From positions 1 to 64,000 of the forward strand of contig JAMNXU010000006.1 in NCBI GenBank assembly GCA_023623175.1: a stretch of 64,000 nt of DNA. Direction: 5' to 3'. Below are positions 1 through 64,000 of this stretch, one piece after another (position 1 is the stretch's first letter; every line of letters begins with the position of its first letter). The notes under the pieces are model-generated. The model was given only the letters and a program-made list of their open reading frames with translations, had not been told where the DNA came from and ran no database searches. A program made the translations under genes and the position numbers. This stretch comes from Bacillota bacterium. GTDB lineage: Bacteria; Bacillota; Clostridia; Acetivibrionales; JAMNXU01.

Positions 1-136
1 ATCCCGCAGCAAATGAAGATTTCTCCTGCATCTACTACGGGATTTTGGAACGAACTTTATTATCATAGAGTCAACTTTATTATCATGGAGTGGAGTTTAT
101 TTGAATTATACATATACAAAAGCCTGAACAATCTCT

Positions 137-498
<362 letters not shown>

Positions 499-509
499 TT
501 TCAGCACTC

Positions 510-954
510 CTTTGAATATTTTTCTAATTTCTTCGGATATTTTTCAAATGCAAGGGGTTCATTCTCAAGTGTTTTCTGCTAAATAGTTTCTGCTAATTGG
601 TTTTCTGCCAAACAGGACCCTTAGCCAAAGGTGAAAAATTAGCGTGAGCCCTGATGAAACGGCAAAATGGCATAACACCGGGCACGGAATTACCCTGGAA
701 TGCCGGGACCGGGCATGATAAAACCAAGGCATGGCAGAGCCGGAGTATGTCAATGCCCGGGCAAAGGTAACACTGGTATGGCAATATTTGCACATGTCAC
801 GACCGGGCATAAAAACAGACCGGGTTTAAAAACAGACAGGGTTTAAAAACACCAGAAAATACAGCAAATATCACACCTGGCCGCACAATGCCCTATTAAA
901 TTTTTATACTTGAGATGAAATCAAGCAGAAAACAAGGAAATGCTGAAGAGCCAC
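510..954. other. Spacer between glmS ribozyme and glmS remnant
   Basis: I see no gene here. The stretch has short degenerate repetitions: TTTCTGC motifs at 565-610, CCGGGCAT motifs at 700-810, and a near-exact duplication of GGGTTTAAAAACA at 824-853. A ribozyme-to-start distance of about 450 nt is longer than usual for glmS, so this may be a later insertion or expansion. Confidence 0.5.
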
Positions 955-1091
955 TTAAATACATTCTGTCCCTGTCGTCGCCGACAGGATTTGTAGTATT
1001 TATTCGGTGGTGGCACACCGGAGGGTTTCCGCCGAAAACTTCGATCACTGCCCTCTCCTCGTCAACTAAGGATACACCTTAGTTCTGGCGC
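955..1091 (-). ncRNA. glmS ribozyme: glmS self-cleaving ribozyme (riboswitch)
   Basis: Read on the minus strand, the RNA begins GCGCCAGAACUAAGG, then has the P2 return CCUUAGUUGACGAGGAGAGGG, then AUCGAAGUUUUCGGCGG and CCCUCCGGUGUG. These are the hallmark core blocks of the glmS ribozyme, which cleaves itself when bound to glucosamine-6-phosphate and so shuts off glmS. By homology the cleavage site is between A at 1092 and G+1 at 1091. A 3' hairpin (CCUGUCGGCGACGACAGG) matches the P4 region, and its lower end near 955 is approximate. The core looks intact although the gene it should control, at 137-498, is a remnant. Confidence 0.92.
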
Positions 1092-1170
1092 TTTTATTCA
1101 ATGTCATTTATTAACTGCTGCCCTCCTTTCCGACATTTTCCTCAGCATTTCAAATTCTTGTATATTTTTA

Positions 1171-1199
1171 TATATATGCATATAAACTCCACTTTACAA
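1171..1199 (-). promoter_or_regulatory. Promoter for the glmS ribozyme transcript
   Basis: On the minus strand TTGTAA (1194-1199) is followed after 17 bp by TATATA (1171-1176) in a very AT-rich stretch. This lies about 75 nt upstream of the ribozyme cleavage site. Spacing and position fit a sigma-A type promoter. This is sequence inference only. Confidence 0.5.
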
Positions 1200-1260
1200 G
1201 TATTACTCTTTCACATAGTTTAATTTTTTAATGCAGTTTTATCGGGTATACGGGGGCGTT

Positions 1261-1396
1261 GAGACACAGGGACGGTTCTTCTGGGACACAGGGACGGTTC
1301 TTCTGTCCCACTCTTGACTCACTCTGTCCCGTCTTACCCGATAGAAAAGGGTTTCCTGTCCCACCAGGTGGGACAAGAGAACCGTCCCCTTGTCCC
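1261..1396. repeat. GGGACA-family array A (3 units: +,+,-)
   Basis: The units of the dispersed 27-bp family are at 1261-1282 (truncated, runs directly into the next), 1283-1309 (plus) and 1370-1396 (minus). A looser TGTCCC fragment lies near 1324. The last unit begins 2 bp after the stop codon of the MATE gene at 1399-1401, so the array abuts that gene's 3' end. Opposed units within one array resemble BIME architecture. Confidence 0.9.
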
Positions 1397-1398
1397 TT

Positions 1399-2856
1399 CT
1401 ATAACACGCAGGCATTGGGTTCAACATTTTCTTCGGAAGCGCAGTCTGAAACTATATTCTGCGCCCAGCGCCCGTTTTTAACCAGGGCTACCGCGATTGC
1501 GCTCTTCACAATATCACTGATATAACACAGCGGATAAAGCACTAATATGTTCAATGTCGTATAATGGGTGAGCACATAGGCATAAGGGACGAATATAAAC
1601 CACATGTAAGCGCTGTCAAAGAGGAACGTTACAAATGTTTTGCCGCCGGACCTGATTGTGAAATACGTGCAGTGAGAAATGGCGTTAAACGCCATAAGCA
1701 CGGCGTTTACCTGCATGAAGCGCGTTGCCATCATGCGGACTTCGTCATACGTATTGTATATGAGCGGGATGAACGGCGACAGGGCAGCGAGTATGCCGCC
1801 GACCACAATGCAGATGCTGACGTTGAAAAATATCAGCCTGCTTGCCGTCTGCTTCGCGCGCGGTATGTCGTTGGCTCCAAGGGCCTGGCCGACCATCACG
1901 CCGACCGCGGTACCCATGGAAAAGGTGAATATATAAAACAGGTTCGTCGCAGAGCTGGTTATGTTGAGGGCGCCAACAATATTCAGGCCACGGGTTGAAA
2001 ATATCTGGGTCAGCGTGTTTATACCCACTGACCAGCATACTTCATTTGCCAAAAGCGGCATTCCCTTTTTAACTATTTTGAAAGCAAGGTCCCTGGGAAT
2101 CTGCAGCGACTTGTAAAGCCCCACGACAAATTTAAATGTGCCCGCATGCCTGTGGGTGTAAACAGCGATTATGCCGAATTCCACGAAACGTGAAATAGCC
2201 GTCGCTATGGCTGCGCCTTCAACCCCCAGCGCAGGAAAACCGAATTTTCCGAAAATCAGCAGGTAATTCAGGCACAGATTGGTAAGCACCCCTGCCATGC
2301 CGGCTTTCATCGGAAGCACTGTTTCTCCCATTTCGCGGAGAGTTGTGCCGTAAACCTGGGACAGGGAAAACGGAAGCAATCCCCAAAGCATTATGCGAAG
2401 ATAGTTTCTGCCGTATTCCAACATGGCTGCCCGGTCGGCGGCGCTTCCTTCCCCGGTAAGAAAAAGCGAAATCAACCGGTCTCCGCAGGTTATAAACACG
2501 ATTACCGCAACCACGAGGGTCATGGCAGCGGTCAGCAGCTTGAACCGCACCGTGTAACGCAGCCCGTCATGATCTCCCGCGCCGAAAAACTGCGCAGCGA
2601 ATATGCTTGCGCCCGAAAGGCCGCCGAAAATGGTCAGATTAAACACGAAAAGCAACTGGTTGACTATGGCGACGCCTGACATCTGCGGCGTGCCTATCTG
2701 GCCGATCATAATATTGTCAAGCAGGTTGACAAAATGCGTAATGGCATTCTGGACAATAAGCGGCAGAATCAGTATAAATACAGTGGCGTAAAAACTTCTG
2801 TCACCTATGAAAGTATTCCGGAACTTGCTGAAATAAGTTGATGCTGATTGCTTCAT
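1399..2856 (-). CDS. MATE family multidrug/Na+ efflux transporter
   Basis: This 485-residue integral membrane protein of the MATE (NorM/DinF-like) family exports cationic compounds using a Na+ or H+ gradient. It is a full-length duplicate of two six-helix halves. Typical elements are PLIVQNAITHFVNLLDNIMIGQIG near residue 33 (split here as PLIVQNAITHF / VNLLDNIMIG), GVAIVNQL near 82, and the second-half equivalent GALNITSSATNLFYIFTFSMG near 295. The start at 2856 has GGAGG 5 nt upstream (minus strand). It is monocistronic and flanked on both sides by GGGACA-family arrays, one abutting its stop and a degenerate one just before its start. The substrate is unknown. Confidence 0.93.
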   Translation of the reverse strand: MKQSASTYFSKFRNTFIGDRSFYATVFILILPLIVQNAITHFVNLLDNIMIGQIGTPQMSGVAIVNQLLFVFNLTIFGGLSGASIFAAQFFGAGDHDGLRYTVRFKLLTAAMTLVVAVIVFITCGDRLISLFLTGEGSAADRAAMLEYGRNYLRIMLWGLLPFSLSQVYGTTLREMGETVLPMKAGMAGVLTNLCLNYLLIFGKFGFPALGVEGAAIATAISRFVEFGIIAVYTHRHAGTFKFVVGLYKSLQIPRDLAFKIVKKGMPLLANEVCWSVGINTLTQIFSTRGLNIVGALNITSSATNLFYIFTFSMGTAVGVMVGQALGANDIPRAKQTASRLIFFNVSICIVVGGILAALSPFIPLIYNTYDEVRMMATRFMQVNAVLMAFNAISHCTYFTIRSGGKTFVTFLFDSAYMWFIFVPYAYVLTHYTTLNILVLYPLCYISDIVKSAIAVALVKNGRWAQNIVSDCASEENVEPNACVL

Positions 2857-2876
2857 ACATTCCTCCGACTAATATT

Positions 2877-2975
2877 GGATACGGGGGCAGTTCTTCTGTC
2901 CCGGGACACACGGGACAAGAGGACGGCTTCCCTGGCCTGGCAAAACGGCCGGGTGCTTCCCCTGTCCCAGTGACA
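2877..2975. repeat. Degenerate GGGACA-family array B
   Basis: There is one recognisable plus unit at about 2877-2902 (GGGGGCAG, TTCTTCTGTCCC), followed by decayed copies with GGGACA, GGACGG and CCTGTCCC fragments. It begins about 20 bp upstream of the MATE start codon, so the 5' leader of that gene is largely repeat-derived. Confidence 0.65.
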
Positions 2976-3372
2976 ACAGGCGGTTCCCCGTTTCACGGCT
3001 GAAATACAGTGAACCGCCAGGCAATTCTCCTGTCGCACGGGTGGGAAAAAAACGATTTTCGCGTCCCGTGATTGCATAGACGAAAAATATTGTAACACAA
3101 AGAAATAGCGCAGTCCAGCCGCTCAAACCGGTTGAAAAACCAGGGCAAAACGGGAAAGGGGTAGTAATTTTCATAAAGGCTGTAGGATCCGGCACTTTCT
3201 GCTCAAGTGGTATGGGGCAGAAAAATCGATACATGAGTTTTGTGCATTACATTAAGATAGCGTTTGAACAGGAAGCTTTTCTTATTTGACATTGTTATTT
3301 CATAGTAATTCTTTCGATTGCCTGCCGGACATCCTTAAATTTAACAGTGCAGGGATGAAATGTCCCCTGATC
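2976..3372. other. Non-coding spacer between MATE and gatB
   Basis: No gene is supported. The left part (to about 3060) still has GACGG/TGTCGCACGGG scraps of decayed array units. The rest is unremarkable mid-GC sequence with no recognisable motif. Confidence 0.5.
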
Positions 3373-3419
3373 AAAAAAAGCCCATAATCCGCTTATTCAG
3401 CGATGTTAAGGGCTTTTTT
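3373..3419 (-). terminator. Terminator after aspS-gatCAB
   Basis: AAAAAAAGCCC (3373-3383) pairs with GGGCTTTTTT (3410-3419), with an inner CGCT/AGCG stem. On the minus strand this is a GC stem followed by a run of T. It lies about 30 nt past the gatB stop. The A and T runs at both ends mean it could also act on the other strand. Confidence 0.75.
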
Positions 3420-3447
3420 GTCCATCCGGCTTTCCTGTTCTTTCTGT

Positions 3448-4866
3448 TCAATCATGTCCAATCATTTTCCGCAGCAATGCTTCGGCCTTGCGAATATCTG
3501 CCTTACCGCCGGTTTTCTTCATAATGAAGCCAAACATAACGTTGATGGCCTTGTCTTTACCGTTCCTGACGTCGGCTACCGCTTTAGGATTAGCATCAAA
3601 GGCTTCCCTGCACAAGCTTTCCAGCTCTTCATCGGAGATACCCGCAAGATCCTCGGGCTTAATAAACTCATCGACTGATTTGCCGCTTTCGAGCATCTTC
3701 TGCAGAGTGCCCTGGGCAACCCCATAATTGATTTTTTTCTCATCGAGGAGCCGTACAAGCTCGGCAAACTGGTCAGCAGAAATCCTGACGGCAAACAGTT
3801 CCTTTTCCTCCTCGGTATTCATGTGGGAAAAAATCGTACCGACAATCAGGTTAGCCGCGTTTTTAACGCTCGCGCCCCCGGCCAGCGTGCCTTCGAAAAA
3901 TTCCGCCACCTTCCTGTACCTGGAAATCTGCCTTGCCGTGGCTTCGGGAAGCCCCAGGTCATTCACGTATCGCCTGAGCTTGTCAAAGGGCAGCTCGGGC
4001 AGGGATGCCCGGATTTCTTCTATCTTATCCTCATCGATGCAGAATCTCAAAATATCGGGATCAGGGAAATAGCGGTAATCATCTGAATTCTCCTTATCAC
4101 GCATGGGGGCTACACTATTGGTTGCCTCGTCGTAACGCATGGTCTGCTGGACAATGGTTCCCCCTGCATCAAGAATATCAGCCTGCCGTTCTGCCTCGGC
4201 CATGACGGCCTTTTGAATAAAACTCAGGGAGTTGATATTCTTAATTTCGGTTCTCACGCCAAAATTGGGATCTCCGGGCTTTCGCAGCGAAAGGTTGACA
4301 TCGCAGCGCATGGATCCTTCCTGCATCTTGCAGTCCGATATTCCGATATAGCGCATGATCAGCTGCAGCTTTTCGGCATACTCCCTTGCTTCCTCGGCAG
4401 AAGAAATATCGGGCTCTGAAACAATCTCTATCAGCGGGACACCGCTGCGGTTGTAATCAATGTAGGTGTACCCATTCTCATGGATGAGTTTTCCGGCATC
4501 TTCCTCGATATGAATGCGCGTAATGCCGATCCGCTTGCCGCTGTCCAGCTCAATATATCCATTTTCGCAGAGGGGCTCATCATACTGCGATATCTGGTAA
4601 GCTTTGGGCAAATCGGGATATACGTAATTTTTCCGGTCCATGTGGGACCTGGTGTTAATTTTGCAGTTCAGCGCGAGGCCGGCCCTGATGGCATACTCCA
4701 CCACTTTTTGGTTCAGGATGGGCAAAGATCCCGGCTGCCCGGTGCAAACGGGACAGCAGTGGGTATTGGGCTCTCCCCCGAACTCCGTGGTACAGCCGCA
4801 GAAAATCTTGGTCCTCGTTGCCAGCTCAATATGGGTTTCAATGCCGCAGACAATTTCATAATTCAT
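3448..4866 (-). CDS. gatB: Asp-tRNA(Asn)/Glu-tRNA(Gln) amidotransferase subunit B
   Basis: GatB is the kinase/tRNA-binding subunit of the GatCAB amidotransferase. It activates Asp or Glu carried on misacylated tRNA and receives ammonia from GatA. The 472-residue length is normal. Near the N terminus CGIETHIELATRTKIFCG is followed by CCPVCTGQPGSLP, which supplies the zinc-binding cysteines. The YatY-like C-terminal tail domain is intact (ending GGKADIRKAEALLRKMI). Its start overlaps the gatA stop by 4 nt (ATGA), implying translational coupling. It is the last gene of the T-box-controlled aspS-gatC-gatA-gatB operon and is followed by a terminator. Confidence 0.97.
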   Translation of the reverse strand: MNYEIVCGIETHIELATRTKIFCGCTTEFGGEPNTHCCPVCTGQPGSLPILNQKVVEYAIRAGLALNCKINTRSHMDRKNYVYPDLPKAYQISQYDEPLCENGYIELDSGKRIGITRIHIEEDAGKLIHENGYTYIDYNRSGVPLIEIVSEPDISSAEEAREYAEKLQLIMRYIGISDCKMQEGSMRCDVNLSLRKPGDPNFGVRTEIKNINSLSFIQKAVMAEAERQADILDAGGTIVQQTMRYDEATNSVAPMRDKENSDDYRYFPDPDILRFCIDEDKIEEIRASLPELPFDKLRRYVNDLGLPEATARQISRYRKVAEFFEGTLAGGASVKNAANLIVGTIFSHMNTEEEKELFAVRISADQFAELVRLLDEKKINYGVAQGTLQKMLESGKSVDEFIKPEDLAGISDEELESLCREAFDANPKAVADVRNGKDKAINVMFGFIMKKTGGKADIRKAEALLRKMIGHD

Positions 4867-6323
4867 ATCCCGGCACCTCCTTCATAATCGCCAAGCACTT
4901 TTCCGGCACTCTGCTCATAAAAATGCGCCACCTGAAGAACCGTCGCCTCACCAAATCTCCTGCCGATAATCTGCATTCCTATGGGTAGTCCCCTGGCGTC
5001 CTCCCCACAGGGAACAGAAATGGCCGGGACACCTGCAATATTGACAGGCACGGTGCAAATATCCGACAGGTACATCTCAACCGGGCCTGAGCCCCTGTAA
5101 TTCAGTGGGAACGCCGTATTGGGCGCCGTAGGAGCAATAAGCACGTCGCATTTTTCAAAAACGGCATCAAATTCCCGGTTTATCTCTTCCCGGATCAGGC
5201 AGGCTTTCTTGTAGTAAGCATCATAATAGCCGCTGGACAGCACGTAGGTTCCCAGCATGATGCGGCGTTTAACTTCGTCGCCAAATCCTTCGTTCCTGGT
5301 CTTTACAATCATGTCATCAATGCTGGTATAGGATGACGCGCGATGCCCGTAACGGATGCCGTCGTACCGTCCGAGGTTGGAAGACGCTTCGGCGCAGGCA
5401 ATGATATAATATACGGGAAGCGCAATTTTCAGGGCTGGGAACCTGAGGTTTTCTACCACGGCACCGTTTCTTTCCAGGAGTTTTATTGCATCTTCAATCT
5501 TTGCCTTAATTTCAGGATTGATTCCGTCAAAGAATTCTTCGGCCACACCTATACGAACGCCCTTAACATCCCGGTCAAGGCATTCAGCGAGGGACGAACC
5601 ATAATCATAATCCACGCTGGTCTGGTCACGTTTGTCGCCGCCTTTGATAGCATCGAAAACAATGGCTGCGTCCTTCACGCTGTTTGCCAGGGGGCCGATC
5701 TGGTCCAGGGAACTGCCGTAAGCGATGAGCCCGTAGCGGGATACCGCTCCATAGGTGGGTTTAAGTCCCACCACGCCGCAGAAGGAAGCCGGCTGGCGAA
5801 TGGAACCGCCCGTATCCGAGCCCAGGCTGTATACCGCAAGATTTGCGCAAACGGCTGCAGCGGAACCACCCGAAGAACCGCCGGTAACATAGTTCGTGTT
5901 CCTGGGATTCAGCGGCGCCCCATAGCAGCTGGTTTCCGAAGTGCTTCCCATCGCAAACTCATCCATGTTGGTCTTGCCCAGGAGCACTGCGCCAAGGGCT
6001 TTCAGCTTTTCCCAGGCTGTGGCATCATAGTAGGGCCTGAAGTCTTTCAGGATCCTGGAACAGCAGGTAGTAGGAAGCCCGTCAGTGCAGATATTGTCCT
6101 TCAGGGCCATGGGAATGCCGCAGAGCAGCGGCGCATCGTCCTCCTTAAGCCTTTGGTCCGCCTGCTCAGCAGCCTCCAGGGCGGTATCGAAGGTCAGGTG
6201 CACGTAAGCATTTAGCGTTGGATTCAGTTTTTCGATGGCTTCGATGTACGCCTTCGTCAGCTCCACCGCGGAAATTTCGCGGCTGCGAAGCCTTTTGGCC
6301 AGTTCAGGTATCCGTGCTTTCAT
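4863..6323 (-). CDS. gatA: Asp-tRNA(Asn)/Glu-tRNA(Gln) amidotransferase subunit A
   Basis: GatA is the glutaminase subunit of GatCAB and releases ammonia from glutamine for the GatB active site. The 486 residues carry the amidase-signature triad: Lys in PMALKDNIC (near 79), cis-Ser in the TGGSSGGSAAA segment (near 155), and the nucleophile Ser in GSDTGGSIRQPASF (near 178). The start at 6323 overlaps the gatC stop by 4 nt and the stop overlaps the gatB start by 4 nt, so the three subunits are coupled. In this operon the likely main product is Asn-tRNA(Asn), because the leader senses tRNA-Asn. Confidence 0.97.
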   Translation of the reverse strand: MKARIPELAKRLRSREISAVELTKAYIEAIEKLNPTLNAYVHLTFDTALEAAEQADQRLKEDDAPLLCGIPMALKDNICTDGLPTTCCSRILKDFRPYYDATAWEKLKALGAVLLGKTNMDEFAMGSTSETSCYGAPLNPRNTNYVTGGSSGGSAAAVCANLAVYSLGSDTGGSIRQPASFCGVVGLKPTYGAVSRYGLIAYGSSLDQIGPLANSVKDAAIVFDAIKGGDKRDQTSVDYDYGSSLAECLDRDVKGVRIGVAEEFFDGINPEIKAKIEDAIKLLERNGAVVENLRFPALKIALPVYYIIACAEASSNLGRYDGIRYGHRASSYTSIDDMIVKTRNEGFGDEVKRRIMLGTYVLSSGYYDAYYKKACLIREEINREFDAVFEKCDVLIAPTAPNTAFPLNYRGSGPVEMYLSDICTVPVNIAGVPAISVPCGEDARGLPIGMQIIGRRFGEATVLQVAHFYEQSAGKVLGDYEGGAGI

Positions 6324-6613
6324 TTTTTACTCCTTTCCAGGCTGAAAAACCCGTTATATCCTTCAACATTGGAAAGGATTTTTTCACTGGGCAGGGACGG
6401 CATCACCTCGTCGGGGCGCAGGTCGTCGAATGAAACCATCCTGGCCCCCACGCTTCTTATCTGATCAGTCCCTCCCTCGATGGATTGGTTGATGGTATCT
6501 GCAAAGGCTATAATCTCATCAAATTCAGCCGTAAACCGCTCAAGCTCTTCATCCGAGAAGCTCAGCCTCGCAAGTTTTGCGAGCTTTTCTATCTCGGTTT
6601 TTGAAATTGCCAT
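6320..6613 (-). CDS. gatC: Asp-tRNA(Asn)/Glu-tRNA(Gln) amidotransferase subunit C
   Basis: GatC is the small subunit that wraps around GatA and helps assemble GatCAB. The typical opening ISKTEIEKLAKLARLSFSDEE is followed by FDEIIAFADTINQ and the tail LRPDEVMPSL. I chose ATG 6613 (MAISKTEIEK, 97 residues), with GGGGTGAG just upstream. A GTG at 6622 in the same frame is possible but would sit inside that Shine-Dalgarno sequence. It lies about 130 nt after aspS, separated by a degenerate AT-rich repeat, and overlaps gatA by 4 nt. Confidence 0.94.
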   Translation of the reverse strand: MAISKTEIEKLAKLARLSFSDEELERFTAEFDEIIAFADTINQSIEGGTDQIRSVGARMVSFDDLRPDEVMPSLPSEKILSNVEGYNGFFSLERSKK

Positions 6614-6654
6614 AATCCTCACCCCATTTCTGACAGCAGCCCGCTGTCATGTTT

Positions 6655-6760
6655 GCCCGGATGGTTCAACTAACCCGGATTATTCCAACACGGCTTATTC
6701 GTGATTTAATCCAAACACGCTTATTCCTAATTTAATTTAACCACATTTAATTCCTGATTT
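6655..6760. repeat. Degenerate tandem repeat in the aspS-gatC spacer
   Basis: About three diverged units of roughly 26 bp share ACACG-CTTATTC-TAATTTAAT. This fills almost the whole spacer inside the operon and runs to the aspS stop codon. Confidence 0.5.
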
Positions 6761-8492
6761 TAATATGCACCTCACGCAGCTGCTGCTCGGTCACTTCGCT
6801 GGGCGCTCCGCACATCAGGTCCTGCGCGTTGCTGTTCATGGGGAAGGTTACGACCTCGCGGATGTTTTCCTCATTCCGAAGGAGCATGATAATCCGCTCA
6901 ATGCCGGGAGCCATACCGGCATGGGGCGGCGCCCCGTACTGAAATGCATTATACAGCGCTCCGAATTTCTTTTTCAAGGTCTCCTCATCGTAACCCGCAA
7001 TTTCAAATGCCTTCACCATTATATCCAGGTCATGGTTCCGAACCGCGCCCGAGGAAAGCTCAACACCGTTACATACGATATCGTACTGGTAAGCCAGGAT
7101 CTCCAGCGGATTCCTGGTAGTAAGCGCCTCCAGCCCACCCTGCGGCATGGAGAAGGGGTTGTGGGTAAATTGTATTTTCCCGGTTGCCTCATCTATTTCA
7201 TACATCGGAAAATCATTGACATAACAGAAGCGATAAGCCTTTTTCTCGCAGAGGTCAAGGCGCTTGCCCAGCTCATTTCGGATGAGCCCCGCGTACTTGT
7301 TGGCAAGTTTTTCCTTGTCAGCAATGAAGAATATGACATCGCCGGGAACAAGTCCGGCAATCTGCGCCAGCTCCCCCTTGATTTCCACGGGGATGTACTT
7401 GTCAATGGGCCCTTTATAGGTCATATCCTCCTGCACCTCAAGATAGCCTAGCCCGCCCATGCCGATGGACAGTGCGTACTCCAGCAGCTTTTCATGGAAG
7501 CCCTTGGACATTTCGGCATGGACCTTAATGGCCCTGACCGTCTTGTTATGGAAGGGTTTGAAGGAGCATTTCCGGAAGAAATCGGTCACGTCGATGATGC
7601 GCAGGGGATTGCGCAGGTCCGGCTTGTCTGTGCCGAACTCCAGCATGGCCTGCCTGTAGCTGAAAACCGGGAATGGCGGCTCGGTAACCGAATACCCTCC
7701 TGGCGCAAACTTTTTGAAGGTTGCAGCCAGCACCTCCTCGCCCACGCGGAAAACGTCTTCCTGGGTTGCAAAGCTCATTTCGAAGTCGAGCTGATAAAAT
7801 TCGCCCGGGGAGCGGTCGGCACGCGCGTCCTCGTCACGGAAGCAGGGGGCAATCTGAAAATACTTGTCAAAGCCCGAAACCATCAGCAACTGCTTATATA
7901 TCTGGGGCGCCTGGGGCAGTGCATAAAATTTCCCTTTATGTTTTCTCGACGGAACGATATAATCCCTTGCGCCCTCGGGAGAAGATACCGACAAAATCGG
8001 TGTCTGAATTTCGACAAAGCCCATCTCGGTCATCTTCTGCCTCAAAAAGCTGATGACCTGGGAACGGAACAGGATATTTTCCTTTACCTTCCGGTTCCTC
8101 AAATCAAGGTAACGGTATTTGAGGCGCACTTCCTCACGGGTTTCCCTCGAGGTGGCGATTTCAAACGGCAAATCCCTGAAGACCCGGCCCAAAACCGTGA
8201 CCTTTTGCGCCGACAGCTCAATGGTGCCCGTGGGAATCTTGGGATTGTAGGTTTCTTCATCCCGTTTTTCCACCACGCCCTCAATGGATACGCATTCTTC
8301 CTTCCTTATACCTTTTGGAAGCTCGATGTTCTTGAATACCACCTGCATGACACCGTACATGTCCCTGAGGTCAATAAAGGACACGCCGCCGTGGTCCCGG
8401 ATGTTTTCCACCCATCCGGCGATCCTGATGAAGCTGCCGATATCTTTTTCGGTAATTTGATTCATTGTCTTGGTACGATAAATTTCCGACAT
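6747..8492 (-). CDS. aspS: Aspartyl-tRNA synthetase, probably non-discriminating (Asp/Asn)
   Basis: This is a bacterial-type class IIb synthetase of 581 residues with an N-terminal OB-fold anticodon domain (GWVENIRDHGGVSFIDLRD near 29-47), motif 2 (FRDEDARADRSPGEF) and motif 3 (GIERIIMLL near the C terminus). The GAD insertion domain is present in the middle. I chose ATG 8492 (MSEIYRTKTM) with GGGAG 6 nt upstream; in-frame codons further upstream belong to the T-box leader. Co-transcription with gatCAB under a leader that reads an Asn codon implies it charges both tRNA-Asp and tRNA-Asn with Asp, the latter for amidation. That specificity is inferred from context, not from residues. Confidence 0.95.
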   Translation of the reverse strand: MSEIYRTKTMNQITEKDIGSFIRIAGWVENIRDHGGVSFIDLRDMYGVMQVVFKNIELPKGIRKEECVSIEGVVEKRDEETYNPKIPTGTIELSAQKVTVLGRVFRDLPFEIATSRETREEVRLKYRYLDLRNRKVKENILFRSQVISFLRQKMTEMGFVEIQTPILSVSSPEGARDYIVPSRKHKGKFYALPQAPQIYKQLLMVSGFDKYFQIAPCFRDEDARADRSPGEFYQLDFEMSFATQEDVFRVGEEVLAATFKKFAPGGYSVTEPPFPVFSYRQAMLEFGTDKPDLRNPLRIIDVTDFFRKCSFKPFHNKTVRAIKVHAEMSKGFHEKLLEYALSIGMGGLGYLEVQEDMTYKGPIDKYIPVEIKGELAQIAGLVPGDVIFFIADKEKLANKYAGLIRNELGKRLDLCEKKAYRFCYVNDFPMYEIDEATGKIQFTHNPFSMPQGGLEALTTRNPLEILAYQYDIVCNGVELSSGAVRNHDLDIMVKAFEIAGYDEETLKKKFGALYNAFQYGAPPHAGMAPGIERIIMLLRNEENIREVVTFPMNSNAQDLMCGAPSEVTEQQLREVHIKIRN

Positions 8493-8551
8493 ACAATCTC
8501 CCTTCCCTTCCTTTCTCAATTCACAGTGTCGGGAGAGCAACCCGTATAAAT

Positions 8552-8604
8552 AAAAAAGCTGCTCGCCCGAAATATCCGAATAACAGAATATCAGGGCGAA
8601 CAGC
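8552..8604 (-). terminator. T-box regulatory terminator upstream of aspS
   Basis: On the minus strand GCTGTTCGCCCTGA pairs with TTCGGGCGAGCAGC and is followed by TTTTTT (8552-8557). Its 5' arm overlaps the sequence that would form the antiterminator with the T-box motif at 8619-8634, the standard on/off arrangement. Confidence 0.9.
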
Positions 8605-8853
8605 ATTGCTATCGTCCGCGGTACCACCTGAATTACTGTACTCCATTGTACAGTCACTCCTTAGTGTTTGCCGTTGTAACGTACGGCGTTACGTCGCACC
8701 TACTAATCATATGCACGTGCAATATGACTTTCGGATTGAGGCTGGTGAAGTGTTATTCGCATGAATTCACTTTACAGGGTTCTCACCATTCCCCGCTCAC
8801 TGTGAACGATAATTCATGCTACTCCTCTTCGTCATCGCCTTGATATATAATTT
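8552..8853 (-). promoter_or_regulatory. T-box: T-box leader with Asn (AAC) specifier controlling aspS-gatCAB
   Basis: Minus-strand leader RNA. The conserved T-box block AGGUGGUACCGCGGA is at about 8617-8631. The AG-rich Stem I element GGGGAAUGGUGAGAACCC is near 8780-8797. The helix above the specifier loop is exact: GCAUGAAUU (8811-8819) pairs with AAUUCAUGC (8759-8767). The 3' side of the specifier loop reads GAAUAACA before CUUC. Placing the codon in the usual GAA-N-codon-A context gives AAC (8752-8754), an Asn codon; GAA (Glu) sits at 8756-8758. The gene encodes AspRS, but no Asp codon is in the loop. Uncharged tRNA-Asn should stabilise the antiterminator and turn the transamidation operon on. 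Confidence 0.93.
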
Positions 8854-8860
8854 GCTATAT

Positions 8861-8890
8861 ATTCTAATATACATTAATTTGTCCTGTCAA
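8861..8890 (-). promoter_or_regulatory. Promoter of the aspS-gatCAB operon
   Basis: On the minus strand TTGACA (8885-8890) is followed after 18 bp by TAGAAT (8861-8866). Transcription would start near 8853, just at the 5' end of Stem I. This matches the sigma-A consensus at 11 of 12 positions. Confidence 0.7.
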
Positions 8891-8915
8891 TAGAAAAATT
8901 TAACCAGGCAAATCA

Positions 8916-9014
8916 TTATACTGTCCTTACTGAAAATTTTTATACTGTCTTTACTGAAAATTTTTATGCTGCCCTTACTACATATTTTATACTGTCCTTA
9001 CTAAAAAATATTTT
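8916..9014. repeat. Tandem repeat, about 25 bp x 4
   Basis: There are four clear units of TATACTGTCCTTACTGAAAA plus a T run. They lie between the aspS promoter and the stop of the flavin-reductase-like gene, reaching within a few bases of that stop codon. Unit lengths vary by a few bases and mismatches accumulate to the right. Confidence 0.85.
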
Positions 9015-9016
9015 GG

Positions 9017-9589
9017 TCATCCCTTCCTGCTCTCCCTGCCCAGCTGCAATCCGTCCCTGTGGGCGTTGCCCACTGTTTCACCAAAACTTATGTATTTTTT
9101 ATTCACCGGATCATAAATTATGGGTCTCAGCTTTTTGGGATCTATTTTGCCATCGGTCAGGACGCTTTCGTCCGCGTTTACGTTAACTATTTCGCCGACA
9201 AGAATTTCATCCTTAAAGCTTTTTACCCTGCACTCCAGTGCCATGGGCAATTCATCTATTAGCGGCGCATTCACAAACCCGCTCCTGGTCGCATGAAATC
9301 CCGCTATTTCAAATTTGTCAGGAACTTTATTCCCCGACACAACGCCCACATAATCGCATGGAATAACCGTGTCCTCCGTTGCAATACTCACGGTAAACGC
9401 CCCGGTCACCATAAGATTTTTGGCAGTTTTATGCTCTGCTGATATGCTGATTGTAATTTCATTGTAATCGGTTATGATCCCCCATGCAGCATTCATGGCA
9501 TTGGGAACGCCGTTCTCATCATAGGTTCCTATAATAAGCACCGGCATTGGAAACATGAAAGGTTTCGCTCCAAAATTCACCCTGCTCAT
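9017..9589 (-). CDS. Flavin reductase-like FMN-binding protein (flavoredoxin family)
   Basis: This 190-residue cytoplasmic protein has the flavin-reductase-like split-barrel fold: FPMPVLIIGTYDENGVPN (13-30), then NAAWGIITDYN, and SAEHKTAKNLMVTGAFTVSI (about 51-70). Members bind FMN and pass electrons in anaerobes (flavoredoxin type), though the partner here is unknown. Its start lies 1 nt after the stop of the ArsC/Spx-like gene, so the two are probably one transcript and translationally coupled. The Shine-Dalgarno sequence is weak, consistent with coupling. Confidence 0.88.
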   Translation of the reverse strand: MSRVNFGAKPFMFPMPVLIIGTYDENGVPNAMNAAWGIITDYNEITISISAEHKTAKNLMVTGAFTVSIATEDTVIPCDYVGVVSGNKVPDKFEIAGFHATRSGFVNAPLIDELPMALECRVKSFKDEILVGEIVNVNADESVLTDGKIDPKKLRPIIYDPVNKKYISFGETVGNAHRDGLQLGRESRKG

Positions 9590-9590
9590 A

Positions 9591-9950
9591 TCAGCTCTTC
9601 ACCCCCAGCGCCGTTTTCCATTCGGTTTCATTGAAACCCACGAGCACAAAATCGTCGCCGATGAAAATCGGCCGCTTCACGATCATTCCGTCGGAAGCAA
9701 GGAGATTATACTGCTCATCCTCGCTCATGGCCGGAAGCTTGTCCTTCAGCCCCAGTTCCTTATACATCTGCCCGCTGGTGTTAAAGAATTTCCTCAGGGG
9801 CAGCCCGCTCTTTTTGTGCCATTCTTTCAATTCCTCCAGCGTGGGATTATTTTCCCTGATATGCCTTTCTTCAAAAGCAATACCGTTCTCCGTCAGCCAC
9901 TTTTTGGCCTTCTGGCAGGTAGTGCATCTCGGGTAGCATATAAATACCAT
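9591..9950 (-). CDS. ArsC/Spx-family thioredoxin-fold protein
   Basis: This 119-residue protein of the arsenate reductase/Spx/YffB family begins MVFICYPRCTTCQKAKKWL, with the redox motif CTTC near residues 9-12, and continues RHIRENNPTLEELKEWHKKSG and NTSGQMYKELGLKD. The KRPIFIGDDFVLVGF segment near the C terminus is typical of the family. Start 9950 was chosen for GGAGG 7 nt upstream. It might be a YusI-like reductase or a regulator. The RNAP-binding determinants of Spx cannot be judged from sequence reading. It sits upstream of, and is coupled to, the flavin-reductase-like gene. Confidence 0.87.
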   Translation of the reverse strand: MVFICYPRCTTCQKAKKWLTENGIAFEERHIRENNPTLEELKEWHKKSGLPLRKFFNTSGQMYKELGLKDKLPAMSEDEQYNLLASDGMIVKRPIFIGDDFVLVGFNETEWKTALGVKS

Positions 9951-10083
9951 ATAATACCTCCACCAGCTTTTTCGCAAACTGTTACCCTGTACAAGTATCT
10001 GAATCAGGGCAGATATGTTATGTTATATCAATGTTCATTAACTGTCGTCAATTTTTATCATTAGAATTTTATCATTAGTCCTG

Positions 10084-10653
10084 TTAATTATGCATTCTCT
10101 TTTTTACAAACTCTACAAACGCATTCGCCTGCTGCTCCAGGAAGGACAGGCTTTCTCCCTTCAGTTTCAGCTTTCCTTCGCCGTCTGTCTGTTGCGATAC
10201 ATAGGGTACGGCAACGCGCGGCACATTCATTACATCCATGTTCAAAAAACTGATGAGCGTCACGAGATGGTCCTGGGCTATGCTTGTTCCGGTCATGCCA
10301 AGGGACGCTCCACTTATGGTGGCGGGCTTGCCTGCAAGCACCTGCGGCTCTTCTTTGCTGATAGGTCTTGACAGCCAGTCAATAAGGTTCTTCAGCACAC
10401 CGGAGAAAAAGTGGTTATACTCGGGTGTAAAGAACCATATTCCGTCCGCGGCTTTCACTTCCTCCCGGACCCTTTTTACGGCTTCCGGCGCAGGAAATTC
10501 AATGTCCTCGTTCATCAGCGGAACATCATCATATTCGAGTATGGAAAAATCTGCACGGTCTCCAAGTATTTCTTTTGCAGCCAAGGCCAGCTGACGGTTA
10601 TAGGAATCCTTACGCAGGGAACCTACAATAGCCAATATCTTTATTTTTTTCAT
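10084..10653 (-). CDS. NADPH-dependent FMN reductase / quinone reductase
   Basis: This 189-residue flavodoxin-fold protein begins MKKIKILAIVGSLRKDSYNRQLA, the FMN phosphate-binding loop of the NADPH-dependent FMN reductase (ChrR/azoreductase-like) family. It continues with ADGIWFFTPEYNHFFSGVLKNLIDWLSRP near 80-110 (broken here as FFTPEYNH / FSGVLKNLIDWLSRP). Start 10653 has AGAGGTGA about 8 nt upstream. It would reduce FMN or quinones in the cytoplasm. It lies in a run of redox genes with the two preceding genes but 130 nt away, so co-transcription is uncertain. Confidence 0.92.
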   Translation of the reverse strand: MKKIKILAIVGSLRKDSYNRQLALAAKEILGDRADFSILEYDDVPLMNEDIEFPAPEAVKRVREEVKAADGIWFFTPEYNHFFSGVLKNLIDWLSRPISKEEPQVLAGKPATISGASLGMTGTSIAQDHLVTLISFLNMDVMNVPRVAVPYVSQQTDGEGKLKLKGESLSFLEQQANAFVEFVKKRMHN

Positions 10654-10691
10654 ATCAACAATCACCTCTACTTGCAATTGTAAATCTTTGA

Positions 10692-11201
10692 TTAATTATT
10701 ATTGCCGGAATTATCGGAATTACCGGGATTAACGGGATCACCAGGATTGTCGGAGTTGTCATGGTTATCAGAGTTATCAGGGTTATCAGGATTGCCAGGA
10801 TTACCAAGACTGCCAGGATTTCCGGCATTCTCAGAATTAGCAGAATCAACGAATCTTTCAGGATTTTCGTTGCTGATTATACTGCTATTGGATTTCTTGG
10901 CTTTTTTCTTCATTACAAACAGCAAAACCGCCATAAATATTATTATTGCTGCAATTTCCGCTACTGCCCAAAGGATTGTGTTCAGCTTGTCTTTGCCTTC
11001 CATACCCTCGTCTGTTTCTGCGACGGCTGAATCTGAGTCTGAAGTATCCTCAAAATTTTCGCTTTCTTCAACGGAAACAGTGCTTCCATCGGCGGATACA
11101 TCGGATATACTTGCAGTTTCCGGCGCCGTTTCAGCGTAAGCCGTTCCACAGGCTGAAAAAATCAAGGCCGAAATGACCAGGAACACAATAGTCTTCTTCA
11201 T
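10692..11201 (-). CDS. Small secreted/membrane protein with Asn-Pro-Gly-Asp repeat tail
   Basis: I do not recognise this 169-residue protein. Residues 1-24 form a signal peptide (MKKTIVFLVISALIFSACG). Cys18 could be lipidated, but FSAC is a poor lipobox and AYA-E (near 23) is an equally good signal peptidase I site. Residues 25-70 are acidic and Ser/Thr-rich, 74-96 are a transmembrane helix (ILWAVAEIAAIIIFMAVLLF), followed by KKKAKK. The C terminus from about 117 is a low-complexity run of NPG, NPD, NSDN and NHDN. The DNA there is a 9-bp-periodic repeat, so the tail length probably varies between strains. Confidence 0.7.
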   Translation of the reverse strand: MKKTIVFLVISALIFSACGTAYAETAPETASISDVSADGSTVSVEESENFEDTSDSDSAVAETDEGMEGKDKLNTILWAVAEIAAIIIFMAVLLFVMKKKAKKSNSSIISNENPERFVDSANSENAGNPGSLGNPGNPDNPDNSDNHDNSDNPGDPVNPGNSDNSGNNN

Positions 11202-11420
11202 TTATTTCAACTCCTAATATTTGTTCTCTCATATTTATTTATTTCTTGTATTTATTTCATTCATTTTTCCTTACTTCCACGATACCAAATCATATCAAGG
11301 ATGGCAATAACTCTCTTCACAAAGTAAAGAAGAGGCTGCAGTGTCGCAACCTCCCGAATGAATCTGGTTCCTCCGCCCCGTTTATACTGATTTTAATATC
11401 TCCCGGGCATTTAAAATCCT

Positions 11421-11540
11421 CCGGCTAAAATAAATCTACCAATCAAAATAAGTCCATCAACCAAAACAAATCCACCAACTAAAATAAATGCACCAACCAA
11501 AATAAACCCACCAACTAAAATAAATCCACCAAATACTAAC
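11421..11540. repeat. Tandem repeat, 18-19 bp x about 6
   Basis: There are six diverged copies of AAAATAAATCCACCAACT. They lie in the 400-nt spacer between the start of the secreted-protein gene (11201) and the bacterioferritin stop (11603). No gene is visible in that spacer. Confidence 0.85.
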
Positions 11541-11602
11541 TAACAGAAATCACCGATTACGAATTCGCCCTGAACGTTCAATCCACTAAAACTTAATCCA
11601 AA

Positions 11603-12070
11603 TCAGCCAACCTGGGTTGTAAGGAATATGGGCAGTCCCATCTGTTCGATCTGGTCGAGGAGTTCCTCGAGTTCATCCAAATGGCGGTCCTCATCATTCA
11701 GGATCTCAACGAGCATATCCCTTGTCGCATGGTCACGAACTTCAGCCGCAAGATCTATGGCTTCATTGTAAGCCTTTATTGCCCTTTCCTCTGCCTGGCG
11801 GTCATATTCAACCTGCTTGGGAACATCTTTCCCGATATGAATGCCGTTAAGTTTTGATACAATGGGCGTTCCTCCGAGGAACAGGATCCTTCCGATGAGC
11901 TTTTCGGCATGCTTCATTTCCTGTATTGAGCGTTTTTCAAAGCTTTCGTGCAATTTGCCGTAGCCCCAGTCCTCGCACATCTCGGCGTGGACTATGTACT
12001 GGTTAATGGCTGCAAGTTCGTCGGCAAGCAAAGCATTCAACGCTTCAATAAGTTTTGGATCTCCCTGCAT
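11603..12070 (-). CDS. bfr: Bacterioferritin
   Basis: Bacterioferritin stores iron as a 24-mer shell with di-iron ferroxidase centres. The 155 residues begin MQGDPKLIEALNALLADELAAINQY, with Glu18 as first ligand. They continue EKRSIQEMKHAEKLIGRILFLGG (Glu51, His54 equivalents) and LVEILNDEDRHLDELEELLDQI (Glu127, His130 equivalents), so ferroxidase ligands look complete. A Met at the usual haem-ligand position is not obvious from reading. AGAGGAG precedes the ATG, and a TATAAT at 12179-12184 (minus) would give a leader of about 100 nt. Confidence 0.95.
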   Translation of the reverse strand: MQGDPKLIEALNALLADELAAINQYIVHAEMCEDWGYGKLHESFEKRSIQEMKHAEKLIGRILFLGGTPIVSKLNGIHIGKDVPKQVEYDRQAEERAIKAYNEAIDLAAEVRDHATRDMLVEILNDEDRHLDELEELLDQIEQMGLPIFLTTQVG

Positions 12071-12301
12071 AAGAACAACTCCTCTCTTTAATTAGATCAA
12101 TAAAATAAATTTATTGGGCACTAAAACCCAAATAATTACCCCTGTTAATAAAGCAGTTAACCGAAATAGCTTATTGAAATTATACCCTCCAAAGGAATTA
12201 TATTAACAGATCATTGTTTTCTCATAGCTCTGACATCACCCCGGGATGTAACGACGTAAAAATTGTGACATGTTTTCCTTGTGACGAGTCTTTACGAATT
12301 A

Positions 12302-12445
12302 AAAGGTTCAAATTTGGTTTCGAATTTGATTTCGAATTTGGTTTAGAATTTGGTTTTAAATTTGCCTCGAATTAGTTTCGAAATTTGGTTCCATATTTGA
12401 TTTCTAATTTTGAGTTCGAATTTGATTTCGTATTTTGGATACAAA
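12302..12445. repeat. Degenerate tandem repeat, about 12 bp unit
   Basis: There are about ten imperfect copies of GAATTTGATTTC or GAATTTGGTTT. They lie upstream of bfr and downstream of the speE terminator, in a 590-nt gene-free stretch. The remainder (12446-12620) is plain AT-rich sequence. Confidence 0.85.
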
Positions 12446-12623
12446 TTTTTTAAAATATGTATCGAGTTTGATATGTATCAAATTAAAAACGCTTTGATTT
12501 TAGCATATCTTGCATTCTAAACATTTTTGTGTTTGTAAATTAATATGTTTTTGTATTTTACATGTTCCGGATTTAACAAGTCTTTACATAAAAATTTTAC
12601 CTTTTTTTATTCGGTTTATCAAT

Positions 12624-12660
12624 AAAAAAAACTTCGGGTGCCAATCAGCAACCCGAAGCT
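12624..12660 (-). terminator. Terminator after speD-speE
   Basis: On the minus strand AGCTTCGGGT (12651-12660) pairs with ACCCGAAG (12632-12639), followed by eight T. It starts directly after the speE stop codon. Confidence 0.92.
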
Positions 12661-12661
12661 G

Positions 12662-13507
12662 TCATGCGTTTTCCAGGAGCTCCTTTACGTAATTCGGCAG
12701 CGCAAAACATCCCCTGTGCAGGTCGGTATTGTAATACCGGGTCTTAATACCGAGAGAATCCCAGCCGTCGCTTAAGTCGGCTATCGGGTCAAGGCCCTTG
12801 GAAGCAAATCCGAAGAGAAAATGCCCTGACGGATAAGTCGGTATGTGTGCCTGGTAAACCAGTGCCAGGGGGAAAACCGATTTAATCCTCCTGTGAGTGT
12901 TTTGCACTGCGAGGGCATCGTCGGGATAATAGGGGCTTTCATGCTGATTAACCATGATGCCCGACGCTTTCAGCGCCCTGTAACAATTCCTGTAAAAATC
13001 CTCGGTAAACAGGCTCTCGCCCGGCCCGAAGGGATCCGTCGAGTCCACTATTATGAGATCGTACTCGTTATTTTTCCTTTCCACGAATTTAAGGCCGTCC
13101 TCAAAATACAGGTTAACGCGCGGGTCGTCAAGTTTGCATGATGTTTGGGGCAGGTATTCCCTGCAAACATCCACAACAAGCTTATCTATCTCAACCATGT
13201 CAATGCGTTCAATCGAATCATATTTTACCAGCTCCCTGACCACTCCTCCGTCTCCCGCCCCGATGACGAGGACGTCGCGTATCTGCGGGTTCACGGCCAT
13301 GGGAACGTGGGTTATCATTTCATGATATATAAATTCATCCTTTTCGGTGAGCATCAGGTATCCGTCCAGCACCAGGACCCTGCCGAAATCGTATGAATCA
13401 AAAACATCTATGCGTTGAAACTCGCTTTCCACGCTTATTACGGGTTTCTTAACCTTTATTGAAAAATAGGAATTTTTCGTATGATATTCATTAAACCACA
13501 AATCCAT
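12662..13507 (-). CDS. speE: Spermidine synthase (aminopropyltransferase)
   Basis: SpeE transfers aminopropyl from decarboxylated SAM to putrescine, giving spermidine. The 281 residues show the N-terminal strands (WFNEYHTKNSYFSIKVKK), YHEMITHVPM near 80, the dcSAM loop VLVIGAGDGGVVRELVKY (near 100), VEIDKLVVDVCREYLP, and the catalytic Asp motif DLIIVDSTDPFGPGESLF (near 155). The length is normal. It is the second gene of speD-speE, 36 nt after speD, with a strong terminator right after it. Confidence 0.96.
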   Translation of the reverse strand: MDLWFNEYHTKNSYFSIKVKKPVISVESEFQRIDVFDSYDFGRVLVLDGYLMLTEKDEFIYHEMITHVPMAVNPQIRDVLVIGAGDGGVVRELVKYDSIERIDMVEIDKLVVDVCREYLPQTSCKLDDPRVNLYFEDGLKFVERKNNEYDLIIVDSTDPFGPGESLFTEDFYRNCYRALKASGIMVNQHESPYYPDDALAVQNTHRRIKSVFPLALVYQAHIPTYPSGHFLFGFASKGLDPIADLSDGWDSLGIKTRYYNTDLHRGCFALPNYVKELLENA

Positions 13508-13543
13508 TTTACTCCTCCGTAGCTATGCTGCATTTTTAGTTAG

Positions 13544-14377
13544 TCAGGTCGAGTGTTCGTAGATATTCATGCCGCTGAAAATTTCAACCATTTCTTTTCT
13601 GAGGTTTTCAATAATCTCGTTTCTCTTAGCCGGAGACAGCTCGTCTATATCCAGGTTGAAAAGGTAATTCTGCAATTCTATATCCTTTATCATCATTTTC
13701 GTATGGAAAGTATTTGTCTGGTACACGTTTATGTCAACGGCATCGTATTTTTTTAAAGTGTTTTCGTCTATGTAATCCTGGATTGATTTAAAATCATGAT
13801 CTATAAAGTGTTTTTTCCCGCAGACGTCCCGCGTGAATCCCCTTACGCGGTAATCAATGGTTATTATATCCGAGTCGAAGCTGTCAATCAAAAAATTCAG
13901 CGCATTTAAGGGAGAAATTTCTCCACAGGTAGACACATCTATATCCGCGCGGAATGTGGAAATAGCATGGTCAGGATGATATTCGGGATAGGTGTGGACT
14001 GTTATGTGGCTTTTGTCCAAATGGGCATGCACGGTTTCGCTGTGGACCAGCAAACCGTTCAATTTACCCTGGTTACAGGTTTCATCTATTTCATCGGGAT
14101 GTAACGGCCCCTCTGCGATCAACAGGTTTACAGACGCTCCCTGGGGATCATAATCCTGCTTTGAAATATTCAGAATGTGCGCTCCGATTATGTCTGCAAC
14201 CTTGCAGAGAATTTCCGTTAATCTCTCTGAATTATACTGTTCGTCTATGTATTCAATATATTCGCTCTTGTCTTTATCCGTTTCAGCATAACACACGTCG
14301 TAGATGTTAAAGCTGAGAGATTTGGTAAGATTGTTAAAGCCGAACAAGGTCAAGTTTTTCTTCAACCCTAACACCAC
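13544..14377 (-). CDS. speD: S-adenosylmethionine decarboxylase proenzyme (E. coli type)
   Basis: SpeD makes decarboxylated SAM for SpeE. At 277 residues this is the long, E. coli-like class rather than the short Bacillus class. The processing site is [14 protein letters not shown]: cleavage before Ser123 would generate the pyruvoyl group. The catalytic Cys lies in [14 protein letters not shown] (Cys151), and [21 protein letters not shown] near 175-195 matches the family closely. It heads the operon. The 270 nt upstream are extremely AT-rich, with several possible -10 boxes and no clear single promoter. Confidence 0.95.
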
Positions 14378-14647
14378 TACCCTTCTTGATATTTTTTATA
14401 TAGATTTTTGTAAGATTTTATATTGAAAATTTTAAATAAAAATTTAATTAGTTTTTTAATTTATTTTCGAAAATTCTTCTGTTTGAAAATTGTTTAAAGA
14501 ATAAGTATAAAATAATATATTTTTAAAGTAAAAAAATTATTGCATATTTTACCTGCAATTGCAATGTCAGTATAGTTTTAAGTTTCCCCTTTTCTTATCA
14601 TAGGATAAATTATACTTTTATGCAAACTCATTTAGGGATTTATTCAG
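14378..14647. other. AT-rich spacer upstream of speD
   Basis: This is over 80% A/T by eye, with TTTTAATTTATTTT-like runs. The speD promoter must lie here, but no single -35/-10 pair stands out. No gene. Confidence 0.5.
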
Positions 14648-15157
14648 TCATTTTGCTAAGACTTTCCCCGTTTCTGTCACTCCGTACCGCGGCGGATCCG
14701 TTTTTGTCCATATGCTTTCGAGGTCGTGGAATATGTTGTGGGCTTCCAGCAAAGGTTTTCGGTTGAATACTGACGCTTTTCGCACTTTCTCGAATGCCGT
14801 GTTGACATCATTTATGTATGCTTCTACGGCAGGTATGTCGCTGTACTTTTTTATTACTTCAAGGTTTTTTCTCCAGTCTTTTTCCAGCTTCTCAATCTCC
14901 TGCATCAACTGTTTGCGAGAAATCATTTCCAGCTCAGTTTCAGGTTCCAGGAACCGGTTTAAAATCTCATGAGCAGCCGAAATCGTCGTCTGCGAAAACG
15001 CTCCCAGGGTATCCTTATACTCCGTGCCTGGCTTATCTACTACCTCCCCCGGCTTGTCTCCTGTCTCCGCAGTAGTAATTCCCATTCTCTTCGCAATTTC
15101 TTCCTGGATAAGCGAATCAAAAGATGTCGAAAGCGGTTTCCCCTTAGTTTCCGCCAT
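14648..15157 (-). CDS. Hypothetical helical protein, cut off from its signal peptide by TGA
   Basis: I do not recognise this protein. From ATG 15155-15157 it gives 169 residues: a polar N terminus (about 1-45), then a helical region with KQLMQEIEKLEKDWRKNLEVIKKY (split by charge repeats) and a C terminus GVTETGKVLAK. Directly upstream in the same frame (15226 to 15164) lies an unmistakable signal peptide, LRLKRFVFLLMLVMVMLIPTG. It is separated from the ATG only by TGA (15161-15163) and one GAA codon. GGGGTG precedes the TTG at 15226. The ancestral gene was probably a secreted protein of about 190 residues. As it stands it is either broken or the TGA is a sequence error. Confidence 0.65.
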   Translation of the reverse strand: MAETKGKPLSTSFDSLIQEEIAKRMGITTAETGDKPGEVVDKPGTEYKDTLGAFSQTTISAAHEILNRFLEPETELEMISRKQLMQEIEKLEKDWRKNLEVIKKYSDIPAVEAYINDVNTAFEKVRKASVFNRKPLLEAHNIFHDLESIWTKTDPPRYGVTETGKVLAK

Positions 15158-15296
15158 TTCTCAGCCGGTCGGAATCAACATAACCATTACGAGCATCAGC
15201 AAAAAAACAAACCGTTTCAACCTCAACACCCCGCATGCATACCGTCTCAATTATATTTTATACATAATAACATAATTTTGTACACAAAAAATGGGT

Positions 15297-15356
15297 GGGA
15301 CACGGGGACGGTTCTCTTGTCCCACCAGCGGGACACAGGGACGGTTCTCCTGTCTC
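15297..15356 (+). repeat. GGGACA-family array C (2 units, +)
   Basis: Units are at 15297-15323 and 15330-15356. They lie 3' of the ABC ATPase gene and antisense to it. With array D (minus) on the other side they bracket the ATPase gene in inward-facing orientation. Confidence 0.92.
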
Positions 15357-15415
15357 TCCAGTAACGTGGGCTTTTTATGCCTGTCCCTTCCGCCAATTCG
15401 AATTATAGAGCTGTT

Positions 15416-16072
15416 CTATTGGATTTTTTCATCTTTCTGTAAACTGTAAACAACATCAACACTCTGTGATACCATGGGTGAATGGGTGACAATGATTACG
15501 CATTTGTTATAATCCCTTGCAAGAGTTTTGAAAATTTCCATCACCTGTTGAGCCGTTTCGCGGTCAAGATTCCCTGTAGGTTCGTCGGCAAGAATAATAT
15601 CCGGATCGTACGACAGTGCCCTTGCAATGGCCACGCGCTGCTGTTCTCCGCCCGAAAGCTTTAATATGCGCCTTTTCGCCTTCTCTTCATCAAGGCCGAC
15701 CTTGCCGAGTATCTCCAGCGCATGCTTCTTTTTATCCTTTATTTTCAGCTCGGAAACGTCAAGTGACAGTATGACATTTTCAAGGGCGGTCAAATGGGGC
15801 AGCAGGTTGAAATTCTGAAAAATTACCCCAATGTTGCGGCTCCTGTACTTCTCCTTGTCAATCTTGCTGATATCCTTGCCGTCATACAGTATCCTGCCTT
15901 CCTTGTATGACGCAAGGCCTGAAATCAATGAAAGAAGGGTTGTCTTGCCCGCGCCGGATTTGCCTATGATGGCATAGGTTTTGCCTTTTTCAAACTCAAG
16001 GTTTATATCGTCCAGGACTTTTTTCCTTCCGTCATAGGAATAACTGAGGTGTTCTATTGTCAGAATGCCCAT
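15416..16072 (-). CDS. ABC transporter ATP-binding protein (MacB/LolD type)
   Basis: This 218-residue ATPase of the lipoprotein-release/macrolide exporter family energises an FtsX-like permease. It has Walker [11 protein letters not shown] (near 39), the Q-loop in [12 protein letters not shown], signature [15 protein letters not shown] (near 140), Walker [14 protein letters not shown] and the H-loop VTHSP. Start 16072 ([15 protein letters not shown]) follows a GGAAAGG 12 nt upstream; a TTG at 16096 is the alternative. It lies 230 nt downstream of the permease gene on the same strand, with repeat array D between them. Confidence 0.95.
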
Positions 16073-16189
16073 GTTATTATCAGACCTTTCCAGCAACTGA
16101 TTTATAAAACTGTTTTTTAAATAACTGATTTATATATATAAAGAAAAATTTATAACTCGAAACCAAAAATTCATCATTCTATAACAGGC

Positions 16190-16281
16190 AGGACAAGGGA
16201 ACCGTCCCTGTGTACCAGGGCTGGGACAAGGGAACCGTCCCCGTGTCCCAACCTGGGACAGGAGAACCGTCCCCGTGTCCC
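16190..16281 (-). repeat. GGGACA-family array D (3 units, -), inside the ABC operon
   Basis: Units are at 16190-16216, 16223-16249 and 16255-16281. The array lies between the permease stop (16328) and the ATPase start (16072). In the mRNA it reads in the G-U-pairing orientation, so it could form a hairpin ladder between the two cistrons. Confidence 0.92.
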
Positions 16282-16327
16282 AGTCCCCTCGTGCCAAAAA
16301 ACTTCTCCCAGTTCTCAAATGTCTCGT

Positions 16328-17983
16328 TTACGACCTGTTGCTCAGGATTTTCAGTGGTTCAAATCTCAGTATAAATATTATCGCGACGCTGCTGCTGAAC
16401 AGTACGAGCAAAATGCCAATCAGCGCCATTTGGGCAATTACTTCGGCATTAATTACAGCATTTATCTGGGTAATATAGTTCGCGCCGCTGCGGAGTCCGA
16501 AGAATTCGTTTATTCCCTGGAACCGTCCGAATGCAGGCCTCTCAAACCTCGGGCCAAATATTCCGGAACCGCTTCGTACGTCGGGTCTATTATCTCCAAA
16601 CTCTCCGAATCTTCCGAAATTCCTGTTGATTCGCTGTTGCTGCTCCTGCCGCGCATTAAACTGGTTCTTAAGCATGAAATTTGCCGTAGGGACCGATGCT
16701 GCCGATCCTATTGCCGAACCGACAATAAACGCAATGAACGTGACAATGAAAAGCTCGCTTACAAACTGAAGCGCAACCTTGTGCTTTTTCATTCCTATTG
16801 CCCTCAAAACGCCGATTTCATATTTTCTTTCCCTGATATTTATAAAATTGATGACAATGAGAATGACGCTGCCGATGGCCAGCACAAGAAGAAGGAAAGT
16901 AGTCGCAAAGGATGTCAGATTGTTAATCGGCCTTAAGCTTTCCTTAAAGGCATCGAGATTTGTTTCCAGTGTAAAATACTGATTAAGGCCCATTTTCTCA
17001 AGATCTTCCCTGAATGCGTCGACGCTGTCGGGATCCTTGAGTATGAAGGTCGGTGTAACCTGATTTATTAAATTCGTAAATGCCCTGTTGCCGCCGGAGC
17101 CTGAACTTTCGCTCAGCTCCTGGGCTTCCCTGACAATGTTGTAAAGGGCGTCGGCGTTCGTTATTATCGTGTTGGCCGAATCGGAAAATGGATTCTGGAA
17201 CATCCTGCTGTCGCCGCCTGACGAAGTGTCCGTATATATGCCCACTACCGTGAATTCGTAAGTTTTCGTTTCATCGAGCAGATTTGTAAAGGTGATTTTA
17301 CTTCCGACCGTGAGATCATTTAGCTTGGCAAGCTCATCGGTAATGACACATACATTGCCGGTTTCGCCGTCTTCAAACATTGAGCCCTCCGTAATCTTGC
17401 ATGTGCCGTTAACAAATTCGGTCATCGCTGATGTTGAGCTGTATCCCCTCACCCTGAAATTACCGAACATTATAACAGGTCCCTGGAAATCGCGGAACGG
17501 GTTTCGGATTCCTCCCTGGTTTCCTCCCTGGGTTCCCTCCTGGTTTCCGCCCTGGTTCCTGTCCGGATTGTTAAAACCCCTTATTATGGCAGGACCTGAT
17601 ATCCAACCGCTTATGTCGACCGGCTCAATGTCTTTTGCGTCCAAGGTCGCCTCAATTGTGTAGTAATAATCTTTTAAATACTTGGATGTCCCGTATTTCT
17701 TGATTTCCTCAATGGTAAGCGTGGGTATATCAACCAGCGCCTCGCGAATATCCGCTCCCCTTGTCTGCGCGTCCCTCATCATGGCCATGCGGTCAAGCCG
17801 GACTGTCGCAGTTATATCGTTCGTTTCCTTGAAATTCTCCACAACCTTGTCTGCCGAGCTTCGGATTGCCAATGCAACACAGCTTGAAACCGCAATCAGC
17901 ACCACAACGATTCCTATCAGGATATTGCGGCCTTTTGACCTGACGATGCTTTTCCATGCATTTTTTACTACATACATTGGCAT
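16328..17983 (-). CDS. ABC transporter permease (MacB/FtsX family)
   Basis: At 551 residues this has an N-terminal transmembrane helix (GRNILIGIVVVLIAVSSCVAL, about 15-36), a large extracellular MacB-PCD-like domain (about 40-350), and three C-terminal helices (TTFLLLVLAIGSVILIVINF near 367, FIVTFIAFIVGSAIG near 415, MALIGILLVLFSSSVAIIFIL near 518). The motif RKYEIGVLRAIGMKKHKV is typical of FtsX permeases. Two regions are unusually repetitive: GGNQEGTQGGNQGG near 150 and an Arg/Phe/Gly-rich loop near 450-490 between helices. Together with the ATPase at 15416-16072 it would form an exporter or mechanotransmission complex; the substrate is unknown. Confidence 0.93.
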   Translation of the reverse strand: MPMYVVKNAWKSIVRSKGRNILIGIVVVLIAVSSCVALAIRSSADKVVENFKETNDITATVRLDRMAMMRDAQTRGADIREALVDIPTLTIEEIKKYGTSKYLKDYYYTIEATLDAKDIEPVDISGWISGPAIIRGFNNPDRNQGGNQEGTQGGNQGGIRNPFRDFQGPVIMFGNFRVRGYSSTSAMTEFVNGTCKITEGSMFEDGETGNVCVITDELAKLNDLTVGSKITFTNLLDETKTYEFTVVGIYTDTSSGGDSRMFQNPFSDSANTIITNADALYNIVREAQELSESSGSGGNRAFTNLINQVTPTFILKDPDSVDAFREDLEKMGLNQYFTLETNLDAFKESLRPINNLTSFATTFLLLVLAIGSVILIVINFINIRERKYEIGVLRAIGMKKHKVALQFVSELFIVTFIAFIVGSAIGSAASVPTANFMLKNQFNARQEQQQRINRNFGRFGEFGDNRPDVRSGSGIFGPRFERPAFGRFQGINEFFGLRSGANYITQINAVINAEVIAQMALIGILLVLFSSSVAIIFILRFEPLKILSNRS

Positions 17984-18090
17984 GTCTCTCCTTATATATT
18001 AAATTCAGGATTTAGTTTATCGTGATATTGTAACAAAATTGTTAAGAATAAAAAAACATTTTGTGAAAAATCGGGAGTAACACGGCGACC

Positions 18091-18261
18091 GGGACATTGG
18101 AACGGCATTCTTGGGACACACGGGTGGGACACGGGGACGGTTCTTCTGGGACACGGGGACGGTTCTTCTGTCCCAGCCAGGGACACGGGGACGGTTCTTC
18201 TGTCCCGGCCAGAAGCAGTCGGGTCACGGTAAATGGGACATGGGGACAGTTTACCTGTACC
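18091..18261 (+). repeat. GGGACA-family array E (5 units, +)
   Basis: Units are at 18091-18120 (decayed), 18126-18147 (lacking TGTCCC, fused to the next), 18148-18174, 18180-18206 and 18235-18261 (decayed). The array lies upstream of the ABC permease start, antisense to it, and faces array F across a gene-free 420 bp. Confidence 0.92.
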
Positions 18262-18682
18262 ATTAATAATTACGAATTGCACTGGGGTTCCAACAAGGAA
18301 ATGTAATACACAGCAACGGTTTTAAGAGCTTTGATGACCTCATTTCGGTATGCAAAATTGCGTACAGTTTTTTTACTTTTTTCACTGATTTAACTAAATG
18401 TACCCCTAAGTGTTCTGACTCTTAAAAACATATAAAATGGCGGCATTAAGGCATGAAAGGGAAAGTCAAGAATAAATTAGTCAAAGATTAAAATAGTCAA
18501 AGAATAAATTAGTTAAAGAATAAATTCCTCAAAAAGACTACAGAATCCGGGGAAAACAAAACGAAACAGAAATTAAAACTTTTCAACTGTAATGATATTT
18601 TAGGAATGTCTTAAATCTTCATGAGCTTTTTATGATCGTCATAATCTTTAAGAAAAGAAATAAAGCTCCAGAAACTAAAAGT
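18262..18682. repeat. Gene-free stretch with AT-rich tandem repeat
   Basis: No gene. At 18464-18535 there are about four diverged copies of AGTCAAAGAATAAATT. The rest shows no motif. It lies between the inward-facing arrays E and F. Confidence 0.7.
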
Positions 18683-18757
18683 GGGACACAGGAACCGTCC
18701 CCATGTCCCGAAAGTGGGACAAGAGAACCGTCCCCGTGTCCCGGTCCCCGTGTCCCG
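18683..18757 (-). repeat. GGGACA-family array F (2.5 units, -)
   Basis: Units are at 18683-18709 and 18716-18742, with a partial unit at 18743-18757. The array ends about 20 bp from the rhaD stop and is in sense orientation to rhaD. Unit 1 is the symmetric subtype with CAGGAACCG. Confidence 0.92.
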
Positions 18758-18775
18758 CCCGTGCCACACGTGAGC

Positions 18776-19597
18776 CTATTCATACAGAAATTTTTCAGGC
18801 AATGTGACTCCGAATTCTTTCGCAAGTTTTCTGAAATCGTCCGGCTGAATGGTTTGAAGTTTTGTTTTTTGAATGGACAAAACCTTGACCAGGATTTCGG
18901 CGGCTTTTTCCACGGTGTGCATCAACCCGAATGTGCTGTCAAAGTCCACTCCCGCCGCAAATATTCCATGGTGAGCCCAAATGGCGACATCATATTCCTT
19001 CATCAGCCTGCTGGTTTCTATCGCTATTTCCCTTCCACCGGGAACCATCCATGGTACAACGCCCACGCCGGCGGGAAATACAACCGGGCATTCCGTTGCC
19101 ATTTCCCACAGTTCCCTTGTGAATACCTCATCTTTAAGCGGCAATACAAAAGTCAGCGCTATTATATTGGGAGTATGCGCATGGTAAATCACGCGGTATG
19201 CTCCGCCCGTCGCCATTTTTTTAACTTCATGGTTCATCAGGTGGGTGGGCAGTTCCGAAGTCGGCCTGCCTCCATCGGCCAGGCCCCATACTATCCTGTA
19301 GCGCTCGCCCGTATCGTCGAGCTCTATCATGCCCATGGAATCTTCCGGGTTAATTATTACATTGCGGAAATACTTGCCGCTTCCGGTAACCAGGAAATAT
19401 TCGCGCGCAAGGCCCGGCACCTTTATTCCGGTTGGCTGCCAATCTCCCGGCGTGAAATCTTCTTTTACCATTTCAACTTCTTCGGGTTTCACGCGATAGG
19501 ACAGGTTGCCCCCGTTGCGCTCGTGCCAGCCCTGTTCCCATCCGTCATTGCACATTCTTATAAATCCCTTTGCAAAATCTGCGTCCAGAAGTCTCAT
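18776..19597 (-). CDS. rhaD: Rhamnulose-1-phosphate aldolase
   Basis: RhaD is a zinc class II aldolase that splits L-rhamnulose-1-phosphate into DHAP and L-lactaldehyde, the last step of the rhamnose pathway. At 273 residues it matches the family in GWHERNGGNLSYRV near 23-36, FLVTGSGKYF near 67, the zinc histidines in YRVIYHAHTPNIIAL (near 137-151) and AHHGIFAAGVDF (near 208). It is third in the order rhaB-rhaA-rhaD. A 175-nt degenerate TATCTTxGTCC spacer separates it from rhaA. Confidence 0.95.
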   Translation of the reverse strand: MRLLDADFAKGFIRMCNDGWEQGWHERNGGNLSYRVKPEEVEMVKEDFTPGDWQPTGIKVPGLAREYFLVTGSGKYFRNVIINPEDSMGMIELDDTGERYRIVWGLADGGRPTSELPTHLMNHEVKKMATGGAYRVIYHAHTPNIIALTFVLPLKDEVFTRELWEMATECPVVFPAGVGVVPWMVPGGREIAIETSRLMKEYDVAIWAHHGIFAAGVDFDSTFGLMHTVEKAAEILVKVLSIQKTKLQTIQPDDFRKLAKEFGVTLPEKFLYE

Positions 19598-19599
19598 TG

Positions 19600-19768
19600 C
19601 CCTTTGTCTCCTGCCTTTGTCTCTTATCTTTGTTCCTTAATCTTAGTCTCTTATCTTAACATTATCTAGGTCCATTATCTTGTTCCCTTATCTTAGTCCA
19701 CTGACTTGTTTCCTTCTCAGTCCCCTGGCTTTTTCCTGCTCATTCATTTCTTTTATCTTAAGGTATTT
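19600..19768. repeat. Degenerate repeat in the rhaA-rhaD spacer
   Basis: There are repeated CTTATCTTAGTC and TTGTCTCTTATCTTTG motifs, about 8-10 times and strongly diverged. They fill the whole spacer between rhaD start and rhaA stop. Confidence 0.6.
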
Positions 19769-19771
19769 ATT

Positions 19772-21022
19772 TTATCTTAAAGCCAATACTTCCTCTTCAT
19801 ATTTCATGATGCGTCCGAACCAGTCTTCGGGCACCCCGCACCTGTCGCAGTATTCTTCCCAGATATCGCTGAACGGATAGACTTTCAGTTCCTCCTGCAG
19901 CATCATTAATTCGGTCATGTTGTTCTCATCCTGCAACCTCGCAAGCCTTTCATGGGGCAGGCACAACGCATACAGCAGGGCCTTCTGCCAGCTTCTGAAC
20001 CCCACAACCCATGCGCTTATGCGGTTAATGCTCGCGTCGAAAAAGTCCAGCGCCATATGCACGCGCTCCAGCGCGTTGCAACGAACAATTTCCTTTGCCA
20101 TTTCCCTTGTTTCATCATCAAACAGCAGCACATGGTCGCTGTCCCATCTTACGGGTCTCGTGATGTGCAGCGCTATTTCGGGGAAATAGCATAGAAGCGC
20201 CGGAATTTTGTCCGAAACCGTTTCGGTCGGGTGATAATGCCCGTTGTCCATCAGGGGGATGCAGCCCTTGTTGAAAGCCGCAAACAGCAGCGTGAATTCC
20301 GCCGAACCCACGGTATATGATTCAACGCCTATTCCAAATACTTTCGACTCTATGCATGGTTTTACCAGGTTCCTGTCAAAAGGTTCCGAAAGAATTTCCT
20401 CTATTGATTCCCTGTAGCGAAGTCTCGGTCCCATCCGGTCGGCCGGAATGTCCTTGTACCCGTCGCCGGTCCATATATTCATAACGCACGGGATCCCGGT
20501 TTCCCTCGCAAAGTATTCGGATATCCTGATACATACCTTCCCATGCTCAATCCAGAACTTCCTTGTCTCTTCGCACGGGCTTGACAGCGTCAGTCCGTCC
20601 TTCACCTTCGGGTGGGAGAAGAAAGTCGGGTTAAAATCTATGCCAAGGCCTCTTTCTTTCGCAAATTCCACCCATTTTGCAAAATGTTTAGGCTCGAGCC
20701 TGTCGCGGTCGGCAAACTCGCCATCTTCAAATATCGCGTAACAGGCGTGCAGGTTTAATTTTTTCTTTCCGGGCATCAGGCGCATTGCAAAATCCATATC
20801 CTGCATGAGCTGTTCGGGCGTCGTGGCTTTCCCCCTGTAGTTGCCCGTGGCCTGGATGCCGCCCGTCAGGGGTCCCTTGTAGTCAAAACCCGTCACATCA
20901 TCCCCCTGCCAGCAGTGAACTGACACGGGAACCTCCTTCAACCGCTCCATCGCCGCTTCCACGTCCACACCGATTTCCGCGTATTTGCGTTTTGCATACT
21001 CGAACCTGTCTTTCATGCGCAT
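19772..21022 (-). CDS. rhaA: L-rhamnose isomerase
   Basis: RhaA converts L-rhamnose to L-rhamnulose, using Mn2+ or Zn2+ in a TIM barrel. The 416 residues include SVHCWQGDDVTGFD near 33, GKKKLNLHACYA near 105, GIDFNPTFFSHPK near 150 and NGHYHPTETVSDK near 260, carrying the metal ligands. The length is normal. It lies between rhaB (94 nt upstream, separated by a 3-copy tandem repeat) and rhaD. Confidence 0.96.
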   Translation of the reverse strand: MRMKDRFEYAKRKYAEIGVDVEAAMERLKEVPVSVHCWQGDDVTGFDYKGPLTGGIQATGNYRGKATTPEQLMQDMDFAMRLMPGKKKLNLHACYAIFEDGEFADRDRLEPKHFAKWVEFAKERGLGIDFNPTFFSHPKVKDGLTLSSPCEETRKFWIEHGKVCIRISEYFARETGIPCVMNIWTGDGYKDIPADRMGPRLRYRESIEEILSEPFDRNLVKPCIESKVFGIGVESYTVGSAEFTLLFAAFNKGCIPLMDNGHYHPTETVSDKIPALLCYFPEIALHITRPVRWDSDHVLLFDDETREMAKEIVRCNALERVHMALDFFDASINRISAWVVGFRSWQKALLYALCLPHERLARLQDENNMTELMMLQEELKVYPFSDIWEEYCDRCGVPEDWFGRIMKYEEEVLALR

Positions 21023-21032
21023 ACCTCCCCAT

Positions 21033-21108
21033 AAGGCTTAATCTTGCACCAAAAAGGACGTTAATCTTATACTAAAAAGGCGTTAATCTTACACCAAAAG
21101 GACCTTAA
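21033..21108. repeat. Tandem repeat, about 25 bp x 3
   Basis: There are three close copies of GTTAATCTTACACCAAAAAG. They fill the spacer between the rhaA start and the rhaB stop. Confidence 0.88.
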
Positions 21109-21115
21109 TACAGAT

Positions 21116-22519
21116 TTATACGGCTTCATACACGACCGGCCGGAAGGAATTCGCAATGCACTCCCTTGCCTCCTTCAAGCCTCCGAGTTCCCCCGCCGCA
21201 ATCATTTGCACCGCGATATTCCCGATGGCCGTAGCCTCGTCGGGTCCCGCGCACACTGTCCTGCCCGTCGCCTTTGCCGTCAATTCATTCAAATACCCGG
21301 CATTGGCGCCTCCACCGATTACATTTATCTGCGAAAAGGTTTTGCCGGTTACCTGCTCTATCTCCTTCAGGGTTTCCCCGTAGCAGTGGGCGAGGCTCCG
21401 GTAAACCACCGCGGCCATCTGGGGCAGCGTCACGGGAACTTGCTGCCCGCTTTCTTCGCAGGCCTTCTGAATTTCCTTGCACATGCTCGCGGGAGCAAAA
21501 AAGCGGCTGTCATTGCAGTTAACTATGGACGCAATCGTTTCCCTGGAAGCCTGCTCGCATAATTCACCGTATGAGATGTTTTCGTCCATTTCTTTTTTGA
21601 CATTCTGTATCATCCACAATCCCATTATATTTTTCAGGAATCGGAACCTGTAATTATACCCGCCTTCGTTTGTGAAATTGTATTTCATGCTCTGCAATGA
21701 GCAGTTGGCTTCCGCAAGTTCCGTTCCCATGAGCGACCAGGTGCCGGAACTGATGTACAGTAAGTTTTCATCAGCGCTGGGAACCGCAATAACCGCTGAC
21801 GCCGTGTCATGGGTGGCCGGCAGCACGACTTTGCAGTTAAATCCCACTTCTGCCCGGACCTCTTCTGAAAGCTCACCCAGTTCAGATCCCGGTTGGCGCA
21901 ATGGCTGGAAAATATGCTTCGGATAACCGAGCAGCTCAATCAAGTCCCAGTTCCAGTCCTTTGTCCCGGGATGCACCAGCTGGGTAGTTGTAGCATTGGT
22001 ATATTCTGAAGAAGTAACTCCTGTCAGCCTGTAATGTAAATAATCCGGAATCATGAGCATTTTATCCGCCTTCTGCAAATGCTCCGGGTTCTTCACCCTA
22101 ATTGCCATCAGCTGATATATGCTGTTAAATATCTGTTTTTGAATTCCCGTTATTTCGTACAGTTTTGTTTCATCTACGAATTCATAAACAACCCTGTCCA
22201 TTCCCGCGGTGCGGTTGTCGCGGTAGGCAACGGCATTGCCGATAATATTTCCCTGTGCGTCAAGCAGGACGAAATCAACTCCCCAGGTGTCAATTCCCAT
22301 GCTTACGGGAATTTTACCGGCTTCAGCGCATTTTTTCATTCCTGCCTTGATTTCTTCAAAAAGCCTTTCAATGTCCCAGACCAGTTGCGCGTCGCGTTCA
22401 ATCATGCCGTTGGGAAAGCGATAGATTTCTTCGAGCCTGATTTTCCCGCCATCAAGATGCGCCAGGATATGTCGGCCGCTCGACGCGCCGATATCAACAG
22501 CCAAAAAATACTTTTCCAT
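21116..22519 (-). CDS. rhaB: Rhamnulokinase
   Basis: RhaB phosphorylates L-rhamnulose at C1 with ATP. The 467-residue FGGY-kinase fold opens MEKYFLAVDIGASSGRHI (phosphate-1 loop). MGIDTWGVDFVLLD near 78 carries the catalytic Asp region, LPATHDTASAV near 246 and INVIGGGANAGYLNEL near 397 are conserved. Start 22519 is set by AGGGAG 7 nt upstream; the longer in-frame reading has no ribosome binding site. It is first in the rhaBAD operon. No lactaldehyde reductase, rhaM mutarotase, regulator or transporter is next to it. Confidence 0.95.
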   Translation of the reverse strand: MEKYFLAVDIGASSGRHILAHLDGGKIRLEEIYRFPNGMIERDAQLVWDIERLFEEIKAGMKKCAEAGKIPVSMGIDTWGVDFVLLDAQGNIIGNAVAYRDNRTAGMDRVVYEFVDETKLYEITGIQKQIFNSIYQLMAIRVKNPEHLQKADKMLMIPDYLHYRLTGVTSSEYTNATTTQLVHPGTKDWNWDLIELLGYPKHIFQPLRQPGSELGELSEEVRAEVGFNCKVVLPATHDTASAVIAVPSADENLLYISSGTWSLMGTELAEANCSLQSMKYNFTNEGGYNYRFRFLKNIMGLWMIQNVKKEMDENISYGELCEQASRETIASIVNCNDSRFFAPASMCKEIQKACEESGQQVPVTLPQMAAVVYRSLAHCYGETLKEIEQVTGKTFSQINVIGGGANAGYLNELTAKATGRTVCAGPDEATAIGNIAVQMIAAGELGGLKEARECIANSFRPVVYEAV

Positions 22520-22569
22520 ATTGCTTCTCCCTGCACACTTTGCCTTAATTAGCATAATTAACTACTTCG

Positions 22570-22599
22570 ATTATATCTCTTTTTGCTACGGCAAAAAAG
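22570..22599 (-). promoter_or_regulatory. rhaB promoter with inverted-repeat operator
   Basis: TATAAT lies at 22570-22575 (minus strand). Directly upstream, at 22579-22599, is the inverted repeat CTTTTTTGCC-GTA-GCAAAAAG, which covers the spacer/-35 region. A regulator site is likely there, but no regulator gene is adjacent. Confidence 0.5.
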
Positions 22600-22661
22600 G
22601 ACCTAATCATTTTCCCATCACATTTTAAGGGAAACGGAATTGCAAAAACAGCTAAAGAATT

Positions 22662-22700
22662 CTATAAAAAATTACCCCCATAACTTAACTTATGGGGGGT
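22662..22700 (-). terminator. Terminator after the flavodiiron/tautomerase operon
   Basis: ACCCCCATAA (22674-22683) pairs with TTATGGGGGGT (22690-22700), with minus-strand T-rich sequence after it. It separates this operon from rhaB. Confidence 0.8.
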
Positions 22701-22762
22701 TTCCTGCATGTAAATGCGATTGTTAAACCTGCATATGCTGATGCCAAATTATAGCCCCGGGT

Positions 22763-22993
22763 TTATTCGCACGTATAACCCGGTTTTACATAAAGATCCT
22801 TTTCGTTTGGAGCAATATCCACATCCCAGACTTTCTGCTTCCATTCCTCTCTCGGGATTTCGCGGATATCAACCGATACGTGCGACAGGTCGCATCCCAT
22901 GATTTCGGCTATGTCCTGCGCAACCCTGTCGGCGCATTTCTTTTTCTGTTCCTCGGTCCTGCCGGGATAGCACTTGATAATTACATGCGGCAT
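22763..22993 (-). CDS. 4-oxalocrotonate tautomerase family protein
   Basis: This 76-residue tautomerase begins MPHVIIKCYPGRTEEQKKK. Pro2 becomes the catalytic N-terminal proline after Met removal. DLSHVSVDIREIPREEW is the second conserved block. The length is close to the PptA-like subgroup rather than the 62-residue 4-OT. It follows the flavodiiron gene by 48 nt in the same direction and precedes a terminator, so the two form an operon. The physiological substrate is unknown. Confidence 0.92.
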   Translation of the reverse strand: MPHVIIKCYPGRTEEQKKKCADRVAQDIAEIMGCDLSHVSVDIREIPREEWKQKVWDVDIAPNEKDLYVKPGYTCE

Positions 22994-23040
22994 GATAACA
23001 CCTCCGGATTTTTATTCATTTCACACAACTTTTCCTGCTT

Positions 23041-24264
23041 TTATTCCACAACTTTCGAGCCCATTTTCTTTATCAGCTCCAGCACCCTTGCTTCTATCCG
23101 CGCAAGATCCTCTTGCCTCGGAGCTCCCTCAAACTCCACGGACTCAATGAAATCCCATTTCATATTATTCCTTTCCAGTATCTCTTTTAACTCCTTTTCC
23201 GCACCGCCGGACCACCCGTAGGAGCCAAACCTGAATGCCGCCTTGCCCGTTATCCTTTTTCTGCCGAGTTCATTCAATGCCGTTGCGACAGGCGGGAAAA
23301 GCTTGTACTCATAAGTCGGGGCTGCAATAATTACGCCGGCCGCCCTGAAAACGGTCGCCACCATTTCGCTTTCACTTTTCAGCGGCATTTGGAGCTTGCT
23401 GTACCGGACTCCTTCCCTCCTTAGCACTTCCTCGACATGTTTAACCGCTTTCTCGGTCATTCCGTACATTGAGCCCCATAGTATCGCAATTTCATTTTTG
23501 CCGGCTCCTTCAGCATACTGTGAATACCTGCAATAGTCATTTATAATTTTCTGCGGATTTTTCCTGTAAACCGGTCCGTGCCCCGGCGCTATAATATTTA
23601 TATCCAGCGATCTTGCCTTCTCAATCGCCTTTTTCAGGCTTGGCGTAAATGTCGCCATGACATTGGAATAATATCTTATCGCCTCGAACTCAAAGAACTC
23701 TTCCTCTTCGGGCGTAAGCTCGTCGTCGAAACAGTGCTCTCCCATCCTTCCGAAAGCCCCGAACATGTCACACGAGAAAAGCGTTTTGGTATCCCTCTCG
23801 TAAGTGTACATGGTATCAGGCCAGTGCACGTTCGGCACCGGGTGGAAACTCAGCACCTTGCCCTTTCCGAGGTCCAGCGTGTCTCCTTCCTTCACTACCC
23901 TTATTTTATCTTCGCCATAAAAGGAAGATACCATCCTGGCCGCCCTGTCGGTGCATACTATCGTAAAATCATCCTTTATTTTGCGGAAATTTGAAATCCA
24001 TCCTGAATGGTCCGGTTCCATGTGATTTACAACCAGGTAATCTATGCTTTGAGGCGCAACGCCTATTTCTTCGAGGTTCTTATAAAGGGTCTCGGGCACC
24101 CCGTCCCAACCGATCACTCCGTCAATGATTGCGGTCTTTTCCCCCTGGACAATGTAAGAGTTAAGCGTCACACCGTTAGCAATCTCCCATATGCCTTCGA
24201 ACAGTATATCTTCAACGTTCATTGTAAGCATGTGTATTCCGTCCGCTATTTTCAGTTTCTTCAT
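23041..24264 (-). CDS. FprA-type flavodiiron protein (O2/NO reductase)
   Basis: Flavodiiron proteins reduce O2 to water (or NO to N2O) in anaerobes. This 407-residue protein has an N-terminal metallo-beta-lactamase domain with di-iron ligands HMEPDHSG (near 82-89), VHWPDTMYTY (near 147), CDMFGAF (near 166) and APGHGPVY (near 227). A C-terminal flavodoxin domain starts IAILWGSMYGMTEKAV (near 253). All ligands look present. GGGGG lies 7 nt before ATG. There is no rubredoxin domain, so an external electron donor is needed. It shares an operon with the tautomerase. Confidence 0.95.
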   Translation of the reverse strand: MKKLKIADGIHMLTMNVEDILFEGIWEIANGVTLNSYIVQGEKTAIIDGVIGWDGVPETLYKNLEEIGVAPQSIDYLVVNHMEPDHSGWISNFRKIKDDFTIVCTDRAARMVSSFYGEDKIRVVKEGDTLDLGKGKVLSFHPVPNVHWPDTMYTYERDTKTLFSCDMFGAFGRMGEHCFDDELTPEEEEFFEFEAIRYYSNVMATFTPSLKKAIEKARSLDINIIAPGHGPVYRKNPQKIINDYCRYSQYAEGAGKNEIAILWGSMYGMTEKAVKHVEEVLRREGVRYSKLQMPLKSESEMVATVFRAAGVIIAAPTYEYKLFPPVATALNELGRKRITGKAAFRFGSYGWSGGAEKELKEILERNNMKWDFIESVEFEGAPRQEDLARIEARVLELIKKMGSKVVE

Positions 24265-24332
24265 CGCTTGTCCCCCTTTCTTTTAATGTAATAATACAAT
24301 GTCGGAAAAAAAGTGTCAAAACTTGACTGCGC

Positions 24333-24435
24333 GGGACACGGGCGCGGGACACGGGGACGGTTCTCTTGTCCCAATCCCGGGACACGGGGACGGTTCTCTT
24401 GTCCCGGCATGCATGGGGACCGTTCTCTTTCCAGG
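24333..24435 (+). repeat. GGGACA-family array G (3-4 units, +)
   Basis: There is a partial unit at 24333-24345, full units at 24346-24372 and 24379-24405, and a decayed one at 24412-24435. It lies upstream of the flavodiiron gene, antisense to it, and faces array H across 75 bp. Confidence 0.92.
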
Positions 24436-24510
24436 AGAAGTCAGATCCTGAAAATGTGTGCTCAAGGCAAAATTTACCCAAGTGGTTGAAAATTTTCAGC
24501 CATATCAAAT

Positions 24511-24590
24511 GGGACACAGGAACCGTCCCCGTGTCCTAGGAACCGTCCCCATGTCCCACCCATGGTACGCAGGAACCGTCCCCGTGTCCC
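24511..24590 (-). repeat. GGGACA-family array H (3 units, -)
   Basis: Units are at 24511-24537, 24538-24557 (partial) and 24564-24590, all of the symmetric CAGGAACCG subtype. The array lies 28 bp after the TetR stop and in sense orientation to it. Confidence 0.92.
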
Positions 24591-24618
24591 GCCTCGTCTC
24601 TGTGTCCCTCCCCTCATA

Positions 24619-25233
24619 TCATTTTCCCTTCAGAAGGTCTATCAGCCCCATCGTAAGCTTTATAACCGTTTCCGCCATGTAATGCGTTGATTTTTTCATG
24701 TCATCGTCAAGCCATTTTTGCACAAACCCGACGCACCCGGTTATGGTAAACGAATATACATATTCGGCTTCATCTTTCGTTACGCCGCTGTTTTTGGTCA
24801 ATTCAGAAATAATCGGGTCGTATACTAGCTTCATGACCTTTTTTTGAAAATGCAGGCCGCCGCGTTCGCTGAGCAGGAGCTTGCAGAGTTTTGCGTTTTC
24901 CTTTATGTATTCGAAAATTTTCTCAGCGAGCAGCACATGGTCGGCCTGTTTGCTTTTACGCCCCGGTTCGCCGTGATAATCCCTGATATTGTCAAGCATG
25001 TCAAGATATTCCTTGATATTGTCAAGAAACTCGTCCTCTATTTTTCGCAGCAAATCATACTGGTCATTGTAATGCGCATAAAAGGTCGCACGATTTATGT
25101 CCGCATTCTCACAGATCTCCTTGATGGTAATCTCGGAAATGTCTTTCTTTTCAAGCAGGTCTATAAAAGCTTCCTTTATCACCATCCTGGTATATTTGAC
25201 CCTTCTGTCAATCTTCTGGTTTTTCAATGACAA
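24619..25233 (-). CDS. TetR/AcrR family transcriptional regulator
   Basis: This 204-residue regulator has the N-terminal helix-turn-helix ITIKEICENADINRATFYAHYNDQYDLL (about 36-63, broken as ITIKEICENADINRATFYAHY). The C-terminal ligand domain is of the DhaS/TetR_C type. It diverges from the MMPL transporter gene with a 160-nt intergenic region and most likely controls it; many TetR regulators repress adjacent exporters. AACAAC and GTTGTT arms near 25289-25322 might be an operator, but the symmetry is weak. Confidence 0.92.
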   Translation of the reverse strand: MSLKNQKIDRRVKYTRMVIKEAFIDLLEKKDISEITIKEICENADINRATFYAHYNDQYDLLRKIEDEFLDNIKEYLDMLDNIRDYHGEPGRKSKQADHVLLAEKIFEYIKENAKLCKLLLSERGGLHFQKKVMKLVYDPIISELTKNSGVTKDEAEYVYSFTITGCVGFVQKWLDDDMKKSTHYMAETVIKLTMGLIDLLKGK

Positions 25234-25396
25234 CCCTCCAATTATTAAAAAATTGTAAATTTTTAATCACTTGGGCTCTTTGTGTTTAACAACTAACATT
25301 TATTAATTATCTGTTTGTTGTATTATTATCACGGTGTCATTAAACTATATATGCAACGATTTGTCAACACAATGTTTATTATCAAGGGAGGGGCCT

Positions 25397-27484
25397 ATGG
25401 AAACATTTTTCGAATCAATTGTTAAGCACAAAAAAACTGTACTATCTGTCTTCCTGGTCGTCGCTGTAATCAGTGCCATTTTAATACCGCTGGTCCCGGT
25501 AAATTACAACATCGTCGATTATTTGCCTAAAGACGCGCAATCCACCGTCGCAATAGAGGTAATTAAGGATGAATTCGGCGATGAGCTTCCCAATGCGAAG
25601 GTATTGCTTACAAATGTGTCAATAACAGAAGTCCTGGAATACAAGGAAAAATTATCGGCAATTGACGGGGTCGCTTCAGTGACCTGGCTTGACGACATTG
25701 TCGGTCTTGACACGCTGAAAACTACGCCCCTTGAGTTCCTGGATTTCTCCGTAGTAAAAAACTACTACAAGGATAACAACGCTTTGCTGACCCTGACCGT
25801 TGAAAGCGGAAAAGAAGCTAAAGCCATTGATGCCATTTATGAACTGATAGGCGAAAACAACGCTGCATCGGGAGAAGCCGTAAATATAGCAAAAATACAG
25901 GAAATGTCGGTTACAGAAGTTCTCAAGGCACTGGCAATACTGCTGCCCATTATAATAATCATTTTGCTGATTTCGACCACCTCATGGATTGAGCCGCTGC
26001 TGTTCCTGATGGCCATTGGTGTGGCAGTTGTGATCAACATGGGAACAAACATCATATTCAATGAAATATCATTCATAACGCTGACAGTGAGCCCCATTCT
26101 GCAGCTTGCCGTGTCCATGGACTACGCGATTTTCCTGCTTCACAGCTTCAATGACCTGCGTGCAAGCCATTATGCACCAAAAGCAATGGTTCTCGCAATG
26201 AAGCGGTCTCTTTCCACTGTCGCTGCAAGCGCCGTTACAACGTTAATTGGCTTTGCAGCGCTGATGTTTATGCGTTTCGGCATCGGTGCGAATCTGGGGC
26301 TTAACCTGTTCAAGGGTGTTGCGCTCAGCTTTGTTTCCGTCATGGTGTTCCTGCCCGTCGTCACGCTGCTCACCTACAGGGTAATTGACAGAACAAGGCA
26401 CAGGATGATAATGCCGAGTTTCAGAAAAGCAGGGCGCGTGATAATGAAAATCAGGATACCGTTTCTCGTGCTTTCCCTGCTGATCGTTGTGCCGGCATTT
26501 CTTGCCCAGTCCAATGTCGAATTTATATACGGCAGCGGCGTCGTTACCGATGTTGACAGGCTTAAAAGAGATACATCGCTCATCGAAGAGAAATTCAGCG
26601 AGGAGAACATGCTCGCCCTGCTGGTTCCGAAAGAAAACCCGGGTAAAGAATCGGAGCTTTGTGACGAGCTTTCCCATATACCTCATGTGACCGGCGTTGT
26701 TTCCTATATCACTTCCGTCGGCTCCGAGATCCCGCGTGAATATGTTCCTGAAGACGCTGCAAAACAGTTTTATTCGGAAAACTATGCAAGGATACTTATA
26801 TATACGGACACCGAAGAAGAAGGTGAAGACGCTTTTACAACCGTTCAGAATATCATGGATACCGCCGCGAAGCACTATGACTCGTATTACCTTGCAGGGC
26901 AGAGCGCCACGCTGTATGACATGAAAAATGTTGTATCCGTCGACACGACCGTAGTCAATCTGATGGCTATTGGAGGCATTTTCATCGTTTTGCTGCTTAC
27001 TTTCCGTTCCCTTGTACTGCCACTTCTCTTAATTTTCACGATTGAGGCGGCAATTTGGATCAACCTGTCCTTCCCGTACTTTGCCGGAAATGCACTGAGC
27101 TTTGTCGGGTACCTGATTGTAAGCACCGTCCAGCTCGGAGCCACGGTTGACTACGCGATACTGTTCACGAACAATTATATAAACAACAGGGCTGCCCTTT
27201 ACAAAAAGGACGCCATGAGGAAAACAATAGAAGACAACCTCGTTGCCATACTGATATCCGCAGGAATTCTGTCAATGGCCGGATATTCAATGGCATTTAC
27301 TTCGGCCAACCCCATCATATCCGACATTGGAACGCTGCTCGGCAGGGGAACGATCCTGTCCTTTACCATGGTGTCTTTTGTACTGCCAGCACTGCTCGTG
27401 CTGTTTGATGAAATAATCCGGAGAACAACGCTGAAAAGCAAGTTTAAAAAGAACGGCTACAGCGGACAAAATCTCATCGAGTAA
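25397..27484 (+). CDS. MMPL/RND family transporter
   Basis: This 695-residue protein has two RND-type halves. TM1 is KTVLSVFLVVAVISAILIPL, a soluble loop covers about 35-170, five helices are near 180-330 with the motif PILQLAVSMDYAIFLLHSF (near 235), and the repeat in the second half is STVQLGATVDYAILFTN (near 580). The two Asp-Tyr-Ala-Ile motifs are the proton-relay sites of the family. Start 25397 has GGGAGGGG 4 nt upstream; a TTG at 25334 lacks one. It is followed 240 nt later by a secreted coiled-coil protein, a common pairing, suggesting export of a lipid or hydrophobic compound. Confidence 0.94.
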   Translation: METFFESIVKHKKTVLSVFLVVAVISAILIPLVPVNYNIVDYLPKDAQSTVAIEVIKDEFGDELPNAKVLLTNVSITEVLEYKEKLSAIDGVASVTWLDDIVGLDTLKTTPLEFLDFSVVKNYYKDNNALLTLTVESGKEAKAIDAIYELIGENNAASGEAVNIAKIQEMSVTEVLKALAILLPIIIIILLISTTSWIEPLLFLMAIGVAVVINMGTNIIFNEISFITLTVSPILQLAVSMDYAIFLLHSFNDLRASHYAPKAMVLAMKRSLSTVAASAVTTLIGFAALMFMRFGIGANLGLNLFKGVALSFVSVMVFLPVVTLLTYRVIDRTRHRMIMPSFRKAGRVIMKIRIPFLVLSLLIVVPAFLAQSNVEFIYGSGVVTDVDRLKRDTSLIEEKFSEENMLALLVPKENPGKESELCDELSHIPHVTGVVSYITSVGSEIPREYVPEDAAKQFYSENYARILIYTDTEEEGEDAFTTVQNIMDTAAKHYDSYYLAGQSATLYDMKNVVSVDTTVVNLMAIGGIFIVLLLTFRSLVLPLLLIFTIEAAIWINLSFPYFAGNALSFVGYLIVSTVQLGATVDYAILFTNNYINNRAALYKKDAMRKTIEDNLVAILISAGILSMAGYSMAFTSANPIISDIGTLLGRGTILSFTMVSFVLPALLVLFDEIIRRTTLKSKFKKNGYSGQNLIE

Positions 27485-27485
27485 A

Positions 27486-27700
27486 AACGCAGAATATCGG
27501 GCAGGCATGGAGCAAAGATAACCAGGTAATGCATGAAAGGCAACCGGATCAAAGCATAAATCAAAAAATCCGGACAATGCATTAAGCAAAGGCGGCCACA
27601 CAAAGCCTAAAGCTGAAAATAACCGCGTAATGCATGAAGCAAAGTAACCGGACAACACATGAAAAAATAAACATAATCAGTAAATGCACGAGTAAAAATT
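27486..27700. repeat. Degenerate tandem repeat between MMPL and its partner gene
   Basis: Diverged units of about 26-30 bp contain GTAATGCATGAAGCAAAG and AACCGGACAA. They start immediately after the MMPL stop and fill the spacer. Confidence 0.6.
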
Positions 27701-27725
27701 GCCGTTAACCGGAGGAGTGATATAT

Positions 27726-29276
27726 ATGAAACATATAAAGAGGGTTCTCTCATTTGCATTAATTCTTACACTGTTACTGATACAAACCGTTCCGTCATCG
27801 GCGGAAAACAACTCTCCGTCAAAAACCCCGTCTCTGAAAGAGGAAGTCATTTACGGAATTCTTAATCTTGATGGAAGTGTTGACAACCTGTACGCTGTGA
27901 ATGTTTTTGACGGCGGAGAAATCATCGATTACGGTCGTTATTCCGAAGTTCGGAACCTGACTACGTCCGAGAAGATAAACGTCAATGATGATGAAATTAC
28001 CATCAGCACTGAAGCCGAAAGGTTCTATTACCAGGGAACGCTTGAAAACCGCGAACTTCCGTGGGATATTGCCATCAAATACTTCCTGGACGGTGAAGAA
28101 ATATCCGGGCAGGATCTCGGCGGCAAAAGCGGCGCCCTGAGGATTGAAATGTCCGTTAAAAGAAATAAAAAAGTCAACAGCATCTTTTTCGACAATTATG
28201 CCCTGCAGGTCACATTCTCGCTGGACAGCAGGCTGTGTACCGGCATAAAGGCTGAAAATGCCACGATAGCCGAAGCAGGAAGCAAAAAGCAGCTCGCCTA
28301 CACCATTCTGCCGGGCAACGATGCAAATATCGTCGTTGAAGCAGATGTTCGGGATTTTGAAATGGATCCGGTTACCATAAACGGCATCAGGCTCGCTCTT
28401 AATTTGAATGTAGACAGCAGCGCATTTTCCGAACAGATTTCCGAACTTGCCAAGGCCGTAAAAAGCCTTGATGACGGGGCTTCTGAACTGCTAAACGGTG
28501 TCAGCAGCCTGTCGGACGGCATGCAAAAATACATCAATGGGCTGAAAGCCTTCAGGGATGGGCTTGTACAGCTCTCCGCGGGCACAGATAAACTGGACGC
28601 GGGAGCGTCTCAGATAAAGCAAGGTCTATCCGAACTGGCAAAGCAAAATGACTCTCTGATGGCCGGTGCGCTGGCGATACAGCAGGCCGTGTTTGATACC
28701 GTCAATTCAAGGCTTGCCGGGTTTGGATTGCCTTCCCTCACGCCCGAAAACTACGGCGCGGTGTTATCATCGGTTCCCGGTCTCGAAACCGTCAAAACTC
28801 AGCTTGACGGTGTAATCCAGTTTACTCAGGGGCTTAAAAGCTATCTCGACGGAGTGGCCAAACTTGATGACGGAGCTTCACAGCTGGTGTCTGGAATTTC
28901 TGAGTTCAAAAATTCCGCCTCGACAATAACAGCCGCGGCTAATGAACTTTACGACGGCGGAGCAGAATTGAACGCCGCCGTTAAGAAGCTGCGCGACGGC
29001 CTTGCTTCCTACAGGGCAGGAACGCGAAAGCTTAAGGAAGGCACAACGGGCATGGATTCTGAAATAGATAAAAAGATTAATGAAATCCTCTCCGGCATTT
29101 TCGGTGAAAATAAAACGGCATCTTTTGTATCAGAAAAAAACACCAACGTATCTGCCGTTCAATTCGTGCTTAAGACAAAACCCGTAAACGCGCCCGAAAT
29201 TCCAAAAACCCCCAATGAGCAGCCCGCAAAACTGAACTTCTGGCAAAAGCTGCTCAAACTCTTCGGCCTCCTGTGA
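27726..29276 (+). CDS. Secreted coiled-coil protein (YhgE-like repeats), MMPL partner
   Basis: There are 516 residues. A signal peptide MKHIKRVLSFALILTLLLIQ ends near PSSA-E (about 27). Residues 30-210 form a beta-rich domain of unknown type. Residues about 220-440 carry the LxDGAxxLxxGxxxLxxG heptad-like repeats seen in YhgE/Pip proteins (LDDGASELLNG, LSDGMQKYING, LDAGASQIKQG, LDDGASQLVSG, LYDGGAELN). It ends in a basic-hydrophobic helix FWQKLLKLFGLL. GGAGGAG lies 7 nt before ATG 27726. Co-directional placement after MMPL suggests an extracytoplasmic partner of that transporter. This is inferred from context. Confidence 0.85.
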   Translation: MKHIKRVLSFALILTLLLIQTVPSSAENNSPSKTPSLKEEVIYGILNLDGSVDNLYAVNVFDGGEIIDYGRYSEVRNLTTSEKINVNDDEITISTEAERFYYQGTLENRELPWDIAIKYFLDGEEISGQDLGGKSGALRIEMSVKRNKKVNSIFFDNYALQVTFSLDSRLCTGIKAENATIAEAGSKKQLAYTILPGNDANIVVEADVRDFEMDPVTINGIRLALNLNVDSSAFSEQISELAKAVKSLDDGASELLNGVSSLSDGMQKYINGLKAFRDGLVQLSAGTDKLDAGASQIKQGLSELAKQNDSLMAGALAIQQAVFDTVNSRLAGFGLPSLTPENYGAVLSSVPGLETVKTQLDGVIQFTQGLKSYLDGVAKLDDGASQLVSGISEFKNSASTITAAANELYDGGAELNAAVKKLRDGLASYRAGTRKLKEGTTGMDSEIDKKINEILSGIFGENKTASFVSEKNTNVSAVQFVLKTKPVNAPEIPKTPNEQPAKLNFWQKLLKLFGLL

Positions 29277-29327
29277 GACGCCGGTACGGCTGTCCCGTCC
29301 GGTCTCACGGACCAAGGGTGCCTATCA

Positions 29328-29428
29328 GGGACACGGGGACGGTTCTTTGTCCCACTCCCGGGACACGGGGACGGTTCTCTTGTCCCGGTTCCAATACATG
29401 CGGGACTCAGGGACGGTTCTCCCATCCC
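29328..29428 (+). repeat. GGGACA-family array I (3 units, +)
   Basis: Units are at 29328-29353 (26 bp), 29360-29386 and 29402-29428 (diverged). The array lies 50 bp after the stop of the secreted protein and in sense with it. Confidence 0.92.
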
Positions 29429-29573
29429 ACCCTCGAGTTCCCAGATTATCAATGATTCAAAAGGCATGATTTTAAGCAATTTCTCAAAATAATGCCTTTT
29501 TGTTGACATTTTGGTCTATAAGTTATAAACTAAGCTCCTCGGCCTGCTGCCTGCTCAATTTTCAATCCGCTCA

Positions 29574-29915
29574 TTGACCCGTATCAGTACCGGTACCGCA
29601 AGCCTCACTAAAGATATCCAGATGTGGCTGTTTGAATTTCGCCTGTATGCTGAAAATGCAGACAAGTTTCAGAATACTGAAGGAGAAAAAATACAAAAGG
29701 TGCTGGACTTCTCGGGTGCGGAAGAAAAATGGCAGCGCATCGGTGTTATATACACCGAAGAAATCAGGGAAAAATACGGAACTCCCGAAATGCTGAAGAC
29801 TTACGGCAACGAATATACATCGGCTGCGATGGAGCTTTATAAGAAAAGCCTGGAAGATGGCCTGGCCGGCAATAATTCAGCCACAGGTCAAATAAGCCTT
29901 AATCCCAGTAACTGA
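29574..29915 (+). CDS. Hypothetical protein, possibly truncated
   Basis: I do not recognise this reading frame of 113 codons. It opens with TTG (the frame is open from 29529) and contains IQMWLFEFRLYAENADKF, a helical EEKWQRIGVIYTEEIREKYG and YTSAAMELYKKSLEDG. Codon use looks coding. No convincing ribosome binding site precedes any start, so it may be the C-terminal part of a decayed gene next to array I. Confidence 0.45.
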   Translation: MTRISTGTASLTKDIQMWLFEFRLYAENADKFQNTEGEKIQKVLDFSGAEEKWQRIGVIYTEEIREKYGTPEMLKTYGNEYTSAAMELYKKSLEDGLAGNNSATGQISLNPSN

Positions 29916-29937
29916 AGTCATGAGCAATCAACTAAAT

Positions 29938-30012
29938 TATTTGATATTCGTTAGATTAAAGTTATTTGTTATTCAATAGATTAAACTTCTTTGTAATTCA
30001 ATAGATTAAACT
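29938..30012. repeat. Tandem repeat, about 26 bp x 3
   Basis: Three copies of ATTCAATAGATTAAACT-TTTGT-type units (first diverged) lie between the hypothetical ORF and the ferritin-VIT1 gene stop. Confidence 0.75.
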
Positions 30013-30038
30013 ATTAATAATGCAGTAATATTCTAAAA

Positions 30039-30908
30039 CTAAACATCGACTCCAAGGAACAGCCGGATGAAATGTCCAATTATAAAGGAAATGGCAGCTA
30101 CACCAAGGCTGATGCCGGCCATTTCAAAAAATCTCGATTTAAATGAAAGATCCTTGGCTACGGATATATAGAAATTAAAAACGAATATTATCAAAATGGC
30201 AGCTACGATTGTAAATATCAAGCTTACTACATAGTTTGGAAAAATAAGGTAGGGCAAAACCAGGCAGGCGACGGTGAAAACGTATGCCCCGCCCGTGTAA
30301 AATGATGATTTCAGCGCGTGGGAATTGTCCTGTTCCGTCCGTGCTGAAAGGTATTCTGACGCCGCCATTGACAGTGAAGCGGCTATGCCGGTTATGAGAC
30401 CGGCAAGGGCTATCAGGCGCGTATTCTTCAACGCAAATGTAAGTCCTGCAAGCGTTCCCGTAAGTTCAACAAGCGCATCATTGAGTCCAAGGACTATCGA
30501 ACCAACAAATTTAAGCTTTTCTTCCTCTATTATCCCAACAAGCTCCTTTTCGTGCTTGTCTTCATCCTCGGCCATTTTCCTGAATTCCTCGATGTCTTTT
30601 CCAAGTTCACTGTAAACTTTTTCAGCGCCTCTCTCCCCTTTTTCCATGAGCTTTATGCCGAATGTAACGCCGAATATCATTGATATAAAAGTGTAAAAAA
30701 ACACTTTCAGGGAGTTAGGCTTTTTCACCGTTCCGGTAAACATTTTAAGCTTATCATGGTGACGGAGCTCATCCCGTGCGATTTGCCCGAGAATTTTACT
30801 GTTGTGCTCATTTTTTATGTAGGAAGACAGCTTTGAGTAGATATGATATTCAGTGATTTCATTCTTTTGAGCTTTTTGCAAAAATTTCAGGGTGTCCGCT
30901 TGCAGCAT
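30039..30908 (-). CDS. Ferritin-like/VIT1 fusion membrane protein (iron/manganese transporter type)
   Basis: There are 289 residues. Residues 1-140 form an erythrin/ferritin-like four-helix domain with possible metal ligands in KNEITEYHIYSKLSSY, RDELRHHDKLK and EDEDKHEKELVGIIEEE. Residues 140-289 are a CCC1/VIT1 membrane domain with five helices and the signature LGLNDALVELTGTLAGL and SMAASEYLSARTEQ. Similar fusions (MbfA) export iron. Start 30908 (MLQADTLKF) has GGGTGAG 5 nt upstream; a GTG at 30923 is an alternative. It is monocistronic. Direction and ion cannot be set from sequence. Confidence 0.9.
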   Translation of the reverse strand: MLQADTLKFLQKAQKNEITEYHIYSKLSSYIKNEHNSKILGQIARDELRHHDKLKMFTGTVKKPNSLKVFFYTFISMIFGVTFGIKLMEKGERGAEKVYSELGKDIEEFRKMAEDEDKHEKELVGIIEEEKLKFVGSIVLGLNDALVELTGTLAGLTFALKNTRLIALAGLITGIAASLSMAASEYLSARTEQDNSHALKSSFYTGGAYVFTVACLVLPYLIFPNYVVSLIFTIVAAILIIFVFNFYISVAKDLSFKSRFFEMAGISLGVAAISFIIGHFIRLFLGVDV

Positions 30909-30992
30909 ATGACTCACCCGCACACTTCCCTTGTTGAATTTTAATCACAAAAATATAATATAACTTTAAGTTGCAGGTGTCAAAATCGAAAT

Positions 30993-31052
30993 GGGACACG
31001 GGGACGGTTCTTCTGTCCCACTCCCGGGACACGGGGACGGTTCTCCTGTCCC
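30993..31052 (+). repeat. GGGACA-family array J (2 units, +), 3' of RAYT
   Basis: Units are at 30993-31019 and 31026-31052, both near-perfect. The array lies 87 bp from the RAYT stop. With array K (minus) it brackets the RAYT gene in inward orientation. Confidence 0.95.
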
Positions 31053-31138
31053 AAATGAGAACAATTACCCTTTCAATTTTAGTAAAGCAGAAATTAGCCC
31101 AAGTTCCTATCATGCTAAAAACGGATTATCAAAAATTC

Positions 31139-31921
31139 TCATTTGCTCAGGATTCTGTATACCTTGTTTTTGTTTAAGCCAGTGACAACTGAAATTTGCC
31201 TCCCTGACAAGTTGGTCTTTTCCTTGAACATTTTAATCAAACCTTCAGAAATTTCCTCAGACTTGATAAATCTATTGTGAATCCCTTCTTCCACTAGCAT
31301 CTCGTGAAACAATTTCCGCGCTTCTTCTTCATCCATGACCTGTTCATCGTTAATGTCAATAAAATTCTCACTGCAATCCTCGTTCATATACTTTTTGTAT
31401 CTTCTGATAGCTTCATTTCTGTCTTTGGCAAATAAACTGAGAATGGTATCAGTATTTAATAAATGGCTAAAATAGTGATTAGTATTTATATAGCAATTAT
31501 AGCTGCTCCACTTGTAATCAGCTGCTCTTTCAACCATGCCCGCTTTTACCGGGTTTTGATGTATATATCTCACCAAAGCTAACAGGTAACTTTCCTGATC
31601 CACCGCTTCACTCCTAAACCTGTCCTGGAACAAATGCCCTACTCTCTTATATTTTTTGTTAAAATAATGAACATAACTTACAGTAATACGTTTTATTACT
31701 GTAGCTATATCCTCTTTCATTTCACTTAACAATAAATGAACGTGATTGTCCATGAGACAAAAAGCATGAAGATGGAACTTGTCTCCCGTCTTCTTTGCAG
31801 ATAAGATTTCCATAAACCGAAGTTTATCTTCATCGTTTCTAAATATGTTGCTTCTCTCATTTCCTCGCAACATTATATGATAATATCCACTGATACTTTT
31901 AATACGCTTTTGCCTTGGCAT
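31139..31921 (-). CDS. REP-associated tyrosine transposase (RAYT, Y1_Tnp/IS200-like HUH family)
   Basis: This 260-residue protein opens MPRQKRIKSISGYYHIMLRGNERSNIFR, the standard RAYT N terminus. The HUH motif is FCLMDNHVHLLLS (His60, His62), and candidate nucleophile tyrosines lie in ESYLLALVRYIHQNPVKAG (Tyr112, Tyr119). VGHLFQDRFRSE and YKWSSYNCYI are family blocks. The C terminus (about 235-258, SGRQISVVTGLNKNKVYRIL) is a helix-turn-helix often found in Firmicute members. RAYTs cut single-stranded REP hairpins and are domesticated single-copy genes. Start 31921 has AAAGGG 7 nt upstream. No IS ends were seen; GGGACA-family arrays flank it on both sides. Confidence 0.93.
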   Translation of the reverse strand: MPRQKRIKSISGYYHIMLRGNERSNIFRNDEDKLRFMEILSAKKTGDKFHLHAFCLMDNHVHLLLSEMKEDIATVIKRITVSYVHYFNKKYKRVGHLFQDRFRSEAVDQESYLLALVRYIHQNPVKAGMVERAADYKWSSYNCYINTNHYFSHLLNTDTILSLFAKDRNEAIRRYKKYMNEDCSENFIDINDEQVMDEEEARKLFHEMLVEEGIHNRFIKSEEISEGLIKMFKEKTNLSGRQISVVTGLNKNKVYRILSK

Positions 31922-31936
31922 ACCATACCCTTTCAA

Positions 31937-32448
31937 AATTTAACATTTTAATCTTTGCCAATATTTTACTAGGTAATTGCAAGGTTGTCAATATTTGTAA
32001 ATTTATAGTAGTCTGTTTTTATTTTGTATATAATATCTTTTCCGAAAATTTCTATTTACCTAAACTTTTAACTCTTCATTTTGCTGTTTTTTTATTAATA
32101 TAAATGATAAATTTATAATGTCTTATTAAAGAGTCATCAGTAATTTTAAGAAATGGAATTTTTTAAGAAAGGTAGAATAATCGCATGATTAAGATAATGG
32201 TACAAGAATGTACCTGATTTTATAAAAATCCGCTGCCATATCCCTGTAAATATCGAAAGGTTGGTAACAACACAATATTTCAATTATGAACAATCCAATA
32301 ATAGTCTTCACATCAAATATCTACACAAATTATGAGTAATTCTCTGTACACAGTTTAAACAAAAGGATCCCTGTTATATTTGAGTACAGTTGAGTAACAA
32401 TGCTTTTCCATAATTCGCAAGTTGATATAAATTGATATGTGATAAAGT
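31937..32448. other. AT-rich spacer upstream of RAYT
   Basis: No gene or clear motif in about 510 nt. The RAYT promoter must be near 31940-32100, where several TATAAT-like boxes occur without a clear partner. Confidence 0.5.
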
Positions 32449-32541
32449 GGGACAAGAGAACCGTCTCCATGTCCCGGGTGTGGGACAAGAGAACCGTCCC
32501 CGTGTCCCAAATGTGGGACAGGAGAACCGTCCCCGTGTCCC
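32449..32541 (-). repeat. GGGACA-family array K (3 units, -), 5' of RAYT
   Basis: Units are at 32449-32475, 32482-32508 and 32515-32541. Spacing between units is 6 bp. Orientation is opposite to array J on the other side of RAYT. Confidence 0.95.
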
Positions 32542-32694
32542 AACCGTATCTCACTTGACAGAGTTTCCCCGAGAATAATAATATTAAAAGCAAAATAAGC
32601 CTGAGGCATGAAGAAGGACGCAGCCTGTTGAAAGGCGCACTGTTTCTGAATCAGACTGGGCCGAAAAACAGCAATCGTTGACGGAGGATTATTT

Positions 32695-33867
32695 ATGTAC
32701 AATTTCGATGAAATAATTAAGCGTCACGGCACCAATTCACTAAAATACGATTTTGCCGCAAAAAGGGGTATGCCCGTGGACGCGCTTCCTTTCTGGGTGG
32801 CTGACATGGATTTCAAATCTCCGCCGGAAGTTCTCGAGGCAATGTCAAAACGAATCAGCCACGGTATTTTCGGTTACAGTGATATCGATGAATCCTATTT
32901 TAACGCAATTTTTAAATGGTACGACAAAAGGTTCAACTGGAAGATCCAGCCCGAATGGCTTGCAGTATCACCCGGAGTGGTCTTTTCCATCTGCACGGCC
33001 ATACGCGCCCTGACAAATCCCGGTGACGCGGTTATGATCCAGCAGCCGGTGTATTACCCTTTCGAAAGCTCAGTTAAAGTCAATAACCGCCGTCTTGTCA
33101 TCAACCGCCTGCTTTACCGCGACGGAAGGTACGGGATAGATTTTGATGAATTTGAACGGCTAATAGCGGAGGAAAAAGTCAGGCTGTTTATCCTGTGCAG
33201 TCCCCACAACCCCGTCGGACGTGTCTGGACAGCGGAAGAACTGACGCGGATGGGCGATATTTGCGTCAGGCACGGAGTGTATGTTATTTCTGACGAGATA
33301 CACCAGGACTTCGTGTATCCCGGATACAGGCATACGGTGTTTGCAGGTCTTAAACCGGAATATGCCGATATCACAATTACCTGCACAGCTCCGTCCAAGA
33401 CATTCAACCTGCCGGGACTGCAGGTTTCAAACATATTTATAAGCAACCCGGAGATTCGCCGGCTGTTCAATGAAGAATTCAGGAGAACCGGTTACAGCCA
33501 GCCCAACCTTATGGGAATGATCGCCTGCCAGGCCGCCTATGAAAAAGGCGAGCAATGGCTCGATGAGCTGATTTGCTATTTGGCCGGAAACCTTGAACTT
33601 GTCCGTAAATTCCTGTCCGATGAACTGCCTGCTATCTACATGGTAGAGCCGGAAGGCACCTATCTTGTATGGCTTGATTTCAGTAAACTTGGACTCCCTG
33701 ACAGGGAACTGGAACGCCTGCTTGTGCAAAAAGCGAAAATCTGGCTGTCGTCAGGGCCGACTTTCGGAGCCGGAGGCCAGGGTTTTCAGCGTTTTAATAT
33801 AGGCTGCCCCCGCGCAGTTCTGCAACAGGGTCTTGATCGCCTGAAGAAGGCAATTAAGGAAATTTAA
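32695..33867 (+). CDS. MalY/PatB family PLP enzyme (cystathionine beta-lyase-like aminotransferase)
   Basis: This 390-residue fold-type I PLP enzyme has DALPFWVADMDFKSPPEV near 26 (the MalY/PatB signature), SPGVVFSICTAIRALT near 95, CSPHNPVGRVW near 165, SDEIHQDFVY near 200 and the PLP lysine in TCTAPSKTFNLPGLQ (Lys near 234). Members cleave cystathionine or cysteine conjugates, or act as aminotransferases. GGAGG lies 7 nt before ATG. Array K and the RAYT gene lie upstream; the rhamnosidase follows after 83 nt and could be co-transcribed. Confidence 0.93.
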   Translation: MYNFDEIIKRHGTNSLKYDFAAKRGMPVDALPFWVADMDFKSPPEVLEAMSKRISHGIFGYSDIDESYFNAIFKWYDKRFNWKIQPEWLAVSPGVVFSICTAIRALTNPGDAVMIQQPVYYPFESSVKVNNRRLVINRLLYRDGRYGIDFDEFERLIAEEKVRLFILCSPHNPVGRVWTAEELTRMGDICVRHGVYVISDEIHQDFVYPGYRHTVFAGLKPEYADITITCTAPSKTFNLPGLQVSNIFISNPEIRRLFNEEFRRTGYSQPNLMGMIACQAAYEKGEQWLDELICYLAGNLELVRKFLSDELPAIYMVEPEGTYLVWLDFSKLGLPDRELERLLVQKAKIWLSSGPTFGAGGQGFQRFNIGCPRAVLQQGLDRLKKAIKEI

Positions 33868-33950
33868 AAAATTTGGACAAGGAAACGTTGCTGGGGTAAG
33901 ATTGGAGTGTAAAAAACGATAAAAAAGTGCAGACTACTGGAGGGAAACAA

Positions 33951-36131
33951 ATGAGTTTTGGTTCGGCCAAATGGGTAAGAGCCGGGGACTGCGAAGCTCC
34001 ATACATACGAAAAACGTTTGAAGCAAAAGACTTTACCGAAGCGACGATCAATATATGCGGCCTGGGCTTCTTCCAACTGTACATAAACGGAAAACGCGTA
34101 TCCGATGACGTCCTCGTCCCTGCATGGACGGATTATGAGGAAAGAGGCAGGCGTAGACTGCTGTATCCGATTAACGACACGTTCACGCATCGCATTTATT
34201 ATCTCAGCTATGATATAACCCCATACCTTGCAGAAGGTAAAAACAGCATAGGGGTTCTTTTGGGCAACGGATGGTACAACCAGAACAAGCGCAATGTTGA
34301 AGGAGATCTCTGGTACGGCAAGCCAAAGCTCATATTCAACATAATACTGAAAACCAAATCCGGCGAAAAATACATAGTATCCGATGAAACCCTCAAATGG
34401 ACCCAAAGCCATGTTACGGAGAATAATATATATTTTGGCGAAACCCACGACTTAAGTCTTAAACTTCCTGGCTTCAGCCTTGCTGCCTTTAACGACAGCA
34501 GCTGGAAAGCAGTATCAATAGTGGAGGACACTCCTTCCGTTATGGAACTCCAACCCTGTCCTGCCGATAAAAAAATCCGCGCATTAAAGCCGACCATTGT
34601 AAGGAAGCTTAACGACTCTGTCATTTACGACTGCGGTGAAAACACCGTGGGTTGGGTCAGGCTGCAATACCACGGCAAGGACGGAGGCTCCGTGAAGGTA
34701 GTACACGCGGAAGAACTGACCGAAGACAAAAGTTCCCTGTCCTTTGACAGCGCCGGCGGAAAGGAACAGATCCAGGCAGATACATATATTAACGTCCCGA
34801 GAAATGCTGTCCTCAAGCCGGAGTTTGACTGGCACGGATTCAGGTATTTCCAGGTCTTTGGCGATGCCACGCCCCTGGAAGTTGAAGTAATACATACAGA
34901 TATTCCTGTCACATCTTCCTTCGAAAGCGATAATGAAATGCTCAACTGGCTGTATAAAACCATGGTTAATACCTTTTTGTGCAATGCGCACCTGGGGGTG
35001 CCTTCCGACTGTCCCCACCGTGAACGTCTCGGATATACCGGGGACGGCCAGCTGGTTTGCGATACCGGCATGCTGCTTTTCGGAAGCCGCCTGTTTTATA
35101 AAAAGTGGATGCAGGATATTGCCGACAGCCAAGATCCCAATACGGGGCATGTTCAGCATACAGCGCCGTTTTATGGCGGCGGAGGTGGTCCCGGCGGCTG
35201 GGGAAGTGCCATCGTGGAAGTTCCGTACAGGTATTACAAGCATTTTGGAGAAAAAGAGGTACTGGAGAAATATTATCCCCACATGGTCAAATACATTGAA
35301 TACCTCAACAACCATTCCGAAAACGGCCTGGTGGTTTCGGAAGAGAAAGGCGGCTGGTGCCTGGGCGACTGGTGCGCTCCCCCTCGCACGGTGCTGCCCG
35401 AGCCCTTCGTAAACACGTACTTTTATATTAATTCACTGGAGAAGATGAAAGAGATTGCGGCCATACTGGGTATCCTCTTTGAGTTTGACGATCGGATGGC
35501 AATTTCCAGGCAGGCCCTGGTAGATACCTATTACGATGAAAAAACCAACTCCTTCTGCGGATCGGTACAGGGAGCGGACGCCTTTGCCCTTGATTTACAC
35601 CTGGGTAATGCCGAAATGCTCGAAAACCTCGTGAAGAAATATAATAAAACAAAGGTTTTTGATACGGGGATATTCGGCACGGATATTCTTATAAAGGTAT
35701 TGTTCGAAAACGGCTATGCCCAGACAGCCTTTGATCTGCTGACGCAGGACAAATATCCGTCCTTCGGCTATATGAAAAACAACGGCGCAACAACATTCTG
35801 GGAGACCTGGAACGGTAACGCTTCCCATAATCATCCCATGTTCGGCGCCTGTGTAAAATACCTGTTCTATGGTTTCCTGGGCATCAGGCAGAATGAAGGC
35901 AGTACAGGTTTTCGCTCTGTTACCGTTTCACCCCGGTTCGTAAACGGACTCAATTATATAAAGGGCTCTATTGAAACAGTATCGGGCAGGATAACTGTCG
36001 AATTAACCAAAAATGACGCTTCTGCAGACTGCCGTATATTAATAGACGGGTCAACTGATGCGATCTTTGAATATAACGGGCAATGCCAAAAACTCGTTAA
36101 AGGCGAAAACCGCTTTAGCATAAGGCTTTAA
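33951..36131 (+). CDS. Alpha-L-rhamnosidase (GH78 family)
   Basis: There are 726 residues with no signal peptide, so the enzyme is probably cytoplasmic and acts on imported oligosaccharides. The N-terminal beta-sandwich (IRKTFEAKDFTEATINICGLGFF, split; LYINGKRVSDDVLVPAWTDYE near 50) is followed by the (alpha/alpha)6 catalytic domain. That domain contains PSDCPHRERLGYTGDGQ (near 352-368, with the catalytic-site Glu/Asp residues), GWGSAIVEVPY and TTFWETWNGNASHNHPMFG (near 621). GGAGGG lies 7 nt before ATG 33951. It releases L-rhamnose, which feeds the rhaBAD pathway encoded at 18.8-22.5 kb. Confidence 0.94.
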   Translation: MSFGSAKWVRAGDCEAPYIRKTFEAKDFTEATINICGLGFFQLYINGKRVSDDVLVPAWTDYEERGRRRLLYPINDTFTHRIYYLSYDITPYLAEGKNSIGVLLGNGWYNQNKRNVEGDLWYGKPKLIFNIILKTKSGEKYIVSDETLKWTQSHVTENNIYFGETHDLSLKLPGFSLAAFNDSSWKAVSIVEDTPSVMELQPCPADKKIRALKPTIVRKLNDSVIYDCGENTVGWVRLQYHGKDGGSVKVVHAEELTEDKSSLSFDSAGGKEQIQADTYINVPRNAVLKPEFDWHGFRYFQVFGDATPLEVEVIHTDIPVTSSFESDNEMLNWLYKTMVNTFLCNAHLGVPSDCPHRERLGYTGDGQLVCDTGMLLFGSRLFYKKWMQDIADSQDPNTGHVQHTAPFYGGGGGPGGWGSAIVEVPYRYYKHFGEKEVLEKYYPHMVKYIEYLNNHSENGLVVSEEKGGWCLGDWCAPPRTVLPEPFVNTYFYINSLEKMKEIAAILGILFEFDDRMAISRQALVDTYYDEKTNSFCGSVQGADAFALDLHLGNAEMLENLVKKYNKTKVFDTGIFGTDILIKVLFENGYAQTAFDLLTQDKYPSFGYMKNNGATTFWETWNGNASHNHPMFGACVKYLFYGFLGIRQNEGSTGFRSVTVSPRFVNGLNYIKGSIETVSGRITVELTKNDASADCRILIDGSTDAIFEYNGQCQKLVKGENRFSIRL

Positions 36132-36162
36132 GCTGTAACAAGAATTATAACAAGAATAAGGT

Positions 36163-36185
36163 GAGACGCAGGTACGCTCCCATGA
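36163..36185 (-). repeat. Decayed GGGACA-family unit
   Basis: GAGACGCAGGTACGCTCCCATG resembles a degraded minus unit of the CAGGAACCG subtype. It sits between the rhamnosidase stop and the convergent Fpg-like gene. Confidence 0.4.
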
Positions 36186-36196
36186 AAAATCCCCGG

Positions 36197-37015
36197 CTAA
36201 AGTTTCTGACAGGCAGGACATATGTAGGATGATGTGCTGCCTGTTTTTATTAACGCTATCTTTTCACCACAAACCGGGCATGGCTGGTTTTCCTTGTACC
36301 CGACAAGAAATTGATCCAGCGTGTAGCCTCCCTTTCGCCCGAAGAAATCTTTCTCATACCCAAACGCGCCCTTTTCCCGTGAAAGATTTAGTATGTACAT
36401 TATACTTTCATAAAGACGCCTGATATCATCATCATTCAATTCCGATATTTTCTTTTGGGGATGCAGGCGAGCCTTGAACAAAATGTCGTGCATGTACATA
36501 TTGCCAATGCCGCTGACATTCTTTTGGTTCAGCAAAAATGCCTTGACCTGTGTTTTTTTACCCTTCAGGAGAGATGAAAAATATTCAGGAGTAAATCTTT
36601 CATCATAAGGATCAATCCCGATTTCTTTTGTATTTGGCTCCGATTCCAGTTCACCATCAGATACGAGAAAAAATCTTCCGAACCACCAGAAGCGGATTGT
36701 GTAACCGGTACCATCGCTGAATACAACTCTTACCTGGAACTTTCCGGCCTGGTTTTTAATATTGTCAAAATAAAAAACATCTGCGCCCATACCAAGGGAT
36801 AATAGAATGTTTTCTCCGTTATTAAGCTTCGTGATAATCCATTTCCCCTTATAGCGAACATCCTCAATTTTTGCGCCGGTTGCCCGTTCTTGAAACTCAT
36901 GGGGCGGAAGGTTAATGCATTTTTCCTGCAACAGGGTAACAGATTGAATGGTTTTCCCAAGCAGGGTTTTTTTCATTTGTTCCGCAAGCAAAAAAATTTC
37001 AGGCAGTTCAGCCAT
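36197..37015 (-). CDS. Fpg/Nei-family DNA glycosylase lacking the catalytic proline
   Basis: At 272 residues this has the complete Fpg layout: an N-terminal beta-sandwich, the helix-two-turn-helix with VSGIGNMYMHDILFKARLHP (near 165-184), and a C-terminal zinc finger CPVCGEKI...CPACQ. The N terminus is MAELPEI, where classical Fpg/Nei begin MPELPE and use Pro2 as nucleophile; Ala2 replaces it. The Arg of the zinc-finger loop also appears absent (TGSTSSYICPAC). It may be a divergent glycosylase using another base-release mechanism, or a DNA-binding protein. The family is certain and the activity is not. It precedes a Nudix (MutT-like) gene upstream in the same direction. Confidence 0.9.
   Translation of the reverse strand: MAELPEIFLLAEQMKKTLLGKTIQSVTLLQEKCINLPPHEFQERATGAKIEDVRYKGKWIITKLNNGENILLSLGMGADVFYFDNIKNQAGKFQVRVVFSDGTGYTIRFWWFGRFFLVSDGELESEPNTKEIGIDPYDERFTPEYFSSLLKGKKTQVKAFLLNQKNVSGIGNMYMHDILFKARLHPQKKISELNDDDIRRLYESIMYILNLSREKGAFGYEKDFFGRKGGYTLDQFLVGYKENQPCPVCGEKIALIKTGSTSSYICPACQKL
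36209..36248 (+). terminator. Terminator of the rhamnosidase gene, inside the convergent gene's 3' end
   Basis: ACAGGCAG (36209-36216) pairs with CTGCCTGT (36237-36244), followed by TTTTT. It lies about 80 nt past the rhamnosidase stop and overlaps the last codons of the Fpg-like gene. Confidence 0.6.
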
Positions 37016-37090
37016 TACCTTTTCTCCCCTTTTAGTTCATGCACCTTATAGTTCATGCAAACATTCGTTATTATTCCAATCAGATATTCA

Positions 37091-37489
37091 TTATTTTTTC
37101 AACCAATCATCCATTATTTTTTCAGCAATCAGGACATCGGCCGGCAAAAGCTCAAATTTCAGCAAATCAGCTATCTCAACCCATTTGAAATTATCATGCA
37201 CGGACATCCGGATTTCCCCGCCTGTTATTGTGCAATAATAGGCAATCAGGTTAATGCAAATTTCACCGTAATCGTAAGTTACTTCTGCGCAAAATCTGTC
37301 AATGGAAACATCTATGTTAAGCTCCTCCTTGAGCTCCCTGGCGAGGCAATCCTCGGGGGTTTCGTCATCTTCAATTTTCCCTCCGGGGAACTCCCATCCC
37401 CCGGCGAAATTTTCCTTTGGTGCACGCCTGGTGATTAATACTTTGCCATTATCCAGAATGACTCCTGCTGCAACTTTAATTCTGTTCAC
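37091..37489 (-). CDS. Nudix hydrolase (MutT-like)
   Basis: There are 132 residues. The Nudix box GGKIEDDETPEDCLARELKEEL is split here as GGKIEDDETPEDCLA and RELKEELNID (near 33-55) and is complete. NRIKVAAGVILDNGKVLITRRA starts the fold. It resembles 8-oxo-dGTPase/CTP pyrophosphohydrolase types, consistent with nucleotide-pool sanitation beside an Fpg-like gene. I chose GTG 37489 because GAGAGGTG lies just upstream; the longer reading from TTG 37504 would overlap that site. Confidence 0.92.
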   Translation of the reverse strand: MNRIKVAAGVILDNGKVLITRRAPKENFAGGWEFPGGKIEDDETPEDCLARELKEELNIDVSIDRFCAEVTYDYGEICINLIAYYCTITGGEIRMSVHDNFKWVEIADLLKFELLPADVLIAEKIMDDWLKK

Positions 37490-37513
37490 ATTTTCACCTC
37501 TCAATAAAATATT

Positions 37514-37720
37514 TCACATCCCTTTAACGACGCCACTCTCAAATTGAGAGGCAATTATCACGGGATCACCGAGTTTCGCAGCGATTTCTTCTTCTGAAAA
37601 ACCATCTGCCATTTTGAAAGCAAAGTGTTGTTCATACTCACTAATAATTTCTGCAGCATCGGCGATATTTTTTCTTTTGAGTTCGTTCGCAAGCTTTGAC
37701 AAAAATTCATTCTTCGTCAT
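37514..37720 (-). CDS. DUF1700/HAAS-like short protein
   Basis: There are 68 residues: MTKNEFLSKLANELKRKN, IISEYEQHF, GFSEEEIAAKLGDPVIIASQF. This is the N-terminal HAAS domain of DUF1700 proteins, which normally continue for over 100 residues into transmembrane helices. Here the gene stops after GVVKGM. DUF1700 proteins are typically encoded directly after PadR regulators, as here (14-nt overlap). It is either a naturally short version or a truncated gene. Confidence 0.8.
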   Translation of the reverse strand: MTKNEFLSKLANELKRKNIADAAEIISEYEQHFAFKMADGFSEEEIAAKLGDPVIIASQFESGVVKGM

Positions 37721-38033
37721 TATTATCATCATCCAATAAAGTTGCTATAGCCTGAGCAAATTTCAGGTATTCTGCCTTTTCTTTCTCGTAAATTTCCCGT
37801 CCAAGCTTTGTAAGCGAATAGTATTTGCGTGGTGGTCCTCCGCTTTCTTCCTGCATATATGTAGTCACCAGACCTTCGCTTTTTAATTTTCTTAAAATTG
37901 GGTAAACTGTACCATCCGCTATGCTTATATAATTGGACAGAAATTCGGATATTTCATACCCATACCAGTCATGCTTTTTCAGCAGCGACAGCACACACAA
38001 TTCCAGTACACCTTTTTTATATTGCGTATTCAC
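37707..38033 (-). CDS. PadR family transcriptional regulator
   Basis: There are 108 residues: the winged helix LELCVLSLLKKHDWYGYEI and SIADGTVYPILRKLKSEGLVTTY, then RKYYSLTKLGREIYEKE. GGAGG is 6 nt before GTG 38033; an ATG at 38039 is immediately adjacent to it and less likely. It overlaps the DUF1700 gene. A palindrome overlapping its own -10 box suggests autorepression. Confidence 0.93.
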   Translation of the reverse strand: MNTQYKKGVLELCVLSLLKKHDWYGYEISEFLSNYISIADGTVYPILRKLKSEGLVTTYMQEESGGPPRKYYSLTKLGREIYEKEKAEYLKFAQAIATLLDDDNNDEE

Positions 38034-38079
38034 AATCATCCTCCATCATTAATAATCAGTAGAGAATTAAATCTACTAT

Positions 38080-38111
38080 TGAATAATATTCAGTAGTGAA
38101 TTAAATGTCAA
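38080..38111 (-). promoter_or_regulatory. PadR promoter with operator palindrome
   Basis: TTGACA (38106-38111) is followed after 17 bp by TATTAT (38083-38088, minus). The palindrome TGAATAATATTCA (38080-38092) covers the -10, and flanking CTACT/AGTAG arms extend the symmetry. The arrangement fits repression by the PadR protein encoded just downstream. Confidence 0.65.
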
Positions 38112-38224
38112 GGCACTTTATAATCTTTCTATCAAGTGTCACTAAACTCAACGATTATTAAATCCTAACGTATTATTATATTAATATTATCATATTTAAC
38201 CGCATCGCCGGCATAAGCCAATAT

Positions 38225-39082
38225 TCAATCATTTTGATATTTAGACAGATATTTAATAGCCATAAATCCCAGTGCAAAGGAAGCTATGGACATAAGAACA
38301 AAACCCGTCCACCAGGCCGCATTTGTCTCTTCAGGCATTGCGGGCAAAATTTTGTCGCGGAAAATCTCGGCAGTGGAGCCGATTACAAATCCTATGATCA
38401 TCCAGTAAGTCTGGTAAGGGAATGTATTTAAAATCCATTCGATTGGCTTTGTAATCAGGAAAACCCCGATTAACGTCGCAATTCCAATAATTGCGATGTA
38501 AACGATGTCGAACTTCGTTATCGCCGCAAGCATGGCATCATACATACCGAGTACCAGCAGCATATGGGAGGTGCTGATGCCCGGAAGCACCAGGGCAAGG
38601 GCAATTACAACACCGGTGATCAGTAACATCAAATAATGCACAAATCCCGAACCAATGCTGACATCGATGCTTCCTGCCGGAATAAATCCAATGGACACTA
38701 CGATAAGCATGCCCAGCAGCAAATAAATACCCGAAGATATCCTGAATGAAGATTCCCTCGTCTTCCTATACAGTGAAGGAATGCCACCGACTACCGCACC
38801 AAGGAAAAATACGGATACAGGCAGCGGGAATCTTTCCAGCATCCATTTAATCAAAAATGAGAGCGTGCCGATACCAGCCCCGGCTCCAATACAAAACTTT
38901 ACCAGGAACAGCGTATTGCCCTTAATGTCCTTTAAGAAATTGCTGATTGAACTAATGAGCCTGTCATAAATCCCCAGCAGAATGGCCATCGTACTGCCAC
39001 TCACCCCGGGAACACTCATGGATGAGCCAATGAAATATCCTTTCAGCATTATTGATAAGTCGTCTTTAAAATTGTTCTTCAT
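38225..39082 (-). CDS. DUF368 membrane protein (PopT-type polyprenyl-phosphate transporter)
   Basis: This 285-residue protein has about 8-9 helices and two DUF368 signatures: SMSVPGVSGSTMAILLGIYDRLI (near 21, split here as PGVSGSTMAILLGIYD) and LVLPGISTSHMLLVLGMYDAML (near 165). DUF368 proteins were recently described as undecaprenyl-phosphate recyclers (PopT). That role is taken from family knowledge, not seen here. The ATG at 39082 lacks a good Shine-Dalgarno sequence. A strong one lies 40 nt upstream before an 11-codon mini-ORF ending 6 nt before this ATG. Confidence 0.88.
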   Translation of the reverse strand: MKNNFKDDLSIMLKGYFIGSSMSVPGVSGSTMAILLGIYDRLISSISNFLKDIKGNTLFLVKFCIGAGAGIGTLSFLIKWMLERFPLPVSVFFLGAVVGGIPSLYRKTRESSFRISSGIYLLLGMLIVVSIGFIPAGSIDVSIGSGFVHYLMLLITGVVIALALVLPGISTSHMLLVLGMYDAMLAAITKFDIVYIAIIGIATLIGVFLITKPIEWILNTFPYQTYWMIIGFVIGSTAEIFRDKILPAMPEETNAAWWTGFVLMSIASFALGFMAIKYLSKYQND

Positions 39083-39088
39083 TGTTCT

Positions 39089-39121
39089 TCATATGCGCAG
39101 ATATAACCGGTTAAGGCGCAT
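39089..39121 (-). CDS. Upstream mini-ORF before the DUF368 gene
   Basis: AAGGAGGAG (about 39123-39131) precedes ATG 39121, which opens a ten-residue peptide MRLNRLYLRI followed by TGA at 39089-39091. The stop lies 6 nt from the DUF368 start, so translation of the main gene may depend on reinitiation or coupling. It could be a chance product of a shifted start. Confidence 0.4.
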   Translation of the reverse strand: MRLNRLYLRI

Positions 39122-39205
39122 TCTCCTCCTTAATCCATGCCCATTTATGAAAATTATAGCACCGTGCATATGATATGTAAATTGCCGCAGCTGCATTTCC
39201 CAAGG

Positions 39206-40789
39206 TTAACTTAAACAGGCAACACATCGTCCCCCGGCTTCAAGGGTTGCGACACGGTTTCGCCCGCCGGCTTTTGCCCTGTACAGGGCGTTATCCGCTC
39301 TTTTCAATACTTCCTCAATATTGCTTATACAGCCGGACTTGCCACAGATTGCCGCCACTCCGATACTTACGGTAAAACAAATCTCCTGGCCTCCGTAAAT
39401 CACTTTTCTCCCGGCCACAGTCTCCCGGAACCGTTCCGCTATCTTTACCGTGTCCTCGAGGGAAGTGTTCCTTAAAATCACGGCAAATTCCTCTCCGCCT
39501 ATGCGGCCGGCTATATCAGATTTGCGGAAACTCTTTGCAATAATCTTTCCTATTTCACGAATCATTTCGTCCCCCGCGGCATGCCCGAAGGTATCGTTGA
39601 TTAACTTGAAATTATCCAGATCCATGATCAATATTGACAGTTCCTCATGGTTGCTTTTGGCCAGGTCAAATTCCCTGTTGGCCAAATTCATGAATTCCGC
39701 GCGGTTATACAGGCCGCTCAATGAATCCGTTGTAGCCAGGATTTTCAGCTTTTCCTGGATCTTTATTTCTTCCGTCACATCGCGGATAGATTTAAGCATG
39801 CTCATATTCCCATACCGGGAATCTCCAAGGGACACCACGTCAATTTCGTAAAAACGCTCTTCCCCGTCAATCACAAGGGAAAATTTACAGTTGTCCTCGC
39901 TTTCAAATATCTCCAGCAATTTGGGCTCGCACTTCAGAACATGTTCAATGGGACGGTTGCTCAATGTAATGTTTATTGCCTGAAAAAACTTCTCCGCAGC
40001 CTTGTTGTAATCTATTATCCTTTTTCCGGGTCCCAGCACCACCATGCCATCCAGGTTATTCTCAAATATCGTCTCGCGGGCCAGGGTTCTTACTTCCAAA
40101 AAATCGTATTTCAGAATGCCGTAACTTATGATAATCAGGGAAATGGGAACTACCAGGGCGGAATAATCTATCCTGTGCTCACTGTAAGTGAAAATAACCA
40201 GCACTATACCAATGAGAGGGATCAGGGAAGCAAACAGGAATACAGTGAAATGGGACTTGGTATAGCCGGCCTTGTTCTTCAGGTATCCTGTTAAGTAAAT
40301 AATAACGGTAAGAAACAGGCACAATATCGTGTAGGAAATGTGAATATAATACCAGAAACCTCTTTCCATGTAGAGGGATTTGTAGCCGAAAAACTCCCTT
40401 ACTTCCCAGCCTTTATAAAAAAGATGATGCCACTGATTTGTAAGGCGTATAAAGAAAGTCAGCACAGGCACGGAAAATAATAAAATCCCCATGGGAAGTT
40501 TCAGAAAATAAATGGCTTTTGTATAAAGAAGCGCCACCAGCATCCATAATACCGAAATAAAAGGCAGTCCTATGTACTGGACCTGGTTCCAGAAAATCAT
40601 CTCCTGCAGATCGTTGCTGTTTATAATCATTATATATCCGAACAAGTAAACACTCAGAAACATAACCATGACAGAAAAAGCTTTTCTATAGCTTGTCCTG
40701 CCCTTGGAAAAAAAGTAGGCGGCAAAAAACTGTGTCAGTATAACTGCAAAAAACAGGTAAAGGCTTATCGCGGTTATTATTACTTTCAT
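39206..40789 (-). CDS. Membrane diguanylate cyclase (7TM-HisKA_7TM, PAS, GGDEF)
   Basis: There are 527 residues. Seven helices (about 5-225) form a HisKA-7TM type sensor. A PAS domain (about 230-345) includes FENNLDGMVVLGPGKRIIDYN, and a GGDEF domain (about 355-515) includes LSGLYNRAEFMNLANREFD, ILIMDLDNFKLINDTFGH and the active-site loop RIGGEEFAVIL. The GGEEF catalytic motif is intact, so it should make cyclic di-GMP. No EAL domain. GAGGTA precedes the ATG. It stands alone, followed by an AT-rich gene-free region. Confidence 0.94.
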   Translation of the reverse strand: MKVIITAISLYLFFAVILTQFFAAYFFSKGRTSYRKAFSVMVMFLSVYLFGYIMIINSNDLQEMIFWNQVQYIGLPFISVLWMLVALLYTKAIYFLKLPMGILLFSVPVLTFFIRLTNQWHHLFYKGWEVREFFGYKSLYMERGFWYYIHISYTILCLFLTVIIYLTGYLKNKAGYTKSHFTVFLFASLIPLIGIVLVIFTYSEHRIDYSALVVPISLIIISYGILKYDFLEVRTLARETIFENNLDGMVVLGPGKRIIDYNKAAEKFFQAINITLSNRPIEHVLKCEPKLLEIFESEDNCKFSLVIDGEERFYEIDVVSLGDSRYGNMSMLKSIRDVTEEIKIQEKLKILATTDSLSGLYNRAEFMNLANREFDLAKSNHEELSILIMDLDNFKLINDTFGHAAGDEMIREIGKIIAKSFRKSDIAGRIGGEEFAVILRNTSLEDTVKIAERFRETVAGRKVIYGGQEICFTVSIGVAAICGKSGCISNIEEVLKRADNALYRAKAGGRNRVATLEAGGRCVACLS

Positions 40790-41158
40790 AAAAGTACCTC
40801 AAGATAAATTTATGAAATAAGTTAATGCAAATGATCAATACAATATCATAATTAATATAATTAATACAAAAAAGCAGCACAATTTTTAATTATACAAATA
40901 CCAGCAAACAATTCTTTATTAATATATAAATAAACAGCACAATTTTCAAATAAAATTAAACAAATAAACAGTTCATACAATCAATGAAAAAATCAAACAA
41001 ACAACTTTAATATAATAATTGTATCATTTTTTATACAAATTTGTCCCAAAAAAAATTAATACAACTAAGAATGTTAAGAATAACCTCGAAAAAATTACCT
41101 CGCGCTTGGCAGGCTGCTTCCCGGCACACTTTTTGGAAAGTTTATCAGGCGTGACGCG
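40790..41158. repeat. AT-rich, low-complexity spacer
   Basis: No gene. Repeated AATAAACAGCACAATTTT motifs lie near 40870-40980 (2-3 diverged copies). The GGDEF gene's promoter presumably lies here. Confidence 0.5.
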
Positions 41159-41250
41159 GGTGACACGGGGACGGTTCTCCTGTCCCGCATTGGGACACGG
41201 GGACGGTTCTCCTGTCCCAATTTGGGACAAGGGGACGGTTCTCTTGTCCC
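41159..41250 (+). repeat. GGGACA-family array L (3 units, +)
   Basis: Units are at 41159-41186, 41192-41218 and 41224-41250. It faces array M across 84 bp. Confidence 0.93.
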
Positions 41251-41334
41251 ATTTGGCAAATTATAGTTAATGCTCATGGCTGAGTACTTCTTCCTTTTGA
41301 TAGGAATTGCTTCATGCACAAAATTTTTATCCTT

Positions 41335-41441
41335 GGGACACAGGAACCGTCCCTCTGTCCCTCCTCAGACGCAGGAACCGTCCCCGTGTCCCACCAGGAA
41401 CGTCCCCGTGTCCCACCCAGGTTGGAATCGTCCCTCTGTCC
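41335..41441 (-). repeat. GGGACA-family array M (4 units, -)
   Basis: Units are at 41335-41361, 41366-41392, 41396-41414 (short) and 41421-41441 (diverged), with the CAGGAACCG subtype dominant. It lies about 100 bp upstream of the glycyl radical enzyme gene. Confidence 0.9.
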
Positions 41442-41545
41442 AACTAGTGTCACATTTCAATTTGTATATTATAATGTTATACCATATAATATTAATCAGT
41501 TAATCGAAAGCCTAAATACCTGTTGTCCTAAAAGGGGATCAAAAT

Positions 41546-43696
41546 ATGGAGTTTTATGCCGTTGCCAACCAAAAAAGACCTGTCAGATTATCCCGGGAAA
41601 CGCGGGAATTTGCCTGGGAATCACTCATGGGAAAATATGGCGACGAAGCCATGGAAACACCTAGCGTTTCGCTGGACCATATTGCTGGATTTGATAACTT
41701 ATCGCCATTAAAACAATATGACATAGCTATAAGCGAGATCGCGGAAAAAGCCCCCATTCGCATTTGCAAAAACGAAAAAATCAGCGGCGCGGCTACTCTG
41801 GGTGATGCGATCCTGCATAGAGTTCCGGCTTCGCGAAACGGTAAAACGCTGTGGCCCTCCGTCAGCCACCTGACCCTTGGATTTGACAAAGTGCTGAGAA
41901 TAGGAATCAACGGCATTGAGAAAGAAATTGAAGAACATCTCAAAAACAATAATGTGCCAGACTGCCAGCGGGAATTTTATGAAAGCCTGAAAAATACCAT
42001 ATCGTCATTGCGCTTGTGGCATGCCCGCTATCTCGATGCATTAAAAGAAATGAATTCGCCCAACTATACTGTCCTGAAAAATGTTCCCTTCGAGCCTCCC
42101 GGAAGCTTTCATGAAGCAGTGCAGAGTCTGTGGTTTGCATTTGCTTTTACAAGGCTGACCGGGAACTGGTCAGGGATCGGGCGGATTGACCAGATGCTCG
42201 GAGGTTACCTGAAATCGGATTTGGATTCAAAGCTTATTACAATTGATGAAGCGAGGGAGATTCTGGCCCACTTCTTTATTAAGGGCTGCGAATGGATCCG
42301 CTCGGCACCTCCCAGGGAATCCGGCGATGCCCAGCATTATCAGAATATCATATTATCGGGCATTGATGAAAACGGCAACGATGTCACCAATGATGTAACC
42401 TGGCTGGTTCTCGATATTATTGAAGAACTGGGTATCAGCGATTTCCCCGTTTCCGTAAGGGTGAACAGGAACACGCCGGACAAACTTCTCAATCGTATCA
42501 GCGAAGTTATAAAATTCGGCGGCGGAATAATAGCAATCTATAACGAAGAATTAGTTATTCAGAGCATGATTGATTTCGGATATTCGCTGGAAGAGGCCCG
42601 GAGATTTGCAAATGACGGCTGTTGGGAAGTGCAGGTGCCCGGCAAAACATATTTCACATATATCCCCTTCGATGGTTTGAAGGTATTGCTTAACACTTTA
42701 GGCATTGACAGTACAACGTTCGGGGGTACAGGCGGTTTAAGGAACGAGTATAAAAGCATGGACGAACTGTACCAGGCTTTTCGGGAAAATTTGAAAGCCA
42801 CTGTTGAATCCATATACTCCATTACCGTCAAATCAAGGCTGCAATTCAACGACCGGCAGTGGAAATGGAAGACGAACATTCCCTGTACCGTTGTTTCTCT
42901 TTTTACGGAAGGCTGCATTCAAAACGGCAGGTCTTACTTGGAAGGCGGTCCGGTATATAATGTGATTTCGCCGCATATCGGCGGAGTTGCCGATATTGCC
43001 AACAGTTTGTACGCTATTCAAAAGCTTGTGTTTGATGATAAGCTCATCAGCTTGAATGAACTTACAGGTATCCTGGAACGCAATTGGGAAAACAATGAGG
43101 TTTTAAGGCAGATTGCCCTGAACAAATACGAATATTACGGAAATGACAACGATGAAGTCGATGAATATGCAGCCAGGATACTCGATGATTTTGCGGACAT
43201 GGTTGAAGAATTGAACGGACGCTGCCCCATCAGTTTCCCTCCGGGGGTATCCACTTTCGGCAGGCAGATCGAATGGGCGAAATATCGCTCTGCCGTTCCG
43301 TTCGGAAGGAAAAAGGGCGAAATCCTGTCAGGAAACTCTTCCCCTTCTCCCGGGACTGATTATAGGGGCGCTACCGCAATTATTAAATCTTATTGCAAGG
43401 CAAACCTTGCCAGGTTAACCTGCGGCTCCGCCCTCGATATTGTGCTCCATCCCTCATCCGTTGCCGGAGAAAACGGTACGGTCGCCATAACAAGCCTGGT
43501 CAAAGGTTTTATATCCCTCGGCGGCTTTTTCATGCAAATGGATATTGCCAACACGGATGTTTTCAGAAAAGCCCAGGAAAATCCCGAACAGTACAGGACA
43601 TTGTCCGTACGGGTTTCAGGCTGGAACGCGAGGTTTGTGACACTGGACAGGGATTGGCAGCAGATGATCATCGAGCGGGCGGAACAGGGCATTTAA
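41546..43696 (+). CDS. Glycyl radical enzyme of unassigned class
   Basis: This 716-residue enzyme has the PFL/dehydratase ten-strand barrel. The cysteine loop is NDGCWEV (Cys359, Glu361), which fits the GCxE pattern of dehydratase/decarboxylase-type members rather than the CC of pyruvate formate-lyase. The glycyl loop is VRVSGWNARF (radical site Gly692), 24 residues from the end. Trp follows both catalytic residues, where most characterised members have Val/Ile and Tyr. It is shorter than CutC or glycerol dehydratase. AAGGGG precedes the ATG. The activase gene follows after 60 nt. The reaction cannot be assigned. Confidence 0.93.
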   Translation: MEFYAVANQKRPVRLSRETREFAWESLMGKYGDEAMETPSVSLDHIAGFDNLSPLKQYDIAISEIAEKAPIRICKNEKISGAATLGDAILHRVPASRNGKTLWPSVSHLTLGFDKVLRIGINGIEKEIEEHLKNNNVPDCQREFYESLKNTISSLRLWHARYLDALKEMNSPNYTVLKNVPFEPPGSFHEAVQSLWFAFAFTRLTGNWSGIGRIDQMLGGYLKSDLDSKLITIDEAREILAHFFIKGCEWIRSAPPRESGDAQHYQNIILSGIDENGNDVTNDVTWLVLDIIEELGISDFPVSVRVNRNTPDKLLNRISEVIKFGGGIIAIYNEELVIQSMIDFGYSLEEARRFANDGCWEVQVPGKTYFTYIPFDGLKVLLNTLGIDSTTFGGTGGLRNEYKSMDELYQAFRENLKATVESIYSITVKSRLQFNDRQWKWKTNIPCTVVSLFTEGCIQNGRSYLEGGPVYNVISPHIGGVADIANSLYAIQKLVFDDKLISLNELTGILERNWENNEVLRQIALNKYEYYGNDNDEVDEYAARILDDFADMVEELNGRCPISFPPGVSTFGRQIEWAKYRSAVPFGRKKGEILSGNSSPSPGTDYRGATAIIKSYCKANLARLTCGSALDIVLHPSSVAGENGTVAITSLVKGFISLGGFFMQMDIANTDVFRKAQENPEQYRTLSVRVSGWNARFVTLDRDWQQMIIERAEQGI

Positions 43697-43756
43697 CATG
43701 TGGTATCAGGTCACCTGCAAAATACACGCTTATACTAATTAACGCGAAAGGGTCAA

Positions 43757-44662
43757 ATGGCAATGCTTGTGCCTGTAACGGAAATTCAGCGCTTTTCCAC
43801 CCATGACGGGGACGGAATCAGAACGGTGGTTTTTCTGAAGGGTTGTCCGCTGAGATGTGAATGGTGCCACAACCCGGAAACCCAAAACGCCTATAATGAA
43901 CTGTTTTATACAGACAAAAACTGCATCTTGTGCGGCCAATGCGCAAGTGTCTGTCCGAACCACTGTCACAGCATAATTTCTGATAATCATGTTTTTGATC
44001 GCAGCAACTGCAAGAGATGCATTTCGTGCGTCAGCGGATGCCCGGCGAATGCCCTGTCCGCCGTCAGTAAAATGATGTCCGTTGATGATATCGTAAACGA
44101 AGTTATGAAGGACTCTGCCTTTTACCTGGATAAAGGCGGTGTAACGCTGTCGGGCGGAGAGCCGCTGATGTACCCGCTGGAATGTATCGAAATTCTGTCC
44201 GTGTTGAAATCCAAGGGTGTGCACACGGCCATTGAAACCTGCGGATTTTTTGACAGTCAATATGCAGGCAGGATTGCAGACGTAACGGATTTATTTTTAT
44301 TTGATTTCAAAGACTCTGACAGGGACCGGCACAGAAAATATACCGGAGTATATAACGATAAGATTATAGAAAACCTGTATCTCCTGGACAATTGCGGAAA
44401 GGATATTGTCTTACGATGCATAATGATTAATCAAGTTAACATGGACGAAAATCATACCAGGGAAATAGCGCGGGTGTATCATACATTAAAACACTGCATC
44501 AGAGTCGATCTTATACCGTATCATCCCTATGGCAACTCCAAATATACCCGGCTTGGACTGCAGCCGAAGCATAATAAAGAATTGATTCCGGACCGCAGAG
44601 CTTTATCACAAATAAAGGATTTCCTGGCGAGCCAGGGGGTACCGGTATACTTGCACAACTGA
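43757..44662 (+). CDS. Glycyl radical enzyme activase (radical SAM)
   Basis: This 301-residue activase has the radical-SAM cluster motif GCPLRCEWCHNPE (CxxxCxxC near 30-37). Two extra 4Fe-4S clusters follow: CILCGQCASVCPNHC (near 57-71) and CKRCISCVSGCP (near 85-96), as in activases of dehydratase-type glycyl radical enzymes. The glycine-rich GGVTLSGGEPLMYP block near 128 binds SAM. It abstracts H from Gly of the partner encoded directly upstream. GAAAGGG precedes ATG 43757. Array N begins 23 bp after its stop. Confidence 0.95.
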   Translation: MAMLVPVTEIQRFSTHDGDGIRTVVFLKGCPLRCEWCHNPETQNAYNELFYTDKNCILCGQCASVCPNHCHSIISDNHVFDRSNCKRCISCVSGCPANALSAVSKMMSVDDIVNEVMKDSAFYLDKGGVTLSGGEPLMYPLECIEILSVLKSKGVHTAIETCGFFDSQYAGRIADVTDLFLFDFKDSDRDRHRKYTGVYNDKIIENLYLLDNCGKDIVLRCIMINQVNMDENHTREIARVYHTLKHCIRVDLIPYHPYGNSKYTRLGLQPKHNKELIPDRRALSQIKDFLASQGVPVYLHN

Positions 44663-44684
44663 AAATCAGCCTGGATGAAGGCCA

Positions 44685-44792
44685 GGGACACGGGGACTTT
44701 GGGACACGGGGACGGTTCTCCTGTCCCAATTTGGGACACGGGGACGGTTCTCTTGTCCCAATTCAGGGACATGGTGACGGTTCTTCTGTCCC
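44685..44792 (+). repeat. GGGACA-family array N (4 units, +)
   Basis: There is a partial unit at 44685-44700, full units at 44701-44727 and 44733-44759, and a diverged unit at 44766-44792. With array M it flanks the glycyl radical enzyme/activase pair, pointing outward. Confidence 0.92.
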
Positions 44793-45017
44793 ATTCTACC
44801 GCAATCCAAAAAAAATTACGACAAATAAATCCTATCAATACACGTTTTGTCTTTTATATAATATTACTTATACTTGATATAAACTTTATATTAATTTCAT
44901 AAACACAAGATTTTCATTTTTACCTTACAGTTTTTCATTTTAGCTTTATTAAGTTCATTTTAGCTTTATTAAGTTATTAAGCAGCCGCACGGAGGCAATA
45001 CTTGAGGAGGATTTTCC

Positions 45018-46253
45018 ATGGCAGAGGATACGAAAATATTGCGGAAGCTCGCATATGAATACCTGCAGATAGCCAGCAGCGACAGAAATGCTGAAAACAT
45101 TAAACTGCACAGGGCTGTCAATGATCTAAGGCAGACAAGGCCCGTGGTTTTAATCGACGAGCTTCCCTGGAGCGAACTGAATATAAACGGCGAACTTACG
45201 CTGCAGTGCACAGACCCGTATCTGCGCACGGTGGAATGGTTTTTGCGAAGTAACATATTTAAAAGCAAATATTTCCCCGCAGACATGGTCTTACCGGGGT
45301 ATATCCCTGTAAACAAGGTCACAAGATCCACCGGAATAGGTATTAACGTTGAAGAAGAGACGCTTGCCACGGACAGGGATAATAACATAGTTTCCCATAA
45401 GTACAAAGATGTCCTCCAGGCGGAGGAAGATCTTGAAAAGCTCCACAACCCGGTCATAACCTATGACGAAAAAGAAACCCTCAGGCGTTATAACATGGTC
45501 GGAGAAATCCTCGGTGATATCCTGCCCGTAAGACTGACAGGCATAAGTGCCTTTTATTTTGGGCCATGGGATGAAATAGCCAGGTTCCGCGGCGTAACCA
45601 ATTTGCTGATAGACCTCGTTGACCGCCCTGAATTCATGCACAAAATAGTGAAAAAGCTCGCCGAAATCAGCCTTTCCAAGCTGGAGCAATATGAAGCCCA
45701 GGGACTGCTCGACGCGTTTCCGACAAGCCTGCATTGCACCCCGGCGGTGACATCCGATTTGCCCGGCAAGGACTTTAATGGCGAAAAAGTCACAAGAAGG
45801 AACATCTGGGGAAGGGGACACGCCCAAATATTCGGCCATGTTTCCAGGGAGATGCATGACGAGTTTGACATATCCTACATGATACAGGTCTTAGGGCAGT
45901 GCGGCCTCGTGTACTACGGCTGCTGCGAGCCACTGGACAAGAAAATAGGTATTGTCGAAAAAATACCCAATCTCCGCAAAATATCAATTACGCCCTGGGC
46001 AGATGTAAATGTGGCGGCAGAAGCCATAGGCAGCAAGTATGTCCTGTCCGCCAAACCCAACCCGGCTGCAGTTGCTGTCCCCTGCCTTGACAAGGATGCC
46101 CTGAGAAAAGAAATAGGGACAATACTTGACGCCTGCAGAAGGAATAATTGTTCCTGCGACATAGTGCTTAAAGATATAAGTACCTGCTGCAAGCGCCCTG
46201 AAAACATAATCGAGTGGGAAAAAACAGTTATGGATATGGTAAGGAATTATTAG
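45018..46253 (+). CDS. Uroporphyrinogen decarboxylase-fold protein (methyltransferase-like)
   Basis: This 411-residue protein is of the UroD/MtaA-like superfamily, divergent from haem-pathway HemE. Recognisable parts are TGISAFYFGPWDEIARFRG (about 170-188), a core TIM barrel, and cysteine-rich elements YYGCCEPLD near 295 and ISTCCKRPENIIEWE near 390 that could bind a metal. Many relatives transfer methyl groups between corrinoid proteins and thiols. GAGGAGG lies 7 nt before ATG. It follows the glycyl radical enzyme and activase in the same direction but after 355 nt including array N. A functional link is inference. No corrinoid-binding partner gene is present. Confidence 0.82.
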   Translation: MAEDTKILRKLAYEYLQIASSDRNAENIKLHRAVNDLRQTRPVVLIDELPWSELNINGELTLQCTDPYLRTVEWFLRSNIFKSKYFPADMVLPGYIPVNKVTRSTGIGINVEEETLATDRDNNIVSHKYKDVLQAEEDLEKLHNPVITYDEKETLRRYNMVGEILGDILPVRLTGISAFYFGPWDEIARFRGVTNLLIDLVDRPEFMHKIVKKLAEISLSKLEQYEAQGLLDAFPTSLHCTPAVTSDLPGKDFNGEKVTRRNIWGRGHAQIFGHVSREMHDEFDISYMIQVLGQCGLVYYGCCEPLDKKIGIVEKIPNLRKISITPWADVNVAAEAIGSKYVLSAKPNPAAVAVPCLDKDALRKEIGTILDACRRNNCSCDIVLKDISTCCKRPENIIEWEKTVMDMVRNY

Positions 46254-46282
46254 TGGTAAGGAATTATCAGGTCGATTCAAAT

Positions 46283-46320
46283 ATCCGGGAACACGAAGAA
46301 GTGCTCCCGGATTGATTTTC
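46283..46320 (+). terminator. Terminator after the UroD-like gene
   Basis: ATCCGGGA (46283-46290) pairs with TCCCGGAT (46305-46312), with CAC/GTG extending the stem and TGATTTT following. It lies 30 nt past the stop. Confidence 0.75.
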
Positions 46321-46345
46321 CCGTTCGACCAGTTCGTTCGACCGG

Positions 46346-47179
46346 TTACATCATTTCTTCCAAAATTCTAGCTACAGGCTCAAGCCAATCACCTTCGAAA
46401 AGCTCTATCATCCCCCTGTCTATGGCTGCAGAATTCCTGGGGTCTACAGGTATTTTGGCAATCACCTTGAGATTATACTTTTCCGCAATTTCATCAATGT
46501 GGCTGTCGCCGAAAATTTTGTGTTCATTGCCGCAATCCGGGCACTTGAAATAAGACATGTTTTCTACCAGCCCAATAATGGGAATGTTCATCATCTCAGC
46601 CATCCGCACGGCTTTTGCCACGATCATGGAAACGAGTTCCTGCGGCGAAGTTACTACAATAATGCCGTCAACAGGAATGGACTGAAATACCGTAAGAGGC
46701 ACATCTCCGGTTCCCGGCGGCATATCAATAAACATGAAATCCACATCTTTCCAGATAACATCCGTCCAGAATTTCTTCACCATACCGTTAATTAAAGGCG
46801 CTCTCCAAGCAACAGGATCGGTTTCGTTCTTCAGCAGCAAATTAACGGACATAATGTCAATGCCTGTTTTGCTTTTAACCGGGAAAAGCCCCAACTCGCT
46901 TCCCTCAGCCTTTTCCGAGATTCCAAACGCCTTGGGGATTGAAGGTCCGGTAATGTCAGCGTCCAGAACGGCGGTGTGATACCCTGCCCTGTTCATGGTA
47001 ACCGCAAGCATGGAGGTAACCAGTGACTTGCCAACGCCGCCCTTGCCGCTGACAACGGCAATTACCTTCCTGATACTGCTGAGTTCATTGGGTTCCTCGA
47101 GGAAATTGGTTTTCTTTTCTTTCCTGTCTGCACATACTTTCGGACAACTGCTGCATTTGTAATCACAATTTTTACTCAT
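46346..47179 (-). CDS. Mrp/NBP35-type Fe-S cluster carrier ATPase
   Basis: There are 277 residues. The N-terminal CDYKCSSCPKVC gives a cysteine cluster of the NBP35 type. Walker A is VVSGKGGVGKSLVTS (near 40), followed by DADITGPSIPKAFG and DMPPGTGDVPLTVF. A later CPDCGNEHKIFG is the CxxC used for cluster binding in Mrp proteins. It carries or inserts Fe-S clusters. AAGGAG is 8 nt before ATG 47179. It follows the DUF134 gene by 120 nt, a pairing common in anaerobes. Confidence 0.93.
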   Translation of the reverse strand: MSKNCDYKCSSCPKVCADRKEKKTNFLEEPNELSSIRKVIAVVSGKGGVGKSLVTSMLAVTMNRAGYHTAVLDADITGPSIPKAFGISEKAEGSELGLFPVKSKTGIDIMSVNLLLKNETDPVAWRAPLINGMVKKFWTDVIWKDVDFMFIDMPPGTGDVPLTVFQSIPVDGIIVVTSPQELVSMIVAKAVRMAEMMNIPIIGLVENMSYFKCPDCGNEHKIFGDSHIDEIAEKYNLKVIAKIPVDPRNSAAIDRGMIELFEGDWLEPVARILEEMM

Positions 47180-47298
47180 GGTCAAAACTCCTTCAATTGA
47201 TTATTTAATTTAATACACCGGATTTATTTTTCATCCGCCACCCGCACTGAAATTTTAGCGAAGCCTGCGCTTCATCGGCCTCAGGGCGCGGGCCGTGC

Positions 47299-47643
47299 CT
47301 ATGCGTGCCGATGCCTGTGACATTTCAGCCTGCAATCTTTTACGAATCCCTCGCAAAGCCTGTATTCACCGCCTTCTATTACAAGCACCTTGCCGTTTAC
47401 CAGCGACTGGGCAATCTTTTTTCTCGCCTCGGCGTAAATTCCCTGGACCGTTGTGCGCGCCACATTCATCTGTTTCGCGCACTCCTCCTGCGTTAAGCCT
47501 TCAAGATCAATCAGCCTGATAGTTTCAAATTCATCGACCGTCATCCTGACACAATTTTCTTCTTTTGCGTCCAAATCAAGAGGTCCAAATTTGTTGCTTT
47601 CAGGCAGCCTGCATATTTTCCTCCACTTCACCGGTCTTGGCAT
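47299..47643 (-). CDS. DUF134 family predicted DNA-binding protein
   Basis: There are 114 residues. [21 protein letters not shown] is the DUF134 opening, and the helix-turn-helix [22 protein letters not shown] lies near 49-70. The tail ends [11 protein letters not shown], a His/Cys-rich metal-binding candidate. It probably regulates this locus, including the Mrp gene downstream. Two identical palindromes lie at a strong promoter 340 nt upstream. Confidence 0.9.
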
Positions 47644-47782
47644 ATTTCATTCCTCCGGGTACGATTCTTCCGCCATTCCGCCGCGATACCTTCGTCGTAA
47701 TACCTGCATGACCTGCGCAATTTTAGGCCTGCCAAAATACCTGGCGACCACGCAGGTTATTTAACTCAATCAGTGAAAAACT

Positions 47783-47797
47783 ATACTAAGTTAGTAT
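47783..47797. promoter_or_regulatory. Palindrome upstream of DUF134
   Basis: ATACTAA-G-TTAGTAT is a perfect 15-bp inverted repeat, 140 bp before the DUF134 start. It could be an operator or part of a second promoter; no clear -35/-10 pair is attached. Confidence 0.4.
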
Positions 47798-47799
47798 TG

Positions 47800-47950
47800 T
47801 TAAATAAGCAGTTAATTTTGCATTAACAATCGATTAATTTCGCTTAAACTAACTATTAATTTTGCATAACAAACTATTTATTTTACATACAAAATTATTA
47901 ATTTTACATTCAAGGATAATAATTTTGCACAACCAAGCTATTAATTTTCT
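47800..47950. repeat. AT-rich tandem repeat in the DUF134 leader
   Basis: Diverged units of ACTATTAATTTTGCATAACAA repeat about 5-6 times. They lie between the promoter at 47985-48012 and the gene, so they would be transcribed as leader. Confidence 0.7.
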
Positions 47951-47956
47951 GTTTGA

Positions 47957-48012
47957 TAAATGACATATGTCATTTACACTTAATATTATACCTCGTTTCT
48001 GACATATGTCAA
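47957..48012 (-). promoter_or_regulatory. DUF134-mrp promoter with two TGACATATGTCA operators
   Basis: On the minus strand TTGACA (48007-48012) is followed after 16 bp by TATAAT (47985-47990), a consensus promoter. The palindrome TGACATATGTCA occurs at 48000-48011, overlapping the -35. It occurs again within the perfect 20-bp palindrome TAAATGACATATGTCATTTA at 47957-47976, just after the start site. Two operators placed at -35 and +15 are typical of repression. The binding protein is unknown; DUF134 is the nearest candidate. Confidence 0.75.
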
Positions 48013-48189
48013 CAATTATTAAATTTTTGATATAACAATATTTAATATAACGATATTTAATATACCGATATTTAATCATCCACGGCCTTTAATGCAAAAA
48101 AATAAAGGCTTTAAAGCCTTTTCCAGTTCCTATCCGTTTATCGCATCTCCGTTAATGTCCACCCTGTCATCAATGTCTGCACGATAAGC

Positions 48190-48585
48190 CTACAGACCTT
48201 CCGTTGCCAAAATTTCTCCAATACATACGGATGTGCCCCCGACAAAGGTCCACATTATATCAACTTCAGTGGCGACACGCCAGACACAATCCACCGTCCA
48301 CCACAGCAACGCGCTTTGCTCGTGAAATGGCAATACGGAAATCGCAGCGGCTTCTATCGGACCTCTCAATAAAATGTATTCCCGTTCCAGCAATTGTAAT
48401 ACAGCTGTTCCGGGCCTGCGTTTTCCGGCTTCCAGTCCGCCCCATCCGCTCCAAACCGCAAGCAGACAGTCACCGGGCAGTCACCGGGCGTTTTAGTATG
48501 CTTTCTCAAGCTTTCTCAAAACATCAATCAGCAACCTGGCCTTATTCACGGGAAAGTGGCCTGCTGACGGCTCTGTTATTTTGGC
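48190..48585 (-). pseudogene. Decayed small hypothetical gene (LWW..D..W..AT-D family)
   Basis: In one minus frame, 48190-48477 encodes CLLAVWSGWGGLEAG, LLEREYILLRGP, LLWWTVDCVWRVATEVD and WTFVGGTSVCIGEIL. This resembles a widespread uncharacterised family with LWWPxDRAWCVATxxD-like motifs (recognised from memory). Upstream the reading continues in another frame as EPSAGHFPVNKARLLIDVL to about 48585. The frame changes at an exact 11-bp tandem duplication of CAGTCACCGGG (48467-48477 and 48478-48488). No start codon or ribosome binding site remains. It lies directly after the PHP gene. Confidence 0.6.
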
Positions 48586-48589
48586 GTTT

Positions 48590-49447
48590 TTAAACCACCG
48601 CTTTCCTTTCCGGAATCCGGAACCTGTCACTTTCCCTGAGGTCCAGCAGTTTCACCCAGGTTTCGAATTTTTCACAGGCATTTTCCAGCCGTGCGGCCGT
48701 ATGTCCGTCTGAACCAAGGTAAAATTTGCATCCACACTCTTTCGCAATCAGGTACGGCCTGAGAATAATGTCTAGCTCCTGCTCATTATATTTGGTAATT
48801 GGCGCATTGAGCTCAATTCCTATTCCGACTTTTGCCGCCTTTTTGAAAATATCCGTATATACGCTGTCAGGAATGCCTTCAAACAGTTTTATGTGATTTT
48901 CCCACTGGTTGTCGCCATGCCCGGCCGAAAGAGGGCATGTAAAATGGGCCAGGCCCATTTTGTGAAACGGGTATTTCTGCTCCAGCAGGTGATAGCAACG
49001 ATTGATTACCAGTTCCCTTCTTTTATCGATGCTCTCCCACTCTTCCTCTGTTATTGTAAATCCCCGCATGTGCAAATGGGTGGTCGGAACAATAATAAAA
49101 TCAAAAAGTTCAAAATTCTCTTCTGCAAGCCCCAATGTAAAGCTTCTGTCCATATCGGTTTCACAACCGAAATACATTTTAACTTCGCCGTCCTGCGGAA
49201 GAGGTAATGACTCCATGACATGGGGAATATTCTGCGGCCTGTACCAGGCACTCGCGCCGGGTACTGCATCATCCCACAGATGATCGGTCAGGCACACTTC
49301 TTTCAGGCCATATTTCTTTGCATACTGCAAAATATTCACGGGCGTTTGCTCGGGATCAGAAGAACAGGTCGACAACATGGTGTGAATGTGGTAATCATGA
49401 TCAATCATGAATGCACAATCATTTTTGGATTCAGTTTTACAATCCAT
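48590..49447 (-). CDS. PHP-domain phosphoesterase (histidinol-phosphatase-like)
   Basis: There are 285 residues. The PHP motifs are DYHIHTMLSTCSSDP (near 17), CLTDHLWDD (near 52), FGCETDMD, PTTHLHM (near 124), LAHFTCPL and LGSDGHTAARL near 243, together providing the metal ligands. Such proteins hydrolyse small phosphate esters. A HisJ role is possible, but no histidine genes are nearby. Start 49447 has GAGAGG 6 nt upstream; an ATG at 49471 lacks a site. The remnant at 48190-48585 follows its stop. Confidence 0.9.
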   Translation of the reverse strand: MDCKTESKNDCAFMIDHDYHIHTMLSTCSSDPEQTPVNILQYAKKYGLKEVCLTDHLWDDAVPGASAWYRPQNIPHVMESLPLPQDGEVKMYFGCETDMDRSFTLGLAEENFELFDFIIVPTTHLHMRGFTITEEEWESIDKRRELVINRCYHLLEQKYPFHKMGLAHFTCPLSAGHGDNQWENHIKLFEGIPDSVYTDIFKKAAKVGIGIELNAPITKYNEQELDIILRPYLIAKECGCKFYLGSDGHTAARLENACEKFETWVKLLDLRESDRFRIPERKAVV

Positions 49448-49557
49448 ATTATCCTCTCCATATTCGTCCATTTATGACAAGCTCAAAACAAACCGTATTT
49501 CCTTTGATTATATCTCACATCAGGATGCATGTGAAACATTATTAATTTAGTACACAT

Positions 49558-49598
49558 GGGACACGGGGACTGGGACAGGGGGACGGTTCTCCTGTCCC
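49558..49598 (+). repeat. GGGACA-family array O (1.5 units, +)
   Basis: There is a partial unit at 49558-49570 and a full unit at 49572-49598, ending 10 bp from the stop of the membrane-protein gene. Confidence 0.9.
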
Positions 49599-49608
49599 AA
49601 CAATATAT

Positions 49609-49947
49609 TTATTCAGCAGGCCTCCGGTATTTCTTATAAATACCTTTATATACGAAAACCAGGGCAAAAATCCCAGGAACGCACATAATTCCAACAGCAA
49701 TAGCCCCGATTTTCGGGTTGACAACAGACAATACTCCGGTTAAAAACAAGCACGCAGTGTAAACCAGCCACATAATGCCGTTCGAGCGATTATATGCCGG
49801 GATGTCCGCTATTTCTTCAGGTTTCACGACACTGCCGGCCCAAAAGTGCACCGGATCCTTGCGCCTGAATGCCCACAGGGCGATCAGGCCAAAATATATG
49901 GCACACAGCCAGCAAATAGCTGCTACTATTACATTTCCGGTAGACAT
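49609..49947 (-). CDS. Small membrane protein (three helices), DUF3784-like
   Basis: There are 112 residues with helices at about 5-25 (VIVAAICWLCAIYFGLIALWAF), 59-77 (GIMWLVYTACLFLTGVLSVV) and 80-100. The loop FWAGSVVKPEEIADIPAYNRSNGIMW resembles small DUF3784-type membrane proteins in Clostridia, but this assignment is tentative. It ends in a basic KKYRRPAE tail. Neighbours give no functional hint. Confidence 0.7.
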   Translation of the reverse strand: MSTGNVIVAAICWLCAIYFGLIALWAFRRKDPVHFWAGSVVKPEEIADIPAYNRSNGIMWLVYTACLFLTGVLSVVNPKIGAIAVGIMCVPGIFALVFVYKGIYKKYRRPAE

Positions 49948-50109
49948 ATCAGCTTATCACACCTTTCAGCAAAATACACCAGAATACCAGAATCTCCGTT
50001 ATCCATACATTTTACTTCTTTCCGGCCATTTACAACGGTCTTACGCTTCCATAAACCATGTTATAAACCACACTGACAACGAATTTTTCCGGTATCGGTC
50101 TGCGCTATT

Positions 50110-50200
50110 AACAAGCTTAAAGACAAACTATGACCTGGCATAGAATTAAGACCAGGTATTCAACTATTATCAGGCATTCAATTATGACCAGGCTTTTCCG
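50110..50200. repeat. Degenerate tandem repeat, about 22-26 bp
   Basis: About four units of GACCAGGTATTCAACTAT-type sequence run up to the stop of the pyridoxamine-oxidase-like gene. Confidence 0.7.
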
Positions 50201-50201
50201 T

Positions 50202-50594
50202 TTAAAATCTGATTACCCTGGGCGGCTCGGTAAAGGAATAGAAAGTGGCTGTCGCCTCTTCAAAGTAGAGAACCTCCGTATTGTCATCATACGGTGAATA
50301 CATGCCCTGAAGTTCCGGATAATTGTCCAGCAAATGCTTCTTTGCCTCCACCCTGTCATCCCTGACGAGCCTGCCGGACACCCTGAGCCACTTTTCGCCG
50401 TCCCAGGCGCAGATTTCCGCCCTGGGATTTACCTGGAGCTGCTTTGATACACTTTTTACCTTGCCTGTCTGTATATAAAGCTTGCCCTCAAAAATATCCA
50501 CCGTGCCAAAAGGCCTGACCCTCGGCTGGTCACCTTCCAGCGTAGCCAGGTAATATGTTCCGCATTTCTTTAAAAACTCATAGACCTCCTGCAT
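50202..50594 (-). CDS. Pyridoxamine 5'-phosphate oxidase-family FMN-binding protein
   Basis: There are 130 residues. The split barrel begins MQEVYEFLKKCGTYYLATLEGDQPRVRPF, then GKLYIQTGKVKSVSKQLQVNPRAEIC, and ends EATATFYSFTEPPRVIRF. This matches small clostridial FMN-binding proteins, not true PdxH. AAGGAGG is 9 nt before ATG 50594. Function is unknown beyond flavin binding. Confidence 0.9.
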   Translation of the reverse strand: MQEVYEFLKKCGTYYLATLEGDQPRVRPFGTVDIFEGKLYIQTGKVKSVSKQLQVNPRAEICAWDGEKWLRVSGRLVRDDRVEAKKHLLDNYPELQGMYSPYDDNTEVLYFEEATATFYSFTEPPRVIRF

Positions 50595-50780
50595 TTTCTT
50601 TTTCCTCCTTACATTACAGTGCTTACGCGGTCTGCTAAAATCTTTGCCGGACATTAAAATTCCATGCAGTGTTAAAATGTTATGTCAACCAACATATATT
50701 TTACACTTCAACTTTGCGTATTTCAAAGAAAATCGAAACATATCAAATTTGCGTTTTTCAAAGAAAATTGCAACATAACG

Positions 50781-53330
50781 CTATCTGCACAACAGTCTTT
50801 GCGTGACGATATCGGAATATATCTCCATACCGGGGGTTTTGGCTATATGGATTACATCCCGTAAATGGCCGCTCTCAGGCAGAAAAGAAGTCAGCAGATT
50901 TTCTTCCCTCAGAATACGCCCGGGATTGAAAACAACATCGGGATAACCGTCAAAAATAGCCACATAGAAAATATCCGATTCGACAATGTCCTGGAAGAAA
51001 TGGCTGCCGTAAGACAGTTCGGGCATAAAGCCTTCTTTTTTTGAAGAATATTCGCATATCACCTTCATATTGCATAACTCAGAAAAATGCACTGGAACGC
51101 CGAGGGACGGCGTCGTGCTCCCCCACCTGCCGGGGCCGACCAGCATGGCGTTTCTCCCTTTCAATTCCCTGTTTATCAGGCCTATTACCCTTGCCACCTC
51201 GTATTTGTCCCGTTCACCCAGCTTCAGGTACGTTCCTGCGCTGATAAAAACAACATAATCGACGGGCAGGCGAACATTGCCGCCCATGAAATTGCCTTTA
51301 CCGTAAAAGAAGCAATCCCCCGCGTCCTTTATTTCCGGTATTTTCACCGCCCTGCCGAGACCCTTGGTCTGCAGCGGGCGACATTGCAGCAGATTTATTT
51401 TAAAACTGTTATCTTCCTTGAAATTAGCCGTGAATTCAATATCAACGGGATAATCGTACGCTCTTGACAGAAGGGCGAGCATATCCCTCATAATAACGGT
51501 GAACTTCGTTTCTGTGAAAAGCTTTTTGAAATCCAGCAAATACGGCGTCTTGCGTCCTGTATATCCCAGTTCACGCAACCGGGCCGCGGCAGTATAATCA
51601 GGACTTGCAAACAGGTTCTTGTCCGCTTTCAGCGGAAGCGACAGCACCTCATCCAAATCCCTGTTTACCAGGGCATTTTCCCTGAGTGAAAGAAGGTCTG
51701 CGCGATGCTGAGAGAATTTTCCCTGGTCTTCAATACTCATGGGAGGAATTCGAAGCGGGTTGTCCAGGCCCACGATCTTAACATAATCCCCGTCAGTCCG
51801 GTCCACCGCCCTGGTGCCCAGTCCGAAAACAAGGCGGAGCATTCCCGCATTCATGTCAATACTTTCATCCCACACATAAAGGTTGATTGAATTCCCGACA
51901 CCGGCAACATGAGGAAAGAAACAGTCCCCGTGCCGGTCTCCCGATACCCGCTGCACCAGTATGGCCATTTGTTCGTCGTGCAGTGCAAGTCCCCGGTTCA
52001 TCCTGTAATTTAACGCATCTTCATTCATTGTGCTTGCATATACGATCCGCACGGCCTGCTCAAAGGCTTCGTAACGTTCCTGGGGTGTGCCCTGGTTCAC
52101 GCAGAAAACGCTTTCATACTTTCCGGCAAAAGCATTTCCGAAGTTATCTTCGAGCAGCGAACTGGAACGCACTATGATGGGAGACTGGCCGAAATATTCA
52201 AGCATTTGTACAAATTGTTCCTGTATATCCTTCGGAAAGGTTCCGTGCAGTAGTTTTTCCCTGAGTTCCGGTGCATATTTGTAGTAACCCTCGGGAGTTT
52301 TCTGCATCGTGCGGAGTTTCCACCAGCCGTTTTGAACAACATATGTGTAAAAAACATCGGCGCCAATATAAAAGGAATCGTGGGGTTCCAGGAACGGTGA
52401 AAAATAATCGCCTGCCTCAACCTCCAGTATTTTTCTTGCCAGCAGCATGCCAACGCTCTTGCCGCCAATAAATCCCGTGCCGATTTCTCTCGATGCAATG
52501 TCGAGTATGTCCTTCAGCGTAAAATACCGGTTACACAGCTGAAACATCCGGGAATCGCTGCCGATCAGCATGTGCATGAGGCGCTTCTTTACCTCTTCCT
52601 GTTGCTTCCTGGGAGAATCCAGCATTTTTTTGGCTTCGTTAAAAATGGTATTCCAATAATCGAGCCTTATTTCCCCGCGATTAATCCTCGTAAACAACTC
52701 GGAAACGTCCGAGCTGGATGTAATGCAGACGGCATCCTGCCCCTGGATGAGGTGAGGGAAAAACATGGTGGGCGAATAGCGCTGCCACACCTTGAGAGGA
52801 TGAATATAGATTTTCTCGTTGATTTGGTATAAATCCAGCAGTAGCTGGGTCGTTTCGCGGATGCCGGCAATGGTGTTAAAAGTATGAAAATTCCTCTTAA
52901 CGGCGAAATACGCAATCGTATCCAGCTCGTACAAATACGGGCAGGTTGCCTTAAAAAAATTCCCGATCATCAGGTCCGAATTCCAGTATTCCAGTAAATC
53001 GGTGAGACAGTCAAAAACATAAAAGACCCTTTTGCCTTCGCTTGTAATAATATTGTGTATTTCCGTGGTAAAACCCTCAAAGCCCCTGCTGGCATCAACA
53101 TGGTAGGTACTGGTTGCCTTCCCGGCGTCCAGCAAGGGTTCATGTTTTGAAAACCGGATGTACACCAGCTTCATATTTTCCGCTCTCGCGCTTTCCGCAA
53201 AACAGTCCACCATTTTCTTATATCCCGTGATTGAATCCACTTGCCACACCACGTTATCCCCGAACCGCAGGTGATCAATTACCTCGTCAAAGCCCTTCAG
53301 ACCCGTACTGACCTTATCATACAGATTCAT
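50781..53330 (-). CDS. KaiC-like domain fused to PEP/pyruvate-binding (PPDK_N) ATP-grasp domain
   Basis: There are 849 residues. Residues 1-200 look like a KaiC/RecA-type domain (STGLKGFDEVIDHLRFGDNV near 7), but the P-loop is lost: VDSITGYKKMV lacks GxxxxGK[ST]. Residues about 290-660 are the ATP-grasp domain of PEP synthase/PPDK, with GGKSVGMLLARKIL, IIVRSSSLLEDNFGNAFAGKYESV (split here as IIVRSSSLLEDN / FAGKYESV) and the Q-C-R-P segment LLQCRPLQ. There is no swivelling His domain or PEP-binding TIM barrel, so it cannot be a complete PEP synthase. The C terminus (about 680-849) is unassigned. Start 53330 (MNLYDKVST) is chosen on similarity; GGAGCG lies 12 nt upstream. Confidence 0.85.
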   Translation of the reverse strand: MNLYDKVSTGLKGFDEVIDHLRFGDNVVWQVDSITGYKKMVDCFAESARAENMKLVYIRFSKHEPLLDAGKATSTYHVDASRGFEGFTTEIHNIITSEGKRVFYVFDCLTDLLEYWNSDLMIGNFFKATCPYLYELDTIAYFAVKRNFHTFNTIAGIRETTQLLLDLYQINEKIYIHPLKVWQRYSPTMFFPHLIQGQDAVCITSSSDVSELFTRINRGEIRLDYWNTIFNEAKKMLDSPRKQQEEVKKRLMHMLIGSDSRMFQLCNRYFTLKDILDIASREIGTGFIGGKSVGMLLARKILEVEAGDYFSPFLEPHDSFYIGADVFYTYVVQNGWWKLRTMQKTPEGYYKYAPELREKLLHGTFPKDIQEQFVQMLEYFGQSPIIVRSSSLLEDNFGNAFAGKYESVFCVNQGTPQERYEAFEQAVRIVYASTMNEDALNYRMNRGLALHDEQMAILVQRVSGDRHGDCFFPHVAGVGNSINLYVWDESIDMNAGMLRLVFGLGTRAVDRTDGDYVKIVGLDNPLRIPPMSIEDQGKFSQHRADLLSLRENALVNRDLDEVLSLPLKADKNLFASPDYTAAARLRELGYTGRKTPYLLDFKKLFTETKFTVIMRDMLALLSRAYDYPVDIEFTANFKEDNSFKINLLQCRPLQTKGLGRAVKIPEIKDAGDCFFYGKGNFMGGNVRLPVDYVVFISAGTYLKLGERDKYEVARVIGLINRELKGRNAMLVGPGRWGSTTPSLGVPVHFSELCNMKVICEYSSKKEGFMPELSYGSHFFQDIVESDIFYVAIFDGYPDVVFNPGRILREENLLTSFLPESGHLRDVIHIAKTPGMEIYSDIVTQRLLCR

Positions 53331-53360
53331 TTGTATACCGCACGCTCCGTTCCTTCTCAA

Positions 53361-53880
53361 TGGCCTGTAATCCTTCTCAATAGCCTGTAAAATAAAAATA
53401 ACACAGCATATTATACTATAAAATGGCAGTATTTCTCCAGGTTGGTTTCTGCCATATTAATTAAATGCGAAATAGCATAATGCCTTCCGAAGTACACATG
53501 ATACCTTGTGCAGGAAAGTATTGCGCTTGATGAGGAGATCTGCTGCAGGACATATGATGGATCGGTACAGGGCATTATAGCGCTTGATGCGGATAGTATG
53601 GCACCTAACGTGCAGGACAGTATGACGCCTGATGCGAAACAGTATAACACCTGATACTGAACAGCGTGGTATCTGACGAGGGATAGTACGATGCCTGACG
53701 CAAGGCAGTACAGCGTTCGCTGCAAAACCAGTGATGACCTGGTACAAGTCTATATGATACCTGATGTATGTAAGTATAATGCCTACTGCAATTATGACCT
53801 CTGTGCCGGCGTTGAAGGCAGCGGAAAAATGTAGTACAATCAGCACGAAGTCAATGTGCTGTTTTAAAAGCTTTTTATGT
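53361..53880. repeat. Gene-free stretch with degenerate about-24-bp tandem repeat
   Basis: From about 53470 to 53790 there are around 12 diverged units with CAGTATGACGCCTGATGCGA as the clearest form. Reading frames across it are repeat-derived. No gene is supported. Confidence 0.8.
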
Positions 53881-53910
53881 CCGTCATAAATTTTTGTGAA
53901 GGAGACAAAA

Positions 53911-55140
53911 ATGAAGCAAAAGCGCCAGTATCCGAAGGTAATGATATCATCCAAAGCGGAACGCAGCATTAAAAACGGGCATCCATGGATATACGGAGAA
54001 GAGATTCGCAAAATGGAAGGCGATCCCCAAAACGGGGAGCTCGTCGATGTATTTGCCGGAAATGCCTATATGGGTACGGGCTTTTACAATGACACAAGCA
54101 AGATTACCGTGCGGCTCATTTCGCGCAATGCCAATGACACATTTGACGATCGTTTTTGGCGTCGTCGCGTGGAGTATGCCGTTCTGTACCGCAAAACCGT
54201 CATGCCCGGAGCGGATTTTAGCTGTTGCCGCCTGGTCCACGGCGAGGCTGACCAGATGCCGGGGCTTACGGTGGACCGCTATGGCGGCATTCTGTCAGTG
54301 CAGATTACATGCCTTGGCATGGAACTTATAAGGGACACGATTTACCGCGCTCTTTGGGATGTGCTTACTGAGATGGGCGAAACCATCACGGGCATTTATG
54401 AGCGCAATGACATTGCGCTGCGCGAACGGGAAGGACTGCCCGAGTATAAGGGCTGGTACCGCTCAGAAGGCATTCCCGTGCCCGATTCTGCCGTAACCGA
54501 AATATGCGAAAACGGTGTGAAATACCTTGTGGACGTGGAAAATGGGCAGAAAACCGGCTTTTTCCTGGACCAGAAATACAACCGGGCCGCCGTGGCGCGA
54601 ATTGCAAAGGGAAAGCGTGTCCTGGACTGCTTCACCCACACCGGATCCTTTGGGCTCAATGCCGCTCTTGGTGGCGCTGTGCATGTAACCTGTGTTGATA
54701 TTTCACAGTCAGCCATTGATCTGGCAAAAGAAAACGCTTTGCACAACGGGCTCGAAGGAAAAATGGATTTTCTTTGTGAAGATGTTTTCGAGTTGCTGAC
54801 AAAGCTCACGGAGCAAAAATGCCGCGACTATGATTTTGTGATCCTAGACCCTCCGGCTTTTACCAAGTCCCGCAAAACGATATATTCCGCCGCCAGAGGA
54901 TACAAGGAAATCAACCTGAAGGCAATGAAACTGCTGCCCCGTGGCGGATACCTGGCTACATGCAGCTGCAGCCACTTCATGACCGACGACCTGTTCCGCG
55001 AGGTCCTGGCCAGCGCTGCAAGGGACGCTTCCGTATCCCTCAGGCAAATTGAAGCCCGCCAGCAGGCACCTGACCACCCCATCCTGTGGAACGTCCCGGA
55101 GACGGATTATTTAAAATTCTATATTTTCCAGGTCGTTTAA
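53911..55140 (+). CDS. Class I SAM-dependent rRNA methyltransferase (RlmI family)
   Basis: There are 409 residues: an N-terminal PUA-like domain (AERSIKNGHPWIYGEEI near 16), a central domain with GEADQMPGLTVDRYGG, and a Rossmann methyltransferase domain with the SAM loop RVLDCFTHTGSFGLNAALGGA near 233 (split as VLDCFTHTGSFGLNAA). VTCVDISQSAIDLAKENA, the catalytic FVILDPPAF and GGYLATCSCSHFM complete the RlmI/RsmI type. It probably makes m5C in 23S rRNA. GAAGGAGA precedes ATG 53911. Array P begins 13 bp after the stop. Confidence 0.93.
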   Translation: MKQKRQYPKVMISSKAERSIKNGHPWIYGEEIRKMEGDPQNGELVDVFAGNAYMGTGFYNDTSKITVRLISRNANDTFDDRFWRRRVEYAVLYRKTVMPGADFSCCRLVHGEADQMPGLTVDRYGGILSVQITCLGMELIRDTIYRALWDVLTEMGETITGIYERNDIALREREGLPEYKGWYRSEGIPVPDSAVTEICENGVKYLVDVENGQKTGFFLDQKYNRAAVARIAKGKRVLDCFTHTGSFGLNAALGGAVHVTCVDISQSAIDLAKENALHNGLEGKMDFLCEDVFELLTKLTEQKCRDYDFVILDPPAFTKSRKTIYSAARGYKEINLKAMKLLPRGGYLATCSCSHFMTDDLFREVLASAARDASVSLRQIEARQQAPDHPILWNVPETDYLKFYIFQVV

Positions 55141-55153
55141 CTAACATGGGGAT

Positions 55154-55249
55154 GGGACACGGGGACGGTTCTGATGGGACACGGGGACTGATGGGACACG
55201 GGGACGGTTCTCATGTCCCGCGACAAGGGGACGCTAACCGTACCCGTCC
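55154..55249 (+). repeat. GGGACA-family array P (3-4 units, +)
   Basis: There are truncated units at 55154-55172 and 55176-55191, a full unit at 55193-55219, and a decayed one to about 55249. It is in sense with the methyltransferase gene. Confidence 0.88.
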
Positions 55250-55329
55250 ACTTGTCCACGGTATAAGGAATTAGCGATTTAATAACGTAACGTTAACCAT
55301 AACTAAACATACGTTAACCATATCTAAAC

Positions 55330-55365
55330 AAAACCAGCGGGCAATCCGATGATCACCCGCTGGCC
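55330..55365 (-). terminator. Terminator of the radical SAM gene
   Basis: On the minus strand CCAGCGGG pairs with CCCGCTGG (55334-55341 with 55356-55363), followed by TTTTGTTT. It lies about 85 nt past the stop. Confidence 0.75.
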
Positions 55366-55448
55366 AAATATATGTCATTTCATTCTACAAGAGCCACACC
55401 CTATTGACGTAGAGTCAAAAAAAGCCGGTCTGTTTCAACCGAGCACTT

Positions 55449-56789
55449 CTATTTCCTGCTTTTTGGATTTTCGGCCCAGAGACGGTCCGCGACTTCTGCC
55501 CACGCTTTCGCTGCCGGAGCGGTTTTTGCGCAAAGCACGTCCACGTCTTCCGGAGCTTCCATGTCAGTTGATTTTGCGCCTGATTCCTTGACCATGGCGG
55601 CGAGCATTTCGGGATTGTCAAGCAATGGACACGGTCGCAGCATGTTGGAGTTGAAGGGCTGATTTTTACGATAAGCCATGAACAGGGGAGAACGCAGAGC
55701 GTCCAGCAGCGTCACATCGTGAATGTTGACGTTGGAATAGTGGATGAAAGCGCACGGTTCCACGTCGCCCGCGGCATTAATGTGCAGGTAGTGCTTTCCT
55801 CCGGCTATACATCCATTTGCATACTCTCCGTCATTCCAGAAATCCATTGCGAAAATTGGCTTCGTATTTCGTATCTCACGAATCCGCCGGTACATGTATG
55901 CTCTCTGTTCGGGAGTCGCTATCAGGTCAATGCGTGCATCCCTGCCAACCGGCATGTAGGTGAAGTTCCACGAGAACCTGCATCCGCGTGCGATCATATC
56001 ATCCACAAATTCGTCAGATCCGACACTTTCTGTATTATAGCGGTGATAGCACGTGGAATATCCAAATATAAGCCTGTGTGACTTCATGCGGTCCATTGCC
56101 TCAATAACCTTGCGGTAAGTGCCTTTTCCCCGCCTCATGTCCGTAGCTTCCTCGTTGCCCTCAATGGAGAATGCCAGCGCAAAATTCCCTACACGCAGCA
56201 TATCCTCGCACAATTCATCATCCACAAGCGTTCCGTTGGTGAAAGCAAAGAAGTAGCAGTCCTGGTGCGCTTCACATAGCCGTATGATATCCTTCCTGCG
56301 CACAAGCGGTTCACCGCCGGAGAAAATATAGAAGTATACGCCCAGTTCCTTGCCCTGGCGGCAAATGGAATCCAGCGTCTCATAGGAAAGGTTGTGCCTG
56401 CTTCCATACTGTGCGGCCCAGCATCCAATGCATGACAGGTTACATGCGCTTGTGGGGTCCATCAGGATTGCCCATGGCACATTGCATCCGTACTTTTTCG
56501 ATGCCTCCTGCCTTTGAATGCGGCCTTCAAAGTGCGCATTGAAAATAAAGCATTCCACGAGCTTCTTTATAAGCTTTGTGTCCACTTCGCTGAACAGGTT
56601 TTCAACAAAGGTGTGCCAAACGTTATTCTTGTCGAGCAGCACATTGCGGACCGTATTTATCTGGGTGGCATGAAAATTGTCCCTGTCCAGCTTTTCCGCA
56701 AGTTCAATGACTTTAGGCAGTTTTTCCAGGGGGTCGTCCGAGATGTAATTAAGCAACATGTTGAGTGTGGTCTTCTGTAGCCTGTTCAT
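55449..56789 (-). CDS. Radical SAM protein with C-terminal cysteine-rich (SPASM-like) region
   Basis: There are 446 residues. The SAM cluster motif is TSACNLSCIGCWAAQYG (CxxxCxxC near 115-122), followed by FYIFSGGEPLVRRKDI. A C-terminal CIAGGKHYLHINAAGDVEPCAF with further Cys (RPCPLLDN) resembles an auxiliary-cluster region. The long helical N terminus (1-100) is typical of a clostridial subgroup. The substrate is unknown. A copy of the same 18-bp operator found before the TetR gene lies 82 nt upstream, so the TetR protein likely controls it. Confidence 0.92.
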   Translation of the reverse strand: MNRLQKTTLNMLLNYISDDPLEKLPKVIELAEKLDRDNFHATQINTVRNVLLDKNNVWHTFVENLFSEVDTKLIKKLVECFIFNAHFEGRIQRQEASKKYGCNVPWAILMDPTSACNLSCIGCWAAQYGSRHNLSYETLDSICRQGKELGVYFYIFSGGEPLVRRKDIIRLCEAHQDCYFFAFTNGTLVDDELCEDMLRVGNFALAFSIEGNEEATDMRRGKGTYRKVIEAMDRMKSHRLIFGYSTCYHRYNTESVGSDEFVDDMIARGCRFSWNFTYMPVGRDARIDLIATPEQRAYMYRRIREIRNTKPIFAMDFWNDGEYANGCIAGGKHYLHINAAGDVEPCAFIHYSNVNIHDVTLLDALRSPLFMAYRKNQPFNSNMLRPCPLLDNPEMLAAMVKESGAKSTDMEAPEDVDVLCAKTAPAAKAWAEVADRLWAENPKSRK

Positions 56790-56870
56790 TTTTATCCCTC
56801 CACAAATTGCTATTTTGTTAAATAAATTTATTTATTTAATTAGTGACCATGATTATTAATAATTAAATTT

Positions 56871-56888
56871 AATTAACCGGTTAGTTAA
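56871..56888. promoter_or_regulatory. TetR operator copy before the radical SAM gene
   Basis: AATTAACCGGTTAGTTAA is identical over 18 bp to the site at 57896-57913. The core TTAACCGGTTA is palindromic. It is located 82 bp upstream of the radical SAM start. Confidence 0.8.
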
Positions 56889-56924
56889 ATTTCTTTACTT
56901 TTGTTCTTTCACGCTACCTGCCGA

Positions 56925-57070
56925 AACTTTTTCCAAACCCTCCCCGGGCTTATTCAAACCCTGCTGAGACTGTTCCGGACCTTGCCAAAGCTTTTTCAAG
57001 CTCTGCCAATACCTATCCAGACCGTGCAAAGTATAACTCGTAAAACTTTTTCATACCTTGCAAAGTATTT
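56925..57070. repeat. Degenerate tandem repeat, about 20-24 bp
   Basis: Diverged units of CTTTTTCAAGCTCTGCCAA / CTGTTCCGGACCTTGCCAA type, about six, lie between the operator and the TetR stop. Confidence 0.6.
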
Positions 57071-57158
57071 TTTCGAACCTGGCAGGCAATCGAAAAAATA
57101 AGTTTCAGAAAATCGATTTTTTGAGCGGTTTTAAAGACCAGGTCCAGGTAATTGGGAA

Positions 57159-57869
57159 TTAAGTGTTAATATTTCGCAGGAACACATCCCTGCCGGAAAT
57201 GAAAGAACTGGTGACAATGCGGTAAACCCGCAGGAAAGATTCGCGCAGCTCCTGATCATCAAGAGAACTCACCTCTTTATAATCGTCAAAGTATGCCGCG
57301 AAACAGACTATCGGAAGAAATGAAAAGAAAAACTTATACAGAACCATTTCATGAGAGAATACAAAATCCCGGTCTGCGTTGTGTATGGTTTTGAAAATCG
57401 GGTTTTCATTGTTTTCGTCCATGAATTTCAGAAAATGAAACAGCGAATTCTTGTGCTTGCCTTTTTTAAGCGATTCCAGCATCAGTATCCGTATAATCTC
57501 CCTGTTTTCGATAACATAATCCACCACCCTCTCATAGTATTTATACGCATTTTTCATAAAAGTTTCCATGGCTTCATCGCTTACAAAATGCAAACGGTCA
57601 GGTTTGATGTCGAGATATCCTTCTTTTATCATCTGGACTATATTTGCCTGGATGAAATCCATTGTAAATGACATGGCATTTTCAAGAAGGGAATAAATCA
57701 TGAAGTCCAGGATGTCTTCCTTGCTTTTGAAATAATAATATATAAGTGCCTTGTTTACACTTGCGGCGCTTGCTATGTCGCTGACCCGTGTCGCGTCGTA
57801 ACCGTTTTTCGAGAAAAGCTCCTTGGCCGCATTTATAATTCTCTCCCTGGCTTCCGTTTCTTTATCCAA
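57159..57869 (-). CDS. TetR/AcrR family transcriptional regulator
   Basis: There are 236 residues. The helix-turn-helix is ATRVSDIASAASVNKALIYYYFKSKEDIL (about 25-53, split as VSDIASAASVNKALIYYYF). The long C-terminal ligand domain is Phe-rich. Palindromic TTAACCGGTTA operators lie both 27 bp upstream of its own start and before the downstream radical SAM gene, implying autoregulation plus control of that gene. The inducer is unknown. Confidence 0.93.
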   Translation of the reverse strand: MDKETEARERIINAAKELFSKNGYDATRVSDIASAASVNKALIYYYFKSKEDILDFMIYSLLENAMSFTMDFIQANIVQMIKEGYLDIKPDRLHFVSDEAMETFMKNAYKYYERVVDYVIENREIIRILMLESLKKGKHKNSLFHFLKFMDENNENPIFKTIHNADRDFVFSHEMVLYKFFFSFLPIVCFAAYFDDYKEVSSLDDQELRESFLRVYRIVTSSFISGRDVFLRNINT

Positions 57870-57895
57870 GTTGCTTACCTCTTTTCCAAATAATT

Positions 57896-57913
57896 AATTA
57901 ACCGGTTAGTTAA
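57896..57913. promoter_or_regulatory. TetR operator at its own promoter
   Basis: AATTAACCGGTTAGTTAA, identical to 56871-56888, with additional TTAATTAA symmetry on the left. It is 27 bp upstream of the TetR start codon. Confidence 0.8.
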
Positions 57914-58069
57914 GTCATTGCAATTCAATTATATGTTTGCACGTGTTATTTGTCAAGAAACTAAAAGAGCGGATAAAGCGGCATGCCGCTCCTGCCAATT
58001 TGGTTGTTGAGTTTCCGGACGTAATTATCCGACAGGTTTCCGGGAAGTTGTAATTGGACTGGCCCAGTT

Positions 58070-58127
58070 GGGACACGGGGACGGTTCTCCTGTCCCACCC
58101 GGGACACGGGGACGGTTCTCCTGTCCC
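58070..58127 (+). repeat. GGGACA-family array Q (2 units, +)
   Basis: Units are at 58070-58096 and 58101-58127, both near-perfect. They lie 65 bp from the stop of plsC and antisense to it. Confidence 0.93.
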
Positions 58128-58191
58128 ATCCGGGATTAATCTACTCTATATACCCCCTGGTATTCCGGCTTAAGCATTTCCGCTATTTTCC

Positions 58192-58839
58192 TCATTGCGG
58201 CATATACGCACTGTTCATCTCAATTATCATACTTGCGGTTTTTTCTTCGACCTGAAAAGGCTGTCCGATTTTTACCCTAACGGTAGCATGCCGCAGAGTT
58301 TCCCTGCCCATGTCATTTTTATTGATTGGCATTAAAAGCTCCGTGCCCTCAAGAGCAATAGGCACGATCTCGGCCTTGGAAAGCCTTGCTAACAGCAGAA
58401 AACCTTTTTTGCCTTTTATCATTGAACCGGACCTGCTCCTGGTTCCTTCGGGAAATATCAGGATCGACTCTCCCCTGTTCAATACATCCAGAGCCATTTT
58501 TATTGAATTTCTGTCAGCCGAATTTGGAGTTACGGGAATGTACCTGACTGTTTTCAGGAATAAAGCTGTAAAAGGATTTGCTTTCAGCTTTACGCCTGCC
58601 ATGAAGGTGACATTATTTTTCCTGAGCACTTTATTGAGAACAATGCCATCAATATTACTCAAGTGATTTGCAATATATATTGTTGGCTTGCCAGTTCTCC
58701 CGGACAGAACTTCGTTTCCTGAAACCTCTATCTTTGCATATTTTTTAAGGAGAATTTCAGATACTTTGGTGCCAATGCAGCAAATGATACTTTCCGGGAG
58801 TATGTTTATAATCGGGGCCAGTGCACGAATAATTTTCAT
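58192..58839 (-). CDS. plsC: 1-acyl-sn-glycerol-3-phosphate acyltransferase
   Basis: PlsC acylates lysophosphatidic acid to phosphatidic acid at the membrane. The 215 residues contain the catalytic YIANHLSNIDGI (NHxxxxD near 57-62), MAGVKLKANPF, the glycerol-phosphate site FPEGTRSRSG (near 129) and the VPIALEGTELL block. A hydrophobic N-terminal helix (IINILPESIICCIG) anchors it. No operon partners. Confidence 0.92.
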   Translation of the reverse strand: MKIIRALAPIINILPESIICCIGTKVSEILLKKYAKIEVSGNEVLSGRTGKPTIYIANHLSNIDGIVLNKVLRKNNVTFMAGVKLKANPFTALFLKTVRYIPVTPNSADRNSIKMALDVLNRGESILIFPEGTRSRSGSMIKGKKGFLLLARLSKAEIVPIALEGTELLMPINKNDMGRETLRHATVRVKIGQPFQVEEKTASMIIEMNSAYMPQ

Positions 58840-59223
58840 TATTACCTCATAAATTTTGCTTTAATATTCACGTTATATTATATCAGTTAAATTACAGGAA
58901 ACAGAATAGCAATTTTTTTAATCTATACCATTCCTTTTGGCGTGATTACCGGGCAGCCATGGCAGCCATGAAATGCCCAAACCATAGCTTTTTCCCAAGT
59001 CAATCCATTAAAAGATTGTTGCTTAAATTATCTATATTTTACCGGTATCCTGTCAGGCTTCCCTCAGTTACGTTGCCATGCTGCACTTAGATTTTTAGCA
59101 AGTTTCTTTCCAGTCCTGCTTTCCTTGCAGTGCAAACAAGCATTTTGAAAAATAAAGCAACAGCAAGTTGCTACATGAATCCGAAGCTTTTTGATATATT
59201 GTTGTTAAAGGAAGGTGAAAAAT
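58840..59223. other. Spacer upstream of plsC
   Basis: No gene or recognisable repeat. Near 59212-59222 an AAGGAAGGTGA ribosome binding site leads into the regulator pseudogene. The plsC promoter region (58860-58920) is AT-rich. Confidence 0.4.
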
Positions 59224-59616
59224 ATGTAAACCAAGGATGTTACCAAAAATATCAAAGCTGTTTGTAACTAGGCAGGCAGTTTCGAGATGGGAAAACGGCG
59301 AAACTGTGCCAAATACAGAAACTCTCAAAATTATTTCAAAAACATTCGAGATATCTATAAATACGCTGTTAGGACAGCCTCGCAACATGACCTGCCAGGT
59401 ATGCGGCTCCCCCTGGATAACGAAGACAACCTCGGTCGTGATGCGGACGGCACGGTAAATGACAAATACTGCAAATGGTGCTATATTGACGGAGTATACA
59501 AATATACGGATCTCGAAGATGTCATTGCAGATGTGGTGCTGCGCTGGAACTGGGGAACGCCTGAAGCAATGGCAAATTGGCTGAGAAACAAGCTTAAGTC
59601 GCTTGAATTTTGGTAA
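59224..59616 (+). pseudogene. Broken XRE-family regulator with zinc-ribbon domain
   Basis: An intact ribosome binding site leads to ATG 59224, but the next codon is TAA. In frame +1 the recognition part of an XRE helix-turn-helix survives: KLFVTRQAVSRWENGETVPNTETL, split as LFVTRQAVSRWENGE and TVPNTETLKIISKTF, then CQVCG. After a 1-nt slip near the CCCCC at about 59410 it continues LPLDNEDNLGRDADGT and DKYCKWCYIDGVYKYTDLED, a zinc-ribbon domain often fused to XRE regulators. The first helix of the DNA-binding domain is missing. It is multiply damaged and certainly inactive as written. Confidence 0.75.
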
Positions 59617-59626
59617 AAACGATAAT

Positions 59627-59653
59627 GGGACAAGAGAACCGTCCCCGTGTCCC
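59627..59653 (-). repeat. GGGACA-family unit R (1 unit, -)
   Basis: A single full unit sits between the regulator pseudogene and the transketolase C-half stop (12 bp away). It is opposite in orientation to array Q. Confidence 0.93.
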
Positions 59654-59664
59654 ACCAAAAACTG

Positions 59665-60605
59665 TTAATCTATTTTACCAACCAGGCACTTTGCAGCATC
59701 AACGATATACCTGGCCGTCAGCTCATATTTGTCCAGTAAAGCGCTGTAACTTCCGCTTTCCCCGAAGGAGTCCCTGATGCCGATTCTTTTAAGCGGAACA
59801 GGATAATTTTCAGAAAGGCATTCCGCCACGCATCCTCCAAGCCCACCGATGATCGTATGTTCCTCGATGGAAACTACGGCTCCTGTTTGCCTTGCATACC
59901 GGATTAGCGTGTCAGTGTCAATGGTTTTAAAGTCGGAAACTCCACTACGGCTGCGCTTATTCCCGCCCGCTCCAGTTCACCGGCGGCTTCAATTGCCTGG
60001 ACAAGAAGGGTTCCGCTTACTGCGAGGGTTACGTCCTTTCCATCCCTCAGTACTTTTGCTTTTCCTATTTCAAAGGACTCATCCCCGCCATGGCATGAAG
60101 AGACGTTTTCACGGGAGAGTCTTATGTAAACCGGGCCGTTGTGTCTCAGCATGGCTCTGACGGCTCCTCTTGCAGTTTCGACGTCCGATGGAACAAGCAC
60201 GGTCATATTGGGCATTGACCGCATGACTGCCAGGTCCATAACCGACTGATGACTTGCACCGTCGGCAAAATCAGAGAGTCCGGCATAGCCTCCAGCCAGT
60301 TTCACGTTCAGGTTATTGTACGCTACCAGGCTCCTGACCGGATCGCCTGCGCGCAGCGTTACCAGGAAAGCAAAGGTGGACGCTACGGGTATCAGACCAC
60401 AGGTGGCCATTCCGGCCGCTGCGCTGATCATATTGGCTTCCGCGATTCCAAAATTAAAAAACCGGTCCGGGTATTTTTCCGCAAATAGTTTTGTCTGCGT
60501 ACTGCTTGAAACATCGGCGTCCAGGACTACCAGTTCCGGGAATTCCTCAGCGAGCTCGCATAATGTCTCTCCGAACACTACTCTCATCGGCCTTTGAGTG
60601 ATCAT
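59665..60605 (-). pseudogene. Transketolase C-terminal subunit, frameshifted
   Basis: The frame from 60605 gives MITQRPMRVVFGETLCELAEE, DADVSSSTQTKLFAEKYPDRFFNFGIAEANM (split: DADVSSSTQ / FFNFGIAEANM), then SDFADGASHQSVMD and VYIRLSREN, i.e. the pyrimidine-binding and C-terminal transketolase domains. After FPTLKP at about 59928 the frame breaks to a stop (59904). A +1/-1 correction continues DTDTLIRYARQTGAVVSIEEH, TIIGGLGGCVAECL and IRDSFGESGSY to the natural stop at 59665. One base is probably missing. Expected full length is about 313 residues. It partners with the N-terminal half encoded just upstream. Confidence 0.85.
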
Positions 60606-60620
60606 GAATTCTTCAGCTCC

Positions 60621-61439
60621 TTAATCGCTAATCTTCAACTCCTTAATCGCCTGCTCATACTCTTCCTTAGAAACAGGCTTGCCGTGCCATATGGATTTGC
60701 CCTCCATAAACGACACTCCCTTGCCTTTCACTGTTTCGGCTATGATTGCAACCGGACCGCAATGTTCAGCCGCTTCCCTGAACGCAGCGCAAAGCTCTGC
60801 CACATCATGCCCGTTACAGGTGATGACTTTCAATCCAAAGGCTCCGATCTTTTTTGCAAGGTCCCCCAAAGGCATTACCTGTTCTTCCGTACCGTCGAGC
60901 TGTACATGGTTCCTGTCAATGATAACCACCAAATTATCCAGGTTCCACTTGGACACAGACATCAGGGCTTCCCAGTTCTGTCCTTCCTGCATTTCCCCGT
61001 CCCCGCAGAGGACATAGACCTTGTATTTCCTTCGCTGCAATTTGGCCGCCAATGCCATTCCCACGCCTACCGAAATGCCCATTCCGAGGGAACCCGTTGA
61101 CATTTCCACGCCGGGCAGCTTGAACATGCAGGGATGCCCCTGCAGGCGGCTCCCCAGTTGGCGCAAGGTTCCCAGTTCCTCGGGATCAATCAATCCTTTT
61201 CTTGCCAGGGTCGCATACAATGCCGGCGCGGCATGGCCCTTGCTCAGGATAAACCTGTCCCTGTCCGCCCAATTCGGGTCATCGGGCCTGTAATTCATGA
61301 CCTCATCGTACAATACCGTCAGTATCTCTACACAGGAAAGGCTTCCGCCGCTGTGCCCGCTTCCGGCTTTATATATCATGCTGACTATTGTCGACCTCAG
61401 CTCCTGGGCGCTTCTTTTCATTTCCGATATATCCGTCAC
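60621..61439 (-). CDS. Transketolase N-terminal (TPP-binding) subunit
   Basis: There are 272 residues: STIVSMIYKAGSGHSGGSLSCVEIL (split; GSGHSGGSLS near 29), RDRFILSKGHAAPALYATLA, and the TPP motif LCGDGEMQEGQNWEAL ... NLVVIIDRNH (GDG-x-N type near 155). Split transketolases are common in anaerobes and often act in specialised sugar pathways. Start GTG 61439 has GGAGGTGA 5 nt upstream; the in-frame extension to 61532 is repeat-encoded. The C-half gene follows after 15 nt but is frameshifted. Confidence 0.93.
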   Translation of the reverse strand: MTDISEMKRSAQELRSTIVSMIYKAGSGHSGGSLSCVEILTVLYDEVMNYRPDDPNWADRDRFILSKGHAAPALYATLARKGLIDPEELGTLRQLGSRLQGHPCMFKLPGVEMSTGSLGMGISVGVGMALAAKLQRRKYKVYVLCGDGEMQEGQNWEALMSVSKWNLDNLVVIIDRNHVQLDGTEEQVMPLGDLAKKIGAFGLKVITCNGHDVAELCAAFREAAEHCGPVAIIAETVKGKGVSFMEGKSIWHGKPVSKEEYEQAIKELKISD

Positions 61440-61479
61440 AAGTTCACCTCCGTTTTTCCCCAAGCACCTGTTCGAGCAT

Positions 61480-61600
61480 ATTTTTTGAGCACATTTTTTT
61501 AAGCATATTTTTTGAGCATACCTTTTAAGCATATTTTTTGAGCATGTCTTTAAGCTTATTTTTTAAGAATATCTTTCAGGTATTTCTCCAAAACCCTTAT
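61480..61600. repeat. Tandem repeat, about 16-27 bp units
   Basis: About six copies of TTTTTTGAGCACATTTTTTTAAGCATA-like units, read here as AAGCATATTTTTTGAGCA. They are upstream of the transketolase N half and create a spurious KICAQK-type reading frame. Confidence 0.8.
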
Positions 61601-61675
61601 CCATTTTTTGCCGGATTTCCACTGATATATTTCTCTTAAAAACTCCCCAGAGTATATTAACTCCCAATCCCTGCT

Positions 61676-62515
61676 TTACAATTTTCCCCGCAGGCTTTTG
61701 TTGTATTGCTCAATCCTGGGCAGCATATACTCCGCCGCCTGTCTTGCAGCGGTGTCCGGGTCAGGCTTGGGCAGAATTTCAATGGAAGCCCACCCGTCAA
61801 ATTTTATGATCTTCAGGGCGTCAAACACTTCATCGAAATTCATATGCCCCTGTCCCGGCGCCAGCCGGTTTGTATCGGCAAAGTGAATGTATTTGATAAA
61901 TGGACCGTTTCGTACCAGGCTGTCTCCTATTTTGTCATCCTCTATGTTCATATGGAAGAGATCCGGCATCAGTCCCACGTTTTTGCTCTTCAGTTTTGAA
62001 ATCAATGCGGAACCTTCGTCCAGATTGTTTATGAAATTGATTTCGTACCGGTTCACCGGTTCGATTATGATTGTGACATTCTTTTTAGCCGCAACGTCAC
62101 AAATCCGTTCCATTGTCTCGACGAAAAGCCTTTCAGCCGCATCACGGGTCTGCCCTGGAGCAACAAAACCCCGGACCCGGCCAACATTGACCATTACGCC
62201 CAAATCCCCGGCCAGCTCTACAAGACCTTTAAAAACTTCCACCGCCTCATCCCTCACCTTTTTGTCCCCGTGGGTAAAATACAGCCCCAGGGCGGCAAAG
62301 ACCTGTCCCGTGCTGATGCAGCTGACCTCCAGGTTGTACCTGGAAAGCCACCCGGATAACTCGGCGGGATTGATGTCCTGCGCCGTTTTCAGCGCCAGTT
62401 CCACTCCATGGTAACCGAGCCGGGAAGCTTTACGCATGGATTCTTCGAATCCCCTCCACACGACAAAGGCAGATGGAGGCGCATTGCTCCCGGCTATTGC
62501 TACTGAAAGCTTCAT
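61676..62515 (-). CDS. Sugar phosphate isomerase/epimerase (TIM barrel)
   Basis: There are 279 residues of the xylose-isomerase-like AP endonuclease-2 fold. MKLSVAIAGSNAPPSAFVVW starts the barrel. Metal-binding segments are VTIIIEPVNRYE (Glu near 143), LMPDLFHMNIED (Asp/His near 176), IKYIHFADTNR (His near 201) and ASIEILPKPD (Glu near 236). GGAGGAAGG precedes ATG 62515. Members interconvert ketoses or inosose derivatives; substrate unknown. Same strand as a second homologue and the transketolase halves. Confidence 0.9.
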   Translation of the reverse strand: MKLSVAIAGSNAPPSAFVVWRGFEESMRKASRLGYHGVELALKTAQDINPAELSGWLSRYNLEVSCISTGQVFAALGLYFTHGDKKVRDEAVEVFKGLVELAGDLGVMVNVGRVRGFVAPGQTRDAAERLFVETMERICDVAAKKNVTIIIEPVNRYEINFINNLDEGSALISKLKSKNVGLMPDLFHMNIEDDKIGDSLVRNGPFIKYIHFADTNRLAPGQGHMNFDEVFDALKIIKFDGWASIEILPKPDPDTAARQAAEYMLPRIEQYNKSLRGKL

Positions 62516-62691
62516 GTTCCCTTCCTCCATAAAATTACTTTCAGTGATATTCACCGATTAATAAAACCCACAATATCACCGTTGTTCGAGGGCGGCTGGA
62601 AGATCGTCGTCAACCGCGGGGGCCCCTCCCGGCTCAGGAGTACCCGTGGTTCAGTGTATATCCGTCCAAAACCACTATCCTCGTGCCAAAA

Positions 62692-63603
62692 CTATAACCT
62701 CGCCCAGGCAAGGTTCAAAGTTCTTTTTGCGTTGGCGACTACCAAATCCGAATCCTCGTCTCCGAAAGGCTTCACTTCAAAGCTGACGATCGGCGGATTT
62801 TCCCTGTTCAAAAAGCCTATATCCTTCAGAACCCTCAGGAATTCCACCATTTCTTCCACGCCGTTTTCGCTTCCGGGGAATCCGAACCTTGGATGCAGAT
62901 CGCCGTATCCCGGCATCGAAGGATCCTTAACAACGCAATTGCCGAGATGCGCATGGACGAGGTAATCCTTCACAGGCAGAATTGCCTCTTCCGCTGTTTC
63001 CCTGATCAGCGGCAGGTGGCTCAAATCTACCAGGAGTCCGAAGTTGTCAAACTCAGCGATGATTTCCTTCGCATATTTGGCAGCAAGGATTGCGGGTCCC
63101 ACAAGGCTCTTTTTATCAATGTCATAGTCAAATACCTCATGGACAACCATCATGTTCCCTTTTGACTTTGCATAGCTGCAAAGTTCTTTTGTCGATTCTA
63201 TCAATGCCCTGTAGGCTTCTTCCTTTGTCTCTTCGGTGTATTTGCCGCTGAGGAACGCAAAACCAACCGCATTCATTTCATAAGCCTCGTCAATCAATTG
63301 CTTGCAAAAGGCAACGGCCTTCTGCCTGCCCTCTTCGTTTACATCGTTGATATTGAGCCCGCTGCCAAGAAGCTGCGGCTGCGCTGAGAAAGCAACCGTC
63401 ATGCCCGCGGTTTCGAGCATTTTTTTGACTTTCCTGCGAACGTTGGGATCCTTAATCGTTGTAATTTCAATTGCATTGAAATAATCATCCCGGGCTATTT
63501 TCCCGACTGTTTCCAGTATGGGGCCTTCTCCCTTCACTGTCTCGGGATAGGCCATGAAATGTATCAGCCCGACTTTCATGTAATTAAAAATGGATTCCTG
63601 CAT
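62692..63603 (-). CDS. Sugar phosphate isomerase/epimerase (TIM barrel), second copy
   Basis: There are 303 residues, only distantly similar to the protein at 61676-62515. Metal-site segments are MMVVHEVFDYD, FGLLVDLSHLPLI, LVHAHLGNCV and IVSFEVKPFGDED. AGGAGTG is 7 nt before ATG 63603; an ATG at 63579 (MKVGLIHFM) is possible. It may act in the same catabolic route; paired TIM-barrel isomerases with a split transketolase suggest degradation of an unusual pentose or polyol (inference). Confidence 0.9.
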   Translation of the reverse strand: MQESIFNYMKVGLIHFMAYPETVKGEGPILETVGKIARDDYFNAIEITTIKDPNVRRKVKKMLETAGMTVAFSAQPQLLGSGLNINDVNEEGRQKAVAFCKQLIDEAYEMNAVGFAFLSGKYTEETKEEAYRALIESTKELCSYAKSKGNMMVVHEVFDYDIDKKSLVGPAILAAKYAKEIIAEFDNFGLLVDLSHLPLIRETAEEAILPVKDYLVHAHLGNCVVKDPSMPGYGDLHPRFGFPGSENGVEEMVEFLRVLKDIGFLNRENPPIVSFEVKPFGDEDSDLVVANAKRTLNLAWARL

Positions 63604-63750
63604 TTAAAATCACTCCTGTATTAAAACTCTAAGTTAATTTTTACTAATGTCTATGATTCTATAATAGCATTTACTTTTTAATGTGTCATATGTTGTAATG
63701 GTTTTTCGAATTGTCCCCTGCCACGAGGGAACATTTGAACGGTGCAGTGA

Positions 63751-64000
63751 TCACTCAAATTTACCGTTTCTGCAGATCAGCATCGGCAGCTTGTCAATAT
63801 CGGTTATCATCGCTCCGCCCCCGTCAAAAGCAATATGCCTGCCTATACCCTGGTAGCCTTTCTTATCGTGCAGCGCCTTTGCAATCTTTTCAGGATCACC
63901 GGAATTAATTCTTGCCGCGGTATCCACGATAAGCCGCACCATATCGTAACCCTGCACGGCCCATACGTCCGCTTCCTTGCCGTATTCCTTCAAATATTTC
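63751..64000 (-). CDS. ABC transporter substrate-binding protein, C-terminal part (window edge)
   Basis: Only the last 80 or so codons are in the window. DVWAVQGYDMVRLIVDTAARI, ALHDKKGYQGIGRHIAFDGGG and a C-terminal PMLICRNGKFE match the end of type I periplasmic binding proteins of the branched-chain amino acid (LivJ-like) family, some of which bind sugars or other ligands. It is upstream of, and co-directional with, the isomerase/transketolase cluster, so it may import that pathway's substrate. Confidence 0.8.
   Translation of the reverse strand, partial: KYLKEYGKEADVWAVQGYDMVRLIVDTAARINSGDPEKIAKALHDKKGYQGIGRHIAFDGGGAMITDIDKLPMLICRNGKFE

Follow-up and report, generated by a model that had tools for sequence, protein, structure and literature searches.

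A transposase gene and a dispersed hairpin repeat that lie together in a Clostridium-type genome probably form a single system, in which a REP-associated tyrosine transposase (RAYT) of the HUH/Y1 type, acting on single-stranded DNA, has its own family of hairpin repeats. Most of what is known of RAYT-REP systems comes from Proteobacteria; the preliminary description had proposed an equivalent system here, a proposal that is supported by the co-occurrence of gene and repeat among genomes, by the flanks of related genes and by the co-variation of RAYTs with their hairpins. ‘Equivalent’ must be taken as similar in logic and not as the same family, because the protein appears to belong to another branch of RAYTs and the repeat has no GTAG foot. 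From association, specificity and fold we infer that the RAYT mobilises the units, and the ensemble suggests that the hairpins dispersed in the host genome were spread by this protein. The stretch analysed (the window) covers 64 kb of contig C30, in a genome of 2.85 Mb and 39 contigs.

The RAYT gene of the window is an intact open reading frame, as previously described, and its product matches PF01797 (63.4 bits) and the NCBIfam family NF047646 ‘REP-associated tyrosine transposase’ (83.6 bits, cut-off 80). It consists of a Y1 HUH transposase core followed by a C-terminal helical/HTH-like domain, with the HUH motif NHVH at residues 59-62 and the catalytic Tyr119 within YIHQNP; H60, H62 and Y119 are invariant in two alignments comprising 20 and 45 relatives. 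The AlphaFold model (pLDDT 92) likewise displays a Y1 core and then extra C-terminal helices (222-259), and its best PDB match by Foldseek is 4er8 (E = 1.7e-7, TM 0.75 by target length), i.e., the E. coli RAYT in complex with a REP hairpin, which phmmer also relates to the window protein (1.1e-5). An HUH motif with a single catalytic tyrosine, a Y1 fold like that of TnpAREP and a gene flanked by a hairpin family dispersed in the host genome are thus all present, as in RAYTs. NHVH, FQ, Y[IV]HxNP and the C-terminal HTH-like domain are those of subclass 2.1, or RAYT group 1, and by these motifs the protein fits subclass 2.1/group 1/TIRYT, on a branch apparently different from that of the gammaproteobacterial REP partners.

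Two further, distant Y1 transposase genes exist in the same genome (contigs C39 and C19) and were rejected as partners of the repeat, having no units within 1.5 kb and being members of another subfamily, whose proteins have ~310 aa and whose core differs. Loci of this second subfamily in the order include L032 and L033, and several of its members carry a different inverted core, GGGGACGCTCCT.

The unit of the window genome reads GGGACACGGGGACGGTTCTCCTGTCCC, and its conserved part, GGGGACGGTTC, is apical. With up to 3 mismatches, 226 copies were found genome-wide and none with the reversed-pattern control, so that the dispersed family announced by the preliminary description is real, but its estimate of about 45 units in the window has to be lowered to 37, in about 19 arrays; the units on both sides of the RAYT lie exactly at the positions reported (Table 1). 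The core count of this genome (239) is the highest among 207 genomes surveyed, the next being 162. Tandem arrays have a period of about 32-33 bp, and the 42 arrays sampled comprise 24 direct multi-unit arrays, 17 single units and 1 mixed array. The units of another genome, G048 (L289-L297), are inverted doublets with a palindromic interior, where the window genome has tandem arrays instead.

Placement statistics for the genome were drawn from 464 kb. Units are mostly intergenic. By gene context, the gaps of the sample that hold units number 16 of 230 (tandem), 7 of 72 (convergent) and 3 of 60 (divergent). No constant tetranucleotide was found beside the units, and the unit also lacks the GT[AG]G foot that defines GTAG REPs. 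Their density is 37 per 64 kb in the window and 36 per 400 kb in the regions sampled elsewhere, i.e., about six times higher in the window, and local spread near the RAYT is possible. An Rfam search of the window retrieved no family for the units, the only matches being a glmS riboswitch (946-1103, minus strand) and a T-box leader (8589-8844, minus strand), and none of the papers searched gives the unit sequence in a relevant context. Two regions with arrays (29159-29509 and 32330-32702) read as spurious open reading frames with peptides such as GTVLLSH and RTVPVS, and unit arrays probably give rise to erroneous gene predictions.

Table 1. The RAYT gene, its predicted promoter and the hairpin units of the window.
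Feature	Position	Strand	Evidence
Inward pair, one plus and one minus unit	1283-1396	.	Unit search
Degenerate unit	2876-2902	+	Unit search
2-unit array	15297-15356	+	
3-unit array	16190-16281	-	
2 units and a degenerate unit	18148-18261	+	
2-unit array	18683-18742	-	
2-unit array	24346-24405	+	
2 divergent units	24511-24590	-	
2-3-unit array	29328-29428	+	
2 inward-facing units, 3' of the RAYT	30993-31019, 31026-31052	+	Unit search
RAYT gene, 260 aa	31139-31921	-	ORF; PF01797; NF047646
Predicted RAYT promoter (without a unit here, unlike relatives)	31963-31991	-	Sequence
3 inward-facing units, 5' of the RAYT	32449-32475, 32482-32508, 32515-32541	-	Unit search
3-unit array	41160-41250	+	
2 divergent units	41335-41392	-	
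3-unit array	44701-44792	+	
Single unit	49572-49598	+	
2-unit array	55154-55219	+	
2-unit array, both exact consensus	58070-58127	+	
Single unit	59627-59653	-	

The units nearest to the window RAYT are located 86 bp past its stop codon and 528 bp before its start codon. Bracketing as tight as this was obtained for 78 of 81,077 random 783-bp segments of the window (0.1%), and 678 of them (0.8%) had inward units on either side at no more than 540 bp. In a 400-kb sample from other parts of the genome, none of 192,417 draws was bracketed so tightly, part of the bracketing being due to the sixfold higher unit density of the window. The end positions used by relatives hold no unit at the window RAYT: the inward terminal repeats near the gene ends that characterise TIRYTs are found in most clade-A relatives and are missing here. 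Since canonical units are absent, this RAYT is paired with the repeat on the strength of its clade and of the distant brackets. An insertion was considered as the cause of the 526-bp gap to the 5' array; the intervening stretch is unique in the genome, so that no repeated element could be shown.

The window RAYT is in this respect an exception among its relatives. The sample consisted of the RAYT loci of the order and of 80 named loci, mostly from Bacillota (including Thermoanaerobacter, Pelosinus, Alkaliphilus and Bacillus) and with one from Bacteroidota (Xylanibacter), among which 110 loci had enough flanking sequence. An inward core lies within 110 bp upstream in 65 of these 110 loci (59%, as opposed to 2.6% of control windows) and a reverse core near the stop codon in 71 (65%, as opposed to 1.6%), 51 loci having inward cores at both ends, while wrongly oriented cores were met 6 and 15 times. 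The enrichment at RAYT flanks anticipated by the preliminary description is therefore present on both sides. The upstream core usually starts ~60-70 bp ahead of the start codon and the downstream hairpin usually abuts or overlaps the stop codon, and all bracketing hairpins have in common the core GGGGACGGTTCT and close variants of it. A relative from Peptococcaceae (L164, 51% identity) likewise has units farther from the gene, with a GGGACA stem, and its downstream side carries a tandem array. The member of the group from Xylanibacter ruminicola (L233) has a bracket with the core GGGACAGG, and its presence in Bacteroidota hints at a transfer between phyla.

Repeat and RAYT also occur in the same genomes. 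Among 58 genomes of the order, 23 have both at least 5 core copies and a RAYT, 25 have neither, and 5 + 5 are discordant (p = 9e-7), and the association persists when the RAYT-free family f4 is removed (p = 2e-4). Among 149 genomes of the class outside the order, the counts (both, the two discordant classes, neither) are 25/10/24/90 (p = 8e-8). These tests take genomes as independent, and the perfect split inside family f13 (14 genomes, 5/0/0/9) partly guards against an effect of shared ancestry. The link is strong and not absolute, because in about 15 genomes with at least 5 cores no RAYT was detected, which loss of the gene or a failure to detect it would explain. Two orthologous intergenic sites were compared within one genus. 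The RAYT carriers G031 and G052 have, respectively, 2 and 1 units at the first site and 1 and 2 at the second, and the same sites are free of units in the RAYT-free congeners G024, G045, G055 (which aligned poorly at the first site) and G056. As read from these alignments, the pattern fits a gain of units in the RAYT-bearing lineage and a later tandem change, loss being also possible; a third such locus (L284) was uninformative.

The hairpins moreover vary with the RAYT, a co-variation for which the preliminary description had proposed a test. A tree groups RAYTs according to the stem of their hairpin, i.e., GACA/TGTC (the clade of the window), GAAGC/GCTTC, AACAG/CTGTT and TGTCA/TGACA, and also sets apart the core variant mentioned above for Xylanibacter. 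The nearest RAYTs to that of the window (54-61% identity), from G137, G179, G048, G006 and T. wiegelii, all have GACA/TGTC stems, the class to which the window units belong. A stem arm forms on average 5.47 bp with its own partner and 3.74 bp with partners from other RAYTs, a difference reached in 0 of 20,000 shuffles. Stem difference rises with RAYT protein distance (Mantel r = 0.25, 0 of 5000 permutations), a correlation that partly reflects shared descent, since at the RAYT locus the hairpin is inherited along with the adjoining gene. Unlinked units, which for this reason provide the stronger test, carry the stem of a resident RAYT in a mean fraction of 0.74 of those sampled, vs 0.27 after permutation of the residents (seven genomes, 4 of 5040 permutations as high). 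The match extends to 17 of 17 unlinked units in G035, 24 of 25 in G048 and 11 of 12 in G007, and G042 possesses three RAYTs and three matching unit families (23 of 26 unlinked units match), all per-genome counts being approximate since stem classes were set by simple patterns. G137 is a counter-example, only 3 of 18 sampled units matching its detected RAYT, and G031 has a second unit family without a detected RAYT partner. In the 5.5-Mb genome G179 (C1), 14 RAYT matches were found, several of them nearly alike and perhaps representing a multicopy form.

The 5' hairpin of relatives frequently touches the promoter. A recognisable sigma-70 promoter follows just 3' of the core in 29 of the 66 RAYTs with a 5' core, the expectation from mononucleotide shuffles being 3.4 (maximum 8), and in 24 of these 29 (L162-L241 and others) the -35 box (TTGACA) starts 3-10 nt past the core. 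The 5' unit is thus adjacent to the promoter or shares bases with it, and since it touches the -35 box in many relatives, the RAYT may repress its own gene through this unit, a hypothesis derived from the layout of the sites. The promoter predicted for the window RAYT comprises TTGACA (31986-31991), a 17-bp spacer and TAAAAT (31963-31968), and its 5' unit has presumably been lost. A bolder model, which we put forward with considerable reserve, would give the RAYTs of group 1 in Bacillota a two-part address, where the apical core denotes the class and the clade stem provides specificity, and would make the 5' hairpin an operator, the loss of which would free the RAYT from control and allow its repeat family to grow. 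The window RAYT, having a promoter without a 5' unit in the genome with the most cores, is a single case that proves nothing in this respect.

Other explanations can be considered for this body of evidence. The units might be the ends of an ordinary insertion sequence that moves as a whole, the dispersed ones being its deletion derivatives (MITEs or solo ends), an explanation we regard as unlikely. Such an element would account for terminal repeats that point inward and keep a constant spacing to the gene, for the inverted unit pairs of G048 and G007, which resemble gene-less elements, and for the several similar RAYT copies of G010, G026 and G179. However, most genomes have one or a few divergent RAYTs and yet tens to hundreds of units, and the window genome combines a single RAYT of the clade with 226 units, which stand mostly in tandem or alone and not in inverted pairs; no multicopy RAYT-unit element was seen there.

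It is very improbable that the repeat spreads by other means (slippage, recombination or another transposase) and that the RAYT lies among units by chance, given that oriented brackets recur in 51 of 110 RAYT loci across Bacillota, that the stems of unlinked units match the resident RAYTs and that co-occurrence is seen in two separate samples. Slippage or recombination may nevertheless enlarge tandem arrays, whose copy number differs at orthologous sites; some genomes carry units without a RAYT, and the high repeat density around the window RAYT raises the chance of bracketing. Units could finally be maintained mainly for a host function, as 3'-end RNA hairpins, terminators or protein-binding sites, with the RAYT as a maintenance partner that is domesticated and not selfish. 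RAYTs have indeed been described as domesticated transposases (PMC8266576), the units are mostly intergenic, and one of the orthologous sites has them downstream of a stop codon and ahead of a hairpin that resembles a terminator. This account is quite improbable all the same: the gene context of units shows no strong enrichment in the sample of tandem, convergent and divergent gaps, unit sites are not conserved in RAYT-free congeners, and no Rfam family matches the units.

The reading of a RAYT with its own hairpin family would imply that the hairpin is recognised by the protein in its single-stranded form, the core serving as the common determinant and the stem as the clade-specific one, and that the protein nicks and joins the hairpin via Tyr119. 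Units would thereby be copied or moved to new intergenic sites, tandem arrays would then grow through repeated joining or recombination, and the family could in this way have reached 226 copies in the window genome.

Several known systems resemble this one, the nearest being TIRYTs/TIRtrons and, as regards logic, REPtrons. According to the text of Di Nocera et al. 2013 (PMC3733652), TIRYTs, or TIRtrons, are Y1 tyrosine transposase genes with flanking inverted repeats (TIRs), several of which share the motif GGGGWSAS and some of which form moderately abundant dispersed families, including dimers or clusters; the text of that paper, figures aside, contains neither ‘Firmicutes’ nor ‘Clostridi’. 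A flanked Y1 gene, a motif placed comparably far from it and a dispersed family are found here too, but the core is usually GGGGACGG, with G and not A at motif position 7, where the window core thus departs from GGGGWSAS (the GGGGACAG of some relatives fits it), and the stems are self-complementary and specific to RAYT clades, with copies up to 226. In REPtrons (TnpAREP/RAYT and GTAG REPs of E. coli, Pseudomonas and Stenotrophomonas), stem and loop are the recognition features (PMC8266576, PMC2817692). The likeness lies in one RAYT gene per hairpin family, as opposed to a multicopy insertion sequence, in the bracketed gene, in hundreds of dispersed intergenic hairpins and in the same core fold (4er8), whereas here there is no GTAG foot, the conserved sequence is apical and a further domain follows at the C-terminus of the protein. 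Inverted doublets in G048 and G007 recall REPINs (Bertels and Rainey 2011, PMC3116915); the window genome, in contrast, has mostly direct tandem arrays and single units instead of a mobile form made of inverted pairs.

By its motifs, the protein resembles those of TnpAY1 subclass 2.1 (RAYT group 1), with which it shares NHVH, FQ, YIHxNP, a length of ~240-260 aa and the C-terminal HTH-like extension, and whose survey reported no REP-like sequences beside the genes (Quentin et al. 2018, PMC6006769). In contrast with that report, between about half and two thirds of the members from Bacillota studied here have flanking hairpins, and most loci have them at one end at least. A large group reported to be without REP-like partners is thus accompanied throughout Bacillota by hairpins in which the core is conserved and the stems are interchangeable, and the dozens of natural RAYT-hairpin pairs that it offers, several of them inside single genomes, make specificity, repeat spread and autoregulation directly testable.
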